Of a DNA stretch of 64,000 bases, positions 1 through 64,000 are shown in pieces. The DNA lies in NCBI GenBank assembly GCA_902636025.1, contig CACPQG010000002.1:1-64000 (forward strand). Direction: 5' to 3'. Every line of letters begins with the position of its first letter. Positions within the stretch are counted from its first letter, which is position 1. The notes under the pieces are model-generated. The model was not told the origin of the DNA, ran no database searches, and saw only the letters and a list, made by a program, of their open reading frames with translations. Source of the DNA: an uncultured Pelagibacteraceae bacterium. GTDB taxonomy: Bacteria > Pseudomonadota > Alphaproteobacteria > Pelagibacterales > Pelagibacteraceae. The position numbers were made by a program, and so were the translations under genes.

Positions 1-540
1 AGAATCAACAAAAGAGGTAGAGGATCAGCTGTTATTCATGGCTTCAAACAAGCAATAAAAAATAAAAAAATAAAAGTTTTTGTAGAAATGGATGCTGATT
101 TTTCTCATAAACCTGAAGAGCTTAAAAAAAATTTGAATATATTTAAAAAAAATAACTTAGATCTTTTGATTTCTAGTAGATATCTTAAGTCTAGTAAAAT
201 TTACAATTGGTCAATACAAAGAAGGTTATTCTCATTGATGGCAAACTTTCTAGCAAAAATCCTTCTTAACGTGGGTGTTACTGATTATACAAATGGGTAC
301 AGGATGTATTCAAAACAAGCATTAAAAACTGTGATTTCTAAATGTGGAAAAATTGGTGATGGCTTCATTGTCTTGTCAGAAATTTTATTACAATTAAAAA
401 TGAATAATTTTAAGATATCTGAAACATCGAGTATATTTATCAATCGTAAAAGAGGTGAAAGTTCTGTAAATATTAAATTAATTTTCCAATCATTGTTAGG
501 ATTGGCAAAACTATTTTTGATAAAAAATAATTCAAATTAA
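1..540 (+). CDS. Glycosyltransferase family 2, dolichyl-phosphate mannosyltransferase-like (5' truncated)
   Basis: The reading frame is open from base 1, so the N-terminal part with the first nucleotide-sugar motif lies outside the window. The visible part starts with RGRGSAVIHGF and then has VEMDADFSHKPEEL, the metal-binding DxD-type segment typical of polyprenyl-phosphate mannosyl/glucosyl transferases. It continues with DLLISSRY, a DYTNGYRMY block (family D-x-TSGFR), and a basic C-terminus ending in LGLAKLFLI. Such enzymes move a sugar from a nucleotide donor to a lipid carrier or a glycan at the cytoplasmic membrane. No C-terminal transmembrane pair is present, so it is the soluble type. 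Substrate cannot be read. It converges with the photolyase gene, overlapping it by 4 bases. Confidence 0.8.
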   Translation, partial: RINKRGRGSAVIHGFKQAIKNKKIKVFVEMDADFSHKPEELKKNLNIFKKNNLDLLISSRYLKSSKIYNWSIQRRLFSLMANFLAKILLNVGVTDYTNGYRMYSKQALKTVISKCGKIGDGFIVLSEILLQLKMNNFKISETSSIFINRKRGESSVNIKLIFQSLLGLAKLFLIKNNSN

Positions 541-2027
541 AAGGTATTTAAGTTTATAAATTTGTTTGCTTCTGATAATATTAATTTTTTTCTCTCTAGT
601 TTCATCTTATCGAAAATTCTAACCATCATTGAAAGTCGTGGATTTTTTAAAAAAAAAGATCTATTTCTGTTAATAAATCTCCAGTACAGACCATCCATAG
701 TGTTACACCATTCACCTTTTTTAAAATCCATCATTTTCATGAAATAGCTTGATCCACAAATGTAAGGTTTAGTTGCAAAAATTCCTCCATCACTAAATAA
801 GCCCATGCCATAAACATTTGGCACCATTACCCAGTCAGATGAGTCTACAAACATTTCCATAAACCATTTGTAAACAATTTTAGGTTTTATCTCACACAAG
901 TTCATAATATTTGAGAGTATCATTAGCCTTTCAATATGATGTGACCATCCATTATTTAAAGCATTTTTTATTGCATAGTCCAAAGGTGGTAAACCAGTTG
1001 ATCCTTCATACCATGAGTCTTTCATTTTTCTATTTTGTTTAAAGAAGTTTCTTGTCTCCATATCCTCACTATACTTTTGATAAACTCCTCGCATAAATTC
1101 CCGCCAGCCAATGACTTGTCTTACATAACCCTCTAAAGAATTAAGCCTAATTTTATTTTTTTTATGGAACTCTAAAGTTTTAGAAATAATAAACTCAGGT
1201 GTTATAAGTCCTAAATTAATATAGGGGCTTAATGCACTATGAAATAAAATATTATTACTTTGATCAACTGCATCCTCATAATCTCCAAATAAATTTGATT
1301 TTTCTTTCAGGAAGAAATTTAAAAGTTTCACAACATCGTTATATTCAGTTGCAAACCAAAAATTATTTGTACTGCCTGGGTGATCTTTAAATAGTTTATC
1401 GATTATTGGTTTTAAATTTTTTGTGTGTTTTGTTTCAGTTATATTTGGAAATTTTGGTATTTTAGTATTTTTTGGAAGTTTCTTTCTATTATCTTCATCA
1501 AAACTCCATTTACCGCCCTCTGGTGTTCCATCTTTCTTCATAAGAATATTCAGTTTTTGTCTTGTGCCTTTATAAAAGGTTGCCATGAATGGTCTTTTGT
1601 TTTTTGAGAGATAGTTATTAAATTCTTCTCTTGTATTTAAAAACATTGGGGATTTTATTTGGTTCCAAACCAAATCATTTTTTTTAGCAAAATTTTGTAC
1701 TTTTTTTTCGAAGAACTTGTCTTCAATTTCAAATGTTGTTATCTCCTTAATTTTTTTTGATTTAATAACCCTCTTAACTTTTTCTAAATAATCTTTTTTA
1801 AAATCTGCTGAGTCGATTTTTGTATATTCAACTTTAAACTTATTTTTTTTTAAATGATCTGCATGCGATCTCATAGCTGACAAAAATAGTAGAATTTTTA
1901 ACTTATGATGCTTTTCATATGTACATAATTCATAGTCTTCTGACATAAAAAACAGGTGATCATTTTTGAAGCGGTCTAGATATTTTGGTGGAAATAGTTG
2001 ATTTCCAAGTATAAAAAATAACTTCAT
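537..2027 (-). CDS. Cryptochrome/photolyase-related FAD protein (prokaryotic (6-4) photolyase family, COG3046-like)
   Basis: 496 residues, the usual length of this family. The N-terminus MKLFFILGNQL is the family's opening of the Rossmann-like antenna domain. The C-terminal half has the FAD-binding helical domain with VIGWREFMRGVY, HHIERLMILSN, the segment DWVMVPNVYGMGLFSDGG, and ATKPY. Family members repair UV (6-4) photoproducts with light or act as photoreceptors, and normally carry a 4Fe-4S cluster. Here the expected cluster cysteines appear lost: GLPPLD stands where the first Cys is expected and the CxxC loop is shortened to DFKKGEW (alignment from memory). Divergent from the SDR gene across only 28 bases, which fits shared regulation. 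Confidence 0.9.
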   Translation of the reverse strand: MKLFFILGNQLFPPKYLDRFKNDHLFFMSEDYELCTYEKHHKLKILLFLSAMRSHADHLKKNKFKVEYTKIDSADFKKDYLEKVKRVIKSKKIKEITTFEIEDKFFEKKVQNFAKKNDLVWNQIKSPMFLNTREEFNNYLSKNKRPFMATFYKGTRQKLNILMKKDGTPEGGKWSFDEDNRKKLPKNTKIPKFPNITETKHTKNLKPIIDKLFKDHPGSTNNFWFATEYNDVVKLLNFFLKEKSNLFGDYEDAVDQSNNILFHSALSPYINLGLITPEFIISKTLEFHKKNKIRLNSLEGYVRQVIGWREFMRGVYQKYSEDMETRNFFKQNRKMKDSWYEGSTGLPPLDYAIKNALNNGWSHHIERLMILSNIMNLCEIKPKIVYKWFMEMFVDSSDWVMVPNVYGMGLFSDGGIFATKPYICGSSYFMKMMDFKKGEWCNTMDGLYWRFINRNRSFFLKNPRLSMMVRIFDKMKLERKKLILSEANKFINLNTF

Positions 2028-2029
2028 AG

Positions 2030-2042
2030 AGCTAATATAGCT
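2030..2042. promoter_or_regulatory. Short inverted repeat in divergent photolyase/SDR spacer
   Basis: Arms AGCTA and TAGCT are separated by ATA and sit in the 28-base spacer between two divergent start codons. Both promoters must lie in or around this spacer, so an operator is possible. The arms are only 5 bases, so chance is a real alternative. Confidence 0.25.
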
Positions 2043-2055
2043 TTAAAAAAAATAT

Positions 2056-2766
2056 ATGTCAGAAAAATATTTAATTTTTGGTGCGACAGGTTCGATCGGT
2101 TCAAGTTTATCAAGACAACTAAAAGAATCCGGTAAAGAAGTTCATTTGGTTGCAAGAAATGAAAGTGAAGTTAAAAAACTCTCAGAAGAATTAGGTTGTA
2201 CTTTTACTGTTGCAGATGTTCTTGAAAATGGATTTGTTGATAAAGTTAAAGCAGAAGTTCCAGATGTAAAAGGTATTGCTTATTGTGTTGGTTCAATAGT
2301 TTTAAAACCACTAAGAATGATTAAAGAAGACGAATTTAATCAATGCATGAAATTAAATTGTTACTCTGCATTAGAAGTAATTAGAGGATACCAAGATACT
2401 TTAAAAAAAAGTAAAGGATCGGTAGTTTTATTTTCAACTGTTGCAGTTAGAAGAGGTTTTAGTAATCATGGAATAATTGCATCAGCTAAAGCTGCTGTTG
2501 AAGGATTAACTGTTAGTTTAGCATCCGAGCTTGCACCAAATGTAAGGGTAAATTGTATTGCACCAAGTTTGTCTAAATCAAAAATTGCTGAACCAATGTT
2601 AAAAAATGCTGTACTTGCAGAAGGTATTGCAAAAGCTCACCCACTAAAAAGAGTTGGTGAAGGTGCAGACAGTGCATCACTTGCAAAATTTTTAATAACC
2701 GATGAAAGTTCCTGGGTTACAGGACAAGTTATTGGTGTTGATGGTGGAAGATCAACTTTATCCTAA
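2056..2766 (+). CDS. SDR-family NAD(P)-binding protein lacking the usual catalytic Tyr
   Basis: 236 residues with a Rossmann dinucleotide motif GATGSIGSSL near residue 9 and the C-terminal VTGQVIGVDGG typical of classical short-chain dehydrogenases. The active-site Ser region is present (VVLFSTVAVRRG). The YxxxK motif instead reads IASAK within HGIIASAKAAVEGL, so Lys is kept but Tyr is replaced by Ile. I recall this H-x-x-IA-x-AK form from an SDR subgroup, so it is probably a subfamily trait rather than decay. Substrate unknown. Divergent from the photolyase gene and 6 bases upstream of the monooxygenase-fold gene, likely co-transcribed with it. Confidence 0.85.
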   Translation: MSEKYLIFGATGSIGSSLSRQLKESGKEVHLVARNESEVKKLSEELGCTFTVADVLENGFVDKVKAEVPDVKGIAYCVGSIVLKPLRMIKEDEFNQCMKLNCYSALEVIRGYQDTLKKSKGSVVLFSTVAVRRGFSNHGIIASAKAAVEGLTVSLASELAPNVRVNCIAPSLSKSKIAEPMLKNAVLAEGIAKAHPLKRVGEGADSASLAKFLITDESSWVTGQVIGVDGGRSTLS

Positions 2767-2772
2767 TTTTTT

Positions 2773-3075
2773 ATGTTTATAGCAATGAACAGATTCAAAA
2801 TTGTTAAGGGAAAAGAAAAACAATTTGAAGATGTTTGGAAAAATAGAGATACACATTTACAGGGAGTGAATGGTTTTAAAGAGTTTCATTTAGTTAAAGG
2901 AAATGAAAATGAAGATCATACCTTGTACGCTTCTCATAGTATTTGGACCTCTAAAGATGCTTTTATTGATTGGACAAAGTCAGAAGCTTTTAGGCTAGCC
3001 CATAAAAATGCTGGACAACATAAAGATCTTTATATAGGCGCACCAAACTTTGAAGGCTTTGAAGTAGTAATTTAA
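2773..3075 (+). CDS. Antibiotic biosynthesis monooxygenase (ABM)-fold protein, HmoA/IsdG-like
   Basis: 100 residues with the start MFIAMNRFKI and a later GVNGFKEFHLVKG, typical of the small dimeric ferredoxin-like ABM fold. The C-terminal W-x-S-x-DAF-x-W-T-x-S-x-AF-x-x-AH pattern is close to the haem-degrading HmoA/IsdG type, where the His serves haem contact. Possible role: haem or quinol oxygenation; true substrate unproven. It starts 6 bases after the SDR stop, so the two genes likely form one transcript. It ends 2 bases before the stop of the convergent AhpD-like gene. Confidence 0.8.
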   Translation: MFIAMNRFKIVKGKEKQFEDVWKNRDTHLQGVNGFKEFHLVKGNENEDHTLYASHSIWTSKDAFIDWTKSEAFRLAHKNAGQHKDLYIGAPNFEGFEVVI

Positions 3076-3077
3076 AT

Positions 3078-3470
3078 CTACCTATAAATCTTATCTACTT
3101 CTACTTGGTAAGATTCTACCAATTTGTTATTTTGATTTGCTATACCGACAACATCAATCATCTCTTTAATCATTTGATCTGATGCTCCTTTTTTTTTAGC
3201 CGCAGCTGTGTGAGATCTAATACAATATTCGCAGCTATTGGTAATTGAAACTGCAACATAAATTAATTCTTTAGTAACTGGATCGAGTGCACCTTTCCTC
3301 ATAATTTGCTTTAAATTATTCCAGGTTCTTTCCAATGTTTCAGGATTGTTAGCTATTGCTCGCCAAAAATTTGGGATTTTTTTTATATTCCTAGATCGTT
3401 TAATATCATCAAAAACTTTTTTAACTTTTCCTTTGACTCTTTTTTCACTCACTAATTTAAATACCGACAT
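3078..3470 (-). CDS. Carboxymuconolactone decarboxylase / AhpD-like protein
   Basis: 130 residues, all helical in character, with the family's redox motif C-E-Y-C-I-R-S-H (Cys80, Cys83, His87), preceded by LDPVTKELIYVAVSITNS. AhpD-type proteins use the CxxC pair for peroxide or thiol chemistry; related decarboxylases share the fold. A strong Shine-Dalgarno GGAGGT lies just upstream of the ATG, unusual for this AT-rich window, which suggests good expression. It lies between the photolyase/SDR cluster and the autotransporter gene; a link to oxidative or light stress is plausible but inferred from position only. Confidence 0.85.
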   Translation of the reverse strand: MSVFKLVSEKRVKGKVKKVFDDIKRSRNIKKIPNFWRAIANNPETLERTWNNLKQIMRKGALDPVTKELIYVAVSITNSCEYCIRSHTAAAKKKGASDQMIKEMIDVVGIANQNNKLVESYQVEVDKIYR

Positions 3471-3495
3471 TTTACCTCCATTTATAATTATTATA

Positions 3496-5838
3496 TTAAA
3501 ACTTAGTTGAAACTTCTACATTCGTTTCATAATGAAGGGAGTTATCAAATATATGATTATGATTGATTAAAAAGTCAAAACCATTAATATTTTTACTATA
3601 ACTTAAACTAGATTCATGTGCGTTTACAGGATTGTAATTAAACGCAAACTCACCATCCTCTTCTTTTGATCTACTAAATTTCAATATAAATATTTCTCTA
3701 GATCTATTAGGATCTTTTCTATCATTCCAACTGATAATTTTTTCAAAACTCGAAGAAATAGTAAAGCCATTCAAATAAATAGCTTCAAAACCAATATTAT
3801 ATTTTAGATCCTGATTTGAATATTTTCGAATTGTATCTGTCACAACATTAGTTTCACCGTGATAAATATATTTGTAATCAATGTCCTCACTTAAGTCGTA
3901 AAGAATTTCTAGTCCTCCCATTGGTTGAATTGTTCCCATGTCGGTAACATACTCGTCCATTTCAAAAAGAAAACCAGCAGCCAATTCACCGGTTGCAAAA
4001 TCAGTATTATTGTAAGTTAAATTTTTAGCTACAAGATCACTCGGATTATTTATATAATCTGTAAATTCAGATAAATGAGTAATTCCATATGTCAGTTTTG
4101 CAGTTGGAGTCATATTAAATCTACCTGCTTTACTTCTAGTTCGATAATTTAAAGTTCCAAAAATTTGTCCCCCATTTCTCTCACCTGATAACTTAGATTG
4201 ATAAATATGATCAATACTTAAAAAACTTACGCCTAAAACTGCGTTGACATATTGATTATGTTGGGTTGGAGCAATTCCATAAAGATTTAAAGTAAGCGAC
4301 TCCATGGTTACGTCCTGTTTAGAATTTTTAATTTCACTACTGCTATCTCCATATCTAAGAGCTAAACCAAAAAACTTATCATCACCATATTTTCTATCTG
4401 CCCCTAATGTTATTCCTTTTACCAGAATATCTTTTGCTTTTTCACTTCCATGCTGGCCGTACAAACCTACATATACATCTACAAGACTCCAACTAGACCA
4501 TTTAGATTTTTTATCCTTATTTTTAGTTTTACTAATTAATGAGGCAATATTTTTTCTTGCAACTGGTTCAAATTTATTTGCTAAAGTATCTATTAAAGTA
4601 TTTTTATAATTAAGATTTAAATTATGAGCAGTTAGGTTTTCTTCGTCTCTATTTCTTTTAATCCACTCAAATCTTTTGAAAATAGTTGTCGTATTTAAAC
4701 CTATATTTTGCTTTGCAAGTTCTACTGTTGTTCCAAAGGTAGAAGTTGTTGCAGACACACACTCTACCACTCCATAAGGACATTCTAAATCAAAACGATT
4801 TACTTGATCTACCCCTGCGCCACCTTTTGATTGTACTATAAATAGCTTCATGCCATCAGGAGAAAAACTAAAACCTTCAGGTATACCAGTGTTATTTGTC
4901 GTGTCTGTTATATTACCAAAACCTTCTACATTCCATCTCCCAACTTTTTCTGCAGTGGAAACATCAAAACTTATATCTAATCGAAACTGATAAATGAAAC
5001 TATTAGGTAAGCCGCCTCCACTAAATGTTTCATTTCTAATTAATACAAACATTGCAAAACCATCATCACTAAATTCTACGTCACTTGCAAAATCATTTCC
5101 TGAATTGCTTGGTTTAATACCATAATTACTTAGGTTCACTTGATGTATTTGAGTTTTTGAACTAATATCGTTAGCTCCAGGTAATTCAAAAGTAGTTAAA
5201 ATCGGACTGTTACTACTTGCATCAAGAGCATAAAGTTTTGTTCCTTCTTTATTAAATGCTATGCTCTCTATATTATGATTTACAAGATCAAGTTTGCGTT
5301 CAAATGCTATTCCATCAAGATCAAAAGCTGTAGTAGCATTAAACTTTCCTAATTCGGCATTTGCATCTAAAATAAAAAATATTTTTCCATCATCTCTTAT
5401 TACTATGTTTTCTGGTACAGTATTCATTGAACCACCATTAGCATCTGCGTTTCCAGCAATATTTTCTCCATCAATAGCATCACACGTTACATCTTCACCC
5501 TTACTATTCATTAGATCTGTTGTAACTGTAAAAGGCACAGCTACTTTATTCATACTTACAGGATGACTATTCATATCACCACGGTCATCTTCATTGACTG
5601 TAAAAACTGTTAAACCATCATCACTCCATGCGACATCCACCGGGTGTTCAGTTCTATCTTTTTCAAGTGGAAATGCAGCTCCTGCTCTACTCGGTACGCA
5701 CGTCAAAGTGTCATGTGCTATGTTACCACCAGGAATTACTCCATCAAACCATCTCACATTTAGTTCCCGAGCTACTACGAAATTTGAAATAAAAATCGAG
5801 ATAAAATAGCAAATTATTATTACGGAAGCTTTTTTCAT
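3496..5838 (-). CDS. Exported autotransporter (type Va-like) with beta-propeller-like passenger
   Basis: About 780 residues. A signal peptide is followed by VVARELNV. Roughly residues 40-360 hold at least five recurring units of propeller type, such as AWSDDGLTVFTVNE, IAFNKEGTKLYALDAS, VEFSDDGFAMFVLI and FSFSPDGMKLFIVQS. A charged linker (about 370-465) leads into a C-terminal region of alternating beta strands (WSLVDVYVGLYG, ITLGADRKYGDD, TLNLYGIAPT) that ends in Phe, as outer-membrane beta-barrels do. Together this reads as an autotransporter exposing a lectin- or enzyme-like propeller. Passenger function unknown. The ATG at 5838 was chosen; an in-frame TTG at 5844 would add two residues. 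It follows the HisN-type gene by 6 bases and is probably in the same transcript. Confidence 0.75.
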   Translation of the reverse strand: MKKASVIIICYFISIFISNFVVARELNVRWFDGVIPGGNIAHDTLTCVPSRAGAAFPLEKDRTEHPVDVAWSDDGLTVFTVNEDDRGDMNSHPVSMNKVAVPFTVTTDLMNSKGEDVTCDAIDGENIAGNADANGGSMNTVPENIVIRDDGKIFFILDANAELGKFNATTAFDLDGIAFERKLDLVNHNIESIAFNKEGTKLYALDASSNSPILTTFELPGANDISSKTQIHQVNLSNYGIKPSNSGNDFASDVEFSDDGFAMFVLIRNETFSGGGLPNSFIYQFRLDISFDVSTAEKVGRWNVEGFGNITDTTNNTGIPEGFSFSPDGMKLFIVQSKGGAGVDQVNRFDLECPYGVVECVSATTSTFGTTVELAKQNIGLNTTTIFKRFEWIKRNRDEENLTAHNLNLNYKNTLIDTLANKFEPVARKNIASLISKTKNKDKKSKWSSWSLVDVYVGLYGQHGSEKAKDILVKGITLGADRKYGDDKFFGLALRYGDSSSEIKNSKQDVTMESLTLNLYGIAPTQHNQYVNAVLGVSFLSIDHIYQSKLSGERNGGQIFGTLNYRTRSKAGRFNMTPTAKLTYGITHLSEFTDYINNPSDLVAKNLTYNNTDFATGELAAGFLFEMDEYVTDMGTIQPMGGLEILYDLSEDIDYKYIYHGETNVVTDTIRKYSNQDLKYNIGFEAIYLNGFTISSSFEKIISWNDRKDPNRSREIFILKFSRSKEEDGEFAFNYNPVNAHESSLSYSKNINGFDFLINHNHIFDNSLHYETNVEVSTKF

Positions 5839-5844
5839 TCTCAA

Positions 5845-6651
5845 CTATTGTAGTGCAGGTTTTAAAAGCCTCAACATTTTTTTATGTATAGATTTATTAG
5901 CAGATATCAAAACATTTCCAGCTTTATTTGCATTTTCATTACGCCAAGTAGAAGAAATCCCACCTGAGGCTTTAATGATTGGAATTAATGGATGAATATC
6001 CCAGATTTTATTCATACATTGAATAACAACATCTAATCTTCCTTCACAGAAATGAGCATAACTTAATGCATCAGAACAAGGAAACTGCATCATTTTTAAA
6101 ATTTTTGGAATTTTCTTTTGTTTGTTTAATGATAAATATCCATGAAAAGCAGCGGACACTTTCATGTTTTTAAATGTTGCTTTTTTATTGATACTTAATT
6201 TTGATTTTTTTCCATTATCAACTACATAGGCAACTTTGTTAGAAACGTTATAGTAGTATTTTTTTAATTTAGGAAAATTTGCCAAACCTACAATTGGATC
6301 TCCTTTATAATTTAAGGATATTAAGTTACTCCAAGTAGGATTTCCGATTACAAAAGATCTTGTTCCATCTATTGGATCTATAATCCAAGCGAAATCACTT
6401 TTAACCTTTTTATGTCCGAATTCTTCACCAATTATTTGATGATCTGGAAATTTCTTTTGTATTTTTGCTCTTATAAATTTTTCAAATGCCTTATCTGCTG
6501 ATGTTACGGGGTCATAACCTTTGCCTTTAAGTTTATTGTTTACCTTAAAAGGCTTGTTAAGCTTCTTATAATAAAGTCGTGTTAAGTCCTTAGCTAAGCT
6601 GTTTAAAAAGCTAGAAAACACTTTAATTTTCTTTGAATTTATCTCTGGCAT
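5845..6651 (-). CDS. hisN: Inositol monophosphatase-family phosphatase, probable histidinol-phosphatase (HisN type)
   Basis: 268 residues. The metal-binding motifs of the Li-sensitive phosphatase fold are intact: GEE at 75-77, DPIDGT at 92-97 and WDIHPLIPIIKASGG from Trp217. The N-terminal SADKAFEKFIRAKI block also fits. In alphaproteobacteria this subfamily usually supplies histidinol-phosphate phosphatase for the last-but-one step of histidine synthesis, but 3'-phosphoadenosine or inositol phosphates remain possible. The gene is not next to other his genes, so the specific substrate is an inference. It is divergent from the dioxygenase gene and 6 bases upstream of the autotransporter start. 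Confidence 0.75.
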   Translation of the reverse strand: MPEINSKKIKVFSSFLNSLAKDLTRLYYKKLNKPFKVNNKLKGKGYDPVTSADKAFEKFIRAKIQKKFPDHQIIGEEFGHKKVKSDFAWIIDPIDGTRSFVIGNPTWSNLISLNYKGDPIVGLANFPKLKKYYYNVSNKVAYVVDNGKKSKLSINKKATFKNMKVSAAFHGYLSLNKQKKIPKILKMMQFPCSDALSYAHFCEGRLDVVIQCMNKIWDIHPLIPIIKASGGISSTWRNENANKAGNVLISANKSIHKKMLRLLKPALQ

Positions 6652-6717
6652 AAATAGTCACTTACTATTTTATTTATCTTGATTAAAGACAAATTTTAAA
6701 TAATCCTCGAATATACT

Positions 6718-7821
6718 ATGAAAATAGAACTGAATAATAACAAGATTTTCTACAAAAATGGGTCATCTGTACAAGAGATACATCCATTTTGGTTACGTGA
6801 AAGAGCCAATGGTGAAAAATACTTAGATAAAAAAACACAACAAAGACTTTTTGATCCAACCTCCTTAAATGTCGAAATTGCAATCAAAAGTGCTCGAATT
6901 AATAATGACTTATTAGAGATTGATTTCAATGATGGTGTTAATTCTAAACTAAATATTGAAAAGATTGCTGAAGAATTTTCAAAAGAAGATGAAGTGATTT
7001 ACGGAATAGAAAAAGTTAAATGGAATTCGTCTTTCTCAGATTTTAAAAAATATAAATATTCTGATGATCTTTTTGAAACACAAGAAATGTATGATTTGTT
7101 ATTATCTTTTTATAAGTATGGATTTATAATTATTGAAGATGTACCAACTGAGGATAATTTCTTGGTAAAATTTGCAAATAAAGTTGGAAGCGTAAGACGA
7201 ACAAATTTTGGTGAACATTTTAATGTTAAATCAATTCCAAGCCCAAACGATTTAGCTTATACATCTCTTCCTCTAGCACCACATACAGATAATCCTTACA
7301 GAAATCCTGTGCCATGTATTCAATTATTACATTGTATTATAAATGAAGTTTCTGGTGGTCTTTCAACGTTGGTAGATGGATATACTGTTACCGAGGATTT
7401 AAAAAAAGAAAATCCAGAGTTTTATAATATTCTTACCAAAGTAAAGGTTAAATTTAAATTTATAGATAAAGATGTTGTCTTAGAGCATTGGGCTGAATTA
7501 ATTCAGTTAGATGAAAATAAAAAATTAAAACAGGTAAGATTTAGTCCAAGATTAGACTTTGTTCCAATTTTAGAAAAAAGTGAATTAGATTTGTACTATA
7601 AAGCAAGAAAGAAATTATCTGCTATGTACAATTCTGATAAATATAGAATTGAATTTAAACTTCAGCCAAAAGATCTTTTAATGATGGATAATTATAGACT
7701 ATTACATGGTAGAACAGAATTTGATGCAAATGAAGGAAGTAGATTTTTACAAGGTTGTTATTTAGATTTTGATAGTACAGAGGGTAAATTAAGACACTTA
7801 AAAAGAAAATTTAATCTTTGA
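6718..7821 (+). CDS. TauD/TfdA-family dioxygenase, gamma-butyrobetaine hydroxylase-like
   Basis: 367 residues in two parts. Residues 1-85 form the N-terminal domain (HPFWLRERANGE, FDPTSL) found in gamma-butyrobetaine and trimethyllysine dioxygenases. The rest is the Fe(II)/2-oxoglutarate jelly roll, with the facial triad visible as His189 and Asp191 (APHTDNPYRNP) and His330 (RLLHGRTEF). The family hydroxylates gamma-butyrobetaine to carnitine or acts on related quaternary amines, a sensible trait for a marine heterotroph living on methylated amines. The Cys residues that bind zinc in the N-terminal domain of BBOX are absent here. It overlaps the DMT permease start (TTGA), so the permease may move the substrate or product. 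Confidence 0.8.
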   Translation: MKIELNNNKIFYKNGSSVQEIHPFWLRERANGEKYLDKKTQQRLFDPTSLNVEIAIKSARINNDLLEIDFNDGVNSKLNIEKIAEEFSKEDEVIYGIEKVKWNSSFSDFKKYKYSDDLFETQEMYDLLLSFYKYGFIIIEDVPTEDNFLVKFANKVGSVRRTNFGEHFNVKSIPSPNDLAYTSLPLAPHTDNPYRNPVPCIQLLHCIINEVSGGLSTLVDGYTVTEDLKKENPEFYNILTKVKVKFKFIDKDVVLEHWAELIQLDENKKLKQVRFSPRLDFVPILEKSELDLYYKARKKLSAMYNSDKYRIEFKLQPKDLLMMDNYRLLHGRTEFDANEGSRFLQGCYLDFDSTEGKLRHLKRKFNL

Positions 7822-8678
7822 CTTTAAAAGATACCTTAATTGCATCATTAGTCCCAATTTTTTTAGGTTTTGGTTTTGTAATTGCTAAACCAGCAATGGA
7901 ACATTTTCCACCTATACTTTTAATGGGTTTGAGATTTACTTTTGCAGCATCAATTTTAATTTGGTGGTTTCCTATTCCTAGAGGTTATCTGAAGCAAATA
8001 TTTATAGCGTCTTTGATTGCAAATACTTTGCAGTATAGCGTTACTTACAGTGGTTTAAATTTGATCGATGCTTCTGCAGCTGTACTACTGGTTCAAACAG
8101 AAGTTCCATTTGGAGTTTTATTTGCTTACTTCATGCTTAAAGAAAAACCTACAATAAGAAGTTTAATTGGAATTGCAGTTGCATTTGTTGGTGTATACAT
8201 TTTAACAGGCTCTCCTAATTTAGAGGGAAAATTTTTAGGTATATTTCTTACAATATTAGGATCTGCTATTTGGGCATTAGGGCAAGTATTAGTAAAACCT
8301 TTAAGTAAAGAAATAAGCCCACTTACACTTGTTGCATGGTTAGCTATTTTCTCTGGACCAATATTAATTTTTTTATCATCGATCCTTGATGGTAATACGA
8401 TAAGTTATATTAAATCTGCAAACTTTAATAGTTGGGCTATTGCGTTTTATTTAGGATTTTTTATGCAACCAGTCACCTATGGGTGTTTTTATTATGTATT
8501 AAAAAATAACCCATTATATAAAGTTTTGCCCATTGTTACTATGGGAATACCTTTGACTGGTTTGTTAGCTGCAATACTTCTTCTTGGAGAAAAACCAACA
8601 ACAGAACTTTACCTTGGAGGCTTTATAATTTTAATAGGAGTAATTTTAATTCTTTATACAAAACAAAAAAGTACTTAA
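7818..8678 (+). CDS. EamA/DMT-superfamily permease
   Basis: 286 residues with about ten hydrophobic helices and the two repeated EamA halves (first ending near VYILTGSP, second with GEKPTTELYLGGFIILIGV). These inner-membrane carriers export or import amino acids and other small metabolites. The start is TTG, overlapping the TGA of the dioxygenase gene by three bases. No in-frame ATG occurs before residue 27, and the TTG start retains the first helix. Tight coupling implies a shared pathway with the dioxygenase; the carried compound cannot be read. Confidence 0.85.
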   Translation: MTLKDTLIASLVPIFLGFGFVIAKPAMEHFPPILLMGLRFTFAASILIWWFPIPRGYLKQIFIASLIANTLQYSVTYSGLNLIDASAAVLLVQTEVPFGVLFAYFMLKEKPTIRSLIGIAVAFVGVYILTGSPNLEGKFLGIFLTILGSAIWALGQVLVKPLSKEISPLTLVAWLAIFSGPILIFLSSILDGNTISYIKSANFNSWAIAFYLGFFMQPVTYGCFYYVLKNNPLYKVLPIVTMGIPLTGLLAAILLLGEKPTTELYLGGFIILIGVILILYTKQKST

Positions 8679-8695
8679 AAAAATATATTTAAAAT

Positions 8696-9403
8696 TTATC
8701 CTATTTTTCCTAAAAAAGGGATGTATTCTAATAAGTAAAAACCTATAGCTTGAAGTTGGTTTGTTATTATTAATATTCCAGTAAGGAATAAGAGAATACC
8801 ACCTGTTTTTGTTATAATATTCATTTTTTGCTTAATATTTTTTGAAATAAGAAGAAATTTTTGAATAGCATAACCTGCTAAAATGAATGGAATGGCTAAT
8901 CCTAGAGAATAAAAAGTTAGAAGCATAATTCCCTCATAAATATTTTCGGTTGTTGATGCCAAAATCAAAATAGATCCAAGAATTGGACCTATACAAGGTG
9001 TCCAACCAAATGCAAAAGCCATGCCTACTAAAAATGAACTAAGTACATTACTACTTTTCTCTGCATCTAATCTTTTTTCATAGTTCAAGAAATTTAGATT
9101 AAAAACTCCCAAGATATGAAGAGAGAAAATAATAATTATCAGTCCTGCAATAATTCTTAGTGGGAAAGAGTTCTTCAATAAAATCTTTCCTAAAAATGTT
9201 GCTGATGCTCCAAATATAATAAAGACAACTGAAAAACCTAGGGTAAATAAAATGATTGGTAATAAATTTACATTTTTACTTTTTAATAAATTCTCTAAAG
9301 TGGAACCTGATATATAAGATATATAACCTGGTATGAGTGGTAATACACATGGAGATAAAAAGCTTATTAATCCAGCACCAAATGCAATAAAAATTTCTGT
9401 CAT
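8696..9403 (-). CDS. ccdA: CcdA/DsbD-family cytochrome c biogenesis protein
   Basis: 235 residues with six hydrophobic helices. The two redox cysteines of the family sit in FLSPCVLPLIPGY (helix 1) and FGWTPCIGPILG (helix 4). The protein passes electrons from cytoplasmic thioredoxin across the inner membrane to periplasmic thiols for haem attachment to cytochrome c. There is no DsbD-type periplasmic domain, so it is the short CcdA form. It starts 1 base after the ppc stop and is probably co-transcribed with ppc. Confidence 0.92.
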   Translation of the reverse strand: MTEIFIAFGAGLISFLSPCVLPLIPGYISYISGSTLENLLKSKNVNLLPIILFTLGFSVVFIIFGASATFLGKILLKNSFPLRIIAGLIIIIFSLHILGVFNLNFLNYEKRLDAEKSSNVLSSFLVGMAFAFGWTPCIGPILGSILILASTTENIYEGIMLLTFYSLGLAIPFILAGYAIQKFLLISKNIKQKMNIITKTGGILLFLTGILIITNQLQAIGFYLLEYIPFLGKIG

Positions 9404-9404
9404 T

Positions 9405-12095
9405 TTATCCTGAATTTTTCATCGCTGCAGCAATACCAGCAATTGAAGTCATCATTGCATCATCTAAATACTTTCTATGCTTTTTCTGTAATCCTTTTTT
9501 AGATAATTTTTTCATTACAACAGCTTGCAAAATATTGAGAACTTCAGTGTAAATATTTCTTACAATAACTGATGATCTAAACTTTTTCCTTTGATTAATA
9601 ATTTCTGTTGGAGTTATAAATTGATTTATTTTTTTGATATTATCGAATTGTAATCTTAATTTATCACCAACTTTTTTTAGTTTAGCATCTGCTAATCCTT
9701 GTTCGTAAACCTCTGAAATTTCAGGATCAACTTTTGAAATAACCATGTCTAAAATGTCCATTGTTGAATTAAAGAAAGGCCAATTCCTTTCCATATCGAC
9801 TAATATAGATTTAAATTTTTTAACTGAGGAGTATTTTAATGCCTCACCTGTTCCAAGCCATGCTGGTAACATTAATCTTATTTGTGTCCAAGCAAAAACC
9901 CATGGTATTGCTCTAAGACCTTTAATGTTGTCGACATTCTTTCTTTTAGAAGGTCTAGATCCTATTGATAATTTTCCAAGCGCAAGATGTGGTGTTACAG
10001 TTTTAAAGTATCTTATGAAATCTGTATTTTCTCTAATATTTTTTCTGTAAGATCTTGTTGAGATTTGTGTCATGTCCTCAATTAAGTTTCTCCAACTTTC
10101 TTTTGGTTTTGGTGGTGGATTTAGCGTTGCTTGCATGACTGCACCGATATAACTACAAAGATTATATTTTGCTATAGGTTCATAGCCATATTTTTGTTGT
10201 ATCATTTCACCTTGATCAGTAATTCTAATTTTACCATTTACGGATCCTGGAGGTTGAGATCTAAGAGTGGATTGAATTGGACCACCTCCTCTTCCAGCAG
10301 ATCCTCCTCTACCATGAAAAAATGTAAGATCTATTTTATATTTTTTTCCTAACTTAACTATTTCCTCTTGAAGTTTATATTGGTGCCAACTGGCAGAAAG
10401 CTTTCCAGCATCTTTACTTGAATCTGAATATCCAATCATTATTTCGTGATTATTTTTTATTAATTTTCTGTACCAGATTAATGAAAATAAATTTTCCATT
10501 ATCGATTTTGCATTTTTTAAGTCGTCTAAAGTTTCAAATAATGGGACTACTCTTAATCTTTTATTAATATTTGCTTCTTTTTGTAAAAAAGAAACAGCTA
10601 AAATATCAGATGCTGACGATGTCATCGAAATTATATATGCACCTAAACATTCCTCAGGTTGATCAGCTAGGATCTTAAAAGTAGACCAAACTTCAAGATT
10701 TTCTCTATTCTTAAATTTAAAGTTTTTGATGATTTTTTTATTTGTTTTTAAATGTTTTGATAAAAAATTTATTCTCTGCTTTTCTGTCCATTTATAATAG
10801 TCAGCTTTGTATTTCTTTTTGACAAACTCATAAAGTAGTTGTGAGTGTCTTGATGATTCCTGTCTAATATCTAGTCTAGCAAGATTAATACCAAAACATT
10901 TAGCTCTTCTCATTAAATCTAAAAGCTCACCACTAGCTATATTTTCGTTTTGATTACTTTCAAGAGAATCTCGCACTACCCTTAAGGGTTTTAAGATTTC
11001 TTCTCTTGAGAATAATAGTTTATTTTGATCTAGTGGTTTATGTCTAACGAGATGATTTTCTATCGCTCTATGCGTCAATCTCATTTTATCCCTAAGAGGT
11101 CTTAGAAAGACTCTATATGGCTCGAATGTTTTACCTGTGACTTTAAGAATTTTGTTGGAACATTTTTCCATTGAAAAAGATCTAATTAGCTTTGTTAATT
11201 CTTTTTCATATAATTTTGCAGCTTCCCATCGTGATAATAAAATTACTTCTTTGGTAATTGAGGAGGTTACATTGGGATTTCCGTCTCTATCTCCACCCAT
11301 CCAAGATCCAAATTGAATAGGATTAAAATTTTTTGGTAAGTTTTTACCCATATTTTTTAGAAAAATTCCATTTAACCTTCTGTAAACTTTAGGAATTGTT
11401 TCCCACAAGCTATCTTCTATTACTGCAAGCCCCCATCTAGCTTCGTCAGTTGGGCTAGGTCTAAATCTTTTTAGATCATCAGTGTTCCAAATAATTGTAA
11501 ATTCATCATAGAGTTTTTTATCTAAAAGTTTTACTTTCGAAGGATAATGTTTAAGCAGTTCGCGTTGTTCCATAATCTCAGTTATTTTATGATACTTTTG
11601 TATTAATGTTCTTCTTTTTACTTCAGTTGGATGAGCAGTTAACACAATTCCAATATCTAAATTTTTTGCAATATTATAAATTTTATTATTTGAAACTTTT
11701 CTGGATTTAAAAAGATTTTCAAATATTTCTTCTATAAAAATATATTTATGTTCATCTTTTATTTTGGAATTTTCAAATTCGTCTAATTTTCTAGATGAGT
11801 CTAATGACTCTGTCAAATTTACAAAATTCATAAAATGGGTAAACGCTCTGGATAATTTAAAAATATTTATAGGACTTAATTTATTTATTTCAGATATAAT
11901 TATTTTAAATCTTTTTTTATTATTAATATTTTTGACGTTTGCTTTTGATAGAAGTCTAATTTTTTCAACTAAATTAAAAAAGTTTTGCCCCTCTTGTTTT
12001 CTTATTACTCTTCCAAGTATATCCCCTAAATACCTGGCGTCATCTCTTTGTGATTTGGTTGGAATACCTTCGTAATATAAATCTCTTTTAAGCAT
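9405..12095 (-). CDS. ppc: Phosphoenolpyruvate carboxylase
   Basis: 896 residues, normal for the bacterial enzyme. Landmarks: catalytic His155 in VLTAHPTEVKRRT, GSWMGGDRDGNP at 263-274, GYSDSSKDAG at 555-564, and the flexible loop FHGRGGSAGRGGGP at 593-606. The C-terminus ends in KNSG, close to the conserved NTG terminus. It fixes bicarbonate onto PEP to make oxaloacetate and refills the TCA cycle, a cytoplasmic anaplerotic step. The start overlaps the end of the fumarylacetoacetase-family gene by 8 bases, so ppc and ccdA appear to belong to the minus-strand unit that begins with the aldehyde dehydrogenase. Confidence 0.97.
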   Translation of the reverse strand: MLKRDLYYEGIPTKSQRDDARYLGDILGRVIRKQEGQNFFNLVEKIRLLSKANVKNINNKKRFKIIISEINKLSPINIFKLSRAFTHFMNFVNLTESLDSSRKLDEFENSKIKDEHKYIFIEEIFENLFKSRKVSNNKIYNIAKNLDIGIVLTAHPTEVKRRTLIQKYHKITEIMEQRELLKHYPSKVKLLDKKLYDEFTIIWNTDDLKRFRPSPTDEARWGLAVIEDSLWETIPKVYRRLNGIFLKNMGKNLPKNFNPIQFGSWMGGDRDGNPNVTSSITKEVILLSRWEAAKLYEKELTKLIRSFSMEKCSNKILKVTGKTFEPYRVFLRPLRDKMRLTHRAIENHLVRHKPLDQNKLLFSREEILKPLRVVRDSLESNQNENIASGELLDLMRRAKCFGINLARLDIRQESSRHSQLLYEFVKKKYKADYYKWTEKQRINFLSKHLKTNKKIIKNFKFKNRENLEVWSTFKILADQPEECLGAYIISMTSSASDILAVSFLQKEANINKRLRVVPLFETLDDLKNAKSIMENLFSLIWYRKLIKNNHEIMIGYSDSSKDAGKLSASWHQYKLQEEIVKLGKKYKIDLTFFHGRGGSAGRGGGPIQSTLRSQPPGSVNGKIRITDQGEMIQQKYGYEPIAKYNLCSYIGAVMQATLNPPPKPKESWRNLIEDMTQISTRSYRKNIRENTDFIRYFKTVTPHLALGKLSIGSRPSKRKNVDNIKGLRAIPWVFAWTQIRLMLPAWLGTGEALKYSSVKKFKSILVDMERNWPFFNSTMDILDMVISKVDPEISEVYEQGLADAKLKKVGDKLRLQFDNIKKINQFITPTEIINQRKKFRSSVIVRNIYTEVLNILQAVVMKKLSKKGLQKKHRKYLDDAMMTSIAGIAAAMKNSG

Positions 12096-12936
12096 TGTTA
12101 TTTACAACTTTATGCGTTTGTTCTCCTAAGTGATCTATTCCAAGCTTAACAGTTTCACCACCTAATAAAAATTTAGAAGGGTTTCTATTTTCTCCAACAC
12201 CTGGTGGTGTTCCTGTGCAACATATATCACCTGGGTATAAGGTCATGCAGTGGCTCATATAAGATACTAGTTGGTTTATATTAAAAATCATTTGATTTGT
12301 ATTTCCAGTTTGCATTCTTTCTCCATCTACATCTAAATACATATTTAAATTATGAACATCTGAAATTTCATCTTTTGTTAGTATATAAGGGCCAATAGGA
12401 CCAAAAGTGTCAAAACCTTTTCCTTTATCCCACGAGCCGCCTTTATTCTTTTGAAAGTTTCTTTCGCTTACATCGTTTACCAGAAAAAAACCTAAAACAT
12501 AATTTAACGCATCTTTTTCACTTACATAAGAACATTTCTTTCCTATTACAAAACCTAATTCAACTTCCCAGTCTGTATGATTAGAATTTTTTGGAATTAC
12601 AATATCGTCATTAGGTCCAGATACGCTGTTGGTGAATTTAGAAAATATTATAGGCTCTTTTGGAATGGGCATATTTTGTTCTATTGCATGATCTTTAAAA
12701 TTTAAACCTATTCCAATAAATTTAGAAGGTTTATTAACACAAGCGCCAATCCTTTGATTTTTTTCTAATATAGGTAAATCTTCAGGTTTTATATTATTTA
12801 ATTTTTTTAAGGTCTCGAAATTTAAATTATCTGAATTAAAATCTTTGATAACAGAAGATACGTCTCTATAATTATTATCTTTATCAACTATAATTGGTTT
12901 TTCCTTACTTGAATTTCCAATTCTTGCTAGTTTCAT
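12088..12936 (-). CDS. Fumarylacetoacetate hydrolase (FAH)-family protein
   Basis: Start taken at ATG 12936, giving MKLARIGNSS and 282 residues; a longer open frame upstream is occupied by the 41-residue gene. The FAH core is clear: IGIGLNFKDHA, the metal-ligand segment HTDWEVELGFVIGK, FFLVNDVSERNFQ, KGFDTFGPIGPY, and CCTGTPPGVG. FAH-family enzymes hydrolyse or decarboxylate beta-diketo or 2-oxo acids such as oxopent-4-ene-dioates, acylpyruvates or ureidoglycolate. The start codon overlaps the stop of the small gene (ATGA). Placement behind a semialdehyde-type dehydrogenase suggests catabolism of an organic acid; the exact substrate is not evident. Confidence 0.88.
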   Translation of the reverse strand: MKLARIGNSSKEKPIIVDKDNNYRDVSSVIKDFNSDNLNFETLKKLNNIKPEDLPILEKNQRIGACVNKPSKFIGIGLNFKDHAIEQNMPIPKEPIIFSKFTNSVSGPNDDIVIPKNSNHTDWEVELGFVIGKKCSYVSEKDALNYVLGFFLVNDVSERNFQKNKGGSWDKGKGFDTFGPIGPYILTKDEISDVHNLNMYLDVDGERMQTGNTNQMIFNINQLVSYMSHCMTLYPGDICCTGTPPGVGENRNPSKFLLGGETVKLGIDHLGEQTHKVVNNNA

Positions 12937-13058
12937 TTTAAAAATACGATTAAAAGTAATATTACCCAAACTGCACCATAGTAAAATGGCATCATCTTTT
13001 TCCAAGACGATAAAGCTTTTGCAGCAGTTTTAATCTCTTTTTTTTTGACTTTTCCCAT
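12933..13058 (-). CDS. Small single-pass membrane protein, 41 residues, in ALDH-FAH operon
   Basis: A short ORF read directly from the sequence. It begins MGKVKKKEIKTAAKALSSWK and ends in a hydrophobic stretch (FYYGAVWVILLLIVFLK). The layout is a basic cytoplasmic N-terminus followed by one membrane helix. Its ATG follows the dehydrogenase TAA with no gap and AAAGGA lies 3 bases before that ATG; its TGA overlaps the ATG of the FAH gene. This double coupling fills the spacer exactly and argues strongly that it is translated. No family was recognised. It could anchor or help one of the neighbouring enzymes, or belong to a cryptic transporter. Confidence 0.65.
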   Translation of the reverse strand: MGKVKKKEIKTAAKALSSWKKMMPFYYGAVWVILLLIVFLK

Positions 13059-14501
13059 TTATCCTTTCAACCCAAGATGAGTATACTTTACATTCAAATA
13101 ATCCTTAATTGCCATAGAGCCGCCTTCTCTCCCATAACCTGATTGTTTTATACCACCAAATGGTGCCTCAGCTAAAGCAACCAAGGGAGTATTTACGGCA
13201 ACTGTGCCTGCTTCCATTAATTCTGAGGCTCTATGAGCCTTATCCATTGAATTTGTACAAATATAACTTGATAAGCCTAATTCATGATTGTTCGCTCGTT
13301 CAATAACTTCTTCAAAACTTTTAAATGATAACATAGGAACTAATGGTGCAAAAGGCTCTACTTTCATAATGGTATAATCGTCTTTTATATTATCAAAGAT
13401 TGTAGGTTCATAATAAAATCCTTTATTAAATCCTTTTGGTCTTTTTCCACCAAGTAAAACTTTAGCACCTTCCTTTTTAGTAGTTTCTACTAACTCCTCA
13501 ACCTCATTTAATCTTTTCTTGGTAGTTAAAGGTCCTAAATTAACAGAGGGATCCATGCCATCACCTATTTTTAATTTTTTTGTCTTTTCTACAAATAAAT
13601 TTATAAATTCATCTTTTTTATTTTCTTGTATGTAAAATCTGCTTGGAGATATACATACTTGACCATTATTTCTAAATTTAGCTGCAACAGCCATATCAGC
13701 TGCTTTTTTAATATCTGCATCATCAAAAACTATAAATGGAGAATGTCCACTCAACTCCATAGTTACTCTTTGAACTTTATCTGCAGCCTGTTTGAGAATT
13801 AATTTTCCTACTCTGGACGAACCTGTAATTGATATTTTTTTTATAATATCTGAAGATATTAGTTGGGAGGCTATACTTGGAGGATCACCAGAAAGTAAAT
13901 TTACAACACCGGCCGGAACGCCACTCTCTCTACATATATCTACTAGTTCCATCACTGTGCCTGGTGTTATAACATCAGGTTTAATTATTACAGAACATCC
14001 GGCAGCTAAAGCAGTAGAAATTTTTCTAGATGATAAGACTAAAGGAAAATTCCAAGGTGATAATGCTGCTACAACTCCGACAGGTTGGTAATAAACATGT
14101 ACTCTTGTGCCTTTAGATCTACTTTCTACAGTTTGACCATAAATTCTTTTTGTTTCCTCTGCATTCCATTCAAAAATATCAGCTGATCCATTAACTTCAC
14201 CTTTTGCCTCTACAATTGGTTTTCCCATTTCAAGAGTCATCCATTTTGCTAAAATATCTTGCTTCTCTCTCATCTTGTCAGCAATTTTTCTTATGATGTA
14301 AGATCTCTCCCATGGTGATGTATTTTTCCAAATCTCCAATCCTTTTTGAGCAGACTTAAGAGCTTTTTCTACATCCTCTTTAGTTGCTTTTGAAGCATGA
14401 CCAATAATTTCTTCATTTGCAGGATTAATTACTTCGTATGTTTGTTTGTCTGAGGACTGTTGCCATTTTCCATCGATGAATTGTCCAAATTTGCTATACA
14501 T
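13059..14501 (-). CDS. NAD(P)-dependent aldehyde dehydrogenase, succinate-semialdehyde dehydrogenase-like
   Basis: 480 residues from ATG 14501 (MYSKFGQFIDGKW). The upstream in-frame extension is rejected as it has no ALDH homology and crosses the divergent promoter. Motifs: SPWNFP at 149-154, coenzyme loop ITGSSRVG near 225, general base Glu249 in MELSGHSP and nucleophile Cys283 in NNGQVCISPSRF. The usual LGG after the Glu reads LSG. The enzyme oxidises an aldehyde or semialdehyde to the acid in the cytoplasm. It heads an operon with the 41-residue protein and the FAH protein. The substrate is inferred only at family level. Confidence 0.88.
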   Translation of the reverse strand: MYSKFGQFIDGKWQQSSDKQTYEVINPANEEIIGHASKATKEDVEKALKSAQKGLEIWKNTSPWERSYIIRKIADKMREKQDILAKWMTLEMGKPIVEAKGEVNGSADIFEWNAEETKRIYGQTVESRSKGTRVHVYYQPVGVVAALSPWNFPLVLSSRKISTALAAGCSVIIKPDVITPGTVMELVDICRESGVPAGVVNLLSGDPPSIASQLISSDIIKKISITGSSRVGKLILKQAADKVQRVTMELSGHSPFIVFDDADIKKAADMAVAAKFRNNGQVCISPSRFYIQENKKDEFINLFVEKTKKLKIGDGMDPSVNLGPLTTKKRLNEVEELVETTKKEGAKVLLGGKRPKGFNKGFYYEPTIFDNIKDDYTIMKVEPFAPLVPMLSFKSFEEVIERANNHELGLSSYICTNSMDKAHRASELMEAGTVAVNTPLVALAEAPFGGIKQSGYGREGGSMAIKDYLNVKYTHLGLKG

Positions 14502-14570
14502 AATTTTTAATTTATGATTTATTAGTGGTCTATTAATCTTGAATATATCTATAAATAAGTAAAAAATAAA

Positions 14571-15422
14571 GTGTCTAAGTCTTTCCCTCTTCTGTTTATA
14601 CTTCTTTGGTCTTCTGCTTTTATAACAACCCTTCCAATTGTTCAAAATAGTGATCCATTTTCTGCATTAACATTTAGATTTTTCTTAGTAGCTATTTGTT
14701 TTTTTATATATTCAATTTACAAAAAAACTAAAATATCAGTTAATAGCAAAGACCTAGTTAATTCTTTGGGCACTGGTATTTTGTTTCATGGACTTTACCT
14801 AGGTGGAGTTTTTTACTCAATATATATAGGTTTTCCGACAAGTCTAACCGCACTTATAGTTACTATGCAGCCAATTTTAACTAATTTACTAGCAGGTTAT
14901 TTTTTAAAAGAAAAAGTCTCATTTTATCAATGGTTAGGAGTTTTATTAGGGTTCACGGGTGCAGTAATGGTGCTAGGATTTGATATTGGAAAATCTTTAC
15001 CGATCGAAGGTGTTATTTCTTCACTTGTTGCTTTAATTGCAATTACAACATCAACAATTTGGCAAAAAAAAATAAGCAATAATATTCCTTTATCTGTAAA
15101 TAACATGTATCAAGCAGTTGGTGCAGTTTTATTTCATTTATTAATCATTATTTTTATATTTAAAGATCCTTTTATAAATTTGAATACAGATTTTTTATTA
15201 GCAATGAGTCATCAAGTATTTCTTGTATCTTTAGGAGCATTTTCTATTTTGATGTACCTAATAAAAAATAATTCTGCGAGCAAAACTGTATCATTATTTT
15301 TTTTAATACCAGTGGTTACAGCATTGATGGCTTGGATATTTTTAGGTGAAGAATTGATGAAAATAGATATTGCTGGTTTTATAATCGCATCTACAGGTGT
15401 ATTTATTTCAACAAGAAAATAA
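14571..15422 (+). CDS. EamA/DMT-superfamily permease
   Basis: 283 residues with about ten hydrophobic helices in two EamA repeats; MSKSFPLLFILLWSSAFI is the typical first helix. It starts with GTG. The gene is divergent from the aldehyde dehydrogenase, with 69 bases between them that must hold both promoters. That suggests a metabolite exporter or importer linked to the dehydrogenase substrate, but this is inference from position. It differs in sequence from the other two DMT genes in the window, so these are not recent duplicates. Confidence 0.85.
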   Translation: MSKSFPLLFILLWSSAFITTLPIVQNSDPFSALTFRFFLVAICFFIYSIYKKTKISVNSKDLVNSLGTGILFHGLYLGGVFYSIYIGFPTSLTALIVTMQPILTNLLAGYFLKEKVSFYQWLGVLLGFTGAVMVLGFDIGKSLPIEGVISSLVALIAITTSTIWQKKISNNIPLSVNNMYQAVGAVLFHLLIIIFIFKDPFINLNTDFLLAMSHQVFLVSLGAFSILMYLIKNNSASKTVSLFFLIPVVTALMAWIFLGEELMKIDIAGFIIASTGVFISTRK

Positions 15423-15505
15423 ATATTTAAGCAATAATTTGATGAGACATTTTATTTATTAATTTTCTCGTATTTATGTTAGATTTATATAAAAAGGAGA
15501 AACGT

Positions 15506-15823
15506 ATGAAGGCATATATTATGGGGAACTACACGGAAAAAGCTTTTCAGGGTTTTATGAAAGATCCAACGAGTGATAGAAAAGCAGTTGTGGAACAATT
15601 AACAAAAGCTGTTGGTGGAACAATTCACAGTATGGATATCGTTAGAGGTTCATATGATTTTATTGTTGTTACTGAAGTTGGATCATTTGATGACTTTGCT
15701 GCTATAAAATTAGTTGTGGAATCATCTGGTGCTGTAAAAAATATGACAATGTTAGAAGCTATAGATTTTACAAAAGCAACAACTAAAGCAAGCAAGATTG
15801 GTTACAAACCTCCAGGACAGTAA
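15506..15823 (+). CDS. GYD-domain protein (ferredoxin-like, Lrp-ligand-domain-like fold)
   Basis: 105 residues from ATG 15506, preceded by a good AAGGAG. This start is preferred over ATG 15476, which would add ten residues. It begins MKAYIMGNYTEKAFQGFM and has GGTIHSMDIVRGSYDFIVV, where the GSYD stretch is the GYD signature, followed by SSGAVKNMTMLEAIDFTKA. Such small proteins resemble the ligand-binding half of Lrp/AsnC regulators but have no DNA-binding part. Biochemical role unknown. It converges with the DUF779 gene, 7 bases apart, and may relate to the same aldehyde pathway. Confidence 0.75.
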   Translation: MKAYIMGNYTEKAFQGFMKDPTSDRKAVVEQLTKAVGGTIHSMDIVRGSYDFIVVTEVGSFDDFAAIKLVVESSGAVKNMTMLEAIDFTKATTKASKIGYKPPGQ

Positions 15824-15830
15824 AGAAAAT

Positions 15831-16181
15831 TTATTTTTTTTCGTCGTTATCAACGACTAAGCAGATTTCTGATTTTGTCAGAAATCTGCGACCTGTTCCA
15901 TTATCTAATGAGAACATACCGCCAATACCTTTTACAGCATCAATAGTAAGATCAGTGTGTTTCCATTTTTCATATTGATCGCCATTCATATAAAAAGGAA
16001 CTCCACCTATTTCTCCTAACTTAATATCATTATCACCAAGTGGAAATTCACCTTCTTGAAAACACATAGGAGCACTTCCATCGCAACAACCGCCAGACTG
16101 GTGGAACATTAATTTTTCACCATATTTTTCCTGAAGTTCTGATAGAAGATTCAATGCAGAATGTGTTGCTGATACTTTCAT
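15831..16181 (-). CDS. DUF779-domain protein, partner of aldehyde dehydrogenase
   Basis: About 116 residues from MKVSATHSALNLL. An in-frame ATG at 16199 would add six residues but lies inside a strong hairpin. The DUF779 core is clear: LMFHQSGGCCDGSAPMC, PFYMNGDQYEKWKHTDLTIDAV, and GRRFLTKSE. The vicinal Cys pair and the later Cys look like a metal or redox site. DUF779 genes are regularly found directly downstream of ExaC/AldB-type aldehyde dehydrogenases, as here, so it probably supports that enzyme. The true start is uncertain. The 3' end holds two tandem inverted repeats. Confidence 0.85.
   Translation of the reverse strand: MKVSATHSALNLLSELQEKYGEKLMFHQSGGCCDGSAPMCFQEGEFPLGDNDIKLGEIGGVPFYMNGDQYEKWKHTDLTIDAVKGIGGMFSLDNGTGRRFLTKSEICLVVDNDEKK
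15843..15889. repeat. Two tandem inverted repeats at the 3' end of the DUF779 gene
   Basis: Repeat one is GTCGTT-ATC-AACGAC at 15843-15857. Repeat two, 15861-15889, has perfect 12-base arms GCAGATTTCTGA and TCAGAAATCTGC around TTTTG. Both lie inside the last codons of the DUF779 gene, between convergent genes. They may act as a bidirectional transcript end or mRNA stabiliser. There is no clean T-tract directly after either stem on the minus strand, so a simple rho-independent terminator is not assured. Confidence 0.6.
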
Positions 16182-16192
16182 TTTTAAATTAC

Positions 16193-16217
16193 GGCCCATG
16201 ATATCGAATCATGGGCC
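16193..16217. repeat. Strong inverted repeat between ALDH and DUF779 genes
   Basis: Perfect 10-base arms GGCCCATGAT and ATCATGGGCC flank ATCGA. It is much more GC-rich than its surroundings. It lies in the spacer after the aldehyde dehydrogenase stop and covers the possible ATG at 16199 of the DUF779 gene. A role as attenuator, transcript-end stabiliser or translational block is plausible; no T-run follows on the minus strand. Confidence 0.6.
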
Positions 16218-16233
16218 ATTATATATTGTTTGT

Positions 16234-17778
16234 TTAAAAGAAGCCTAATTTTTTCTCAGCATAAGAGACATGTAAGTTCTTATTCTGTCTGTAATGATTA
16301 AGCATCATTTTATGAGTCTCTCTTCCAACTCCTGATTGTTTATATCCACCAAATGGTGAGTGAGCTGGATAAGCATGATAACAATTAGTCCATACTATTC
16401 CTGCTTGAATTGCTCTACCCATTCTGTAAGCGATATTACCGTTTCTAGTCCAAACAGCTGCTCCTAAACCATAAAGAGTATCATTAGCAATTTTTAATGC
16501 TTCTGCTTCATCTTTAAATTTAATAACAGATACAACAGGTCCGAAAATCTCTTCTTGAGATATTCTCATGTTGTTTTTGGCCTCAAAAATAGTTGGCTGG
16601 ATATAGTTTCCTTTTTCTAAGCCACTATTTAGTTTAGCAACACTTCCACCAGTTAAGACTTTAGCACCCTCTTTTTTTCCGAGATCAAGATAAGATTTAA
16701 TCTTCTCCATTTGTTCTACGGAAGCTTGAGCACCAATCATTGTCTCCATTTTTAAAGGGTTATCTTGAACAACTGCTTTAGTTCTCGCAATAGCTCTTTC
16801 CATGAATTTATCATAGATAGACTCTTGAATTAAAGCTCTACTTGGACAAGTACAAACTTCACCTTGATTAAGATTGAACATAACAAAACCTTCAATACAT
16901 TTGTCAAAGAAGTCATCATCTTTATCCATAATATCCTCAAAGAAAATGTTAGGAGATTTGCCGCCTAATTCCAAAGTAATTGGAATTATATTTTGTGCAG
17001 CATACTGCATAATCAATCTTCCAGTTGTTGTTTCACCAGTAAATGCAACTTTTGCAACTCTTTTAGATGAAGCTAAAGGTTTACCTGCCTCTAATCCAAA
17101 TCCACTTACAATGTTTACAACTCCTTTAGGTAATAATTCCCCAATAAGTTCCATCATTACCATAATTGAAGCTGGTGTTTGCTCAGCTGGTTTTAAAACT
17201 GAACAGTTACCTGCAGCAAGAGCTGGCGCTAGTTTCCATGTTGCCATTAGTAATGGGAAATTCCATGGAACTATCTGTCCAACCACTCCTAGTGGTTCAG
17301 GTATATTGTACGAGTATTGAGAGTTACTAATTTCTGCAATTGATCCTTCTTCTGCTCTGATTACTCCAGCAAAATATCTCCAGTGGTCTACTACCAACGG
17401 AAGGTCAGCCGCCATACACTCTCTGATCGGTTTACCATTATCTAAACATTCAGCAGTAGCTAGAAGATTTAGATTTTTCTCTAAAACATCAGCTATCTTA
17501 TAAAGAATGTTTGATCTCGTTGTTATGTCTGTCTTTCCCCATTCAGGAAAAGCTGCGTGTGCCGCGTCTAATGCAGCTTCCACGTCTTTTTCATTTGAAC
17601 GCGCAACTGAACAGATCTTCTCATTAGATATCGGGCTTACATTGTCAAAATATTTACCAGATAGAGGTTCTACAAATTTACCGTTAATGTAGTTTCCATA
17701 CTTTGCTTTAAATGGAAATTTAACCTTTAGATGAGAGGTATCTAGAACCGAAGACACTTTCATTGCTTCTGCACTCAT
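16234..17778 (-). CDS. NAD-dependent aldehyde dehydrogenase, ExaC/AldB type
   Basis: 514 residues from ATG 17778, chosen because GGAGG lies just upstream; the longer frame would extend through the promoter. Motifs: [20 protein letters not shown] from 171, coenzyme loop FTGETTTG at 246-253, base Glu270 in TLELGGKSP, and nucleophile Cys309 in [13 protein letters not shown]. The CTCPSR form is diagnostic of the acetaldehyde/glycolaldehyde-type dehydrogenases that travel with DUF779. The enzyme works in the cytoplasm on small aldehydes, for example those formed from ethanol or ethanolamine-like substrates. It is followed by DUF779 and divergent from the homocysteine methyltransferase gene. Confidence 0.92.
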
Positions 17779-17845
17779 TTTTCCTCCATTTTTATAATAC
17801 CAATTAAAACAATTTTTGATTGCAATGTAAATGTAACAAAATATT

Positions 17846-17867
17846 TTCAACTTGAAATTGATTCAAG
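17846..17867. promoter_or_regulatory. TTCAA/TTGAA repeat cluster in divergent spacer
   Basis: Three alternating half-sites, TTCAA-c-TTGAA-attga-TTCAA, include a 6-base inverted repeat CTTGAA/TTCAAG at 17851-17867. They lie in the 147-base spacer between the divergent aldehyde dehydrogenase and homocysteine methyltransferase genes, where an operator would be expected. Low complexity of AT-rich DNA makes chance possible. Confidence 0.3.
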
Positions 17868-17909
17868 AATTTTAAATCATGAAATATTCAATTAAAAGTT
17901 TTATTATGG

Positions 17910-17921
17910 TTTCACGTGAAA
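17910..17921. promoter_or_regulatory. CACGTG-centred 12-base palindrome, parS-like
   Basis: The perfect palindrome TTTCACGTGAAA lies 4 bases before the ATG of the homocysteine methyltransferase gene. Its 12 bases match the core of the widely conserved chromosomal ParB site TGTTTCACGTGAAACA; the outermost positions differ. It may be a parS copy or an operator for a local regulator overlapping the translation start. Confidence 0.45.
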
Positions 17922-17925
17922 TTTT

Positions 17926-18840
17926 ATGGATAAGAATTTTTTTAAAAAATTAAGAATTTTAGATGGCGGTATGGGACAAGAATTACATGCACGCGGTCTT
18001 GTTTCAAAAGGAACTCTTTGGTCAACAAGTGCAATATTAGATACGAAATATCATCAATCTGTGGTTGATATACATTTAGATTATATTGAGGCAGGTGCAG
18101 AACTAATTACTACTACAAATTTCTCAAGTAGAAGAATTAGAATGGAGCAAAATAAAGTTAATGATATGTTTGAATTTGCCAATAAAAAAGCATGTGAACT
18201 TGCTCTTAAAGCAAAAGAACAATCAAAAAAAGAAATTATAATAGCTGGAAGTATACCGGCACAATCAGATACTTATAAGGAAGACACTAGATCAAGTGAA
18301 ATTATTCATCAAAATTTTTATGATCAAATTAATTGTATTAAAGATTTTATTGATGTCTTTTATTTAGATGTTATTTCTAGTGGAAGGGAAATAGCTATAG
18401 CCACTGAAATAATTGATAAATTAAATAAACCTATTCTTGTTGGTATTCATTTACTAAAAAACGGAAAATTACCTTCGGGTGAGACCATTAATCAAGTGAT
18501 GAAAAAATATAAAAGCTCTAATTGGATTGGTATTATAGCCTCATGTGTGTCGCTTGAAATTGCTGCAAATTCAATAAATGAGCTGAAAATTCATGAATTA
18601 CCCTTTGGGTATAAGGTTAATCTTTGGGGTGATGATGAGCCATCTCCAGTGAGAAAGATTAATTCAGCTAAATTTGACGAAGATGCAGTCAACTTAAATA
18701 CTGTTATGGGAAAAAGAGAAGTATCAAATGAAATGTTTAAAAAGTTGGGTAAAAATTTTATCAATAATGGTGCAACTATATTAGGTGGTTGCTGTGAAAC
18801 TAATCCAATGCATATTGCTGCTTTGTCTGAGTTAAAATAA
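17926..18840 (+). CDS. Homocysteine S-methyltransferase family protein
   Basis: 304 residues. The family features are the N-terminal LDGGMGQELHARGL, the middle LVGIHLLKNGKLPSGE, and the C-terminal zinc-site GGCCETNPMHI, where two of the three Cys ligands sit. The third lies in the IIASCVS block. Such enzymes make methionine from homocysteine using S-methylmethionine, betaine or DMSP-type methyl donors. SAR11 bacteria are known to use betaine and DMSP, but the donor here is not evident. The 5' leader is short and shows no SAM riboswitch that I can recognise. A parS-like palindrome directly precedes the start. Confidence 0.88.
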   Translation: MDKNFFKKLRILDGGMGQELHARGLVSKGTLWSTSAILDTKYHQSVVDIHLDYIEAGAELITTTNFSSRRIRMEQNKVNDMFEFANKKACELALKAKEQSKKEIIIAGSIPAQSDTYKEDTRSSEIIHQNFYDQINCIKDFIDVFYLDVISSGREIAIATEIIDKLNKPILVGIHLLKNGKLPSGETINQVMKKYKSSNWIGIIASCVSLEIAANSINELKIHELPFGYKVNLWGDDEPSPVRKINSAKFDEDAVNLNTVMGKREVSNEMFKKLGKNFINNGATILGGCCETNPMHIAALSELK

Positions 18841-18847
18841 AATTTAT

Positions 18848-19723
18848 TTAATCATTTGATTTTTTTGCTAAATAAATTCCAACAAGAACTAATACAACTG
18901 AAACAATAATTTTAGGAGTGATTAACTCTTTTAAAAAAATATATCCTAAAATTATACCAAAAATTGGTATCAAAAAAGACACCTGAGATTGAAAAATTAA
19001 TCCATTTTTCTTTAAAATAGAAAATCTTAATAACCAAGCAAGACCAGTAGATACTAAACCAAGATAAACGACTGATATAATAGATAATGTGTTTGGAGTA
19101 CTGTTCCATGGCTGTTCAAAAATCATAGTTAAAGGTAATAAAATTATTGATGCCCAAATACATATAGATGTTGTTACGTTTTCATTTCTTTTATTACTTA
19201 TCTTTAAAGTAAGAACACCTCCCACAACATAGCCAGTAGCACCTAGTAGAATTAAAAGTGCTGAATAGAAATTATTTTCATTTATTAAAATATTATCTGA
19301 AAATAAATAAACAATTCCTGAAAAACCAATTAAAACTCCAATTGTTTTAATTAAATTAAATTTTTCGTTTTTTGTAAAGTAATGACCTAAAATTGTAGAA
19401 GTTAATGGAGTGCTCGACATCAGTATAGCAGCCAAATTACTTTGAACAGCTTTAATTCCATAAGATATAAAAAAAAAAGGAATTACAAGATTGACAAATC
19501 CAATTAAGGCGAACCAATACCAATCCTTTGAAAAAACCTCAATTTTAATTTTTTTAATATTACATAAAACAATAAGAGGTATTGATGCTAAAAAAACTCT
19601 TAAAAAGGCAATTGTTACGGGTCCAAAGGACTCAGTTGCAATTTTAATATTAAAAAAAGCAGAGGACCATATTAGTGCTAAAAAACATAAAAGAGAATAA
19701 TCAATTATTGTTGGTTTTCTCAT
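18848..19723 (-). CDS. EamA/DMT-superfamily permease
   Basis: 291 residues, about ten hydrophobic helices, starting MRKPTIIDYSLLCFLALIWSSAFFN with the classic IWSSAFF first-helix motif; the second repeat ends in VVLVLVGIYLAKK. An inner-membrane metabolite carrier of unknown substrate. Its ATG overlaps the stop of the YbaK-type gene upstream by four bases (ATGA), so the two are co-translated. It converges with the homocysteine methyltransferase gene, 7 bases apart. Confidence 0.87.
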   Translation of the reverse strand: MRKPTIIDYSLLCFLALIWSSAFFNIKIATESFGPVTIAFLRVFLASIPLIVLCNIKKIKIEVFSKDWYWFALIGFVNLVIPFFFISYGIKAVQSNLAAILMSSTPLTSTILGHYFTKNEKFNLIKTIGVLIGFSGIVYLFSDNILINENNFYSALLILLGATGYVVGGVLTLKISNKRNENVTTSICIWASIILLPLTMIFEQPWNSTPNTLSIISVVYLGLVSTGLAWLLRFSILKKNGLIFQSQVSFLIPIFGIILGYIFLKELITPKIIVSVVLVLVGIYLAKKSND

Positions 19724-20202
19724 TCTGTTATTTCCAGGACTTTTGATGAAGTAATCTCATTTAATTTTTTAAAATTTATTTCAAATATACAATTTGGATG
19801 TCCAGCTGCAGCATAAAGTATTTCAAATCTTTTTAATTTGTTGTCCATAAATATTTCTATCTCATTTAACAAACCAACTGGAGATACTCCACCAATAGTA
19901 TAACCTGTTTGAGTTTTTACTTGATCAGGTGAAGCCATACATAGATCATTTTTTTGGGTAATCTTTTTAAGTTTGTTTAAGGAACATTTTTTATCTCCAG
20001 AAACTAGACAAAGAATAAAACTATTTTCAGCTCTAAAAAGCAAACTTTTTACAATCGCACCAACCTCGCAACCTAAAGCTAACGATGCATCTTTTGCAGT
20101 TCTTGCGGTCTTTTCTAAAACTTTGACTTTTAATGATTTATCAAATCTTTGTAAGGCATCTTGAGCTCTTTTGACTGGTTCTTTGTTTAATAACTCATCC
20201 AT
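19720..20202 (-). CDS. YbaK/EbsC-family aminoacyl-tRNA deacylase
   Basis: 160 residues with the family blocks TAKDASLALGCEVGAIVKSL, FILCLVSGDKKCSLNKL, GYTIGGVSPVGLL and YAAAGHPNCIFEINF. YbaK/ProX-type proteins remove wrongly attached amino acids (for example Cys or Ala on tRNA-Pro) in trans. The GGVSP motif is the conserved active-site loop. Function in mistranslation control is inferred from family; specificity is not visible. Upstream partner of the DMT gene and divergent from glnA, with 137 bases between the two starts. Confidence 0.87.
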   Translation of the reverse strand: MDELLNKEPVKRAQDALQRFDKSLKVKVLEKTARTAKDASLALGCEVGAIVKSLLFRAENSFILCLVSGDKKCSLNKLKKITQKNDLCMASPDQVKTQTGYTIGGVSPVGLLNEIEIFMDNKLKRFEILYAAAGHPNCIFEINFKKLNEITSSKVLEITE

Positions 20203-20249
20203 ACAACTATTAATTGTTTGTAAAATATTAATAACTTTGATTAAAATCC

Positions 20250-20264
20250 ATGCACTAATTGCAT
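20250..20264. promoter_or_regulatory. Inverted repeat ATGCA-N5-TGCAT upstream of glnA
   Basis: Arms ATGCA and TGCAT around CTAAT lie 76 bases before the glnA ATG. The TGCAC element recalls half of a nitrogen-regulator NtrC site, but the second half (GGTGCA) is incomplete. It is weak evidence for nitrogen control. Confidence 0.3.
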
Positions 20265-20268
20265 AGGA

Positions 20269-20297
20269 GATATCAATATTATAAGCGATATTAATAT
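20269..20297. promoter_or_regulatory. Tandem near-repeat GATAT(C/T)AATAT upstream of glnA
   Basis: Two 11-base copies, GATATCAATAT at 20269 and GATATTAATAT at 20287, differ at one base and start 18 bases apart, in the glnA promoter region. Tandem sites on the same helix face suit a response regulator dimer. Part of the second copy could also serve as a -10 element. Confidence 0.35.
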
Positions 20298-20339
20298 ACT
20301 TTTATTTGCTAGAAAACGTTAAAAATTGAAAGGGTAAAT

Positions 20340-21746
20340 ATGAGCGCTAATAATGTGTTAAAACAAATGAAAGATAAAGACATTGAATATGTCGACTTAA
20401 GATTTACAGATCCTAGAGGAAAATTACAGCATGTTACTATGGATTCAAAAGTAGTGGATGAAGAGATGTTGGAAGAAGGTATATTTTTTGATGGATCGTC
20501 TATAGCTGGTTGGAAAGCAATCAATGAATCAGACATGATTTTAAAGCCTGACTTATCTAGAACAGTAATTGATCCTTTCACTAGTCATAATACTATGAAT
20601 ATTTTTTGCGATGTTATGGATGCAATAAAGAAAGATCCATACGAAAGGGATCCACGTGGAACTGCAAAAAAAGCAGAAGCATACTTAAAAAAATCTGGAA
20701 TTGGTGACAAAGCATATTTTGGACCAGAAGCAGAATTTTTTGTGTTTGATGATGTTAAATACAAAAATGATATGAACGAAACAGGATTTAAAATAGATAG
20801 CACTGAAGGTCCGTATAATACTGGAAAAGATTATCCAAACGGTAACATGGGGCATAGACCTGGTATTAAAGGTGGATATTTTCCTGTTCCTCCAGTTGAT
20901 AGTGCGCAAGATATGCGTAGCGAATATTTAAAAGCTATGAAAGATATGGGAATAAAAGTTGAAAAACATCACCACGAGGTAGCACCAAGTCAACATGAAC
21001 TTGGAATGTATTTCGGAACTTTGGTAGACCAAGCAGATAACTTACAATTATATAAATATGCTGTTCATATGGTTTCTCATTCTTTTGGTAAAACAGCTAC
21101 CTTTATGCCAAAGCCCGTAAAAGGCGATAATGGATCAGGGATGCATGTTCACCAATCAATATGGAAAGGTGATAAGGCATTATTTTCTGGTGACAAATAT
21201 GCTGGACTATCAGATGTGGCTTTAAATTACATTGGTGGTATTTTAAAACACGCAAAAGCAATCAATGCATTTTCTAACGCAACAACAAACAGCTACAAAA
21301 GGTTAATACCTGGTTTTGAAGCACCAGTTCTTTTAGCATATTCAGCTAGAAACAGATCTGCATCTTGCAGAATACCTATCACATTGAGTAAGAAAGCAGC
21401 AAGATGCGAAATACGATTTGGTGACGCTGCTGGAAACCCTTATTTAACTTTTGCAGCTATGTTAATGGCTGGACTAGATGGAATTAAAAACAAAATAGAT
21501 CCAGGAAAATCTTTTGATAAAGATTTATACGCTTTATCAGAATCTGAGGTTAAAAAAATTCCAACTGTTTGTGGGTCTCTAAGAGAAGCAATGGAAAGTT
21601 TAGATAAAGATAGAGATTTTTTAAAACAAGGTAATGTATTTACTGATGATCAGATAGATGCTTACATTGCTTTGAAATTTGAGGAAATTCATAATTTTGA
21701 ACACACTCCTCACCCTATCGAATTTGATATGTACTATAGTTGTTAA
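20340..21746 (+). CDS. glnA: Glutamine synthetase, type I
   Basis: 468 residues, typical for GS-I beta. Visible motifs: YVDLRFTDPRGK and FDGSSIAGW early, the metal/glutamate site FGPEAEFFVFD, KVEKHHHEVAPSQHELG, GDNGSGMHVHQS and RNRSASCRIP. Tyr397 is kept in the adenylylation loop, which here reads DLYALSESE instead of the usual NLYDLPPEE, so control by GlnE-type adenylylation is possible but the loop is diverged. The enzyme makes glutamine from glutamate, ammonium and ATP and is the main ammonium entry. AAAGGG precedes the ATG. It is a single-gene unit ended by a strong terminator. Confidence 0.98.
   Translation: MSANNVLKQMKDKDIEYVDLRFTDPRGKLQHVTMDSKVVDEEMLEEGIFFDGSSIAGWKAINESDMILKPDLSRTVIDPFTSHNTMNIFCDVMDAIKKDPYERDPRGTAKKAEAYLKKSGIGDKAYFGPEAEFFVFDDVKYKNDMNETGFKIDSTEGPYNTGKDYPNGNMGHRPGIKGGYFPVPPVDSAQDMRSEYLKAMKDMGIKVEKHHHEVAPSQHELGMYFGTLVDQADNLQLYKYAVHMVSHSFGKTATFMPKPVKGDNGSGMHVHQSIWKGDKALFSGDKYAGLSDVALNYIGGILKHAKAINAFSNATTNSYKRLIPGFEAPVLLAYSARNRSASCRIPITLSKKAARCEIRFGDAAGNPYLTFAAMLMAGLDGIKNKIDPGKSFDKDLYALSESEVKKIPTVCGSLREAMESLDKDRDFLKQGNVFTDDQIDAYIALKFEEIHNFEHTPHPIEFDMYYSC
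20651..20660. promoter_or_regulatory. Second CACGTG palindrome, inside glnA
   Basis: TCCACGTGGA, extended on one side to GGAAC, resembles the GTTCCACGTGGAAC form of ParB sites. It falls in the codons for the conserved Asp-Pro-Arg-Gly of glutamine synthetase, so it may simply reflect the protein sequence. Confidence 0.2.
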
Positions 21747-21752
21747 TTAAAA

Positions 21753-21923
21753 TTACTGTCTGGTAGAAGCAATTTTGTTTTTACCAGACCCTTTTTTAAC
21801 AACGTAATCTTGTGTTCCATTTGCTCCAACTTCTACAGATTTTATAAGTGATCGAAAAAAAGACATTCTTCTTTCTTTCTTATCTTCTGATTGAAGCAGA
21901 TTTCTAAATTCAAAAACGTTCAT
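21753..21923 (-). CDS. Hypothetical 56-residue protein opposite the glnA terminator
   Basis: Short ORF: ATG at 21923, TAA ending at 21753. The product starts MNVFEFRNLLQSEDKKERRM, continues with SFFRSLIKSVEVGANGTQDY and ends in a basic tail, KKGSGKNKIASTRQ. It is soluble and charged, with no recognised family. The composition looks protein-like, but no Shine-Dalgarno was seen, and its last codons coincide with the glnA terminator stem on the other strand. It stands alone between glnA and sufA, upstream of no gene on its strand before glnA. Moderate belief that it is translated. Confidence 0.5.
   Translation of the reverse strand: MNVFEFRNLLQSEDKKERRMSFFRSLIKSVEVGANGTQDYVVKKGSGKNKIASTRQ
21757..21796 (+). 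terminator. Rho-independent terminator of glnA
   Basis: GTCTGGTA pairs with TACCAGAC, and the inner bases extend the stem (AGAAGC against GTTTTT with two G-U pairs), giving one long hairpin with a short loop. It is followed by CCTTTTTT. It begins 10 bases after the glnA stop, and is the clearest intrinsic terminator in the window. Confidence 0.75.
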
Positions 21924-21981
21924 CAATTGTTTATATAACAGATATGCGTTTTACGCAAAGCTGATATGCTCAAAATGGATA

Positions 21982-22311
21982 CTATATTTTAAAGGACTCT
22001 CCGCACCCGCATCTCTCTGTTTCATTTGGGTTATTGAATACGAAGGATGATGAAAATTTATCTTTTTTATAATCCATTTGAGTACCCAACAAATACATAA
22101 CAGCTGCAGGATCAATAAATACTTTTACACCTTTGTCTTCTATCATTTCATCATTGGGTTTTTTCTCTTTTGCATATTCCATAATGTAGGCCATTCCAGC
22201 ACAACCTCCACTTTTAACGCCAATTCTAACCCCTAAAGATTTTTGATCCTTTGACATTATTTCTTTAATTCTTTCTGCCGCTCTATCACTGAGAGATATT
22301 ATTTGTGTCAT
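21982..22311 (-). CDS. sufA: A-type iron-sulfur carrier (SufA/ErpA/HesB family)
   Basis: 109 residues. The three family cysteines are present: one in GVKSGGCAGMAYIMEY and the CGCG pair in ERCGCGESFKI at the C-terminus. The protein receives nascent Fe-S clusters from the SufBCD scaffold and passes them to target enzymes. It is the last gene of the SUF operon and its start overlaps the stop of the DUF59 gene by four bases. Whether it is SufA or ErpA by descent cannot be decided by eye. Confidence 0.92.
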   Translation of the reverse strand: MTQIISLSDRAAERIKEIMSKDQKSLGVRIGVKSGGCAGMAYIMEYAKEKKPNDEMIEDKGVKVFIDPAAVMYLLGTQMDYKKDKFSSSFVFNNPNETERCGCGESFKI

Positions 22312-22607
22312 AAATTTAACTCCAGTTTTGCTGCTTCTGACATCATTGACTTATCCCATGGCGGATCCCAAACAAGCTCTAAATCAACATCTTTAACATC
22401 TTTAATTTCTTTAACACTATCTTTTACCTCTTTTGGCAAACTCTCTGCAACTGGACAGTTAGGTGTGGTAAGTGTCATTTTAATTTTTACCATGTTATCT
22501 TTATCAACATTTATATCATAAATTAAACCAAGCTCATATATGTTGACAGGAATTTCAGGATCATAAATCTTCTTTATTTCGTTAATTATTTGCTGTTTTA
22601 ATTCCAT
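22308..22607 (-). CDS. sufT: SufT-like MIP18/DUF59-family Fe-S assembly factor
   Basis: 99 residues from ATG 22607; an in-frame TTG at 22616 overlaps the SufU stop and is less likely. Motifs: IKKIYDPEIPVNIYELGLIYD at the start, the reactive Cys region MTLTTPNCPVAESLP, and a C-terminal LELVWDPPWDKSMMSEAAKLEL, all hallmarks of the SUF-linked DUF59 group. SufT helps Fe-S maturation in the cytoplasm. It lies one base after SufU and overlaps sufA, inside the SUF operon. Confidence 0.92.
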   Translation of the reverse strand: MELKQQIINEIKKIYDPEIPVNIYELGLIYDINVDKDNMVKIKMTLTTPNCPVAESLPKEVKDSVKEIKDVKDVDLELVWDPPWDKSMMSEAAKLELNL

Positions 22608-22608
22608 A

Positions 22609-23079
22609 TTAATCAAACTTTTCTGTATTTGTTTCCTCTTGAGAATTATTCATTGCAGAAGTCAATGTATGCCATGCTAAAGTAGCACATTTGACACGCA
22701 TAGGGTATTGTTTAACCCCAGAAAGAGACATAAGTTTAGTTTTTTCATTTTCATTAATAATTTTAGTTTTCATTTCAGGGCTTTCTTTAATCATTTGGAG
22801 AAAATCCTCTACTAATTCTTTTACTTCTTTTTCTTTTTTTTCCTTCATTAAATCTGTCATTATAGATGCGGAAGCCATTGATATTGCACACCCACTTCCC
22901 TCGAAGGATATATCTGAAATATTTTTATTTTCATCAATTTTTAAAAAAATATGTACTTTATCTCCACATAATGGATTATGTCCTTTGGCATCTTTATTAA
23001 AATTCTCCGTTTTACGTAAATTTCTTGGATTCTTGCCGTGATCCAAAATTATTTCCTGATATAAATCTTTTAAATCCAT
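22609..23079 (-). CDS. sufU: SufU-type Fe-S assembly protein (zinc-dependent sulfur acceptor)
   Basis: 156 residues. Ligand cysteines are visible in HNPLCGDKVHIF, FEGSGCAISMAS and VKCATLAWHTL, with the conserved Asp after the first Cys. The insert between the second and third Cys is typical of SufU rather than IscU. It accepts persulfide from SufS. It overlaps the sufS stop by one base. The C-terminal tail (NSQEETNTEKFD) is acidic and poorly conserved. Confidence 0.92.
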   Translation of the reverse strand: MDLKDLYQEIILDHGKNPRNLRKTENFNKDAKGHNPLCGDKVHIFLKIDENKNISDISFEGSGCAISMASASIMTDLMKEKKEKEVKELVEDFLQMIKESPEMKTKIINENEKTKLMSLSGVKQYPMRVKCATLAWHTLTSAMNNSQEETNTEKFD

Positions 23080-24296
23080 TATCTATCGAATATTTTTTTA
23101 CATTTATTAATTGATTCATTTAACTTATCTAAATCATCTTTAGTATTATAGACACCTAGTGATGCTCTGGCTGTAGCTGATAATCCAAGTTTATCATGCA
23201 ATATTTGACAACAGTGATGACCTGCTCGAATAGCTACTCCATCTTCGTCTAAAATAGTTGCAATATCGTGCGCGTGTATTCCGTCTAAAGTAAATGATAA
23301 GACAGATCCTTTATTTTTTGGATTGCCTACAAGTTTAACTGAATTATTTTTTCTTAACACTTCCTCACCGTATTTTGTAAGCTCACTCTCATGCTTCTCA
23401 ATATTCTGAATGCCTATTTGATTTAGAAACTTTATAGACTCCCCAAATGCAATTACCTGAGCTGTTGCCATAGTACCTGCTTCATATTTGTTTGGAAGAT
23501 CTCCAAAAGATATACCTTCTTTCTTTACTTCTCTAATCATACCTCCCCCACCTTGATATGGTGGTAAAGTATCAAGCCATTTTTTTTTAGCATATAGAAC
23601 ACCTAAACCAGTAGGTCCGTACATTTTATGACACGAAATTGCATAGAAATCGCAATCTATATCTTGCATGTCTAATTTTAAATGAGGAGCTCCCTGACAG
23701 CCATCTATCAATATAGGGATATTTTTTGAGTGAGCCAAAGATGTAATTTCTTTAATGGGTAGTATTGCTCCAGTAACATTAGATAAGTGTGTGATTGCAA
23801 TCATTTTAGTTTTCGGTGTTATACTTTTTTCAATACTCTCAAGAGTTATTTCACCATCATTATTTATTTCTGCAAAATTAATTTTAATACCCTTCAATTT
23901 TCTCAAGTAATGCCATGGAACATAGTTTGAATGATGTTCTAATTCTGTGAGAAGGATTTCATCGCCTTCTCTTAAAAACTTTTGTCCAAATGTATTTGCT
24001 ACTAAATTAATTGCTTCTGTTGCACCTTTGGTAAATACTATTTCGTTGGGATCTTTAGCATTTATGTATTTTTGCATCATTGACCTAGTGTTTTCATATA
24101 GATTTGTTGCAGCTACAGCTAAATAATGCACGCTTCTCCCAACATTAGAAAATTCTTTTGTATAAAAATCATAAATTCTATCGACAACCATCTGGGGTTT
24201 CTGAGAAGAGTTGGCGCTATCAAGATAAACTAGATCGTTGTTGTGAACTTTATTATTAAATATTGGAAACTGTTTTTTAATGTTATTTATATTCAT
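23079..24296 (-). CDS. sufS: Cysteine desulfurase SufS
   Basis: 405 residues, class V aminotransferase fold. YLDSANSSQKP opens the chain, FTKGATEAINLVA and ELEHHSNYVPW bind the cofactor region, PLP lysine is in ISCHKMYGPTGLGVLY, and the sulfur-carrying Cys is in IRAGHHCCQILHDKLG. It takes sulfur from cysteine to give alanine and enzyme persulfide for SufU/SufBCD. Overlaps sufD stop by four bases. Confidence 0.96.
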   Translation of the reverse strand: MNINNIKKQFPIFNNKVHNNDLVYLDSANSSQKPQMVVDRIYDFYTKEFSNVGRSVHYLAVAATNLYENTRSMMQKYINAKDPNEIVFTKGATEAINLVANTFGQKFLREGDEILLTELEHHSNYVPWHYLRKLKGIKINFAEINNDGEITLESIEKSITPKTKMIAITHLSNVTGAILPIKEITSLAHSKNIPILIDGCQGAPHLKLDMQDIDCDFYAISCHKMYGPTGLGVLYAKKKWLDTLPPYQGGGGMIREVKKEGISFGDLPNKYEAGTMATAQVIAFGESIKFLNQIGIQNIEKHESELTKYGEEVLRKNNSVKLVGNPKNKGSVLSFTLDGIHAHDIATILDEDGVAIRAGHHCCQILHDKLGLSATARASLGVYNTKDDLDKLNESINKCKKIFDR

Positions 24297-25537
24297 TGAT
24301 TTAATTCCATAGTTTTCTTTATAAAACTTTTAATTTCCTCATCAGTAATTTTCTCAATTACATCAAGAAGAAAACCACTTATTAAAAGTTTTTTAGCTTG
24401 TTTGTAACTTAGTCCTCTAGATCTTAAATAAAATATTGAATTTTCATTGAGACTTCCAGATGCAGAACCGTGTGAACATTTTACATCGTCAGCATATATC
24501 TCTAGTTCAGGCTTTGCATTAAACTCAGTATTTTTATCTAATAGAATACATTTACTTAATTGATAGCCATCTGTTTTCTGTGCATCTGGACTTACATAAA
24601 TTTTACCTTGATATACAGACTTAGATTTATCATCAAGAACGCTTTTAATTAGTTGATAACTTTTTGTATTTTCAACTAAGTGATTAACAGACGTCCTAAT
24701 TTCATGATGCTTATCAGTATCTAATGAAAATACTCCATTTATAAAAGCAGATGAATATTGGCCATTTAAATTACAATTGATTTCGTTTTTTAAAAATTTT
24801 GAACCATTGGATAAGATAAATGTTTCTGAAACACTATTCTTTGATTGATCAATATTATTATACGAATACTTTATATTACTATTCTGTAATTTATCGATTT
24901 TAAAGTTTTTTAAGATTGCATTTTCTTTTAAAATAAAACTATAAAATATATTGATAAAATTTTTTTCACTTTTATCTTCATAAATATCAACTATTTTTAA
25001 AGAGCTGTTTTCTTCTAAAATAAAATTTAACTGGGAATTTAATGTTGTTGAACTGATATTATTAGTTGAAACATGATAAATTATTAATGGCTTGTTCATG
25101 GTATAATTTTTTGAAATATTAATTTTGTAAAAATTTTTACAAAACGCATTATTTAAATTTAAGAGTGAGTTTTTACTTTTAATTTTTGTGCTGATTTCAA
25201 ACTCTTTTAATATTTTTACTTTATCTTTATCCTCAAAACTAAAATCTAATTCTTCTACTTTACCGTTAATAAATACTATTTTATTGTGATCAAAGTCTTT
25301 AATAATTAAAGTATTATCAATTAAATTTTCTTTTGATGGATCTATATAAAAATTTAATTCTCCAATATTCTTGTTTATAATTTGGTTTAAATCTGAAAAT
25401 TTCCAACTTTCTAATTTTCTTCCTGGTAAACCTTCTTTTATAAAATTTTCTAAGTTATTCTTTTTAAAACCTAATTCATCATTTGACGAATAATTTTTAA
25501 AAGTTTTATCAAAATCTATTTTAATTTTATTTTCCAT
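24293..25537 (-). CDS. sufD: Fe-S cluster assembly protein SufD
   Basis: 414 residues. The N-terminal LPGRKLESWKFSDLN is the family opening; the C-terminal core keeps KCSHGSASGSLNENSIFYLRSRG, where the His of the SufBD cluster site sits, followed by GLSYKQAKKLLISGF. The middle is Asn/Lys-rich and diverged. SufD pairs with SufB and is held by the SufC ATPase. It starts directly beside the sufC stop. Confidence 0.93.
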   Translation of the reverse strand: MENKIKIDFDKTFKNYSSNDELGFKKNNLENFIKEGLPGRKLESWKFSDLNQIINKNIGELNFYIDPSKENLIDNTLIIKDFDHNKIVFINGKVEELDFSFEDKDKVKILKEFEISTKIKSKNSLLNLNNAFCKNFYKINISKNYTMNKPLIIYHVSTNNISSTTLNSQLNFILEENSSLKIVDIYEDKSEKNFINIFYSFILKENAILKNFKIDKLQNSNIKYSYNNIDQSKNSVSETFILSNGSKFLKNEINCNLNGQYSSAFINGVFSLDTDKHHEIRTSVNHLVENTKSYQLIKSVLDDKSKSVYQGKIYVSPDAQKTDGYQLSKCILLDKNTEFNAKPELEIYADDVKCSHGSASGSLNENSIFYLRSRGLSYKQAKKLLISGFLLDVIEKITDEEIKSFIKKTMELNQ

Positions 25538-26272
25538 TTAATTAATATTTTCGTATCCTTTACTTTCAAGCTCCAATGCTAATTCAGGTCCACCTGATTT
25601 TTTAATTTTACCATCAATTAAAACATGGACAAAATCAGGTTTGATATAATCAAGTAGCCTTTGGTAATGAGTAATAATTAAGAACGCATTATTATTCTTT
25701 CTTAAAGAGTTTACCCCATTAGCAACTATTTTTAGTGCATCAATGTCTAATCCTGAATCTGTTTCATCAAGAATTGATAATTTTGGATTCAATATAGACA
25801 TTTGTAAAATTTCATTTTTCTTTTTTTCACCTCCGGAAAAACCTACATTTAGTTGTCTACTTAATTTTTCTTCGTCAAATTTCAATTCTTTTGATTTTTC
25901 TTTAACAACGTTAAGAAATTCAATTGCATCTAATTCTTTTTCTCCTCTTGCTTTTCTTATTGCGTTTAAAGATGTTTTAAGAAAAATATTTGTATTTACA
26001 CCTGGAATTTCTAGTGGATATTGAAATGCTAAAAAGATACCTTTATGAGCTCTTTCCTCTGTTTCAAGTTCAAAGAGATCTTTATTTTCAAATAGAACCT
26101 CGCCTGATACTTCGTATCCTTTTTTTCCTGATAAAATGTTAGATAATGTGCTTTTTCCTGATCCATTTGGGCCCATAATTGCATGAACCTCACCAGCTTT
26201 AATTTCCAAATTAAACCCGTTTAGGATAGACTTTTTATCTATATTAGCTTTTAAATTGTTAATTTTTAACAT
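25538..26272 (-). CDS. sufC: Fe-S assembly ATPase SufC
   Basis: 244 residues of ABC-ATPase type. Walker A is GPNGSGKST, the signature is NVGFSGGEKKKNEI, Walker B ends in SILDETDSGLD, and the H-loop is LIITHYQRLLDYI. The Q-loop AFQYPLEIPGV is typical of SufC. It drives the SufBCD scaffold in the cytoplasm. Its ATG overlaps the last base of the sufB stop by one base (TAATG). Confidence 0.96.
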   Translation of the reverse strand: MLKINNLKANIDKKSILNGFNLEIKAGEVHAIMGPNGSGKSTLSNILSGKKGYEVSGEVLFENKDLFELETEERAHKGIFLAFQYPLEIPGVNTNIFLKTSLNAIRKARGEKELDAIEFLNVVKEKSKELKFDEEKLSRQLNVGFSGGEKKKNEILQMSILNPKLSILDETDSGLDIDALKIVANGVNSLRKNNNAFLIITHYQRLLDYIKPDFVHVLIDGKIKKSGGPELALELESKGYENIN

Positions 26273-27708
26273 TACCCTACACTTCCTTCTAAACTGATAC
26301 CGACTAGTTTTTGAGCCTCAACCGCAAATTCCATTGGTAATTGTTGGAGAACTTCCTTACAAAATCCATTTACTATTAATCCAACTGCCTCTTCTGGGTT
26401 CAAGCCTCTCTGCTGACAGTAATGCAATTGGTCTTCACTAATCTTTGATGTTGTTGCTTCGTGAGCAATATTTGAATTTGAATTTTTATTTTTTATATAA
26501 GGTATTGTGTGGGCTCCACATTTGTTTCCCATTAAAAGAGAGTCGCACTGAGTATAGTTATTAGAATTTTCTGCATTAGGAGAGATATCAACCAAGCCTC
26601 TGTAAGTCATATCTGATAATCCTGCACTAATTCCTTTAGATATAATTTTACTTTTCGTATTTTTTCCTAAGTGTATCATTTTTGTGCCAGTATCTGCTTT
26701 TTGATGATTGTTTGTTATAGCGATTGAGTAAAATTCACCTATTGAATTATCACCTTTAAGTATGCAACTTGGATATTTCCAAGTAATAGCTGATCCAGTT
26801 TCAACTTGTGTCCAAGATATTTTTGAATTATTTCCTTTGCACAATCCTCTTTTCGTTACGAAATTATAAATACCACCTTTCCCATCTTTATCTCCTGGGT
26901 ACCAATTTTGAACTGTAGAATATTTTATTTCTGCATCATCTAATGCAATTAGTTCAACATTTGCTGCATGAAGTTGGTTTTCATCTCTCATAGGAGCTGT
27001 GCACCCCTCTAAATAACTTACATAACTTCCTTTATCTGCGATAATTAAAGTTCTTTCAAACTGTCCAGTATCTGACGCATTAATTCTAAAATAAGTAGAT
27101 AATTCCATTGGACACCTAACACCCTCTGGGATGTAAACAAATGATCCATCAGTAAAAACTGCTGAATTCAAAGTAGCAAAATAATGATCTGTTATCGGAA
27201 TTACAGTACCTAAATATTTTTTAACTAGGTCTGGATGTTTTTGAACAGCCTCAGATATTGAACAAAAAATAATTCCATTTTTAGTTAAAGTATCTTTGAA
27301 TGTTGTTGCAACTGATACTGAGTCAAATACTGCATCTACAGCAATACCATTTAGTCTTTTTTGCTCATCAAGTGGTATACCCAGTTTTTTGTAAGTTTCT
27401 AATAATTTTGGGTCTAAGTCTTCTAATTTTTTTGGTTTTTCATTAAAGTTTTTTGGTGCAGAATAATAATACAAATCTTGATAATTTATTTTAGGATATT
27501 TAGGTTTTTGCCAATCAGGTTCTTTTAAAACTTTTAGTCTTTTGTAAGCTTGTAGCCTCCAATCTAATAACCATTTTGGTTCTTTTTTTATATTTGAAAT
27601 AAATTTGATTACTTCTTCATTGAGTCCTTTTGGTGCCTTTATATTTTCAATATCAGTAGAAAAACCATATTTGTAATCTTTGATAATATCTAAATTTTTT
27701 TCGTCCAT
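26272..27708 (-). CDS. sufB: Fe-S cluster scaffold SufB
   Basis: 478 residues, the standard size. Recognisable blocks: [54 protein letters not shown] in two parts, TVQNWYPGD, and the C-terminal [20 protein letters not shown] that carries the cluster-site Cys/Glu region. It is the main scaffold of the SUF system. It starts one base from the regulator stop, so the operon runs iscR-sufB-sufC-sufD-sufS-sufU-sufT-sufA. Confidence 0.97.
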
Positions 27709-28130
27709 TAGTTTCTCCTCTCTTTGGTCATTAAGAGATCACTAAGATTTTTATTCTCAAAAAAATTGTTTATATATAAATCAAGTTCATCCCATAATTC
27801 ATGCGTGATACATTTCGCTGATTTTCCATTACATCCTTTTTTTGAATCCTTTTTACATCCAACTGTTTTTACTTTTTGGTCTACAGCTTGGAATATTTCA
27901 GATAACTTAATATTTTTTGGATCTTTTCTTAAAACATATCCACCATTTGATCCACGAACACTTTTAACAATTTCATTTTTTTTTAATTTTAAAAAAATTT
28001 GTTCAAGGTAAAGCAAAGAAATACTTTGTCTCAATGAAATATCCCTCAAACTTACAGGACTATCTAATGGAAACTTTGACATGTCTGCCAAAGCCATAAC
28101 TGCATATCGAGATTTAGTATTTAGCTTCAT
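27708..28130 (-). CDS. iscR: Rrf2-family Fe-S-sensing regulator IscR
   Basis: 140 residues. The winged helix opens [17 protein letters not shown] with the recognition region [21 protein letters not shown] and wing [12 protein letters not shown]. Three cysteines with a following His ([25 protein letters not shown]) match the IscR Fe-S ligand set with slightly longer spacing. It leads the SUF operon and the upstream DNA holds a consensus IscR type-1 site, so holo-IscR most likely represses its own operon and relieves it when clusters are short. Confidence 0.93.
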
Positions 28131-28158
28131 AAAATCAATAATTATGCGGGTTATATAT

Positions 28159-28183
28159 ATACCCGACTAAAATAGTCAAGTAT
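28159..28183. promoter_or_regulatory. IscR type-1 binding site upstream of the SUF operon
   Basis: On the minus strand the 25 bases begin ATACTTGACTA and end TAGTCGGGTAT, separated by a TTT core. Every position agrees with the E. coli type-1 consensus ATASYYGACTRWWWY followed by AGTCRRSTAT, as I recall it. It lies about 30 bases upstream of the iscR ATG, where it would overlap the promoter. Confidence 0.88.
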
Positions 28184-28266
28184 TACAAAAATTAAAAAGA
28201 CTCGCAAATTGTCATCGGTATGTGTTAAACAAAGTTTTTTTGTGAGAATAGTTCGCATTAACATTT

Positions 28267-28923
28267 ATGGATAGTAAAATTTTAGAAATATTTATTCCTG
28301 GACCTGCAGGCAGACTAGAAGCAAAATATTTTAAGAGTAAAAAAAATACATCACCAATTGCTTTAGTGCTTCAACCACATCCTCAGTATGGTGGAACAAT
28401 GAACAATAAAGTTGTGGTTGATACATTTCATACTTTTATGGAAAATAATTTTTCCGTTTGTAGAGTAAATTTTAGAGGAGTTGGAAGAAGCGACGGAGAT
28501 TTTGACAATGGGCAAGGTGAACTAGCAGACGCTGCAGCTGCTCTTGATTGGTTAGAAAGAGAAAACTTAGATAATTCTCAATGTTGGGTGTCTGGTTTTT
28601 CTTTTGGTTCTTTAATTGCTATGCAATTATTAATGAGAAGACCTGAAATAAATCGCTTTATAGCAATTTCACCTCAACCAAATGTATATGATTTTTCCTT
28701 TCTTTCACCCTGTCCCACTTCAGGTTTAATGTTATGTGGAAAAAAAGATGAACTTGTGCCAGTGGAATTTATAAATGAACTAGATAAAAGATTAAGTTCA
28801 CAAAAAGGAATTAAGGTTGATTTTCAGTCAATACCAGAAGCTAATCACTTTTTTTCGAAATCTGAAAAAGATTTAGTAAAAGCTTTAGACAAATATATTA
28901 AGAAAGAGACAACTATTTTCTAA
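28267..28923 (+). CDS. Alpha/beta hydrolase, COG2945-like
   Basis: 218 residues. Family marks: FIPGPAGRLEAKYF, LQPHPQYGGTMNNKVV, the oxyanion/loop region RVNFRGVGRSDGDFDNGQGE, the nucleophile elbow VSGFSFGSLIAM (G-x-S-x-G), Asp in GKKDELVP and His in EANHFF. The catalytic triad is complete. These proteins are often adjacent to cell-envelope or cluster genes but have no settled substrate. Divergent from iscR across 136 bases; converges with anmK 4 bases apart. Confidence 0.88.
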   Translation: MDSKILEIFIPGPAGRLEAKYFKSKKNTSPIALVLQPHPQYGGTMNNKVVVDTFHTFMENNFSVCRVNFRGVGRSDGDFDNGQGELADAAAALDWLERENLDNSQCWVSGFSFGSLIAMQLLMRRPEINRFIAISPQPNVYDFSFLSPCPTSGLMLCGKKDELVPVEFINELDKRLSSQKGIKVDFQSIPEANHFFSKSEKDLVKALDKYIKKETTIF

Positions 28924-28927
28924 ATAA

Positions 28928-30004
28928 TCAAATAATTGTCCCACCTTGTGACTCGTTACTACACCCTGTTGTAGAGGGAAAAGAAATAGTTAAATTTAAA
29001 AATGACCTGATGGCAAGATAAGCAAAAGCTTGTGACTCTATAAAATCACCATCTATTTTAAAATCATCAATATTAATTATTTTTTTTTCAATTTTTTTTT
29101 CTAATCTTTCAATCAAAAACTTATTTTTTCTTCCACCACCGCAACAAATAATATTTTTTGATGATATTTTATTTGCAAGTATTTCTTTAGTAAATTCTAT
29201 TATAGTTGCAGCGCCATCTTCAAGCGTTAAACCTCTAAATGAGGAAATATCAAAATCATTAACATCATAACTTCTTTTGTTGCTTATTTTGTTGTTAAAA
29301 TAATTGTCTAACGATTGATCTAATAAAATCTTATTAATTTTACCAGATCTAGCAATGTTGCCACTTTCATCAAATATATTTTTAGTTTTTTGTCTTATCC
29401 ATAAATCTGAAAGGCAATTACCTGGTCCTAAATCTTTTGCGCTAAAATTATAGTTTTGATCTATAAAAGTTTCATTTGAAATCCCACCTATATTTAAAAA
29501 AACGGTATTATTTTTTTTTATTTTTTTCGCGATTGCAGCATGATAGACTGGTGCTAATGGTGCACCATTACCATTGTTTTTGATATCATTTTCTCTAAAA
29601 TTATAAACAATTTTTTTTTTTATTAATTGTGATAAAAGTATACCATCTCCTAATTGTTTAGATATTTTTTCATCTGAATTATGATAGATGGTTTGTCCGT
29701 GAAATCCCACTAGATCTATTTCTTTGTTAGAATTTTTTATAATTTTGTTAGCAAATTTTGCGTGTAAAATTGTAATTTCTCTTTCTAAATCGTTTAAGTC
29801 TTTTTCATAGTATTTTAAGTTTTTAAAATTGATAATTTTATTTTTAATATAAGATAGCTTTTCGTTTAATTTACTCTCGTATTTATAGTAGAAATTTTGA
29901 ATAACCTCAAAGTTATCAACACCATTAGAGTATATTATTGACCCATCTATGCCATCCATTGATGTACCACTCATCAAACCCAAACAGTAAAAATTTTTAT
30001 TCAT
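28928..30004 (-). CDS. anmK: Anhydro-N-acetylmuramic acid kinase
   Basis: 358 residues with the opening GLMSGTSMDGIDGSI (nucleotide loop), DLVGFHGQTIYH, LNIGGISNETFID, FSAKDLGPGNCLSDLW, and CCGGGRKNKFLIERL. AnmK phosphorylates anhydroMurNAc from cell-wall turnover so it can be reused. The gene is divergent from tyrS; this anmK/tyrS pairing is common in alphaproteobacteria. The class A penicillin-binding protein in the same window fits a maintained peptidoglycan cycle. Confidence 0.94.
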   Translation of the reverse strand: MNKNFYCLGLMSGTSMDGIDGSIIYSNGVDNFEVIQNFYYKYESKLNEKLSYIKNKIINFKNLKYYEKDLNDLEREITILHAKFANKIIKNSNKEIDLVGFHGQTIYHNSDEKISKQLGDGILLSQLIKKKIVYNFRENDIKNNGNGAPLAPVYHAAIAKKIKKNNTVFLNIGGISNETFIDQNYNFSAKDLGPGNCLSDLWIRQKTKNIFDESGNIARSGKINKILLDQSLDNYFNNKISNKRSYDVNDFDISSFRGLTLEDGAATIIEFTKEILANKISSKNIICCGGGRKNKFLIERLEKKIEKKIINIDDFKIDGDFIESQAFAYLAIRSFLNLTISFPSTTGCSNESQGGTII

Positions 30005-30063
30005 AAATATTTTTAAATTACTTTAAATATCAAGTATATTAATTTTACACTTTTTTAAAAAAA

Positions 30064-31299
30064 ATGGACAAGTCGTTCTTAACAGAATTCAAAGAAAGAG
30101 AATACTACAATCAATGCACTGATTTTGATGGGTTAAATGAATTAATGAGAATGAAGTCTATAAGGGCTTACATAGGTTTTGATTGTACAGCTAAAAGTTT
30201 ACATGTTGGTAGTCTTTTACAAATAATGTGTTTAAGAATGCTTCAAAAATATGGGCATCAACCAATTGTTCTACTCGGAGGTGGAACAACAAGAATTGGT
30301 GATCCGTCAGGAAAAGAAGAAACGAGAAAAATGTTATCAGATAACGAAATAGAATCTAATATTAAAAATATCCAAAAGGTATTTAATATTTTTTTAAAAA
30401 CTAATAACACAAAAATAAAGCCAATATTTGTTAATAATTATAAATGGCTCGGTAAATTAAATTATATAAAATTTTTAAGAGAAATAGGTAAACATTTTAC
30501 AATAAATAAAATGTTAAGCTTTGATAGTGTAAAATTAAGATTAGATCGTGAACAATCTTTAAGCTATATGGAATTTAATTATATGATTCTTCAAGCGTAT
30601 GATTTTTTAGAACTTAGTAAAAATAAAAATTGTGTTATGCAGATTGGTGGATCAGATCAGTGGGGTAATATTGTTAATGGAGTTGAATTAATAAAAAGGT
30701 ACTCTAGAAAACAATCTTTTGGCTTAACAACTCCTTTAATAACATTAGCCTCCGGTGTAAAAATGGGTAAGACTGAAAGTGGAGCTGTATGGCTAGACAA
30801 ATCTTTATTGTCTCCATATGATTACTGGCAGTTTTGGAGAAATACAGATGATAGAGATGTTAACAGATTTCTTAAAATGTTTACCGATATAAGTTTAGAA
30901 AAAATAGATGAAATTAAAAATAATAATATAAATGAATTAAAAATTTTATTAGCAAATGAGGCGACCGCAATGTTGCATGGAAAGTTAGCCTCTAAAAAGG
31001 CAGAGCAAACTGCTAAAAAAACTTTTGAGGCTGGTTCGATTGGTGTAGATTTGCCGACCATAAAAATAAATAAAAGTGAAATAGAAAAAGGTATAAATAT
31101 TTTAGATCTTGTTATATTTTCCAATCTTTTAAGCTCAAAAAGTGAAATAAGAAGAATAATAAAAAATAGAGGTATAAAAATTAACAACGAAATAATTGAA
31201 GACCAAAAATTACAAATTTTACTAAAAGATTTTAAAAATCAAAATTTTATAAAATTATCACTAGGAAAGAAAAAACATGTAATAATTAAAATAAATTAA
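30064..31299 (+). CDS. tyrS: Tyrosyl-tRNA synthetase
   Basis: 411 residues, bacterial type. YIGFDCTAKSLHVGSLLQI holds the HIGH-type motif (HVGS), GGSDQWGNIVNG is the tyrosine site, and KMGKTESGAVW replaces KMSKS in the usual way for TyrRS. The C-terminal S4-like RNA-binding part is SSKSEIRRIIKNRGIKINNE. Charges tRNA-Tyr in the cytoplasm. Ends 4 bases past the start of the convergent AsmA-like stop. Confidence 0.97.
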   Translation: MDKSFLTEFKEREYYNQCTDFDGLNELMRMKSIRAYIGFDCTAKSLHVGSLLQIMCLRMLQKYGHQPIVLLGGGTTRIGDPSGKEETRKMLSDNEIESNIKNIQKVFNIFLKTNNTKIKPIFVNNYKWLGKLNYIKFLREIGKHFTINKMLSFDSVKLRLDREQSLSYMEFNYMILQAYDFLELSKNKNCVMQIGGSDQWGNIVNGVELIKRYSRKQSFGLTTPLITLASGVKMGKTESGAVWLDKSLLSPYDYWQFWRNTDDRDVNRFLKMFTDISLEKIDEIKNNNINELKILLANEATAMLHGKLASKKAEQTAKKTFEAGSIGVDLPTIKINKSEIEKGINILDLVIFSNLLSSKSEIRRIIKNRGIKINNEIIEDQKLQILLKDFKNQNFIKLSLGKKKHVIIKIN

Positions 31300-33473
31300 T
31301 TTGTTTTTTTAATTTTTTCTAATGTTCTAGTTAAAAATCTTGGTGTTAAAGTTTTGATTGGGTTTACAGTTGTTTTAATATTTTTGGGCGGTCCTTTTAG
31401 TTTGAAGCTTACACCAAATACTCCTTCTCCGGTTTTTTTACCAACTAAAATATCCCCTAATACCGGTATAGATCCAACGAATTTATTAATGGTAGTTGCA
31501 GGCACTAGAGTACCTTTCAAACTTACAATTTTATTTTTTTCAATATAACCTTCCATTAAAATTGATATTGCAGGTCCAATTGCATAAAGTTCGTCGATTT
31601 TTGTTAAATTTTTTTTGTTTGTAAATTTCATTTCTAATTCATCGAAACTCACACCTTCACCTGATAAAATATCTGCAATACCTTGTAACGACGCAAGTGT
31701 GAGAATTTTAGTTAATGCAGGTAACTCTTTGAGACTAAATTCAAAAATTTTAAGTTGGGAGTTTGATACTTTATTTTTTTTAACAGAATAAAAATCAATC
31801 TTACCTCTTTCAAAACCCTTTACAAATTTATATTTTTTAACAAATGGTTTAGCTTGTCCTGAATAAAAAGTTGTAACTTTTTGATCATCTTTGTTCTTAA
31901 CTGTAATTGATAGATTATCTTTATTTGGAAATGAAGATTTCAATGACATATCATAAATATCATTGCCATTAATTTTGATATTACCCCGTAGATTTAAAAT
32001 ATGATGATCATTGTCTAAGTAATTTTTTTTGAATTTAACTTTAAAAATTCTCTCTTTATCATCAAACAACTTTGTTTCATTGTTATTCTCAAATAAAATT
32101 TGATCTATAATTTTATTTAAATTAAAACTTTGACCTTCAATAGAAAAACTATTTTTTTTATATCGTACTATTGAAATATCGTTTTTATTTTTATTTATAT
32201 CCAAATATTCAAGGTTTATTTTTTTAAAATCAGAGATTTGAAAGTTTTTTGATAGATAGACATCATCAAAATTAATTTTATCATTATTTCTTTTTATATT
32301 TATTTTTTTTAAATACATTTTTTTATCTTTTCTTTCACCAATAATTTTAAAATTTAAAGTTTCATCATCACTCTTCATGAAGTTAATTAAGTCAATATTG
32401 AAGGGTATTTTTCTTACATCTAGATCAAGCTGAAATTTAACATCTCCTTTATTAAATTCAAAATCATATTTCATGTCATCTATTTTTTTTCCTATTTGAA
32501 AATTACCAGAACCATCCAGCAATATTTTTTTATCAAAATTTATATTAATTTTTTGATTTAAAAGAGTAATCTTATTATTAAAATTGGGAATATATTTTTT
32601 AATTTTTAAACTATCAGTTTCGTATTCGGCTTTTACTAAGTTTATTTTAGAGATCAATTTTAAATCGGAAAACTTAAATTTTCGTGATAAATTAAATTTA
32701 AAATTATTATTAGAAGATAGACTTATATTTTTAAAATTTTCATTTTTTACAAACATATTTATAATCGAATTTGACACAACACTTTCTTTACTTTCAACAT
32801 CCCCTTCAACAAGATAATATTTATTTTTCTTTATAAAATTAACATTTTTCATAAATAATTCTAAACCTTGGTATTCAGATTTTAGATTTTTAATTTGAAT
32901 TTTATTTTTTATATATTTAATATTACATGACACCTTTTCTATTTTTTGCTTATTAAATAATTCAATCGAGAGATTTTCAATATCGGCAACAATCTCATAT
33001 TTGTCTTCTTTTAACTTGCCTTTTTCATCAAAATTTAATTTTATAGAAATTTCAACATTTCCCTTTTTGATTATCTTATCTATTATTAATAATTGAGGAC
33101 TATCTTTATATGATCTTGTAAATTTTATAATTTTTTTTATTTGATTTTTTTCACTTTCTATAGCTAAGTTTTTAATTGCAAATTCTCTTTTAAAAAAAGA
33201 CTTCAAATCATAAGTTGTAGATACTGATTTAAATTTAATTTTATCGTTTTCCAATAAAATTGTTGGATAATCTGTTTCTAAATCTATAGATAGCTTTGAA
33301 ATATTTAATAAAATTTTTATATCACCTAATTTTAATTTAATATCAGGATAATTTTTTTGGATCCTATTTTCAATTCTGCCGTTAAAAGTCTTAGTTTTAA
33401 TTCCAAAATAACTTAAATAGATAATTAAAGTAACGAATAAAATTATTATGAAGTATAAAGTTTTTTTTATCAT
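31296..33473 (-). CDS. AsmA-like / YhdP-TamB-type envelope protein
   Basis: 725 residues. An N-terminal membrane anchor (TLYFIIILFVTLIIYLSYFGI) is followed by a long, Lys/Asn-rich periplasmic region of short beta strands, and a conserved C-terminal part with LPALTKILTLASLQGIADILSGEGVSFDELEM, AIGPAISILMEGYIE, and the ending FGVSFKLKGPPKNIKTTVNP. This C-terminal block is the AsmA-like C-terminal domain. Such proteins bridge the periplasm and help phospholipid traffic to the outer membrane. The middle is too diverged to divide. It follows prfB directly. Confidence 0.8.
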   Translation of the reverse strand: MIKKTLYFIIILFVTLIIYLSYFGIKTKTFNGRIENRIQKNYPDIKLKLGDIKILLNISKLSIDLETDYPTILLENDKIKFKSVSTTYDLKSFFKREFAIKNLAIESEKNQIKKIIKFTRSYKDSPQLLIIDKIIKKGNVEISIKLNFDEKGKLKEDKYEIVADIENLSIELFNKQKIEKVSCNIKYIKNKIQIKNLKSEYQGLELFMKNVNFIKKNKYYLVEGDVESKESVVSNSIINMFVKNENFKNISLSSNNNFKFNLSRKFKFSDLKLISKINLVKAEYETDSLKIKKYIPNFNNKITLLNQKININFDKKILLDGSGNFQIGKKIDDMKYDFEFNKGDVKFQLDLDVRKIPFNIDLINFMKSDDETLNFKIIGERKDKKMYLKKINIKRNNDKINFDDVYLSKNFQISDFKKINLEYLDINKNKNDISIVRYKKNSFSIEGQSFNLNKIIDQILFENNNETKLFDDKERIFKVKFKKNYLDNDHHILNLRGNIKINGNDIYDMSLKSSFPNKDNLSITVKNKDDQKVTTFYSGQAKPFVKKYKFVKGFERGKIDFYSVKKNKVSNSQLKIFEFSLKELPALTKILTLASLQGIADILSGEGVSFDELEMKFTNKKNLTKIDELYAIGPAISILMEGYIEKNKIVSLKGTLVPATTINKFVGSIPVLGDILVGKKTGEGVFGVSFKLKGPPKNIKTTVNPIKTLTPRFLTRTLEKIKKTN

Positions 33474-34563
33474 TTAAATATGTAAAGAACTTTCTAAAAA
33501 TCCGTCTATATTACCCTCCAAAACTTTATCTGGATCTGTACTTTCAAAATTAGTTCTATTGTCTTTAACTAATCGATATGGTTGCAGAACATAAGACCTT
33601 ATTTGATGACCCCATCCAATATCAGTTTTTTCACTTTCAAAATTCTCTGCCTCTTTCTCTTTCTTTTTTAATTCAAAATCATATAGTCTTGCTTTAAGCA
33701 TTTTCATGCATGTCTCTTTATTTTTATGCTGAGATCTTTCGTTTTGGCACTGCACAACAATTTTTGTTGGCAAATGTGTTATCCTAACAGCGCTATCAGT
33801 TGTATTTACATGCTGACCACCAGCCCCACTTGATCTATATGTATCAATTCGTAAATCTTTCTCTTTTATATCAAGTTCAATGCTATCATCTATAATTGGA
33901 TAAACCCAAACACTAGCAAAACTTGTATGTCTTCTAGCTCCAGAATCATAAGGTGATACTCTAACTAGTCGGTGAATACCGGACTCAGATTTGAGCCAAC
34001 CATAAAGATATTCTCCTTGAATTTTGAAAGTAGTAGATTTAATCCCAGCTTCTTCACCTTTGTGTTCACTTATAATACTTGTGTGATATTTTTTACTTTG
34101 TGCCCACTTTAAATACATTCTTTTAAGCATTTCAGCCCAATCTTGGCTTTCTGTTCCCCCTGCGCCCGCGTGTATTTCAACATAGCAATCCAAAATATCA
34201 CTCTCTTTGGATAAAAAGCATTTTATTTCATTTTTTTTTGACTTAAACATTACTTCTCTACATGAGTTTATTGATTCTTTAATAATAGATTGATTATTTT
34301 CTTCAATTGCGAGGTTGTATAAATCAGTAAGATCTTTTATTTCTTGTTCTGATTTTTCAAAAGAATTAAGTAAGTCCTCAAAGAATTTTTTTTCCTTTAT
34401 AGTTTTTTGTGCAGAGGTTTTATCTTTCCAAAAATTTTCTTCTAAAATCTTTTGATTATTTTTTTCTATTTTTAAACGAATATTATTTTTTTCAAAGAAA
34501 CTCCTGTATTCTTTGATTTATTTTAATAATATTTTTTTTATATTTTATAAAATCGTTATCCAT
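33474..34563 (-). CDS. prfB: Peptide chain release factor 2 with programmed +1 frameshift
   Basis: The gene starts at ATG 34563 (MDNDFIKYKKNIIK), reads 23 codons to CTT-TGA, then shifts +1 to continue EKNNIRLKIEKNNQ through to the stop at 33474, about 362 residues in all. The catalytic GGQ is in SSGAGGQHVNTTDS. The stop-codon reading site is SPYDSGARRHTSF, the SPF-type site in the SPY form common in alphaproteobacteria. The protein ends translation at UGA and UAA and controls its own synthesis through the in-frame UGA. The start overlaps the stop of the penicillin-binding protein gene by one base. Confidence 0.95.
34492..34505 (-). promoter_or_regulatory. prfB programmed +1 frameshift signal
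   Basis: Reading 5' to 3' on the minus strand: AGGAG, TTT, CTT, TGA. The internal Shine-Dalgarno-like AGGAG is 3 bases before the CTT slip codon, and TGA follows at once, as in the classical RF2 autoregulatory site. Low RF2 slows reading at UGA and favours the shift. Confidence 0.92.
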
Positions 34564-36896
34564 TAATAGAATCTTAATATATTATCTTGGTTAAATCTAT
34601 TGTTTAATATTTGATTTTTTTGAATTTCATTTACATTTTCGTTCTTAAAGACCTCTATTATAGTTTTTTTTGTAAAAAAAGAGGATTTTTTTCCTGTCAT
34701 TGGATCAATCACCATAAGTGTAATATTTTCGGGAACCTTAAATGGCCTCGCGTCTTTCTTTTTAACTGAGGTCTTTATAAATTCTTTAAATATTGGCATA
34801 GCGGTTCTAGCTCCTGTTTCTTTTTTCCCAAGTGTTTTTGGGTTATCAAAACCAACATATACACCTATTATTAGTTTTGATGTATAACCGATAAACCATG
34901 TATCTGTATTTTTGTTAGTTGTTCCAGTTTTTCCAGCTAAGTCCAAATTTAGATCTCTAAGTCCTTTACCTGTTCCTCTTTGAACCGCACCTTCTAACAT
35001 TGAAGTAATTTGGTAGGCGGTTTCTGGTGAAAATATTTGCTCAAATTTATCTATTATTTGAGGATAATCATTACCTAAATAAGAAATTTTATCACACTTA
35101 TCACAACGTCTATTTTCATTATTTATTATGGTATTCCCTTCGCTGTCTTGAATTCTATCTATTAGTATAGGCTTTACTAATTTGCCTCCATTCAAAAAAG
35201 ATGAGTAAGCAGAAGTTAATTTTAATAAAGTAGTTTCAGCTGAACCTAATGAAATTGATAGTAATTCATTTGGGTTTTCATAGATTCCCAACTTTTTTGA
35301 AAAATTTATTATTTTTTTTAATCCTAGATCTTGTGCAATTCTGACAGTCATTAAATTCCTTGATTTTTCAAGTCCAGTCCGCATTGTTGATAGTCCATAA
35401 AATTTTTTCCCATAATTTTCTGGTTTCCATAATTTTAAATCTTCTCCTTGCTCTAATACAAGTGGAGCGTCTAATACTAATGAAGACGGTTTATAATTAT
35501 TTTCCAATGCAAGTGCGTAAATAAATGGTTTGAATGCAGAACCTGGTTGTCTTAAAGCTTGTGAAGCTCTATTAAACTCACTTTGTAAAAAACTAAATCC
35601 CCCACTCATTGCAAGTACTCTTCCAGTATAAGGATCCATAACTACAATAGATCCATTTACATCTGGTATTTGTTTTAAGTTATAAATATTTTTAGTATTT
35701 TTTTTTACATGAATAATATCTCCAAGAATTATTTTATCTTTGCTCAACTTAATCCATTTTAGATCTTTTTGCGAAATGTATCCTTTTTTCTGACTCTCTG
35801 TTTCAATTTCGATTTTGAATTCATCAACAAATTTTACAATAGCTAATTCCCAACCAAATGATGTTTCAATTTTATACTTTTCAAGTTTCTTAAACCAATT
35901 TTTTTCATATTTTTTGTTTAGAAGTGAGCCCCTCCAACCTTTTCTTCTATCATAATCAAGCAAACCTTTTCTTAAAGCGGAGGTCGCTTTTGATTGGATA
36001 TTTAAATTGAGAGGTGATTTGATATTTAAACCATCTTTATAAACTTTATCAAATCCAAATTTATTAAGTATGTTTTTTCTTATATCTTCAACATAGTATC
36101 TTGAGTCCTCTAAATATATTTTTTTTCTTTTCTTAAGATTAATTTCTTCTTTAATAAATGAATTATATTGAGCCTCTGAAATAAAATTATTCTCAAAAAG
36201 ATTTTTTAATACAAGGTTTCTTCTATATTTTGCTAGGTCTTTATTTTTGAAAGGATTATATTTACTTGGTGCTTTTGGTAATGCGGCAAGCAAAGAAGCT
36301 TCAACATAATTTAAATCTGTAATTGGTTTGTCAAAATAATTTAAACTTGCTGCGGCTATACCATAAGAACCTCCGCCTAAATAAATTTGATTTAAATAAA
36401 GTTCTAAAATTCTTTCTTTGCTTAAAGTTCTTTCTATTCTAAAAGCAAGTATAGCCTCTTTTATTTTTCTATTTAAACTTACTTCATTGGTTAATAAAAA
36501 ATTTTTAGCAACTTGTTGTGTGATTGTTGATGCTCCTTCTAGTCTTTTTGAGGAAATTAAATTAAAAATATTATTTTTGGTTGCTCTAATAACCCCTTTT
36601 GCGTCTACACCTGGATGATTGAAAAAATTCTTATCCTCTGCTGACAAGAAAGAATTAATTATTTTATCTGGAATTGAAGCGTACGGCACAAATATCCTTT
36701 TTTCAGTTGAAAAATCATTCACCAATTCTCCATCTCCAGAATAAACTTTACTTGAAACTGGTGCTTTATAATTTTTAAGAAATTTATAATCTGGTAATTT
36801 GTTAGAAAAAGACCAAAGTATTGATAATACAACTAATATAATTACTGTAATTCCAGCTGTTAATAAAACTAGAATCTTTTTAATTAAACCATTCAT
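34563..36896 (-). CDS. mrcA: Penicillin-binding protein 1A-type transglycosylase/transpeptidase
   Basis: 777 residues. After an N-terminal membrane anchor (ILVLLTAGITVIILVVLSIL) comes the GT51 transglycosylase domain with FLSAEDKNFFNHPGVD, GASTITQQVAKNFLL and LYLNQIYLGGGSYGI. The transpeptidase domain has the nucleophile in QPGSAFKPFIY (SxxK), a SRN motif in EKSRNLMTVRI and the KTGTTN box near the C-terminal quarter. It polymerises and cross-links peptidoglycan in the periplasm. A Cys pair (RRCDKCDKIS) lies between motifs and is a common insert in alphaproteobacterial PBP1A. Divergent from the RNase E/G gene. Confidence 0.95.
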   Translation of the reverse strand: MNGLIKKILVLLTAGITVIILVVLSILWSFSNKLPDYKFLKNYKAPVSSKVYSGDGELVNDFSTEKRIFVPYASIPDKIINSFLSAEDKNFFNHPGVDAKGVIRATKNNIFNLISSKRLEGASTITQQVAKNFLLTNEVSLNRKIKEAILAFRIERTLSKERILELYLNQIYLGGGSYGIAAASLNYFDKPITDLNYVEASLLAALPKAPSKYNPFKNKDLAKYRRNLVLKNLFENNFISEAQYNSFIKEEINLKKRKKIYLEDSRYYVEDIRKNILNKFGFDKVYKDGLNIKSPLNLNIQSKATSALRKGLLDYDRRKGWRGSLLNKKYEKNWFKKLEKYKIETSFGWELAIVKFVDEFKIEIETESQKKGYISQKDLKWIKLSKDKIILGDIIHVKKNTKNIYNLKQIPDVNGSIVVMDPYTGRVLAMSGGFSFLQSEFNRASQALRQPGSAFKPFIYALALENNYKPSSLVLDAPLVLEQGEDLKLWKPENYGKKFYGLSTMRTGLEKSRNLMTVRIAQDLGLKKIINFSKKLGIYENPNELLSISLGSAETTLLKLTSAYSSFLNGGKLVKPILIDRIQDSEGNTIINNENRRCDKCDKISYLGNDYPQIIDKFEQIFSPETAYQITSMLEGAVQRGTGKGLRDLNLDLAGKTGTTNKNTDTWFIGYTSKLIIGVYVGFDNPKTLGKKETGARTAMPIFKEFIKTSVKKKDARPFKVPENITLMVIDPMTGKKSSFFTKKTIIEVFKNENVNEIQKNQILNNRFNQDNILRFY

Positions 36897-36983
36897 TTTA
36901 GTTTATTTATTTATTAAATTTGTTAATGTTATGGCATCAGAATTTATTAAATAGTAAAAAATGAACTATAAAATTATAATCTC

Positions 36984-38765
36984 ATGGAAAAGAATTTATT
37001 TATTGATGCATCGCATCCTAATGAAACTAGAGTTGTACTTAAATCAAACGGAAATATTGAAGACTACGAATACGAAAGTTTAAATACTACTCTAATAAAA
37101 AATAATATCTATTTAGGAAAAGTAAGTAGAGTCGAACCATCACTGCAAGCTGCTTTTATTGACTTTGGTAGAGATAGGCATGGTTTTTTATCATTCAATG
37201 ATATTCAATCAGATTATTATCAAATTCCTCAAAGTGATTTAGAGAAAATAAAACAGGAAGAAGAAAGGGCGAGAGAGAAACTTTTAAAAGAAAGTGAAAA
37301 AGAGGAAGAAAAAAATATATTTGAAAATAAAGTTGATGCTAACGATCCAGTAGAAAAAAAAGTAGATCAGAATTTAAATTCTGATAAAAATATCTTTGAA
37401 AAAAAATATCCAATTAAAAGATATAAAATCCAAGAAGTAATAAAACCAAATCAGGTTATATTGGTTCAAGTTTTAAAAGATGAGAGAGGAATGAAGGGTG
37501 CAGCTTTAAGTACTTTTATATCTATAGCAGGCAAATATATAGTTTTAATGCCCAATACACCAAAAGGTGGTGGTATATCACGAAAAATTTTTAACCCTAC
37601 TGACAGAAAAAAAATACGTTCAATTTTAAATCAAATTAAAATACCAAAAGAAATGGGAATTATAGTTAGAACAGCTGGATCAAATAAATCAAAGAATGAA
37701 ATTGACAGGGACCTACAAAATTTAATTAGAGTTTGGGAATCAATTAAAGAAAATGCCATGAATTCTATTGCGCCATCGCTAATACATAAAGAGAGTGAAA
37801 TTATAAAAAGAACTCTCAGGGACATGTATGATGAAGAAACACAAAACATTATAATTGAGGGTAATGAAGGATATCAAAAAGCTAAAAATTTTATGAAAAT
37901 GATAATGCCAACCCATGTCAAAAAAGTAAAAAAATATCGAGAAAAGATTCCCCTTTTTATAAAAGAAAAAATTGAAGATAAATTAAATGAAATTTTTGAA
38001 ACTCAGGTTAAACTGAATTCTGGTGGATATTTAGTGATTAATCCCACCGAAGCATTGATATCTATTGATGTAAATTCAGGAAAATCTATAAAACAAAAAA
38101 ATGTTGAAAGTACTGCCCTAGATACAAATCTTGAAGCTGCTGAGGAAATAGCCCGACAATTAAAAATTAGAGACCTATCAGGTTTAATAATAATAGACTT
38201 TATAGATATGATGAATTTCGGAAATAGAAGACTAATAGAGAGGCGATTAAAAGAAAAATGTAGAAATGATAGAGCAAGAATTCAGATTGGGAGAATAAGT
38301 AGTTTCGGATTGTTAGAAATGTCTCGTCAAAGATTGAGAGAGAGTTCAGTTAAATGGCATATATCACTCACAAATGAGACTTATGCACTTAAAATTATAA
38401 AAAAATTAGAAATAGAAGCTATTCAAAATAAAGCTAAAATAATTGATTTGAACGTGTGTGAACAGATTAACAATTATATATTAGATAATCTCAAAGAAAA
38501 TTTAACATTTATAGAAAAGAAAAATAAATTTAAGATCAATATGATTATCAACAATTCTATGATTATTTCTGATTATAAAATAGAATTTAAAAATAAAAGC
38601 AAAAAAATCCTAAGTGTATTGGAAAATATTACAAAATTAGAAAATCTACAAAACATTAATGTTGGTGAAAATCAAATAGATAAGAAAAAGTCGAAAACAT
38701 TAAAAAGAAAATTTAAAAAAAAAGGTTTTCATAAAAAAAGATACTTTAAAAGAAAAACTAAATAA
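36984..38765 (+). CDS. rne: Ribonuclease E/G, short form without the Zn-link cysteines
   Basis: 593 residues. N-terminal MEKNLFIDASHPNETRVVL and the split S1 domain (IYLGKVSRVEPSLQAAFIDFG ... KGAALSTFISIAGKY) with an acidic insert near residues 90-140. The DNase-like catalytic core has ISIDVNSGKS and IIIDFIDM, the Mg-binding acidic sites. The E. coli-type CPxC Zn-link is missing: RQRLRESSVKWHISLTN runs straight on. There is no long scaffold for a degradosome; the tail is a Lys/Arg-rich stretch. It processes rRNA and degrades mRNA. It overlaps the convergent thiG by 8 bases. Confidence 0.93.
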   Translation: MEKNLFIDASHPNETRVVLKSNGNIEDYEYESLNTTLIKNNIYLGKVSRVEPSLQAAFIDFGRDRHGFLSFNDIQSDYYQIPQSDLEKIKQEEERAREKLLKESEKEEEKNIFENKVDANDPVEKKVDQNLNSDKNIFEKKYPIKRYKIQEVIKPNQVILVQVLKDERGMKGAALSTFISIAGKYIVLMPNTPKGGGISRKIFNPTDRKKIRSILNQIKIPKEMGIIVRTAGSNKSKNEIDRDLQNLIRVWESIKENAMNSIAPSLIHKESEIIKRTLRDMYDEETQNIIIEGNEGYQKAKNFMKMIMPTHVKKVKKYREKIPLFIKEKIEDKLNEIFETQVKLNSGGYLVINPTEALISIDVNSGKSIKQKNVESTALDTNLEAAEEIARQLKIRDLSGLIIIDFIDMMNFGNRRLIERRLKEKCRNDRARIQIGRISSFGLLEMSRQRLRESSVKWHISLTNETYALKIIKKLEIEAIQNKAKIIDLNVCEQINNYILDNLKENLTFIEKKNKFKINMIINNSMIISDYKIEFKNKSKKILSVLENITKLENLQNINVGENQIDKKKSKTLKRKFKKKGFHKKRYFKRKTK

Positions 38766-39534
38766 TGCCTTTATTTGTAGTTGACCGTTTTCCGTAAATT
38801 ATTTTTTTCATTCTTCCTGCCAAAAATGAATATCGGCCAGCAATTACGGAATGTTTCATTGCCTCTGCCATCTTATATGGATCTTTAGCATTTGCGATTG
38901 CTGAGTTTATTAAAACACCATCACAGCCTAATTCTAAAGCAGAAGCTGCATCTGATGATTGTCCCAATCCAGCGTCTAAGATTAAAGGTAATATAGTTTG
39001 TGATCTAATTATTTGAATATTAACTTTATTTTGAATTCCTAAGCCAGAGCCAATTGGTGCAGCTAAAGGCATTATCGCGACCGCTCCTACATTCTCTAAT
39101 CTTTTTGCCATCAAAGGATCATCATTGCAATAAACCATAACCTTAAAACCCTCTTTACTTAACACTTCAGTTGATTTAAGCGTTTCTATCATATCTGGAA
39201 AAAGTGTTTTCTTGTCACCCAATACTTCTAATTTAACCAATTTCCACCCCCCAATTTCTCTCGCAAGCCTTAATGTTCTGAGAGCCTCTGAGGATGTAAA
39301 GCATCCTGCAGTGTTAGGTAAATATGTAATTTTCTTTGGATTTATATAATCCATTAATAATGGTTTTTTTTTATCCTCAATATTTACCCTTCTAACTGCA
39401 ACTGTAACTATTTCAGCGCCTGAAAGTTTTACACACTTTGCGCATTCCTCAAAATTTTTATATTTCCCTGTACCGACTATTAATCTTGAATTAAATTTTT
39501 TATCAGAAATATAGAAATAATCTTTTTTTTTCAT
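38758..39534 (-). CDS. thiG: Thiazole synthase ThiG
   Basis: 258 residues, TIM-barrel. Motifs: RLIVGTGKYKNFEECAKCV, the VTVAVRRVNI strand, LPNTAGCFTSSEALRTLRLA, the Schiff-base Lys in WKLVKLEVLGD, and the phosphate site MPLAAPIGSGLGI then DAGLGQSSDAASALELGCDGVL. It builds the thiazole phosphate of thiamine from deoxyxylulose phosphate, dehydroglycine and ThiS thiocarboxylate. thiS lies directly upstream with its stop beside the thiG ATG. Confidence 0.97.
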   Translation of the reverse strand: MKKKDYFYISDKKFNSRLIVGTGKYKNFEECAKCVKLSGAEIVTVAVRRVNIEDKKKPLLMDYINPKKITYLPNTAGCFTSSEALRTLRLAREIGGWKLVKLEVLGDKKTLFPDMIETLKSTEVLSKEGFKVMVYCNDDPLMAKRLENVGAVAIMPLAAPIGSGLGIQNKVNIQIIRSQTILPLILDAGLGQSSDAASALELGCDGVLINSAIANAKDPYKMAEAMKHSVIAGRYSFLAGRMKKIIYGKRSTTNKGII

Positions 39535-39753
39535 TTATCCACCACCTATAAAATGAACAATTTCGATTTGATCAGAATTTTTTAATATTATTCTTTGAAG
39601 ATTTTTTTTGTTGACAATTTTTTTATTATGCTCAATAGCTACTTTTTTGAGTGGTACTTTTTGATTAACAACAAGATCTTTTAAAGACATTTTGGGTTTT
39701 ATAACCAATTTTTTTCCATTTATTCTTATTTTTACTTTGTTTATTTTTTTCAT
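39535..39753 (-). CDS. thiS: Sulfur carrier protein ThiS
   Basis: 72 residues from ATG 39753 (MKKINKVKIRINGKKLVIK); the longer frame upstream adds a hydrophobic stretch overlapping the divergent aroQ start and is rejected. The ubiquitin-like fold ends in IEVHFIGGG, providing the C-terminal Gly-Gly that is thiocarboxylated to carry sulfur to ThiG. The KVAIEHNKKIVNKKNL block matches the family. Co-transcribed with thiG. Confidence 0.92.
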   Translation of the reverse strand: MKKINKVKIRINGKKLVIKPKMSLKDLVVNQKVPLKKVAIEHNKKIVNKKNLQRIILKNSDQIEIVHFIGGG

Positions 39754-39769
39754 AATATATAAATAATTA

Positions 39770-40219
39770 ATGCCACATAGAATTATAATTATCAATGGAC
39801 CAAATATCAATTTATTAGGGGAAAGAGATAAATCAAAGTATGGTACAATAAGCTTTAATGAATTAAATAAAAAAAGTTTAGAAGCCTCTAAAAAATTAAA
39901 AATGGATCTAGAATTTTATCAGTCAAATATTGAGGGTGAAATTGTAACAAAAATCCAGGATTGTAGAAATATATTTGATGGTATTATAATAAATGCGGCA
40001 GGCTTCACTCATTCATCTGTTTCAATTAGAGATGCTCTAGAAATTGTGAAAAAACCTATTATTGAATTACATATATCAAATATATACAATAGAGAGGAAT
40101 TTAGACAAAAATCATTAATTTCAGACGTTGTTACAGGCATTATATGTGGTCTAGGTGCTTATGGTTATATTTTAGCCATAAATGCAATGCATGAATTGCT
40201 AAAAAATGGAAATAGATAA
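39770..40219 (+). CDS. aroQ: 3-dehydroquinate dehydratase, type II
   Basis: 149 residues. IIINGPNINLLGERDKSKYG with the catalytic Tyr region, INAAGFTHSSVSIRDAL, ELHISNIYNREEFRQKSLIS with the catalytic His, and GLGAYGYILAINAM are all present. It catalyses the third step of the shikimate route. It opens an operon with accB (14-base overlap) and accC. Divergent from thiS by 16 bases. Confidence 0.96.
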   Translation: MPHRIIIINGPNINLLGERDKSKYGTISFNELNKKSLEASKKLKMDLEFYQSNIEGEIVTKIQDCRNIFDGIIINAAGFTHSSVSIRDALEIVKKPIIELHISNIYNREEFRQKSLISDVVTGIICGLGAYGYILAINAMHELLKNGNR

Positions 40220-40574
40220 AAAAATAATTAAAAAATTAATTGAGTCCCTTGAGGAACTAAAAAAAACTTTAAATAAAAGCGGTGAGCAATTAGACACAAC
40301 AGAAACTTCTAAAAGCGAAGATGTTGTTGAAGTTGAAAATTCTAAATCTGTTAAAAGCCCAATAATTGGAACCGCATATCTGGCTCCAGAGCCTGGAGCA
40401 AAACCATTTGTTGAAGTTGGAAAAAAAATAAAAAAAGGTGATACAGTTATGATAGTAGAGGCTATGAAAACAATGAATCATATTCCGTCACCTCATAATG
40501 GAATAATAAAAAAAATTACTGTTCAAGATGGCCAACCAGTTGAATACGACCAAGTATTAGTTCTTGTTGAATAA
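40206..40574 (+). CDS. accB: Biotin carboxyl carrier protein of acetyl-CoA carboxylase
   Basis: 122 residues. A short helical N-terminus (KKLIESLEELKKTLNK) and an acidic linker lead into the biotinyl domain: SPIIGTAYLAPEPGAKPFVEV and VEAMKTMNHIPSPHNG, where the Lys between two Met takes biotin. The N-terminal half is shorter than in E. coli AccB. It carries CO2 from AccC to the carboxyltransferase for malonyl-CoA synthesis. Stop and accC start overlap by one base. Confidence 0.95.
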   Translation: MEIDKKIIKKLIESLEELKKTLNKSGEQLDTTETSKSEDVVEVENSKSVKSPIIGTAYLAPEPGAKPFVEVGKKIKKGDTVMIVEAMKTMNHIPSPHNGIIKKITVQDGQPVEYDQVLVLVE

Positions 40575-41911
40575 TGTTTAAAAAAATTTTAATTGCAAAC
40601 AGAGGGGAAATAGCTGTTAGAGTTATAAGAGCATGCAAAGAATGGGGCATATCGACTGTCGCTATTCATTCAAATGTAGATAGAGAAAGTATGCATGTTA
40701 AATTGGCAGACGAAAGTGTTTGTATCGGTCCACATCAACCAATAAATAGTTATTTAAACATTCCTGCAATTATGTCTGCAATTGAACTTACAGGCTCCGA
40801 GGCAGTTCATCCAGGCTATGGTTTTTTATCAGAAAACGCAAACTTTGCTAAAATTCTTGAAGATAATAATATAAAATTTATCGGTCCATCATCTAAGGTT
40901 ATCAAAATGATGGGGGATAAAATTGAAGCAAAAAAAATTGCAAAAGAATATGGTTTACCTGTTATTCAAGGCTCAGATGGAGGTGTAAAAAATATAGAGG
41001 AGGCAAAAAAAATTTGTAAAGAAATTGGTTATCCAGTTTTAATTAAAGCATCTGGTGGTGGAGGTGGAAAAGGTATGAAAATAGTTAAAGATGAGGATAA
41101 GTTTGAAGAATTATTTTTAGCTGCAAAATCTGAGGCTAAAAAATTCTTCGCAAATGATGAAGTATATATAGAAAAATTTTTTGAAAATCCTAGACATATT
41201 GAAGTTCAAGTTTTATCTGGAAAGAATAGAACTGTTCATCTATATGAGAGAGACTGTTCTGTTCAGAGAAGACATCAAAAACTAATTGAGGAAACTCCAA
41301 GCCCAGTGATTAGCAGTGAAATTAGAGAGGATTTATGTCAAAAAACTGTAAATATGGTATCTAAATTAAATTACGAGGGAGCAGGTACAGTTGAATTTAT
41401 TTATGAAAAAGGAAAGTTTTATTTTTTAGAAATGAATACTAGGGTTCAAGTAGAGCATCCTGTTACTGAAATGGTAACTGGTATAGATATTGTAAAAGAA
41501 CAAATTTGGATTGCATACACCGGAAATACTGCATTAGAACAAAAAGACGTTAATCCAAGGGGTCATGCAATTGAATGCAGGATTAACGCAGAAGATGCAC
41601 GTAATAACTTTCAACCGTCACCTGGCAATATATCTATGTGTCACCTCCCTGCAGGATTCAGAACAAGGGTTGATGGCTCAATTTATCAGGGTTACAAGGT
41701 TACCCCATATTATGATAGTATGATTTGTAAATTAATTTGTCATGGAAGAAATAGAGAAGAAGCGATTCAAAGAATGGTAAGATCTTTAGATGAATGCATT
41801 ATAGAGGGAATAAAAACTACAATTAATCTTCATAAAGAATTATTAAATCACAAAAAATTCATTAATTCAGATTTTAATGTATCTTGGATCGATAATGAAA
41901 AAATTTTTTAA
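40574..41911 (+). CDS. accC: Biotin carboxylase subunit of acetyl-CoA carboxylase
   Basis: 445 residues. ANRGEIAVRVIRACKEWGI opens the chain, ATP-grasp loop KASGGGGGKGMKIV, EKFFENPRHIEVQVL, RDCSVQRRHQKLIEETP, EFIYEKGKFYFLEMNTRVQVEHPVTE split across the core, and RGHAIECRINAED are the known biotin carboxylase signatures. It uses ATP and bicarbonate to carboxylate biotin on AccB. In many alphaproteobacteria an aat gene follows; here the next gene is DUF2155 on the opposite strand, directly abutting. Confidence 0.97.
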   Translation: MFKKILIANRGEIAVRVIRACKEWGISTVAIHSNVDRESMHVKLADESVCIGPHQPINSYLNIPAIMSAIELTGSEAVHPGYGFLSENANFAKILEDNNIKFIGPSSKVIKMMGDKIEAKKIAKEYGLPVIQGSDGGVKNIEEAKKICKEIGYPVLIKASGGGGGKGMKIVKDEDKFEELFLAAKSEAKKFFANDEVYIEKFFENPRHIEVQVLSGKNRTVHLYERDCSVQRRHQKLIEETPSPVISSEIREDLCQKTVNMVSKLNYEGAGTVEFIYEKGKFYFLEMNTRVQVEHPVTEMVTGIDIVKEQIWIAYTGNTALEQKDVNPRGHAIECRINAEDARNNFQPSPGNISMCHLPAGFRTRVDGSIYQGYKVTPYYDSMICKLICHGRNREEAIQRMVRSLDECIIEGIKTTINLHKELLNHKKFINSDFNVSWIDNEKIF

Positions 41912-42310
41912 CTAAACACATTTGGTTAGCCACAAATCATATACCGGATGATCAAATGTGTTAATTGAAGGGCTAGAGGAGAATGTCCATCCATTAAAAA
42001 CGAAAACTTCATCATTTTTAGTATTCTTCAAATCCTTAACTTGTAAATAAGCTATTATTTCAGGATCATCATCAAACTCTGAATTTTTACATTTTAATGG
42101 TTTAATAGAAATATTTTTAAACAATTTTTCCTCTCCTATTTTAATTTTAATCTTATAGTTTTTTGAACTAACTTTATCCAACACTTTCAATTCAATAAAT
42201 TTACCTTCATAACGTGTTTCATCTGCAATTAAACCATAACAAAGTGTCAAGAATAAAAAGAAAATTAAGATATTAACTTTTCCAAGGTTTATATTTTTTT
42301 GTGATTTCAT
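41912..42310 (-). CDS. DUF2155 periplasmic protein
   Basis: 132 residues. An N-terminal signal segment (ILIFFLFLTLCYGLIADE) is followed by the DUF2155 core: ELKVLDKVSSKNYKIKIKIGE, SIKPLKCKN, EIIAYLQVKDL, FNGWTFSSSPSINTFDHPVYDLWLTKC. The two cysteines probably form a disulfide. The family is alphaproteobacterial and follows NDUFA12-type genes, as here (38-base overlap). Function unknown; envelope location is inferred. Confidence 0.85.
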   Translation of the reverse strand: MKSQKNINLGKVNILIFFLFLTLCYGLIADETRYEGKFIELKVLDKVSSKNYKIKIKIGEEKLFKNISIKPLKCKNSEFDDDPEIIAYLQVKDLKNTKNDEVFVFNGWTFSSSPSINTFDHPVYDLWLTKCV

Positions 42311-42635
42311 TATTTTTTTTATTGGGATGATATGATTCCGTAGTACCAGTTTTGTTAGAGGAGTGAGGTTTTTGCCATTGATGTTTTATTGTTTTAGTTC
42401 TAAATTCAATTTTATTTTTTGTAAAATGTATCCATGAATACCAATCATTTGAAATTTTTGATGCGTCAATTTCTCCATTATAAATTACCCATCGTTTATT
42501 TTTTTTTTTGTTCTCAAAATATTTATTACCAAATTCGTCTTTACCAACAAAATTACCATAAAAAAATGTATAAATTCTGGTACCTAAAGTCTGATGATTC
42601 CACCAAACGAATAATTCTTTAAAAACTGTCAACAT
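42273..42635 (-). CDS. NDUFA12-type complex I accessory subunit
   Basis: 120 residues. LFVWWNHQTLGTRIYTFFYG, VGKDEFGNKYFENKKKNKRWVIYNGEIDASKI and WYSWIHFTKNKI match the B17.2/NDUFA12 family, an accessory subunit of NADH:quinone oxidoreductase found in alphaproteobacteria and mitochondria. It helps assembly of complex I at the inner membrane. The C-terminal tail is Lys-rich. Divergent from the NrdJb-like gene, with a 10-base inverted repeat in the 106-base spacer. Confidence 0.9.
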   Translation of the reverse strand: MLTVFKELFVWWNHQTLGTRIYTFFYGNFVGKDEFGNKYFENKKKNKRWVIYNGEIDASKISNDWYSWIHFTKNKIEFRTKTIKHQWQKPHSSNKTGTTESYHPNKKNNEITKKYKPWKS

Positions 42636-42667
42636 AAAAAATAAAGTTATATTTCAATTTAAAATTG

Positions 42668-42693
42668 CAAAATTTAGATTAGACTAAATTTTG
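42668..42693. repeat. Perfect inverted repeat in NDUFA12 / NrdJb-like spacer
   Basis: Arms CAAAATTTAG and CTAAATTTTG are perfect over 10 bases around ATTAGA. It lies in a divergent promoter spacer, so an operator acting on both genes is more likely than a terminator. AT-rich composition lowers its weight. Confidence 0.5.
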
Positions 42694-42741
42694 ATTTTGT
42701 ATATACATAAATCTTAAACGACTCAATTATAAATTAAAATT

Positions 42742-43572
42742 ATGGCAAAATATTTAGTTGAAACTTATTATAACTGTAGTTTTAAAGTTACTCATTATTT
42801 AGACAAAGTAAGTGAAAATGAACTGGCAAACTTAGAAAAGAGAGAAGATGGGAAATTTGAAATAATTGAAGTAAAATTAGACAAAAGAAAAACTAAAAAT
42901 TTAGAAGATCTTAAAAATAATAACTTTAACGATAATAAAAAAATTGAAATAGTTTCTGATAAATTAAAAAAATCAACTTCTAAAAATGATCAAAATAATA
43001 AATTCGTCAAAAAAATTCATGATGGCGTAAGTCGAAGATTTAGTATGCCTGATAGAAGAAAGGGCTATATTCAAAAAGCTACAATTGGTGATCACAAAGT
43101 ATATCTTCATACTGGTGAATATGAAGATGGTAAAATTGGGGAAATATTTATTGATACTAGTAAAGAAGGAGAGCTTGTTAAAGCTCTGATGAACAATTTT
43201 GCGATTGCAATATCCTTAGGATTACAATATGGGGTGCCTCTGGATGAATATGTAAGTGCTTATGTTGGTACAAAGTTTGAACCGTCTGGTGAGGTATATG
43301 GAAATGATAGAATTTTAAGTGCATCCTCTATACTTGATTATATTTTTAGAGAACTAGCTATATCATACTTAAATAGAGAGGATTTAGCTCACACCCCATC
43401 AATTGGATCAAATCAAGAAAATTCCAGTGAAAAAGATTTTGCAAATGATGAACAAGATCAGTTTATAAAGATAGTAAAGGATATAACAAGTAAAGGTTTT
43501 GTAAGAAGTGATTACAAAAAAAAACTAGTAGATTTATCAGATATTCGTATTAATTTAAAAGGTAAGAAATAA
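42742..43572 (+). CDS. Orphan NrdJb-like protein: stand-alone relative of the class II ribonucleotide reductase C-terminus
   Basis: 276 residues. Residues 102-217 match the region near the C-terminus of adenosylcobalamin-dependent ribonucleotide reductase: [61 protein letters not shown] and [20 protein letters not shown]. The N-terminal 50 residues ([18 protein letters not shown]) are their own small domain; 51-90 is a Lys/Asn linker. No radical-site or catalytic half lies nearby, and the only Cys is Cys12, so the redox pair of the full enzyme is absent. Split NrdJa/NrdJb enzymes are known from Pseudomonas. A regulatory or substrate-sensing role is possible; function unknown. Confidence 0.75.
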
Positions 43573-43573
43573 C

Positions 43574-45355
43574 TTACTTTTTTTTAATTTGTAAATTTAA
43601 TTCTTTTAATTGTTCAATCGTAATTTCAGATGGAGCGTCCATCATTAAATCTTGGGCATTTTGATTCATTGGAAACATTGTAACTTCTCTTATATTTTTT
43701 TCATCAGCCAACAACATTATAATTCTGTCAATACCTGGTGCTATGCCACCATGTGGTGGGGCTCCAAAACTTAAAGCATTTATCATTCCTCCAAACTTTT
43801 TATCAACATCTTTCTTATCATAACCAGCTATCTCAAATAATTTATACATAAGATCTGGTTTATGATTTCTTATTGCTCCTGATGATAATTCGATTCCATT
43901 ACAAACAATATCGTATTGATAAGCTTTCATATTTAATGGATTTTTAAAATCAATATCTTTCTCATTTCCTTGAGGCATTGAAAAAGGATTATGACTAAAT
44001 TTTAATTTTTTTGTAGTATTATCAAGTTCATACATAGGATAATCAACAATCCAACAAAATGCGAAACTATTTTTATCTATAAGGTCTAATTCTTTAGCAA
44101 TTTTGTCTCTTGCAACTGACATTAGTTGGAGTACATCGTTTTCATTATTACAAGCAAAGAATATACTATCCCCAACTTTTGCACCTGTTATTTTCATTAT
44201 CTCTTGAATTGATTCAGTCGAAAAAAGTTTTCCTACAGGACCTTTAGCTGATATTTTTTCAACTTGCTCTATAGTAAAATAGGCTAAACCTGATCCTCCC
44301 TCAGATTTTGCCCATTTATCAAAATTATCGAAAAAGCTTCTTGGTTTGTCTTTTGTATTTTTTGCTACTAACGCTCTAACAATTGAACCAGATTTAACAA
44401 GTTTTTTAAATATTTCAAAACTTACATCCTCTCTTAAAAAAATATTTGTTAAATCATAAATTTGCAACGGATTTCTCAAATCAGGTTTATCTGTAGCATA
44501 TTTTAGCATAGCCTCTTCAAAAGTAATTCTTGGAAATTTATTAAATAAAAATTTCTTATTTGAAAATTTATTAAAAACTCTTTTAAGAAGTTCCTCAACA
44601 ACATTAAAAACATCTTCTTGCTCAACGAAAGACATTTCTATATCGAGTTGATAAAATTCTCCTGGACTTCTATCTGCCCTAGCATCTTCATCTCTGAAAC
44701 ATGGAGCAATCTGAAAGTATTTATCAAATCCAGATACCATTATTAATTGTTTGAATTGTTGGGGAGCTTGTGGAAGCGCATAAAATTTTCCTGGGTTTAA
44801 TCTACTTGGAACCAGAAAGTCCCTTGCACCTTCAGGACTTGATGATGTTAATATTGGGGTTTGAAACTCCATAAAACCTAATTTTGTCATCTCCTCTCTA
44901 ATAAATGAAATTACTTTTGATCTTAATAAAATATTTGAGTGTATTTTTTTTCTCCTTAAATCTAAAAACCTATATTTTAATCTAATTTCCTCTGAATACT
45001 CTTGGTCAGTAAATACTGGTAGAGGTAATTCTTTGCAGGATCCAAGTAATTCAAAATTCTCTATTTGAATTTCAATTTCTCCAGTATTAATTTCTTTATT
45101 AATTGTATCTGCACTTCTTTTGCTAACAAATCCAATTATTTTTACAACGGTTTCTAATTGAATTTTTTCTAATTCTTCAAAAAAAGGTTGATTTTTTTGA
45201 ACAATGCATTGTGTTGTTCCATAATTATCTCTTAAATCAACAAAAAGTAAATTTCCATGATCTCTTTTTTTATTTACCCATCCAGACAGAATTACATTTT
45301 CTCCAGCATTTTTAACTCTAAGTTCTGAGCAGTTATGAGTTCTGTATTTATTCAA
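43574..45355 (-). CDS. aspS: Aspartyl-tRNA synthetase (probably Asp/Asn-discriminating status unclear)
   Basis: 593 residues, bacterial length with the GAD insertion. N-terminal OB fold includes VILSGWVNKKRDHGNLLFVDLRD; class II motif 2 is FRDEDARADRSPGEFYQLDIEM, motif 3 is GAPPHGGIAPGIDRIIMLL. FQTPILTSSSPEGARDFLVP marks the catalytic entry. It charges tRNA-Asp; if the cell lacks AsnRS it may also charge tRNA-Asn. Its start overlaps the end of the Hda-like gene by 8 bases; converges with the NrdJb-like gene one base apart. Confidence 0.97.
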   Translation of the reverse strand: MNKYRTHNCSELRVKNAGENVILSGWVNKKRDHGNLLFVDLRDNYGTTQCIVQKNQPFFEELEKIQLETVVKIIGFVSKRSADTINKEINTGEIEIQIENFELLGSCKELPLPVFTDQEYSEEIRLKYRFLDLRRKKIHSNILLRSKVISFIREEMTKLGFMEFQTPILTSSSPEGARDFLVPSRLNPGKFYALPQAPQQFKQLIMVSGFDKYFQIAPCFRDEDARADRSPGEFYQLDIEMSFVEQEDVFNVVEELLKRVFNKFSNKKFLFNKFPRITFEEAMLKYATDKPDLRNPLQIYDLTNIFLREDVSFEIFKKLVKSGSIVRALVAKNTKDKPRSFFDNFDKWAKSEGGSGLAYFTIEQVEKISAKGPVGKLFSTESIQEIMKITGAKVGDSIFFACNNENDVLQLMSVARDKIAKELDLIDKNSFAFCWIVDYPMYELDNTTKKLKFSHNPFSMPQGNEKDIDFKNPLNMKAYQYDIVCNGIELSSGAIRNHKPDLMYKLFEIAGYDKKDVDKKFGGMINALSFGAPPHGGIAPGIDRIIMLLADEKNIREVTMFPMNQNAQDLMMDAPSEITIEQLKELNLQIKKK

Positions 45356-46019
45356 ATTTAATTCCTAGTGCTTCTTTAATAGTTTTTTGATCAATAGATT
45401 TTTTTTTTTTTAAACTTATCTCATCAATTTTATATATAAATTCAAATATTTTGCTATAAGACCTTGTTATTCTTTTTATAGTAAATTCAATTAATTTATT
45501 GCTAATTTTTACTTGTTTGTCTGATAAATACTTAACAATTAGCACTTTAATTAAATCATCGTCGGGTTTTTCAATTTTAGCGTCTAGACAATTTTTTGCT
45601 CTAGAAGCTAGGTCTTTTAAATTAAAACTCATTTTATTAAATGGTTTGATAGAGTTAATTAATAAAAATTTTGAGTGTTGGTCAACAAAGTTAATTAAAG
45701 AGAAAATAACCTTTTCGTCAATGTTATCACCAAAATTATCTAAAATTATATTTTGGTGAAATCTCAGATTTTTTTCATAATTTTTCTCTAAATTTTGTGG
45801 TTTTAAAATTATCCCTTTGTTTTTTTTAATGAAAATTTCAGATAAATGTGATTTTCCACTGTATCTTTCACCATGAATATTCAGAATATTTTTTTCCCAC
45901 TTTGGCCAACTATCAATTAAATTGAATGCGAAATAATTACTTTTAGATACAAAATAATCCTCACTTTTATAATTTTTATCAAATGCAAAATTTAATAAGA
46001 GTTGCTCCTTTTTTTTCAT
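45348..46019 (-). CDS. hdaA: DnaA-related ATPase of the Hda type
   Basis: 223 residues. The chain matches the AAA+ part of DnaA without its DNA-binding domain: QLLLNFAFDKNYKSEDYFVS at the start, Walker A IHGERYSGKSHLSEI, a Walker B-like IILDNFGD, and sensor region NSIKPFNKMSFNLKDLASR. In alphaproteobacteria HdaA binds the sliding clamp and inactivates DnaA-ATP to prevent re-initiation. The usual order DUF2066-hdaA is kept here. The C-terminal part is diverged. Confidence 0.85.
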   Translation of the reverse strand: MKKKEQLLLNFAFDKNYKSEDYFVSKSNYFAFNLIDSWPKWEKNILNIHGERYSGKSHLSEIFIKKNKGIILKPQNLEKNYEKNLRFHQNIILDNFGDNIDEKVIFSLINFVDQHSKFLLINSIKPFNKMSFNLKDLASRAKNCLDAKIEKPDDDLIKVLIVKYLSDKQVKISNKLIEFTIKRITRSYSKIFEFIYKIDEISLKKKKSIDQKTIKEALGIKFE

Positions 46020-46022
46020 AAT

Positions 46023-47099
46023 TTATTTAACTTCCCAAACTTGTTTCTTAGTATCTATTAAAAAATTTTTTTGTTTTGCGAAAGTAATAAATTGTTTTGG
46101 AGATCCATTAAAGATTATTTTATAATTTATAATTTTATTATTAAAATTTTTTATCGAATATTTTGAAATTCGATCTGTTGATGATAGAAATTTTTGGAAT
46201 TCAATATTTCTCTCAAAATTTGATGATGATAAAGATAAATTTATAGCCAGTTTTACTGATCGATTTATCTTGTTTATTTCTTTCCACTCGTCTTCGTAAA
46301 CTTTTTTAAAATCATTTATTAAGTTTTCTAAAATCTTTGGCTCTTTGATATTATTTTTTGGATAAGACTTGCTCACAATTTTATTTTTATTTTTAATTTT
46401 TATTTTTGAATAAACTTTATATCTGTCTTTTTCATCATAAATTAAGCAAACAATATATTCTTTAAAGTTATAATTTTGAACTAATTTTGAGAATTCAAAC
46501 TCCTCAAGGTTATTTATTTCTTTATTTAATACATTTATTATATCAATATCTTCTGATGGTAGAACATATTTTAGCAAATGATAACTTTTAACATTTTTAT
46601 TCCAATTTTCAAAAAAAGGATTCTTGTTAAAAATAAATATATCCTGTGAAGCTTCATCTACAAATATTGGTAAAATAATTAATTCTTTTTTTAATGGTAT
46701 TGATGGAAAAATATTTTTTTTTTCGAAAAACAAAAAAGTATTCTGTCTATTAAAGTTCACCTCAATTAAAGCTGAATATTCATTATTTTTAAATTTTTCA
46801 TTTTTAATTTGAAATGAATCAATTAAATTCTTTATTTCTTTTACTTTTAAGGTTCCAATTTTTTCAATTTTATTAGAGGAAACGGTCATATTAATTAACT
46901 TTTTAAATGCTAATATAAAAGCTTTATCAATTACCTTTTCTTTTTTAAAATTTTCATCAAAAGGTTCACTTATCTCGATTTGTTCAACTTTAAAAATAGC
47001 AGAATCAACTCTAGATACATAAAAAATTAAAAATAGAAGTGTAATAAAAAAAATTATATAAGTCTTTTTCAAGTAGATTAAATTTTTATTTAAAAACAT
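46023..47099 (-). CDS. DUF2066-family exported protein
   Basis: 358 residues with an N-terminal hydrophobic segment (IIFFITLLFLIFYVSRVDS). The following FKVEQIEISEPFDENFKKEKVIDKAFILAFKKLI matches the DUF2066 opening. The rest is Lys/Asn-rich and diverged. Function unknown. Its position between purM and an Hda-like gene is a standard alphaproteobacterial arrangement. Divergent from purM with 11 bases between starts. Confidence 0.8.
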   Translation of the reverse strand: MFLNKNLIYLKKTYIIFFITLLFLIFYVSRVDSAIFKVEQIEISEPFDENFKKEKVIDKAFILAFKKLINMTVSSNKIEKIGTLKVKEIKNLIDSFQIKNEKFKNNEYSALIEVNFNRQNTFLFFEKKNIFPSIPLKKELIILPIFVDEASQDIFIFNKNPFFENWNKNVKSYHLLKYVLPSEDIDIINVLNKEINNLEEFEFSKLVQNYNFKEYIVCLIYDEKDRYKVYSKIKIKNKNKIVSKSYPKNNIKEPKILENLINDFKKVYEDEWKEINKINRSVKLAINLSLSSSNFERNIEFQKFLSSTDRISKYSIKNFNNKIINYKIIFNGSPKQFITFAKQKNFLIDTKKQVWEVK

Positions 47100-47110
47100 A
47101 TTTTATTTTA

Positions 47111-48130
47111 ATGACAATTAATAAATATACATACCAAAAAAGTGGCGTAAATATATCTGCTGCAGATAAATTTGTAAATTTTATCTCTAAAAACACAGGT
47201 AAAAAAAAAAATAAAAATAAAAATATTGGAAGTTTTGGATCTATTACAAGCATTCCTAAAAATTTTAAGGATCCAAAAATTGTTGCAAGCACTGATGGCG
47301 TTGGTACAAAAATTGAAATAGCAAATCAACTAAATAAATTTGATACTATTGGTATTGATCTTGTAGCTATGAGTGTAAACGACTTAATTGTGCAGGGAGC
47401 AAAACCAATAATATTTTTGGATTATATTTCAATAAACAAAATTAATATTAAAAAATTAAAATCTATATTAAAAGGAATTAAAAAGGGCTGTCAAATTTCT
47501 CAATGTAGCTTAGTTGGTGGTGAAACAGCCGAAATGCCTGGGACATACTCAAAAAATAAATTTGACCTAGCAGGTTTTGCAGTAGGAATTGTTGATAATA
47601 AAAAAATTTTAAAAAAAAAAAATGTGAAAATAAATGATTTAGTTTTAGCAGTCCCAGCAAGCGGTGTGCATTCTAATGGATATTCATTAGTGAGATATAT
47701 TTTAAAAAAAAAAAAAATTAATCTCAAAAAAAATAAAATTCTAAGTTCCGATTTATTAAAACCAACCAAAATTTATGTAAAAGAAATTTTAAAACTTGTA
47801 GAAAAAAATTTAATTTGTTCTTGTGCAAATATAACGGGTGGTGGAATAGAGGATAATTTGAAAAGAGTAATACCAAAAGGTTTATGTGCAAATATAAATC
47901 TTTCAAAAATTAAGATAAATAAAATATTTAAATGGATTAAAAAACAAGGTGTAAATGATAAAGAAATGTTAAAAACCTTTAACTGTGGCGTTGGATTTTG
48001 TATTTTAATAAAACCAAAAAACTTTAAAAAAGTAAAAAATTTTTTTCCTAAAAATTATAAACCATATGTAATAGGTAAAATAGTAAAAGGCCAAAAAAAA
48101 GTAAGCTTATATGAAAAGTTTCTCTGGTAA
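47111..48130 (+). CDS. purM: Phosphoribosylformylglycinamidine cyclo-ligase
   Basis: 339 residues. YQKSGVNISAADKFV, IVASTDGVGTKIEIA, DLVAMSVNDLIVQGAKPIIFLDY, LVGGETAEMPGTYSKNKFDLAGFAVG and CANITGGGIEDNLKRVIP are the family blocks, so the ATP-binding core is complete. It makes AIR, the fifth step of purine synthesis. The coding sequence contains a 14-A run near 47704 and a 12-A run near 47611 that encode Lys repeats. The purN gene overlaps its 3' end by 20 bases. Confidence 0.96.
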   Translation: MTINKYTYQKSGVNISAADKFVNFISKNTGKKKNKNKNIGSFGSITSIPKNFKDPKIVASTDGVGTKIEIANQLNKFDTIGIDLVAMSVNDLIVQGAKPIIFLDYISINKINIKKLKSILKGIKKGCQISQCSLVGGETAEMPGTYSKNKFDLAGFAVGIVDNKKILKKKNVKINDLVLAVPASGVHSNGYSLVRYILKKKKINLKKNKILSSDLLKPTKIYVKEILKLVEKNLICSCANITGGGIEDNLKRVIPKGLCANINLSKIKINKIFKWIKKQGVNDKEMLKTFNCGVGFCILIKPKNFKKVKNFFPKNYKPYVIGKIVKGQKKVSLYEKFLW

Positions 48131-48692
48131 AAAAGTAAATACAGCTGTTTTTATTTCTGGAACTGGATCAAACTTTAAAAATTTACTCAATTTTTCTTTA
48201 AAGAAAAGTTCTCCAATTAAGATAATTTTCGTTTATTCAAACTTTAAAAAAGCAAAAGGTTTGAAATACGCTAAAAATAATAAAATTCTAATTTACAGTT
48301 TTGTTAACAAAAAATTTAATCTATCTGAAAATAAACTATTAAAAATACTTAATAAAAAAAAAATAAAATTAATATGCTTGGCAGGATTTATGAAAATTCT
48401 ATCAAAAAGATTTTTAAAAAAATTTAATGGTTGTGTTTTAAATATCCATCCATCTTTACTTCCAAAGTATAAGGGTCTGAATACACATCAAAGAGTTCTT
48501 GATAACAGAGAAAAATATTCTGGATGTACAGTTCATTTGGTAACTTCAAAGTTAGATTCGGGTAAAATTATATTACAAAAAAAAATTAAAGTAAAAAAAA
48601 ACGACTCTGCGAGATCTCTTAAAAGAAGAATATTAAAGGAGGAATATAAAATTTATCCAAAAGCAATCAATAAATTATTAGTTAATTATTAA
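48111..48692 (+). CDS. purN: Phosphoribosylglycinamide formyltransferase
   Basis: 193 residues. TAVFISGTGSNFKNLLNFS binds the phosphoribosyl part; KLICLAGFMKILSKRFL, the catalytic CVLNIHPSLLPKYKG (Asn, His) and GCTVHLVTSKLDSGKIILQ (Asp) are clear. It formylates GAR in purine synthesis with 10-formyl-THF. Start chosen at ATG 48111, overlapping purM. It converges with ndk, overlapping by 11 bases. Confidence 0.95.
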   Translation: MKSFSGKKVNTAVFISGTGSNFKNLLNFSLKKSSPIKIIFVYSNFKKAKGLKYAKNNKILIYSFVNKKFNLSENKLLKILNKKKIKLICLAGFMKILSKRFLKKFNGCVLNIHPSLLPKYKGLNTHQRVLDNREKYSGCTVHLVTSKLDSGKIILQKKIKVKKNDSARSLKRRILKEEYKIYPKAINKLLVNY

Positions 48693-49092
48693 AAAAAAAA
48701 TCGATTTCAATTTTTGCATTTTCTATGCTGTCTGAACCATGAACAGAGTTTTTATCTATGGAAATTCCATATAATTTTCTAATTGTCCCATCTTTAGCAT
48801 TTTTGGGATCAGTAGCTCCCATTAAATCTCGGTTATCTTTAACAGCATTCTCTTTTTCTAAAACCATTACAATTATTATACCTGAGGATAAATATTCACA
48901 TAAATCATTATAAAAAGGTTTTGTCTCGTGAACCTTATAAAATTTTTCTGCATCACTTTTTTCAAGTTTTAATTTTTTTTCTTTGGTAATTGTAAATCCA
49001 TTGCTCTTAAACTTTTCTTTAATTTGACTCTCTAATTCTCTTTCAACCGCATCAGGTTTAATAATTGACAATGTTTGTTCGATATTACTCAT
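48682..49092 (-). CDS. ndk: Nucleoside diphosphate kinase
   Basis: 136 residues from ATG 49092 (MSNIEQTLSIIKPDAVE); a TTG four codons upstream is less likely. Phospho-His is in SVHGSDSIENAKIEI, with NDLCEYLSSG and LMGATDPKNAKDGTIRKLYG also kept. It balances NTP pools. It follows pepA with an 8-base overlap, so pepA-ndk form one unit. Confidence 0.96.
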   Translation of the reverse strand: MSNIEQTLSIIKPDAVERELESQIKEKFKSNGFTITKEKKLKLEKSDAEKFYKVHETKPFYNDLCEYLSSGIIIVMVLEKENAVKDNRDLMGATDPKNAKDGTIRKLYGISIDKNSVHGSDSIENAKIEIDFFFNN

Positions 49093-50554
49093 AATTGTCT
49101 TCAATTAATTTATTTAAAAGTCTTACCCCATAACCAGTTGCACCACCTGAATTCAATGCTCCTCCATACTTAGAAAAAGCCATTCCAGCAATATCTAAAT
49201 GTGCCCATGGGGTTTTATTTAAAATAAATCTTTGTAAAAATTGAGCAGCAGTGGTTGAGCCAGCTCCTCCAACATAATTTATATTTTGCATGTCCGCATT
49301 TTTTGAGTCCATTAGCTTGTCAAAATTTTTATGAAGAGGCATTCGCCACAATTTTTCATTCACTTCATTACCAGCTTCAATTAATTGTTTTGACAGCCTG
49401 TCATTATTCGAGAAAAGTCCTGCATATTCTGAACCCAGAGAAACAATTATAGCACCTGTTAAAGTTGCCAAATCAATTATAAATTTAGGTTTAAATTTTT
49501 TTTCAGTAAATGTTATTGCATCAGCTAAAACCAATCTACCCTCTGCATCTGTATTTAAAACTTCTATTGTTTTACCGCTATAAGATTTCACAATATCACC
49601 TGGTCGTTGAGCATTTCCACTCACCATATTTTCAACAAGGCCCACAACACCAACAGCATTTATTTTTGCTTTTCTTAGTGCCAATGTTTTCATCAAACCT
49701 ACTACTGCAGCAGAGCCTGCCATGTCATATGTCATATCCTCCATAAATCTTGCAGGTTTAAGAGAGTATCCTCCAGTATCAAAGCAAACTCCTTTTCCAA
49801 CAAAAGCAAGTGGTCTATTATTTGATTTAGCTCCATTCCATTCTATTGTAACTAAATAAGACCCACGAACACTGCCTTGTCCTACTCCAAGAAGCGCTCC
49901 CATGCCTAATTTTTTAAGTTCTATTTTGTTATAAACTTTTACCTTAAGTCCAATATTTTTTAATTTAATTATCCTTTTAGCATATTCATCTGGATGTAAA
50001 ATATTTCCTGGCTCTGATACTAAATCCTTTGTAAAATTTGTTCCTTCAAGCAAAGAATTAAATCTATTATTTTTGTTTTTTATTTGGATTTTTTTCCTAC
50101 TTATTATATTTATGTTTATATCAACTGTTTCTTTTTTCGTAATATATTTATTAAATTTATATGACTTTAATTGTAAGCCATGCAAGAATTCATCAATAAA
50201 ATTTTTATTTTTTTTCTGAGTTTCGGAAATATTATTTTCAAAAAAAGTTAAATCAGTGATCAAATTGGCATTAATAAAATTATAAAAATCAGCCCCTTTT
50301 TTCTCATTATCTGATATGGTTTGGTTGTTTTTAATTTTAATTAAAATTATTTTTTGGTCAAAATTATAATTAAAAGAAATGAATTCTTTTTTTTTAGATT
50401 TATTAGAATTAATAGTCCTATTAATTTGATTTGACTTTTTGCCTAGTGATAATTTACTTAGTCCGTTAATCTTGAAGTCTTCATTTGAAAACATTACGTA
50501 ATGTTTGATTGAATTTTCTTTAACCCCTTTTTTGATGCTGATTTTTAATGACAT
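49085..50554 (-). CDS. pepA: Leucyl aminopeptidase (PepA, M17)
   Basis: 489 residues. The N-terminal half is Lys/Asn-rich and weakly conserved. The catalytic half has VGKGVCFDTGGYSLKPA, MEDMTYDMAGSAAVVG, the metal-site signature NTDAEGRLVLADAI, ATLTGAIIVSLGSEYAG, and the C-terminal WAHLDIAGMAFSKYGGALNSG. It trims N-terminal residues in the cytoplasm using two metal ions. Divergent from lptF in an 81-base spacer; this pairing is typical of proteobacteria. Confidence 0.95.
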   Translation of the reverse strand: MSLKISIKKGVKENSIKHYVMFSNEDFKINGLSKLSLGKKSNQINRTINSNKSKKKEFISFNYNFDQKIILIKIKNNQTISDNEKKGADFYNFINANLITDLTFFENNISETQKKNKNFIDEFLHGLQLKSYKFNKYITKKETVDININIISRKKIQIKNKNNRFNSLLEGTNFTKDLVSEPGNILHPDEYAKRIIKLKNIGLKVKVYNKIELKKLGMGALLGVGQGSVRGSYLVTIEWNGAKSNNRPLAFVGKGVCFDTGGYSLKPARFMEDMTYDMAGSAAVVGLMKTLALRKAKINAVGVVGLVENMVSGNAQRPGDIVKSYSGKTIEVLNTDAEGRLVLADAITFTEKKFKPKFIIDLATLTGAIIVSLGSEYAGLFSNNDRLSKQLIEAGNEVNEKLWRMPLHKNFDKLMDSKNADMQNINYVGGAGSTTAAQFLQRFILNKTPWAHLDIAGMAFSKYGGALNSGGATGYGVRLLNKLIEDNYE

Positions 50555-50635
50555 TTTTAAATAATATGTACTTTAGGTTGTATTTAATCTATATACTATA
50601 GAGTGAGTTATATAAATATTTATTGATAGAATTCA

Positions 50636-51760
50636 ATGAAAAAAATAATATTTAATAAGTTAATCCTAGATGTGACAAAGTTTTTTCTTTTAACATCTAT
50701 AAGTCTCTCTCTTATCATACTGGTTGTTCAAGCAGTCAATTTTTTAGACTATATATCTGAAGATGGACACGGTATTTACACATATTTTGGCATTACACTT
50801 CTCAACTTTCCCAAGATATTTACCAGAATAATGCCTTTTTGTATTTTTGTAACAATTTTTTATATAATTAATAGATATGAGTTAAAGAATGAACTTATCA
50901 TATTTTGGAACATTGGTATTAATAAATTAAAATTTATCAATGTTTTAGTAACATTTTCGTTAATTTTTTTAATAGTCCAAATAATTCTAAATACAATAAT
51001 TGTCCCGAAATCTTTAAATCAAGCAAGGGAATTTATAAGAAACTCAAATATTGATTTTTTTCCTAATTTAATAAAAGAAAAAAAATTTATTGATGTTGTA
51101 GAATCTTTAACAATATTTGTTGATGAAAAAAAAGATAACGGTGAATTAACAAATATTTACTTGAAAGATAATTTAAGTTCAAATCTATCTCAAATTATTT
51201 ATGCAAAAAAAGGTAAATTAATTTTTACTGGTGAAAAAAATTATCTTACTTTATTTAATGGAAGTTTTATAGATATCGAAAAAGAAAAAATAACTACTTT
51301 TTCTTTTAAAAAAACTGAATTTGATTTATCAAAGTATAAAACTAAAACTACCGTTTATCCGAAAATTCAAGAGATAAACACTAAGACTTTGTTTTTATGT
51401 CTATATAAACTAACTTTAAATAATAGCTATCTTATTCCAAAAGATAGTTTTTTAAAATGTAATGAAGAGAAATATGGAGATATTATCGAAGAGGCTTTTA
51501 AAAGAAGTATAAAACCTTTTTTTATACCAGTGATTGTCTTGCTGTCTTCATTGGTTGTTATTTACAATAAAGATAATTATTTATACACCAAATTTCAATA
51601 TATTTTATTTTTTTTAGTATTTTCTGTAATAGTAATCTCTGAAGTATCTTCAAGATACATTGATGATATAGAAACTATAATTTTTTTTTCATTTTTTCCA
51701 ATAATAATTTTTTTACTAGGTTATTTTTATTTGTTTATAAAATTAAGTAGGCGAATATGA
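50636..51760 (+). CDS. lptF: LPS export permease LptF
   Basis: 374 residues. Six hydrophobic helices: three before and three after a central periplasmic beta-jellyroll (about residues 120-270, with LTNIYLKDNLSSNLSQIIYAKKGKL). NFLDYISEDGHGIYTYFGITLLNFP and ITRIMPFCIFV are the usual first half. It forms the LptB2FG transporter with LptG and pulls LPS from the inner membrane. Starts with ATG 50636 behind an AT-rich promoter region. lptG overlaps by four bases. Confidence 0.9.
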   Translation: MKKIIFNKLILDVTKFFLLTSISLSLIILVVQAVNFLDYISEDGHGIYTYFGITLLNFPKIFTRIMPFCIFVTIFYIINRYELKNELIIFWNIGINKLKFINVLVTFSLIFLIVQIILNTIIVPKSLNQAREFIRNSNIDFFPNLIKEKKFIDVVESLTIFVDEKKDNGELTNIYLKDNLSSNLSQIIYAKKGKLIFTGEKNYLTLFNGSFIDIEKEKITTFSFKKTEFDLSKYKTKTTVYPKIQEINTKTLFLCLYKLTLNNSYLIPKDSFLKCNEEKYGDIIEEAFKRSIKPFFIPVIVLLSSLVVIYNKDNYLYTKFQYILFFLVFSVIVISEVSSRYIDDIETIIFFSFFPIIIFLLGYFYLFIKLSRRI

Positions 51761-52836
51761 TTAAATTATATCAAATTTATTTAATTAAATCTTTTTGGAA
51801 AATTTTTTCATTTATATGTCTAATATTTTTTTCGCTTGCAATTATATTAAATATATTCGAGGAGGTTTCTTTTTTTAAAAATGTAGATGTAAATTCTTTT
51901 TATCCTTTGCTTCTCACACTTTTGACTGCACCTACTATTGTTTATGAGACATTTCCATTTATTTTTTTTATATCTACACAATTTTTATTTATTAGATTAA
52001 TGGATAAGGAAGAATTGGATATTTTTAAAAAAATCAGTTTAAGTAATTTAAAACTGATTGGTATATTATCTTTAAGCTCTATAGTAGTATCACTTTTTTT
52101 AGTAACGCTTTTTTATAATTTAGCCTCAAATTTGAGATTTATGTATTTAGAAATGAAGAATAAATATTCTGGGGATAATAAATATTTAGCTGTAGTAACT
52201 GAAAACGGATTGTGGATCAAAGATGAGATAGACAACAAAATAAATATTATTAATGCTGAAAAAATCGATGGTACAATTTTAAAAAAAGTAACAATTAATC
52301 AATTTTCAAAAGAATATTCTATTCTTACTAATATAGTTGCAGATGAAATAAATATAGAAAACAATAATTGGATAATTTTAAAAGGTACATTTTCAAAAAT
52401 AAACGAAGGTCTTAAAAGCAGAGAAAATATTATTTTTAAAAGTAATTTTGATGCAAAGCAAATAAATCAATTATTTTCAGATTTATCGTCTTTAAACATC
52501 GTCGAATTAAATAAATTAAAAAAAGACTATAATAATTTAGGATATTCAGTTACAAACATTAATATTCACATACAAAAATTAATTTCTTATCCGATTTATT
52601 TAACAGTAATGACTATATTTGCCTGTGTAGTTATGCTTAACATCAAGAGAAACAAATCAAAAATTTTTCATATTGTCCTTGGTGTTTTATTGTCAGTCTT
52701 AATTTATTACATTAATTACTTTTCAACTTTATTAGGACAAAATGGACGTCTACCTGAAATTTTATCTATTTGGTTGCCATTAATCATAATTTCATTATTT
52801 TGTGCGATCGGTTTAGTAAGAATAAACGAAAAATGA
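51757..52836 (+). CDS. lptG: LPS export permease LptG
   Basis: 359 residues with the same six-helix and periplasmic jellyroll plan as LptF. ALIFFSLAIILNIFEEVSFFK, YETFPFIFFISTQFLFIRL, VVTENGLWIKDEIDNKINII in the periplasmic part, and NGRLPEILSIWLPLIII near the end are typical. Partner of LptF in LPS extraction. ATGA overlap with lptF and with lptD shows one operon. Confidence 0.9.
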   Translation: MIKLYQIYLIKSFWKIFSFICLIFFSLAIILNIFEEVSFFKNVDVNSFYPLLLTLLTAPTIVYETFPFIFFISTQFLFIRLMDKEELDIFKKISLSNLKLIGILSLSSIVVSLFLVTLFYNLASNLRFMYLEMKNKYSGDNKYLAVVTENGLWIKDEIDNKINIINAEKIDGTILKKVTINQFSKEYSILTNIVADEINIENNNWIILKGTFSKINEGLKSRENIIFKSNFDAKQINQLFSDLSSLNIVELNKLKKDYNNLGYSVTNINIHIQKLISYPIYLTVMTIFACVVMLNIKRNKSKIFHIVLGVLLSVLIYYINYFSTLLGQNGRLPEILSIWLPLIIISLFCAIGLVRINEK

Positions 52837-55232
52837 AAAAAATTTTTAAAAATATTATTTTTGCAATTATTGTTCTTTTGTTTTTTCAAACAAAGACAAT
52901 TTCTGATGAGTTTTATTTTGAAGGTGATGAAATTCAAATACTAAATGAAGGAAAGAAATTAATTTCAAACAAAGGAGTTAAAATTACTAGCAATAGCAAT
53001 ATTAACCTTACTTCAAATAAATTTGAATACGATAAAGAAAAAATGGAACTTAAGCTTAAAGAAGATGTTTTTATAGAGGATTTAGAAAAAAATTTAAAAA
53101 TAAAAGCTCAAGAAATCTATTATTTTAAAAAAGATGAGATAATAGTTACAAATGGATTTACTGAAATAAATATTGATAATAAGTTTACTATTAAATCTGA
53201 AGACATAACTTTTGAAAAAAATTTTGGAAGATTGTCATCAAATCAAAAATCATTTATTACAGATGAGGCTGGGAATATCTTAGAGTCAGAGAGTTTTAAA
53301 TTTCAATTAAAAGATGAGACAATTAAAGCAAAAAATGTTGTTTTAAGAGATAATGAAGGCAATACATCATTTCTAGAAAATTTTATGGGGAATATGAATT
53401 CTAAAGTTTTTTATGGAAAAGATATTAAAATAAATTTTGATAAGAAGATATTTGGTAATAAAAATAACGATCCAAGACTATATGGAAACTCAATTCAATC
53501 AGACCAAAATTATTCTAAAATATCTAAAGGAGTTTTTACAACCTGTAAAAAAAATGATAGTTGTCCTCCATGGAAAATACAGGCTGAAGAGGTTGTTCAT
53601 GATAAGAAAAAAAAAATTATTAATTATAAAAATGCCTGGCTTCAAATATATGACAAACCAGTAATTTATTTTCCAAAATTTTTCCATCCAGATCCAACAG
53701 TTAATAGACAGTCTGGTTTTTTAATACCAAATATTTCTGACTCTGGTAATACTGGGACATCAGTATCAACTCCATATTATAAAGTTCTAGCTATAAACAA
53801 AGATATTACTTTTAAGCCTAGAATTTTTGCAAACCAAAATCTATTAATTCAAAATGAATTTAGGCAAGTTGAAAAGAATTTAAATCATATCATGGATTTT
53901 GGAGTTTTTACATCAGAACTAAGTAATGAGAACGAACCAACTAAATCTCATTTTTTTTCCAATACTTTAATAAAATTCGAAAATAAATTTTTTGAAACAT
54001 CTAATTTAGAGATTAATTTTGAGCAAGTTTCAAATGATACATACTTAAAGAAATTTAAACCCTCTTCAGAATTAATTAAAAATGAAAATTTAATGCACTC
54101 ATTTTTAAAATTTAATGCATATGAGGATCTAAGCTCACTTTCATTATCTTTAGAAAGTTATGAAGATTTAAGCAAAACATCAAACGATAGATATGAATTC
54201 ATTTACCCTAATTTAGAGTATACAAAAGAATTTTTTAATGAAAAAATCCCTGGGTCATTTGATTTAAGTTCAAGTTTATATCAGAAACATTACGAAACAA
54301 ATAAGTATAAACAGAATTTGACAACAGATTTAACCTACTCCTCTGATGTTAGAATTTTTGATAAAGGTTTAGTTGAAGATTTTAAAATACTCTTAAAAAA
54401 CCCCAACACAATATTAAAAACTGGATCAAGTAATGAAAGCAATACTCAAAGTAAATTATTAACTAAGGTTATGTACTCTTTAAGCTATCCTCTTAAAAAA
54501 GAGGGTCTCTTGTACAATAGTTTTTTAAAACCAAATATTTCCTTAAGATATAGTCCTAATAATACTAAAAATATCTCTAAAGAAGATAGAATGCTCAAAT
54601 CTAACAATATTAATTCATTTAACAGACTATCGATGGATGATGGGGTTGAAGGTGGTCAATCATTAACAACCGGTTTAGATTACAAATTAAAAAATCAAGA
54701 GGGCATCGATAAAATATCTTTCTATGTGGCACAAGTCTATAGAGATGAAGCGAATCCAGATTTACCAATTAATAGTTCTCTTAACAATAAATATTCAGAC
54801 ATAATAGGAAATATAAAGTTTAATCTATTTAATAATTTAAATTTTGAATATGATTTTATGCTTGATAATAATTTTGAAAAAATGAATTATAATTTGTTAG
54901 ATGCGAAGTTATCAGTTAATAATTTTGTTACAAGTTTTCAATATTTAGAAGAGGATGATAACATTGGCAGTAAGAGTTATTTAAAAAATCAAACCAAATA
55001 TTCTTTTGATAAGAACAATAGTTTAAGTTTTGCGACAAGAAGAAATAGAGAATTAAATATGACAGAATTTTATAATTTAATTTATCAATATGAAAATGAC
55101 TGTTTAAAGGCGGCAATTGAGTACAATAAAAATTTTTATAATGATAGTGATATAAAACCAGAAGAAGAGTTGTTTTTCACGCTTACTATAGTACCATTTT
55201 CTAAAATTAGCTCTACAAATATAAATCAATAA
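52833..55232 (+). CDS. lptD: LPS assembly outer-membrane protein LptD
   Basis: 799 residues from ATG 52833, chosen because it gives a proper signal peptide (KNIIFAIIVLLFFQTKTIS) and overlaps the lptG stop as ATGA. Residues 30-230 form the OstA-type N-terminal domain (FYFEGDEIQILNEGKKLIS). The middle GVFTTCKKNDSCPPWKIQAEE holds Cys residues of the disulfide region, then the barrel starts with YFPKFFHPDPTVNRQSGFL. The C-terminal barrel is Asn-rich and ends in a polar tail. It inserts LPS at the cell surface. Confidence 0.9.
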   Translation: MKKIFKNIIFAIIVLLFFQTKTISDEFYFEGDEIQILNEGKKLISNKGVKITSNSNINLTSNKFEYDKEKMELKLKEDVFIEDLEKNLKIKAQEIYYFKKDEIIVTNGFTEINIDNKFTIKSEDITFEKNFGRLSSNQKSFITDEAGNILESESFKFQLKDETIKAKNVVLRDNEGNTSFLENFMGNMNSKVFYGKDIKINFDKKIFGNKNNDPRLYGNSIQSDQNYSKISKGVFTTCKKNDSCPPWKIQAEEVVHDKKKKIINYKNAWLQIYDKPVIYFPKFFHPDPTVNRQSGFLIPNISDSGNTGTSVSTPYYKVLAINKDITFKPRIFANQNLLIQNEFRQVEKNLNHIMDFGVFTSELSNENEPTKSHFFSNTLIKFENKFFETSNLEINFEQVSNDTYLKKFKPSSELIKNENLMHSFLKFNAYEDLSSLSLSLESYEDLSKTSNDRYEFIYPNLEYTKEFFNEKIPGSFDLSSSLYQKHYETNKYKQNLTTDLTYSSDVRIFDKGLVEDFKILLKNPNTILKTGSSNESNTQSKLLTKVMYSLSYPLKKEGLLYNSFLKPNISLRYSPNNTKNISKEDRMLKSNNINSFNRLSMDDGVEGGQSLTTGLDYKLKNQEGIDKISFYVAQVYRDEANPDLPINSSLNNKYSDIIGNIKFNLFNNLNFEYDFMLDNNFEKMNYNLLDAKLSVNNFVTSFQYLEEDDNIGSKSYLKNQTKYSFDKNNSLSFATRRNRELNMTEFYNLIYQYENDCLKAAIEYNKNFYNDSDIKPEEELFFTLTIVPFSKISSTNINQ

Positions 55233-56164
55233 TGAGAATTTGCAGAGTATCAATTTTAATATTTTTATTTTTTTTTATAAATATAAATGTTTACGCTGAA
55301 AAAATTTCAATTATTTATACTGTTGATAATGTTCCAATAACTAACGTAGAGATTAATAAAGAAATCACGTACCTTAAATTAATTAACAAAGATCTGAATA
55401 ATATGGATGATGAGTCTTTAGTCGTATACGCATCAAAATCGATCATTAGAGAAAAGATAAAAGAAGTTGAGATTTCAAAATATTTTAAGTTTGGTGTTAA
55501 CAAAGATAATGTAGACCAAAGTTTATTCGGATTAGCTAAATCACTAGGATTTGATAAAATAGAAGAGTTTTATAATTTAATAGATAATTTAAATTTGAAT
55601 AAAGAATTTTTTAGTAAAAAAATTGAAATTGAATTACTTTGGAATAAACTTATTTTTGAAAAATATAAAAATAATTTGTCAATTGATTCAAATCAAATAA
55701 AGAAAGATCTAGAAAAAAACATAAAGGAGATGGAAGATATTGAGGAATATAAGTTATTTGAAATATTATATTCTCCCAGTTCAAATGAAGAATTAAAAGA
55801 GGAAACAATAAAAATTCTAAAGAGCATTGATGAAATCGGCTTTGAAAATACAGCGAGAATTTTTAGTATTTCTAATACCTCAGCAGCTGGTGGAGAGATA
55901 GGTTGGATTAAAAAATCTCAATTATCAAAAGATATTATTAAAGTTGTTGACAAGCTTCAAATTAATAGTCCCAGTGACCCTATTAATATGCCGATTGGAA
56001 AATTAATACTAATGATAAAAGAAAAGAGGCTTGTAAAAGAAGAAATTTCTTTAGATGAAGAATTAAATAAAGCTATTATATTGGAGAGAAATAAACAACT
56101 TAATCAATTTTCATCTATGTATTTTAAAAAAGTTGAATTAAATACTAGTATTAATGAAAAATAA
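55232..56164 (+). CDS. surA: SurA-type periplasmic chaperone / peptidyl-prolyl isomerase
   Basis: 310 residues. Signal peptide ILIFLFFFININVYAE, then the N-terminal chaperone helices IIYTVDNVPITNVEINKEI. A single parvulin domain is seen with LFEILYSPSSNEELKEE, TARIFSISNTSAAGGEIGWI and INMPIGKLILMIKEKR. E. coli SurA has two parvulin domains; the one-domain form is common in alphaproteobacteria. It helps outer-membrane protein folding, including LptD, whose gene it overlaps by one base. Confidence 0.87.
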   Translation: MRICRVSILIFLFFFININVYAEKISIIYTVDNVPITNVEINKEITYLKLINKDLNNMDDESLVVYASKSIIREKIKEVEISKYFKFGVNKDNVDQSLFGLAKSLGFDKIEEFYNLIDNLNLNKEFFSKKIEIELLWNKLIFEKYKNNLSIDSNQIKKDLEKNIKEMEDIEEYKLFEILYSPSSNEELKEETIKILKSIDEIGFENTARIFSISNTSAAGGEIGWIKKSQLSKDIIKVVDKLQINSPSDPINMPIGKLILMIKEKRLVKEEISLDEELNKAIILERNKQLNQFSSMYFKKVELNTSINEK

Positions 56165-57134
56165 GCCCATAGTAATTATAGCGGGAGAACCCTATAGTGT
56201 ATTTTTAGAAATATTTTTTAAATCTTTAAAGGAAAAAAAAATTAAAAGAATAAAAAATCCAATCATATTAGTTGCTTCAAAAAATCTCGTTCTTAAACAA
56301 ATGAAAGCTCTCAAATATAATTTTTATATAAATGAAATAAGTTTACATAATTTTTACAGTTTAAAGATGAATAATAATAAATTGAATTTAGTAAATGTTA
56401 ACTTCAATTTAAGTAAAACTTTTGATCAAATTTCAAAAAAATCGGCTCCTTATATAAGAAATTCATGTGAGATCGGTTTAGAAATCCTTAAAAAAAGTTC
56501 TGCAAAAGTTTTAATAAATGGACCTATATCAAAAAAAAATTTTTTAAATAATAAATTTCCGGGTATGACAGAATATTTTGCAAACAAGGTTGGTTATAAA
56601 AACAAAGAAGTAATGTTAATTTTTAATAATAAAGTATCAGTAAGTCCTATTACGACTCATTTACCTTTAAAAAATATTTTTTCTAAAATAACAAAAAATA
56701 AGATTTTATATAACATAATAACAATAAATAATTTTTACAAAAAATATTTAAAAAAAAAAGCAAGATTTGCTATAACGAGTCTAAATCCCCACGGTGAAAC
56801 TTTAAACAAATTTTCAGAGGAAGATAAGATTATAACTCCAGCAATTCGATCACTTAAAAAAAGAAAAATAAATATCAAAGGTCCATATCCCTCAGATACA
56901 ATTTTTATGAAAAAAAATATACGTCAATTTGATGTTATTATTGGAATGTATCATGATCAAGTTCTAGCTCCTATGAAAACAATATTTGAATTTGATGCAA
57001 TAAACATAACTTTAGGTTTACCATTTCTGAGATTAACACCAGATCACGGTCCAAACGTATCAATGCTTGGAAAAAATATATCTAATCCCAAAAGTTTAAT
57101 TAAAGCACTAGAGTTTGCCAGTCAAATAAAGTGA
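56154..57134 (+). CDS. pdxA: 4-hydroxythreonine-4-phosphate dehydrogenase
   Basis: 326 residues. PIVIIAGEPYSVFLEIFFKSL, KVLINGPISKKNFLNNKFPGMTEYF, VSPITTHLPLKNI, ITSLNPHGETLNKFSEEDKI, YPSDTIFMKKN, IGMYHDQVLAPMKTIFEFDAINITLGLPF and TPDHGPNV show the metal-binding His ligands. It is part of the deoxyxylulose-dependent route to pyridoxal phosphate. The start overlaps surA by 11 bases. Ends with the GTGA overlap to rsmA. Confidence 0.95.
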   Translation: MKNKPIVIIAGEPYSVFLEIFFKSLKEKKIKRIKNPIILVASKNLVLKQMKALKYNFYINEISLHNFYSLKMNNNKLNLVNVNFNLSKTFDQISKKSAPYIRNSCEIGLEILKKSSAKVLINGPISKKNFLNNKFPGMTEYFANKVGYKNKEVMLIFNNKVSVSPITTHLPLKNIFSKITKNKILYNIITINNFYKKYLKKKARFAITSLNPHGETLNKFSEEDKIITPAIRSLKKRKINIKGPYPSDTIFMKKNIRQFDVIIGMYHDQVLAPMKTIFEFDAINITLGLPFLRLTPDHGPNVSMLGKNISNPKSLIKALEFASQIK

Positions 57135-57913
57135 ATCTAAAACCCAAAAAAAGCCTTGGTCAAAATTATTTAGTTGACAAAAACATTATAAATAAAATTG
57201 TAAATTGTGTTGTTATAGATCATGAAAATGAAATATTAGAAATTGGCCCTGGTACAGGAAAATTGACGGAGAGTATTTTAAATAAAAAACCCAAAAAAGT
57301 TTTTTTGGTCGAAAAAGATGAAAAATTATCAAAATTACTGTCAGAAAAATTTCAAAATAAAATCAAAATTTTTAATGACGATATCTTAAATTTTTCAAAT
57401 AGTAAGCTACTATCTGATAAATCAATTATATTTGGAAATCTTCCTTATAATATATCATCTCAAATACTAATTAAATTTATTTTTAATGTAAATAATTTTA
57501 AATTTAAAAATTTAGTTTTCATGTTCCAAAAAGAATTAGCTGATAGAATTATAGCAAAAGTGAACACGTCAGAATATGGAAGATTAACAATTTTGACAAA
57601 TTGGAAGTTTAATGTAAAAAAAGAATTTGATATAAATCCATCTTCATTTTTTCCAAAACCTAAAATAAAAAGTAGTTTGTTAACTTTTACTAAAAAAGAT
57701 AAAATATTCAAACTAAAAAACCATTCTTCTCTAGAAAAAATTACAAAGATTTTTTTTAATCAAAGAAGAAAAAAAATTAGGAAACAATTTTTCTCCATAT
57801 TTGAAAATAAAAAAGAAATAGATGAAATATTAAAATTAGATCTTAATTTAAGACCACAAAATTTAAGTCCAGAAATATACTTTAAATTAGCAAGAGAATA
57901 TGAAAAACTATGA
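57131..57913 (+). CDS. rsmA: 16S rRNA (adenine1518/1519-N6) dimethyltransferase
   Basis: 260 residues from GTG 57131. [19 protein letters not shown], the SAM site [40 protein letters not shown] (NLPY motif), [14 protein letters not shown], and the C-terminal [11 protein letters not shown] are all typical KsgA features. It modifies the 3' end of 16S rRNA. It follows pdxA as in most proteobacteria and converges with gmk, overlapping by 6 bases. Confidence 0.95.
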
Positions 57914-58543
57914 AATTAATTTTCTTATATGTTTCTCTATCATTAATCTATTATAGGGTATTTTTTTTTTATAAAGTAGAAAATTATCAATTATCTTTGA
58001 AATTTGGTTATAACATTTTTGAAGATCGTCGTTAATAACTACGCTATCATAATCAATCCAGTGTTTCACATCCTTGTAAAAATCTTTCATTCGTTCTGAA
58101 GCTATAAGTTTATCTTTCATATCTCGATTTGAAAGTCTTTGATATAAAATCTCTTTACTTGGTGGTAATACAAAAAAAGATAATATATTAAAATTAATTG
58201 TTTGATCTTTAATTTGTTTGCTTCCCTGCCAATCTATGTCAAATAACACGTTTTCACCCGATTTTAACTTCTCTAAAACCAATTTTTTGGATGTTCCATA
58301 AAAGTTACTAAATACTTTTGCATATTCTAAAAATTGATCTGCTTTTATAAGGTCTTGAAATTTATTTTCGCTTACAAAATGATAATCTTTTCCATCTATT
58401 TCGTTGCTTCTTGGTTTTCTTGTTGTATGAGAAATGGAGGTGGTAAACTTTTTATTTTTAGATACTAAGTTAACCAAAGTTGTCTTACCTGCTCCCGATG
58501 GTGATGAAAATATAAATATAGTTCCATCTGTCTTTAGGGACAT
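57908..58543 (-). CDS. gmk: Guanylate kinase
   Basis: 211 residues. Walker A is [12 protein letters not shown], then [43 protein letters not shown], and [12 protein letters not shown]. It converts GMP to GDP. In other alphaproteobacteria fabF, mltG and a YicC-like gene lie between acpP and gmk; here acpP is only 10 bases upstream. Confidence 0.96.
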
Positions 58544-58553
58544 TCTTTAATTC

Positions 58554-58793
58554 TTAATTACTCTTGCTCTCAATAAATTTAATTGCATCTCCAACTGTAA
58601 GAATTTTCTCAGCTTCACTATCAGAAATTTCTGATCCAAATTCTTCCTCAAAAGCCATTACTAATTCTACAGTATCTAAACTGTCAGCTCCCAAGTCATC
58701 AATAAAACTTGACTCCTCTGTAACTTTTGCTTCTTCTATACCTAGGTGGTCTGCAACTATTTTTTTAACTTTACTTGAAACTTCCTCAGACAT
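58554..58793 (-). CDS. acpP: Acyl carrier protein
   Basis: 79 residues, acidic. The phosphopantetheine Ser is in [21 protein letters not shown]. The [20 protein letters not shown] start is the usual helix I and loop. It carries acyl chains in fatty-acid and lipid A synthesis. It follows fabG by 49 bases and is followed by gmk. Confidence 0.97.
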
Positions 58794-58842
58794 ATAAATC
58801 CTTTTTGTTATAATTTTGTCTATAGATTATTACTCAACTTTG

Positions 58843-59574
58843 TCAAGCCATATACATGCCCCCGTTAACATGTATAGTCTCGCCCGTAATATATGATGCG
58901 TCTTCAGAAGATAAAAATGCAACAATATTGGAAACATCCTCACCACTACCCAAGCGATTCATTGGTATCCTTGAAATAAGGGTAGACTTCATTTCTTCCG
59001 ATATTTTATCAGTCATATTAGATTTGATGAAACCTGGTGATATACAATTCACAGTAATATTTTTCTTAGCATATTCCATTGCTAAACTTTTTGACATAGC
59101 CACAACTCCTGCTTTTGATGCAGAGTAGTTTGCTTGTCCCAAATTACCTGTATGTCCAACTATTGATGTTATATTTATAATTTTACCATACTTATTTTTT
59201 AACATCTTTTTTATTGCACCCTTGCATAGATGAAACGTTGAAGTTAAATTTATATCTATTACTTTTTGCCAATCTTCATCTTTCATCCTTAATGATAGAT
59301 TATCTTTTGTAATTCCAGCATTGTTAATTAAAATATCTAAGCCGCCTAAAGCTAAAGTTACTTTTTCTAAAAATTCCTCAATTTTAGAATGGTCACTTAT
59401 ATCAAATTTTTCAGTAATAATACTTGGAAACTCATTTTTAAGTAAACTTAGTCTGTCATCATTTGTTCCTGTTCCCAGAACTGTGGCATTTAATGATAGA
59501 AATTTTTTTACAATTGATCCACCTATTCCACCTGTTGCACCAGTAATTAAGATTTTTTTACCTTTGAAATCCAT
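58843..59574 (-). CDS. fabG: 3-oxoacyl-[ACP] reductase FabG
   Basis: 243 residues. ILITGATGGIGGSIVKKF (cofactor loop), LINNAGITKDNLSLRM, INITSIVGHTGNLGQANYSASKAGV with the complete Ser-Tyr-Lys triad, ITVNCISPGFIKSNMT and the ending YITGETIHVNGGMYMA. It reduces 3-ketoacyl-ACP. Overlaps fabD by 17 bases. In contrast to the SDR at 2056-2766 its catalytic Tyr is intact. Confidence 0.96.
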   Translation of the reverse strand: MDFKGKKILITGATGGIGGSIVKKFLSLNATVLGTGTNDDRLSLLKNEFPSIITEKFDISDHSKIEEFLEKVTLALGGLDILINNAGITKDNLSLRMKDEDWQKVIDINLTSTFHLCKGAIKKMLKNKYGKIINITSIVGHTGNLGQANYSASKAGVVAMSKSLAMEYAKKNITVNCISPGFIKSNMTDKISEEMKSTLISRIPMNRLGSGEDVSNIVAFLSSEDASYITGETIHVNGGMYMA

Positions 59575-60502
59575 TTGTTTCCTTAAATGTATTTATATCT
59601 GCTTCTGTATTAATTGCATTAACTTTTACTGTCTTGTTTATTCTTTTTATAAGTCCAGATAATACTTTGCCTGGTCCAATTTCAATAAAGTTTTTTGTTC
59701 CATTCTCGATCATATATTCAACACTTTCTCTCCATCTAACCCTACTCTCTATTTGTTTGATTAATAAATCTTTAATTTCTGATATATTATTTGTTTTTTT
59801 TCCTGTAACATTTGAAATGATAAATCTATCCGATTGAGTAATATTTAACTTTTCAATTTCAGCTTTCATTATTTCTGTGGCCTTTGCCATTAATTTGCAA
59901 TGGAAAGGAGCGCTCACAGCTAATTTTATATTTTTAATTGCTTGTTTCTTAAGATCATATGAAAATTTTTTTAAATCCCCGTTTTTTCCACTTACTACTA
60001 TTTGGCCATCTGAATTATCATTGGCCACAAAACATTCGTAGTTACTTTTATTTTCAAAAATTAATTTTTCGATAATTTCAATTTTTGATCCAAGCACTGC
60101 CAACATACCACCTTCTCCTTGAGGTATAGAGGACTGCATTGCGCTTCCTCTTATTTTTAAAATTTTAATCGTATCTTCAAAATTAATATAACCTGCAGAA
60201 GCTAAAGCGGTATATTCTCCTAAAGAATGTCCAGCAAAATATAAATACTTATTAGTATCTGCTTTTAACTCTTTGGACATTACAGAGTAGATTGAGTATC
60301 CAACCAAAAAAATTGCTGGTTGGGTGTTTTCAGTCAAATCCAATTGATCTTTTGGTCCTTCTAAAATAATTTTGGAAATAGGAAATTTTAATATTTCATT
60401 AGCTTCATTAAATAATTTTTTAACAAGGTCAAAATTTTCATATAAATCTTTGCACATTCCAACTACTTGTGAACCCTGGCCTGGAAATATTAGAGAAAAC
60501 AT
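59558..60502 (-). CDS. fabD: Malonyl-CoA:ACP transacylase
   Basis: 314 residues. FSLIFPGQGSQVVGMCKDLY, the nucleophile in FAGHSLGEYTALASAGY (GHSLG), MQSSIPQGEGGMLAVLGS, and AVSAPFHCKLMAKATEIM with the catalytic His. It loads malonate onto AcpP. First gene of fabD-fabG-acpP-gmk on the minus strand; divergent from rpsF with 75 bases between them. Confidence 0.96.
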   Translation of the reverse strand: MFSLIFPGQGSQVVGMCKDLYENFDLVKKLFNEANEILKFPISKIILEGPKDQLDLTENTQPAIFLVGYSIYSVMSKELKADTNKYLYFAGHSLGEYTALASAGYINFEDTIKILKIRGSAMQSSIPQGEGGMLAVLGSKIEIIEKLIFENKSNYECFVANDNSDGQIVVSGKNGDLKKFSYDLKKQAIKNIKLAVSAPFHCKLMAKATEIMKAEIEKLNITQSDRFIISNVTGKKTNNISEIKDLLIKQIESRVRWRESVEYMIENGTKNFIEIGPGKVLSGLIKRINKTVKVNAINTEADINTFKETNGFQR

Positions 60503-60540
60503 TTAGTTATTTATATATTTTTGTATTGTAATTAAAGAAT

Positions 60541-60546
60541 TATAAT
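60541..60546 (+). promoter_or_regulatory. Candidate -10 element of the rpsF operon
   Basis: A perfect TATAAT stands 32 bases before the rpsF ATG, with a weak TTTTGT-like -35 about 16-17 bases upstream. AT-rich DNA often yields such matches, so this is only suggestive. Confidence 0.35.
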
Positions 60547-60577
60547 AGTATATCCTCATTTTTTATTAAATAATAAT

Positions 60578-60940
60578 ATGAACTTATACGAACACACAAT
60601 AGTAGCAAGACAAGACGCTTCCTCATCACAAATTAAACAATTAACAGAGAAATACTCAAATTTAGTAATAAAAAATAAAGGTGAAATTGTTCAAACTCAG
60701 ATTTGGGGGTTAATGAATTTAGCATACGTTATAAAAAAAAATAAGAAGGGAAACTACATTCATTTTAAAATAAAAGCTCCCGCAAGCTTAGTAACTGATT
60801 TGGAAAAAAATGAAAGTATGGATAAAAATTTGTTAAGATACATGACGGTAAAAGTAAAAAAATTTGATCTAAAAACAAATTTTTTTTCATCCAAAGATGA
60901 AGATAACACAGGCAATTCACTAAAAAAAAAAAGTAATTAA
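60578..60940 (+). CDS. rpsF: Ribosomal protein bS6
   Basis: 120 residues. [46 protein letters not shown] and LLRYMTVKV are the S6 signature. The C-terminal tail beyond residue 100 is Lys/Asn-rich. Binds 16S rRNA beside S18; opens the rpsF-rpsR-rplI operon, with a one-base overlap to rpsR. Confidence 0.97.
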
Positions 60941-61209
60941 TGCAAAAAAAAAGGAATAACAAAAAAAAGTCACAAAGCAATTTTGCGAAGTTAAGCATAT
61001 TTCAGCCAAATAAATATAAATTTAAAAAAAAATGCCCCTTATCAGTAAAAGGAGCTCCTGTGATAGATTATAAAAATATAAAATTGTTAAAAAGGTATGT
61101 TTCAGAAAATGGTAAAATTTTACCTTCTCGTATTACTAACGTAAGTCAAAAAAAACAAAGAGAACTCTCAATTTCAATTAAACGTGCTCGTAATTTAGGT
61201 TTATTATAA
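60940..61209 (+). CDS. rpsR: Ribosomal protein bS18
   Basis: 89 residues. After a basic N-terminus, [58 protein letters not shown] is the S18 core. Partner of S6 on the platform of the small subunit. The stop overlaps the rplI start by one base. Confidence 0.97.
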
Positions 61210-61667
61210 TGAAAGTAATATTGCTTGAGAATATTCAAAAACTGGGATCTATAGGTGAAATAATTGATGTAAAAAGAGGGTATGGACGGAACTATCTTAT
61301 CTCTAAAAAAAAAGCTCTATTTGCTTCAAAAGAAAATATTAAAGAAGTCGATAAATTAAAAAATGATTTAAATAAAAAAGACCAAGAAAAGAAAAAAAAA
61401 GCAAAAGAAATTTTAGAAAGTCTTAAAAATAAAATTTGTATTATAAAAAAGTTAAGTACAGAAAATAATGAACTTTATGGTTCTGTAAAACCAACCGAAA
61501 TATCAAAAAACATTCTTGAGGAAAATAAAATAGAAATTAAACCATCAATGATACAACTTAAAGATGATATTAAGACTTTGGGTGATTTTAAAGCTGTTAT
61601 AAATCTTCATGCTGAAGTTCAAGTTCAAATTAAAATTAAAGTTGTAGCCGCAGATAATATAAAATAA
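61209..61667 (+). CDS. rplI: Ribosomal protein bL9
   Basis: 152 residues. [20 protein letters not shown] and VKRGYGRNYLISKKKALFAS are the N-terminal rRNA-binding domain, followed by the long connecting helix and a C-terminal domain ending in VQVQIKIKVVAADNIK. It is the last r-protein of the operon; dnaB follows after 67 bases. Confidence 0.96.
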   Translation: MKVILLENIQKLGSIGEIIDVKRGYGRNYLISKKKALFASKENIKEVDKLKNDLNKKDQEKKKKAKEILESLKNKICIIKKLSTENNELYGSVKPTEISKNILEENKIEIKPSMIQLKDDIKTLGDFKAVINLHAEVQVQIKIKVVAADNIK

Positions 61668-61734
61668 TTATACAGTATTATCCCCAGAATTTTTTCTATA
61701 TATATATATTTTATAAAATACATATACTAGAAGA

Positions 61735-63150
61735 ATGGAAAAAAATTTATCACTTGTCAAAACAACTTTTAATGAACTTCCAAATAATATTGAGGCTGAA
61801 CAATCTGTAATAGGATCAGTACTTCTATCCAATGAGATTTTTGATGAAGTAAATACAATTATATCAAATAAAAATTTTTATGATCCGATGCACCAAAAAA
61901 TTTTTTCTGCAATAGAAAGTTTAATTTATAAAGGTATGTTGGCTAATCCAATTACCTTAAAGAATTATTTTGAAAACGAGAAAGATGAAATAAATGTACC
62001 AGAATATTTAGTTAAAATTACTAAATTTTCTACTTCTGCACGTCAAGCAATTGAATATTCAAAAATTATTTATGATATGTATGTAAGAAGAGAATTAATA
62101 AAAATATCTGAAACAACGATAGATATTGCTAAGTTAAATGATCTAGAAAACACTGGTCAAAAAATAATAGAAAATTCTGAAAAGTTGCTTTTTGATTTAG
62201 CAGAAAAAGGTTCTTTTAATTCTTCAATAGTAAAATTTGATGAAGCTATGAAACTTACTATAGAAATGGCATCTAATGCATACAAAAATGAAGAAGGTAT
62301 CGTTGGGGTACCGACTGGATTGAGGGATATTGATGATAGGTTAGGTGGTTTACATCAATCAGATTTAATTATTATTGCAGGCAGACCTTCTATGGGTAAA
62401 ACTGCTTTAGCTACAAATATTGCATTTAATGCTGCGAGTAAATTACAAGATAAACAAAAAAAATCATCAGTAGCCTTTTTTTCATTAGAAATGTCTTCGG
62501 AACAACTTTCAACAAGAATTTTAGCTGAGCAAGCAAGAATTAAATCAAATGATATTAGAAGAGGTAAAATTTCTGAAGAACAGTTTGATAAATTCATAGA
62601 GACCTCTAAAAATATTTCAGAACTTCCCTTATTTATTGATGAAACACCGGCAATAAGTGTGGCTGCTCTTAGCAATAGAGCTAGAAGAATTAAAAGAATT
62701 CATGGACTTGATTTAGTAGTAGTTGATTATATTCAGCTTATGAGAGCAGTTAATACCAAAGATGGAAGAGTTCAAGAAATATCTGAAATTACCCAAGGTT
62801 TAAAAGCTCTAGCCAAAGAACTTGCTGTTCCAGTTGTAGCGTTATCGCAATTATCAAGAGCAGTTGAGCAAAGAGATGATAAAAAGCCTCTTCTATCAGA
62901 TTTAAGAGAGTCTGGATCCATTGAGCAAGATGCAGATGTTGTTATGTTTGTGTATAGAGAAGCATACTACCTAGAGAGAAAAGAGCCAAGACCAGCAACC
63001 GTAGAACATGCCGAATGGCAAGCAAAAATGAATGAGGTGTCAAATTTGGCTGAAGTGATAATTGGTAAGCAAAGACATGGGCCAACTGGCAATGTATCTC
63101 TTGAATTTGAGGCCATGTTTACCAAATTTAGAGATACTCAAAATACTTAA
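61735..63150 (+). CDS. dnaB: Replicative DNA helicase DnaB
   Basis: 471 residues. N-terminal domain: LPNNIEAEQSVIGSVLLSNE. RecA-like motor: GVPTGLRDIDDRLGGLHQSD, Walker A IIAGRPSMGKTALATNIAFN, FFSLEMSSEQLSTRILAEQA, DLVVVDYIQLM (Walker B), LAVPVVALSQLSRAVEQRDDK and LSDLRESGSIEQDADVVMF. No intein seen. It unwinds DNA at the fork; located after rplI as in many bacteria. Confidence 0.98.
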   Translation: MEKNLSLVKTTFNELPNNIEAEQSVIGSVLLSNEIFDEVNTIISNKNFYDPMHQKIFSAIESLIYKGMLANPITLKNYFENEKDEINVPEYLVKITKFSTSARQAIEYSKIIYDMYVRRELIKISETTIDIAKLNDLENTGQKIIENSEKLLFDLAEKGSFNSSIVKFDEAMKLTIEMASNAYKNEEGIVGVPTGLRDIDDRLGGLHQSDLIIIAGRPSMGKTALATNIAFNAASKLQDKQKKSSVAFFSLEMSSEQLSTRILAEQARIKSNDIRRGKISEEQFDKFIETSKNISELPLFIDETPAISVAALSNRARRIKRIHGLDLVVVDYIQLMRAVNTKDGRVQEISEITQGLKALAKELAVPVVALSQLSRAVEQRDDKKPLLSDLRESGSIEQDADVVMFVYREAYYLERKEPRPATVEHAEWQAKMNEVSNLAEVIIGKQRHGPTGNVSLEFEAMFTKFRDTQNT

Positions 63151-63173
63151 ATTAAAATATATATAACTATTAG

Positions 63174-64000
63174 ATGTTTTCAACGTTATATAAAAAAATA
63201 GTTCTTAATAACCCAAAATCCATATTTCTAATACTTATAGTCATGCTAATAAGTTTTGGATACTTTTCAAAGGAATTTAAGCTTGATGCCTCATCAGATA
63301 CATTATTAATTGATGGAGACCCTGATTTAGAATATTTAAGAGAAGTAACCAATAGGTACGGTGCAAAAGATTTTTTAGTCTTAACTTATACACCAAATGA
63401 GCCCTTAACAAACAACAACTCTATTAACAATCTGCTAAGCTTAAAATATAAATTACAAAGCTTAAATTGGGTGCATAGTGTTATAACTGTTTTAGATGTC
63501 CCATTATTAAGTAATTCAGATAAACCATTAAAAGACAGACTAAATAATTTTGTTACATTAAAAGATGATGGTGTTGATAAGGATAGAGGTTTTCAAGAAA
63601 TTTTAAATAGTCCAGTTTATAGAAATTTTGTAATTAGTGAAGATGGAAAAACAACTGGTATTATTGTAAATTTAAAAAAAGATGAGGTCTTAAGTAAATT
63701 AAAAGATAAAAAAGAGATAGAAAATTTTAAAGACAAGCTAAAAAAACAAAATCATCAAAACATTATCGAGATCAGAGCTATTATTAAAAATTATGGCCAG
63801 GATGCTAAAATTTTTTTAGGTGGAATACCAATGATTGCTGACGACATGATGACATTTATTAAAAATGATATTTTAGTTTTTGGTGTTGGTGTTTTACTAT
63901 TTATTATTGCTACTTTATGGCTTGTATTCAAAAAACTGATTTGGATCATTGTGCCAATAAGCAGTTGTTTTTTCTCTGTAATAATAATGACTGGTTTATT
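63174..64000 (+). CDS. RND-superfamily (MMPL-like) exporter, 3' truncated
   Basis: ATG 63174 opens a frame that stays open to the window edge (275 codons seen). The first helix is SIFLILIVMLISFGYFS, followed by a periplasmic loop starting ASSDTLLIDGDPDLEYLREV, RYGAKDFLVLTYTPNEP and later FLGGIPMIADDMMTFIKNDI, then helices ILVFGVGVLLFIIATLWLVF and LIWIIVPISSCFFSVIIM. This matches the predicted RND exporters (COG1033-like). Possible cargo is lipid or hydrophobic compounds; unknown. Confidence 0.82.
   Translation, partial: MFSTLYKKIVLNNPKSIFLILIVMLISFGYFSKEFKLDASSDTLLIDGDPDLEYLREVTNRYGAKDFLVLTYTPNEPLTNNNSINNLLSLKYKLQSLNWVHSVITVLDVPLLSNSDKPLKDRLNNFVTLKDDGVDKDRGFQEILNSPVYRNFVISEDGKTTGIIVNLKKDEVLSKLKDKKEIENFKDKLKKQNHQNIIEIRAIIKNYGQDAKIFLGGIPMIADDMMTFIKNDILVFGVGVLLFIIATLWLVFKKLIWIIVPISSCFFSVIIMTGL

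Follow-up and report, generated by a model that had tools for sequence, protein, structure and literature searches.

Does the place of a very small gene within a tightly packed run of genes reveal what its product does? The question is raised by an open reading frame, here given the working name x, on the minus strand of a 64,000-nucleotide stretch of DNA (the window), where it lies between the genes for an aldehyde dehydrogenase (ALDH) and a FAH-family hydrolase (FAH). The first-pass annotation of this DNA took x to be a real small membrane protein that is locked into an operon. All 80 named relatives belong to the Pelagibacteraceae, nearly all of them uncultured isolates, which assigns the window to SAR11. 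SAR11 cells, whose genomes are streamlined, rank with the most abundant in the ocean.

The locus and the predicted protein

The tightly packed minus-strand run in the window reads ALDH-x-FAH-PEPC-CcdA (Table 1). ALDH ends in AAA GGA TAA and the ATG of x occupies the very next base, leaving a gap of zero; 41 codons on, the TGA of x shares bases with the FAH ATG in a 4-bp overlap (ATGA). The exact filling of the gap between the two enzyme genes, as described in the first-pass annotation, was thus confirmed on the minus strand, and the AAAGGA reported ahead of the ATG is indeed there: it consists of the last two ALDH codons, lies 3 nt 5' of the x ATG and forms a putative ribosome-binding stretch. 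A spacing of 3 nt is short for a Shine-Dalgarno site. The 25 of 44 NCBIfam models listed for ALDH all score below their cut-offs, and the NCBIfam model nearest to FAH, 2,4-didehydro-3-deoxy-L-rhamnonate hydrolase, also falls below its cut-off.

Table 1. Features of the minus-strand run around x, from its first gene to its last (window coordinates)
Feature	Position	Strand	Basis or remark
Aldehyde dehydrogenase ALDH (PF00171), first gene of run	13059..14501	-	Pfam
x: 41-aa single-pass membrane protein MGKVKKKEIKTAAKALSSWKKMMPFYYGAVWVILLLIVFLK	12933..13058, stop codon included	-	Conservation, selection, AlphaFold2
FAH-family hydrolase (PF01557)	12088..12936	-	Pfam; ATG overlaps TGA of x
Phosphoenolpyruvate carboxylase (PEPC)	9405..12095	-	Overlaps end of FAH by 8 bp
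CcdA/DsbD-type membrane protein (PF02683), last gene of run	8696..9403	-	Pfam

FAH and PEPC together (9405-12936) make up a variable segment that separates x (or ALDH) from CcdA and is present in the window and missing from the ALDH-x-CcdA lineages (L073-L077, L204-L206); in sister lineages CcdA directly follows x or ALDH. In L235, a locus without x, FAH starts 4 bases past the ALDH stop, and by eye a ribosome-binding stretch within the last ALDH codons could serve FAH. With x in place, that stretch (13059-13067) precedes x and, again by eye, FAH is left with the ATGA overlap (12933-12936), through which its translation would probably be coupled to that of x.

Seven lysines fall within the first 20 residues of x, which has one acidic residue and, by hydropathy, a single hydrophobic stretch at its C terminus. 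AlphaFold2, given an alignment of 25 type-A sequences (the type to which the x of the window belongs, see below), predicts one helix over residues 2-40 with a mean pLDDT of 83.6, in keeping with the basic N terminus and single helix read from this sequence at first pass. A pair of tyrosines (YY) is shared by all 21 diverse members compared. Under the positive-inside rule the basic end stays cytoplasmic, and the N-terminal lysines followed by a hydrophobic C-terminal stretch suggest an N-in, C-out topology.

Scans of Pfam (window protein and 10 type-B members), NCBIfam (window protein) and the PDB (profiles) returned best E values of 0.04-1, none credible, and no match above a curated cut-off in Pfam or NCBIfam; known families, the CydX type included, were rejected for x on this ground. 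No Rfam family matched within window positions 8500-15500, a scan in which only known RNA families would show, and an RNA element at x was likewise set aside.

Coding capacity and selection

Relatives were gathered as 80 named Pelagibacteraceae loci kept out of 100 found. In a search that favours intact copies, x is open from ATG to stop in all 80; 12 share the ALDH-x-FAH layout of the window, with x intact at 41 aa and in nine distinct DNA versions. Among these nine, the variable columns are split 4/1/21 among codon positions 1, 2 and 3, and pN/pS in the frame of x is 0.056; in these loci the final 300 codons of ALDH have a value of 0.049, and FAH has one of 0.117. Reading the two remaining forward frames yields 1.09 and 1.30. 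On the reverse strand, values of 1.19 and 0.15 come from two of the frames, and the third is without any synonymous change; the value of 0.15 is expected because synonymous positions in the frame concerned coincide with third positions of x. Three other neighbourhood groups yield pN/pS values for x of 0.108, 0.168 and 0.158 (L077 and L108 stand outside all four groups). The comparison of synonymous with non-synonymous change that had been proposed as a check is therefore strongly positive, and x is under purifying selection of a strength close to that on ALDH. Stop codons and frameshifts across relatives, named in the first-pass annotation as what would speak against the ORF, were found in none of the 80 named loci and in none of 47 strong type-A matches, the searches favouring intact copies. 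That x is a real conserved gene is as good as certain, and the proposal of a real small membrane protein is borne out by the intact reading frames, the codon-position pattern and the low pN/pS.

Two sequence types of one gene

A second sequence type, type B, was first seen as weak matches of x to short ORFs in other genomes, from which a second alignment was built. The two types represent a single gene, as the match between their profiles, a type-B search of the window's genome, a common syntenic slot and their mutual exclusivity together indicate. Aligned with hhalign, the two profiles match with a probability of 95.6% and a score of 37.7, whereas 200 shuffles of columns within the N-terminal part and within the helix part gave a mean of 10.7 (sd 2.5) and a maximum of 21.7. 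Against the profile of B2, a second small membrane protein introduced below, the two x profiles reach probabilities of only 2.7% and 0.5%. When the window's genome was searched with a type-B sequence, allowing E values up to 10, a single match came up, which is x (E 2.7e-4), and the weak type-A profile matches in genomes G072 and G206 fall on their type-B loci. One slot, bounded by a divergent Peptidase_Mx1-like gene and by the agmatinase-like gene, is occupied by type A in two loci (L213, L216) and by type B in two others (L219, L015); compared with L216, the agmatinase of the type-B loci is 82-83% identical and the other neighbour 39-42%.

The search for x covered 397 genomes of the order and 26 chosen genomes; the sets of order genomes searched for type A, for type B and for B2 appear to be identical. 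Among the 397, strong matches number 47 for type A (E <= 2.2e-13) and 187 for type B (E <= 1.2e-10), the type-B count leaving out nine weak matches in type-A genomes and genome G190. There is one strong x match per genome, and none of the 397 genomes carries both types, an exclusivity of which clade structure can produce part; hypergeometric figures for it were set aside for that reason. Position and exclusivity across genomes can thus recover orthology where a sequence of 40 residues is weak by itself.

Changes of address

In the 80 named loci x is preceded by ALDH in 26 and by a FadB-like gene in 54. Besides the 12 loci arranged as in the window, 14 read ALDH-x-CcdA, including L077, which has the same sequence as L205. 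Behind the FadB-like gene, x is followed by an agmatinase-like gene in 31 loci and by a second ALDH in one; in the other 22, no ORF of 90 codons follows closely on the same strand. The upstream gene is presumably FadB, a name given from its protein; the FadB-like stretch scanned (L089) holds a Pfam enoyl-CoA hydratase domain, and the agmatinase-like gene belongs to the Arginase family (Pfam, L219). Where the agmatinase-like gene follows, x is 73 aa long with an extra C-terminal tail: in L110-L140 (for example L110:3995-4213) the 73 residues counted from ATG add about 30 after the helix, and the agmatinase-like ORF downstream overlaps by 4 bp if a TTG start is used. An ALDH different from that of the window lies downstream of x in some loci, directly in L006 and L108 and one gene past the agmatinase in L110.

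Further type-A addresses are ALDH-x-PEPC (L208), another ALDH-x-FAH (L210), a place after a gene of 232 or 233 aa without identity and before either agmatinase (L209, L211) or another gene (L214, L215), and a place beside a Peptidase_Mx1-like gene (L212, L213, L216; Pfam scan on the L219 copy only). Among 39 distinct type-B genomes read, x lies behind DksA in 36 (one DksA frame is broken), behind PhyH in two and before agmatinase in one; this count leaves out L018 (G034, which has no type-B match) and takes L009 and L153, which come from one genome, once. Four more type-B loci add PhyH (L217), CarB (L218), agmatinase (L219) and DksA (L220). For the type-B neighbours, Pfam identified a single representative of DksA, of PhyH and of agmatinase, and CarB as well; three loci were matched by tblastn with a DksA protein, and the remaining neighbours were assigned by eye from their ends or beginnings.

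Sites without x are also found: ALDH and FAH are joined directly in L235 and L241, and ALDH and CcdA in L232, L236 and L242. The genomes of these five empty sites carry x elsewhere in three cases (G081, G067, G262); in the other two (G063, G144) no x was found. Of 28 genomes chosen because x is elsewhere or was not found, 24 have the ALDH gene. The end of ALDH can be read in 23 of these (L255 runs off the end of its contig), and x follows it in none, five showing the empty joins and 18 then having other genes. In a tree built from 35 chosen ALDH proteins, 12 of them with x behind, the label needs four changes, at least three of which are forced by well-supported branches, although recombination may have disturbed this tree; G349, with x behind ALDH, and G262, with x elsewhere, are sisters on it (support 97/87). 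x has changed address repeatedly, and a single copy is kept where it is present.

The search for x between ALDH and FAH in related genomes, proposed at first pass as a check, finds it there in the 12 loci given above; other loci place x elsewhere. The description of x as locked into its operon does not survive the five direct joins and the many other neighbours. The function of x cannot be read from its neighbourhood, since the neighbours change among lineages.

As to the means of movement, no repeats were found at the borders of x. Carriage by phage was rejected, no relative of x having been confirmed in viral contigs among 65 and 5 pattern matches, and homologous exchange of the flanks is possible. 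A search of phage DNA with ALDH-x-FAH gave two matches only, of 117 bases, 74% like ALDH and outside x, in the unannotated Listeria phage records OR846789.1 and OR849105.1.

A second small membrane protein

Directly downstream of x, and mostly overlapping it by 4 bp (ATGA), 38 of the 39 distinct type-B genomes read have an ORF of 31-34 aa for a second tiny membrane protein, here called B2, which overall measures 31-42 aa and has a glutamate in its hydrophobic part (type-B loci L009-L017, L019 and L141-L170; type-A genomes L179-L188). B2 carries the motif IELSG[HY]GI, which widens to IE[LI]SG[HYN]GI over 16 varied members; invariant in these 16 are M, I, E, S, G, G and I, the last six inside the motif. 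Ten members of B2 searched against Pfam and NCBIfam, and B2 against the PDB, gave no family or structure match.

B2 occurs in 268 of the 397 genomes of the order, 228 from the genus of the window and 40 from three other genera, with one match per genome except for one genome with two. In 289 genomes of the class it was found once, in a genome of the same genus. Of the 234 genomes with x, 218 have B2 (39/47 of type A, 179/187 of type B). Within the genus of the window, 218 genomes have both genes, 16 x only, 10 B2 only, and at least 13 neither, a lower bound as genomes without a match are listed in part. The 16 with x only may be incomplete assemblies; one of them is the window's own assembly, which is 83% complete and has no match to B2. 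The 40 genomes of other genera that have B2 show no strong match to x. As each gene occurs without the other, the pair is not obligatory. Four genomes of the genus that consist of a single contig (G012, G063, G066, G070) have no strong match to x or B2, and the two may have been lost together in some genomes of the genus; with at least 13 genomes, these four among them, missing both by the profiles used, x is not essential to the genus.

In the ten type-A genomes read, B2 stands apart from x, flanked by an ArnT-like GT-C gene on one side and a GT2 gene on the other (Pfam families PMT_2 and Glycos_transf_2, one locus scanned); other neighbours of B2 are tRNA-Leu (in three of the five g8 loci scanned: L193, L194, L197), a sigma factor (L190) and glutathione peroxidase (L198). 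Near full-length matches to both glycosyltransferases remain in seven of 13 genomes without x and B2 (G012, G063, G066, G070, G159, G179, G181), and these enzymes were therefore rejected as an obligatory partner. The other six do not keep such matches to both, G168 having a piece of one. Of 13 genomes with x, 11 match both genes well (one gene is in broken pieces in G079, and G004 has neither), no more than a weak trend with the presence of x.

Discussion

x is a gene that is selected about as strongly as the enzyme beside it and whose neighbours change. Because SAR11 cells are so abundant and their genomes streamlined, a gene of 40 codons under selection of enzyme strength should matter to the cell. 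Its protein, usually of 37-45 aa, would begin with a basic, cytoplasmic helix that probably lies on the membrane, after which aromatic residues (YY, usually W) would mark the boundary to a single membrane helix that reaches nearly to the C terminus. It would not work specifically with the neighbouring enzymes; instead, with B2, it would serve a larger membrane complex whose genes lie at another place, either as a small accessory subunit or as a regulator. Such an accessory role, in contact with B2, is the most likely one. That x is an N-in/C-out accessory subunit or regulator of this kind is a reading we adopt tentatively, the balance standing close to even and slightly against it. More doubtful, yet worth stating, is the fuller proposal that x and B2 make up a two-part membrane module of the Pelagibacteraceae, whose two helices, about 40 and 34 residues long, interact in the service of a membrane complex, and that the module is nomadic, with one copy of each gene, selection keeping the module and not its address.

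A different reading, less probable but still a serious contender, has x and B2 as a stand-alone module of two peptides, for instance one regulating membrane physiology, that does without a large partner and is of a small size that eases relocation. The close linkage of B2 to x in type-B genomes and their co-occurrence fit this, as do the several addresses at which B2 too is found (the GT-C gene in ten type-A genomes, tRNA-Leu, sigma factor, glutathione peroxidase) and the lack of a family or structure match in the databases scanned. The separation of the two genes in the ten type-A genomes read and the occurrence of B2 in other genera without a strong match to x argue against it.

A role for x as dedicated partner of ALDH, of the FAH enzyme or of both, or as their membrane anchor, is improbable. 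The zero gap and the 4-bp overlap invite that view, ALDH precedes x in about a third of the named loci (26/80), and a different ALDH lies downstream of x in a few others. Such a partner would be expected to keep a constant neighbourhood, but x stands behind the FadB-like gene in most named loci and behind DksA in nearly all type-B genomes read, and ALDH and FAH are joined without it in L235 and L241. The many neighbours across the genus leave no evidence that x works with either enzyme.

Still less probable is a peptide of the type I toxin or holin kind. Such peptides resemble x in size, charge and their single hydrophobic helix, but x has one strong match per genome, is under purifying selection as strong as that on ALDH and sits inside runs of metabolic genes with no Rfam match around it, and neither relatives in viral contigs could be confirmed nor repeats at its borders found. 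A type I toxin would have an antisense RNA antitoxin at its locus, of which the Rfam scan would show only one from a known family. Hardly credible is the notion that the ORF is untranslated and its conservation marks a DNA or RNA signal, for instance one coupling the translation of FAH, whose start lies inside the end of x without, by eye, an obvious ribosome-binding site of its own: the 4/1/21 pattern, the pN/pS of 0.056, conservation at the protein level in unrelated neighbourhoods and the Rfam result all speak against it.

No account of the x/B2 family was present among the literature matches listed, and within the scope searched (Pfam, NCBIfam, PDB and literature) the family of x and its roaming appear to be undescribed. 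The general kind, a small single-pass membrane protein, is already known. A global small-protein catalogue such as GMSC (PMC11364881) may hold x and B2 as unnamed clusters.

With small single-pass accessory proteins of membranes, x shares purifying selection on a short ORF, one hydrophobic helix and a basic N terminus. The known accessory subunits and regulators CydX, AcrZ, KdpF and MgtS are about 30-50 aa long, span the membrane once and are often missed by gene finders; x is similarly short and has one helix, but it differs from them in having no sequence match above a Pfam cut-off (window protein and 10 type-B members). It also differs from a subunit encoded beside its complex in that it does not keep its neighbours, and for a gene as tiny as this one, operon position can mislead about function. 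In Wilhelm et al. 2007 (PMC2217521), SAR11 gene order is reported to match in 96% of cases, with rearrangements concentrated at predicted operon boundaries, and it is against this conservation that the roaming of x stands out. x has taken up many addresses within one genus and sits between tightly packed genes. If the proposal of a nomadic module is true, genes have moved between tight operons in a lineage known for its conserved gene order.
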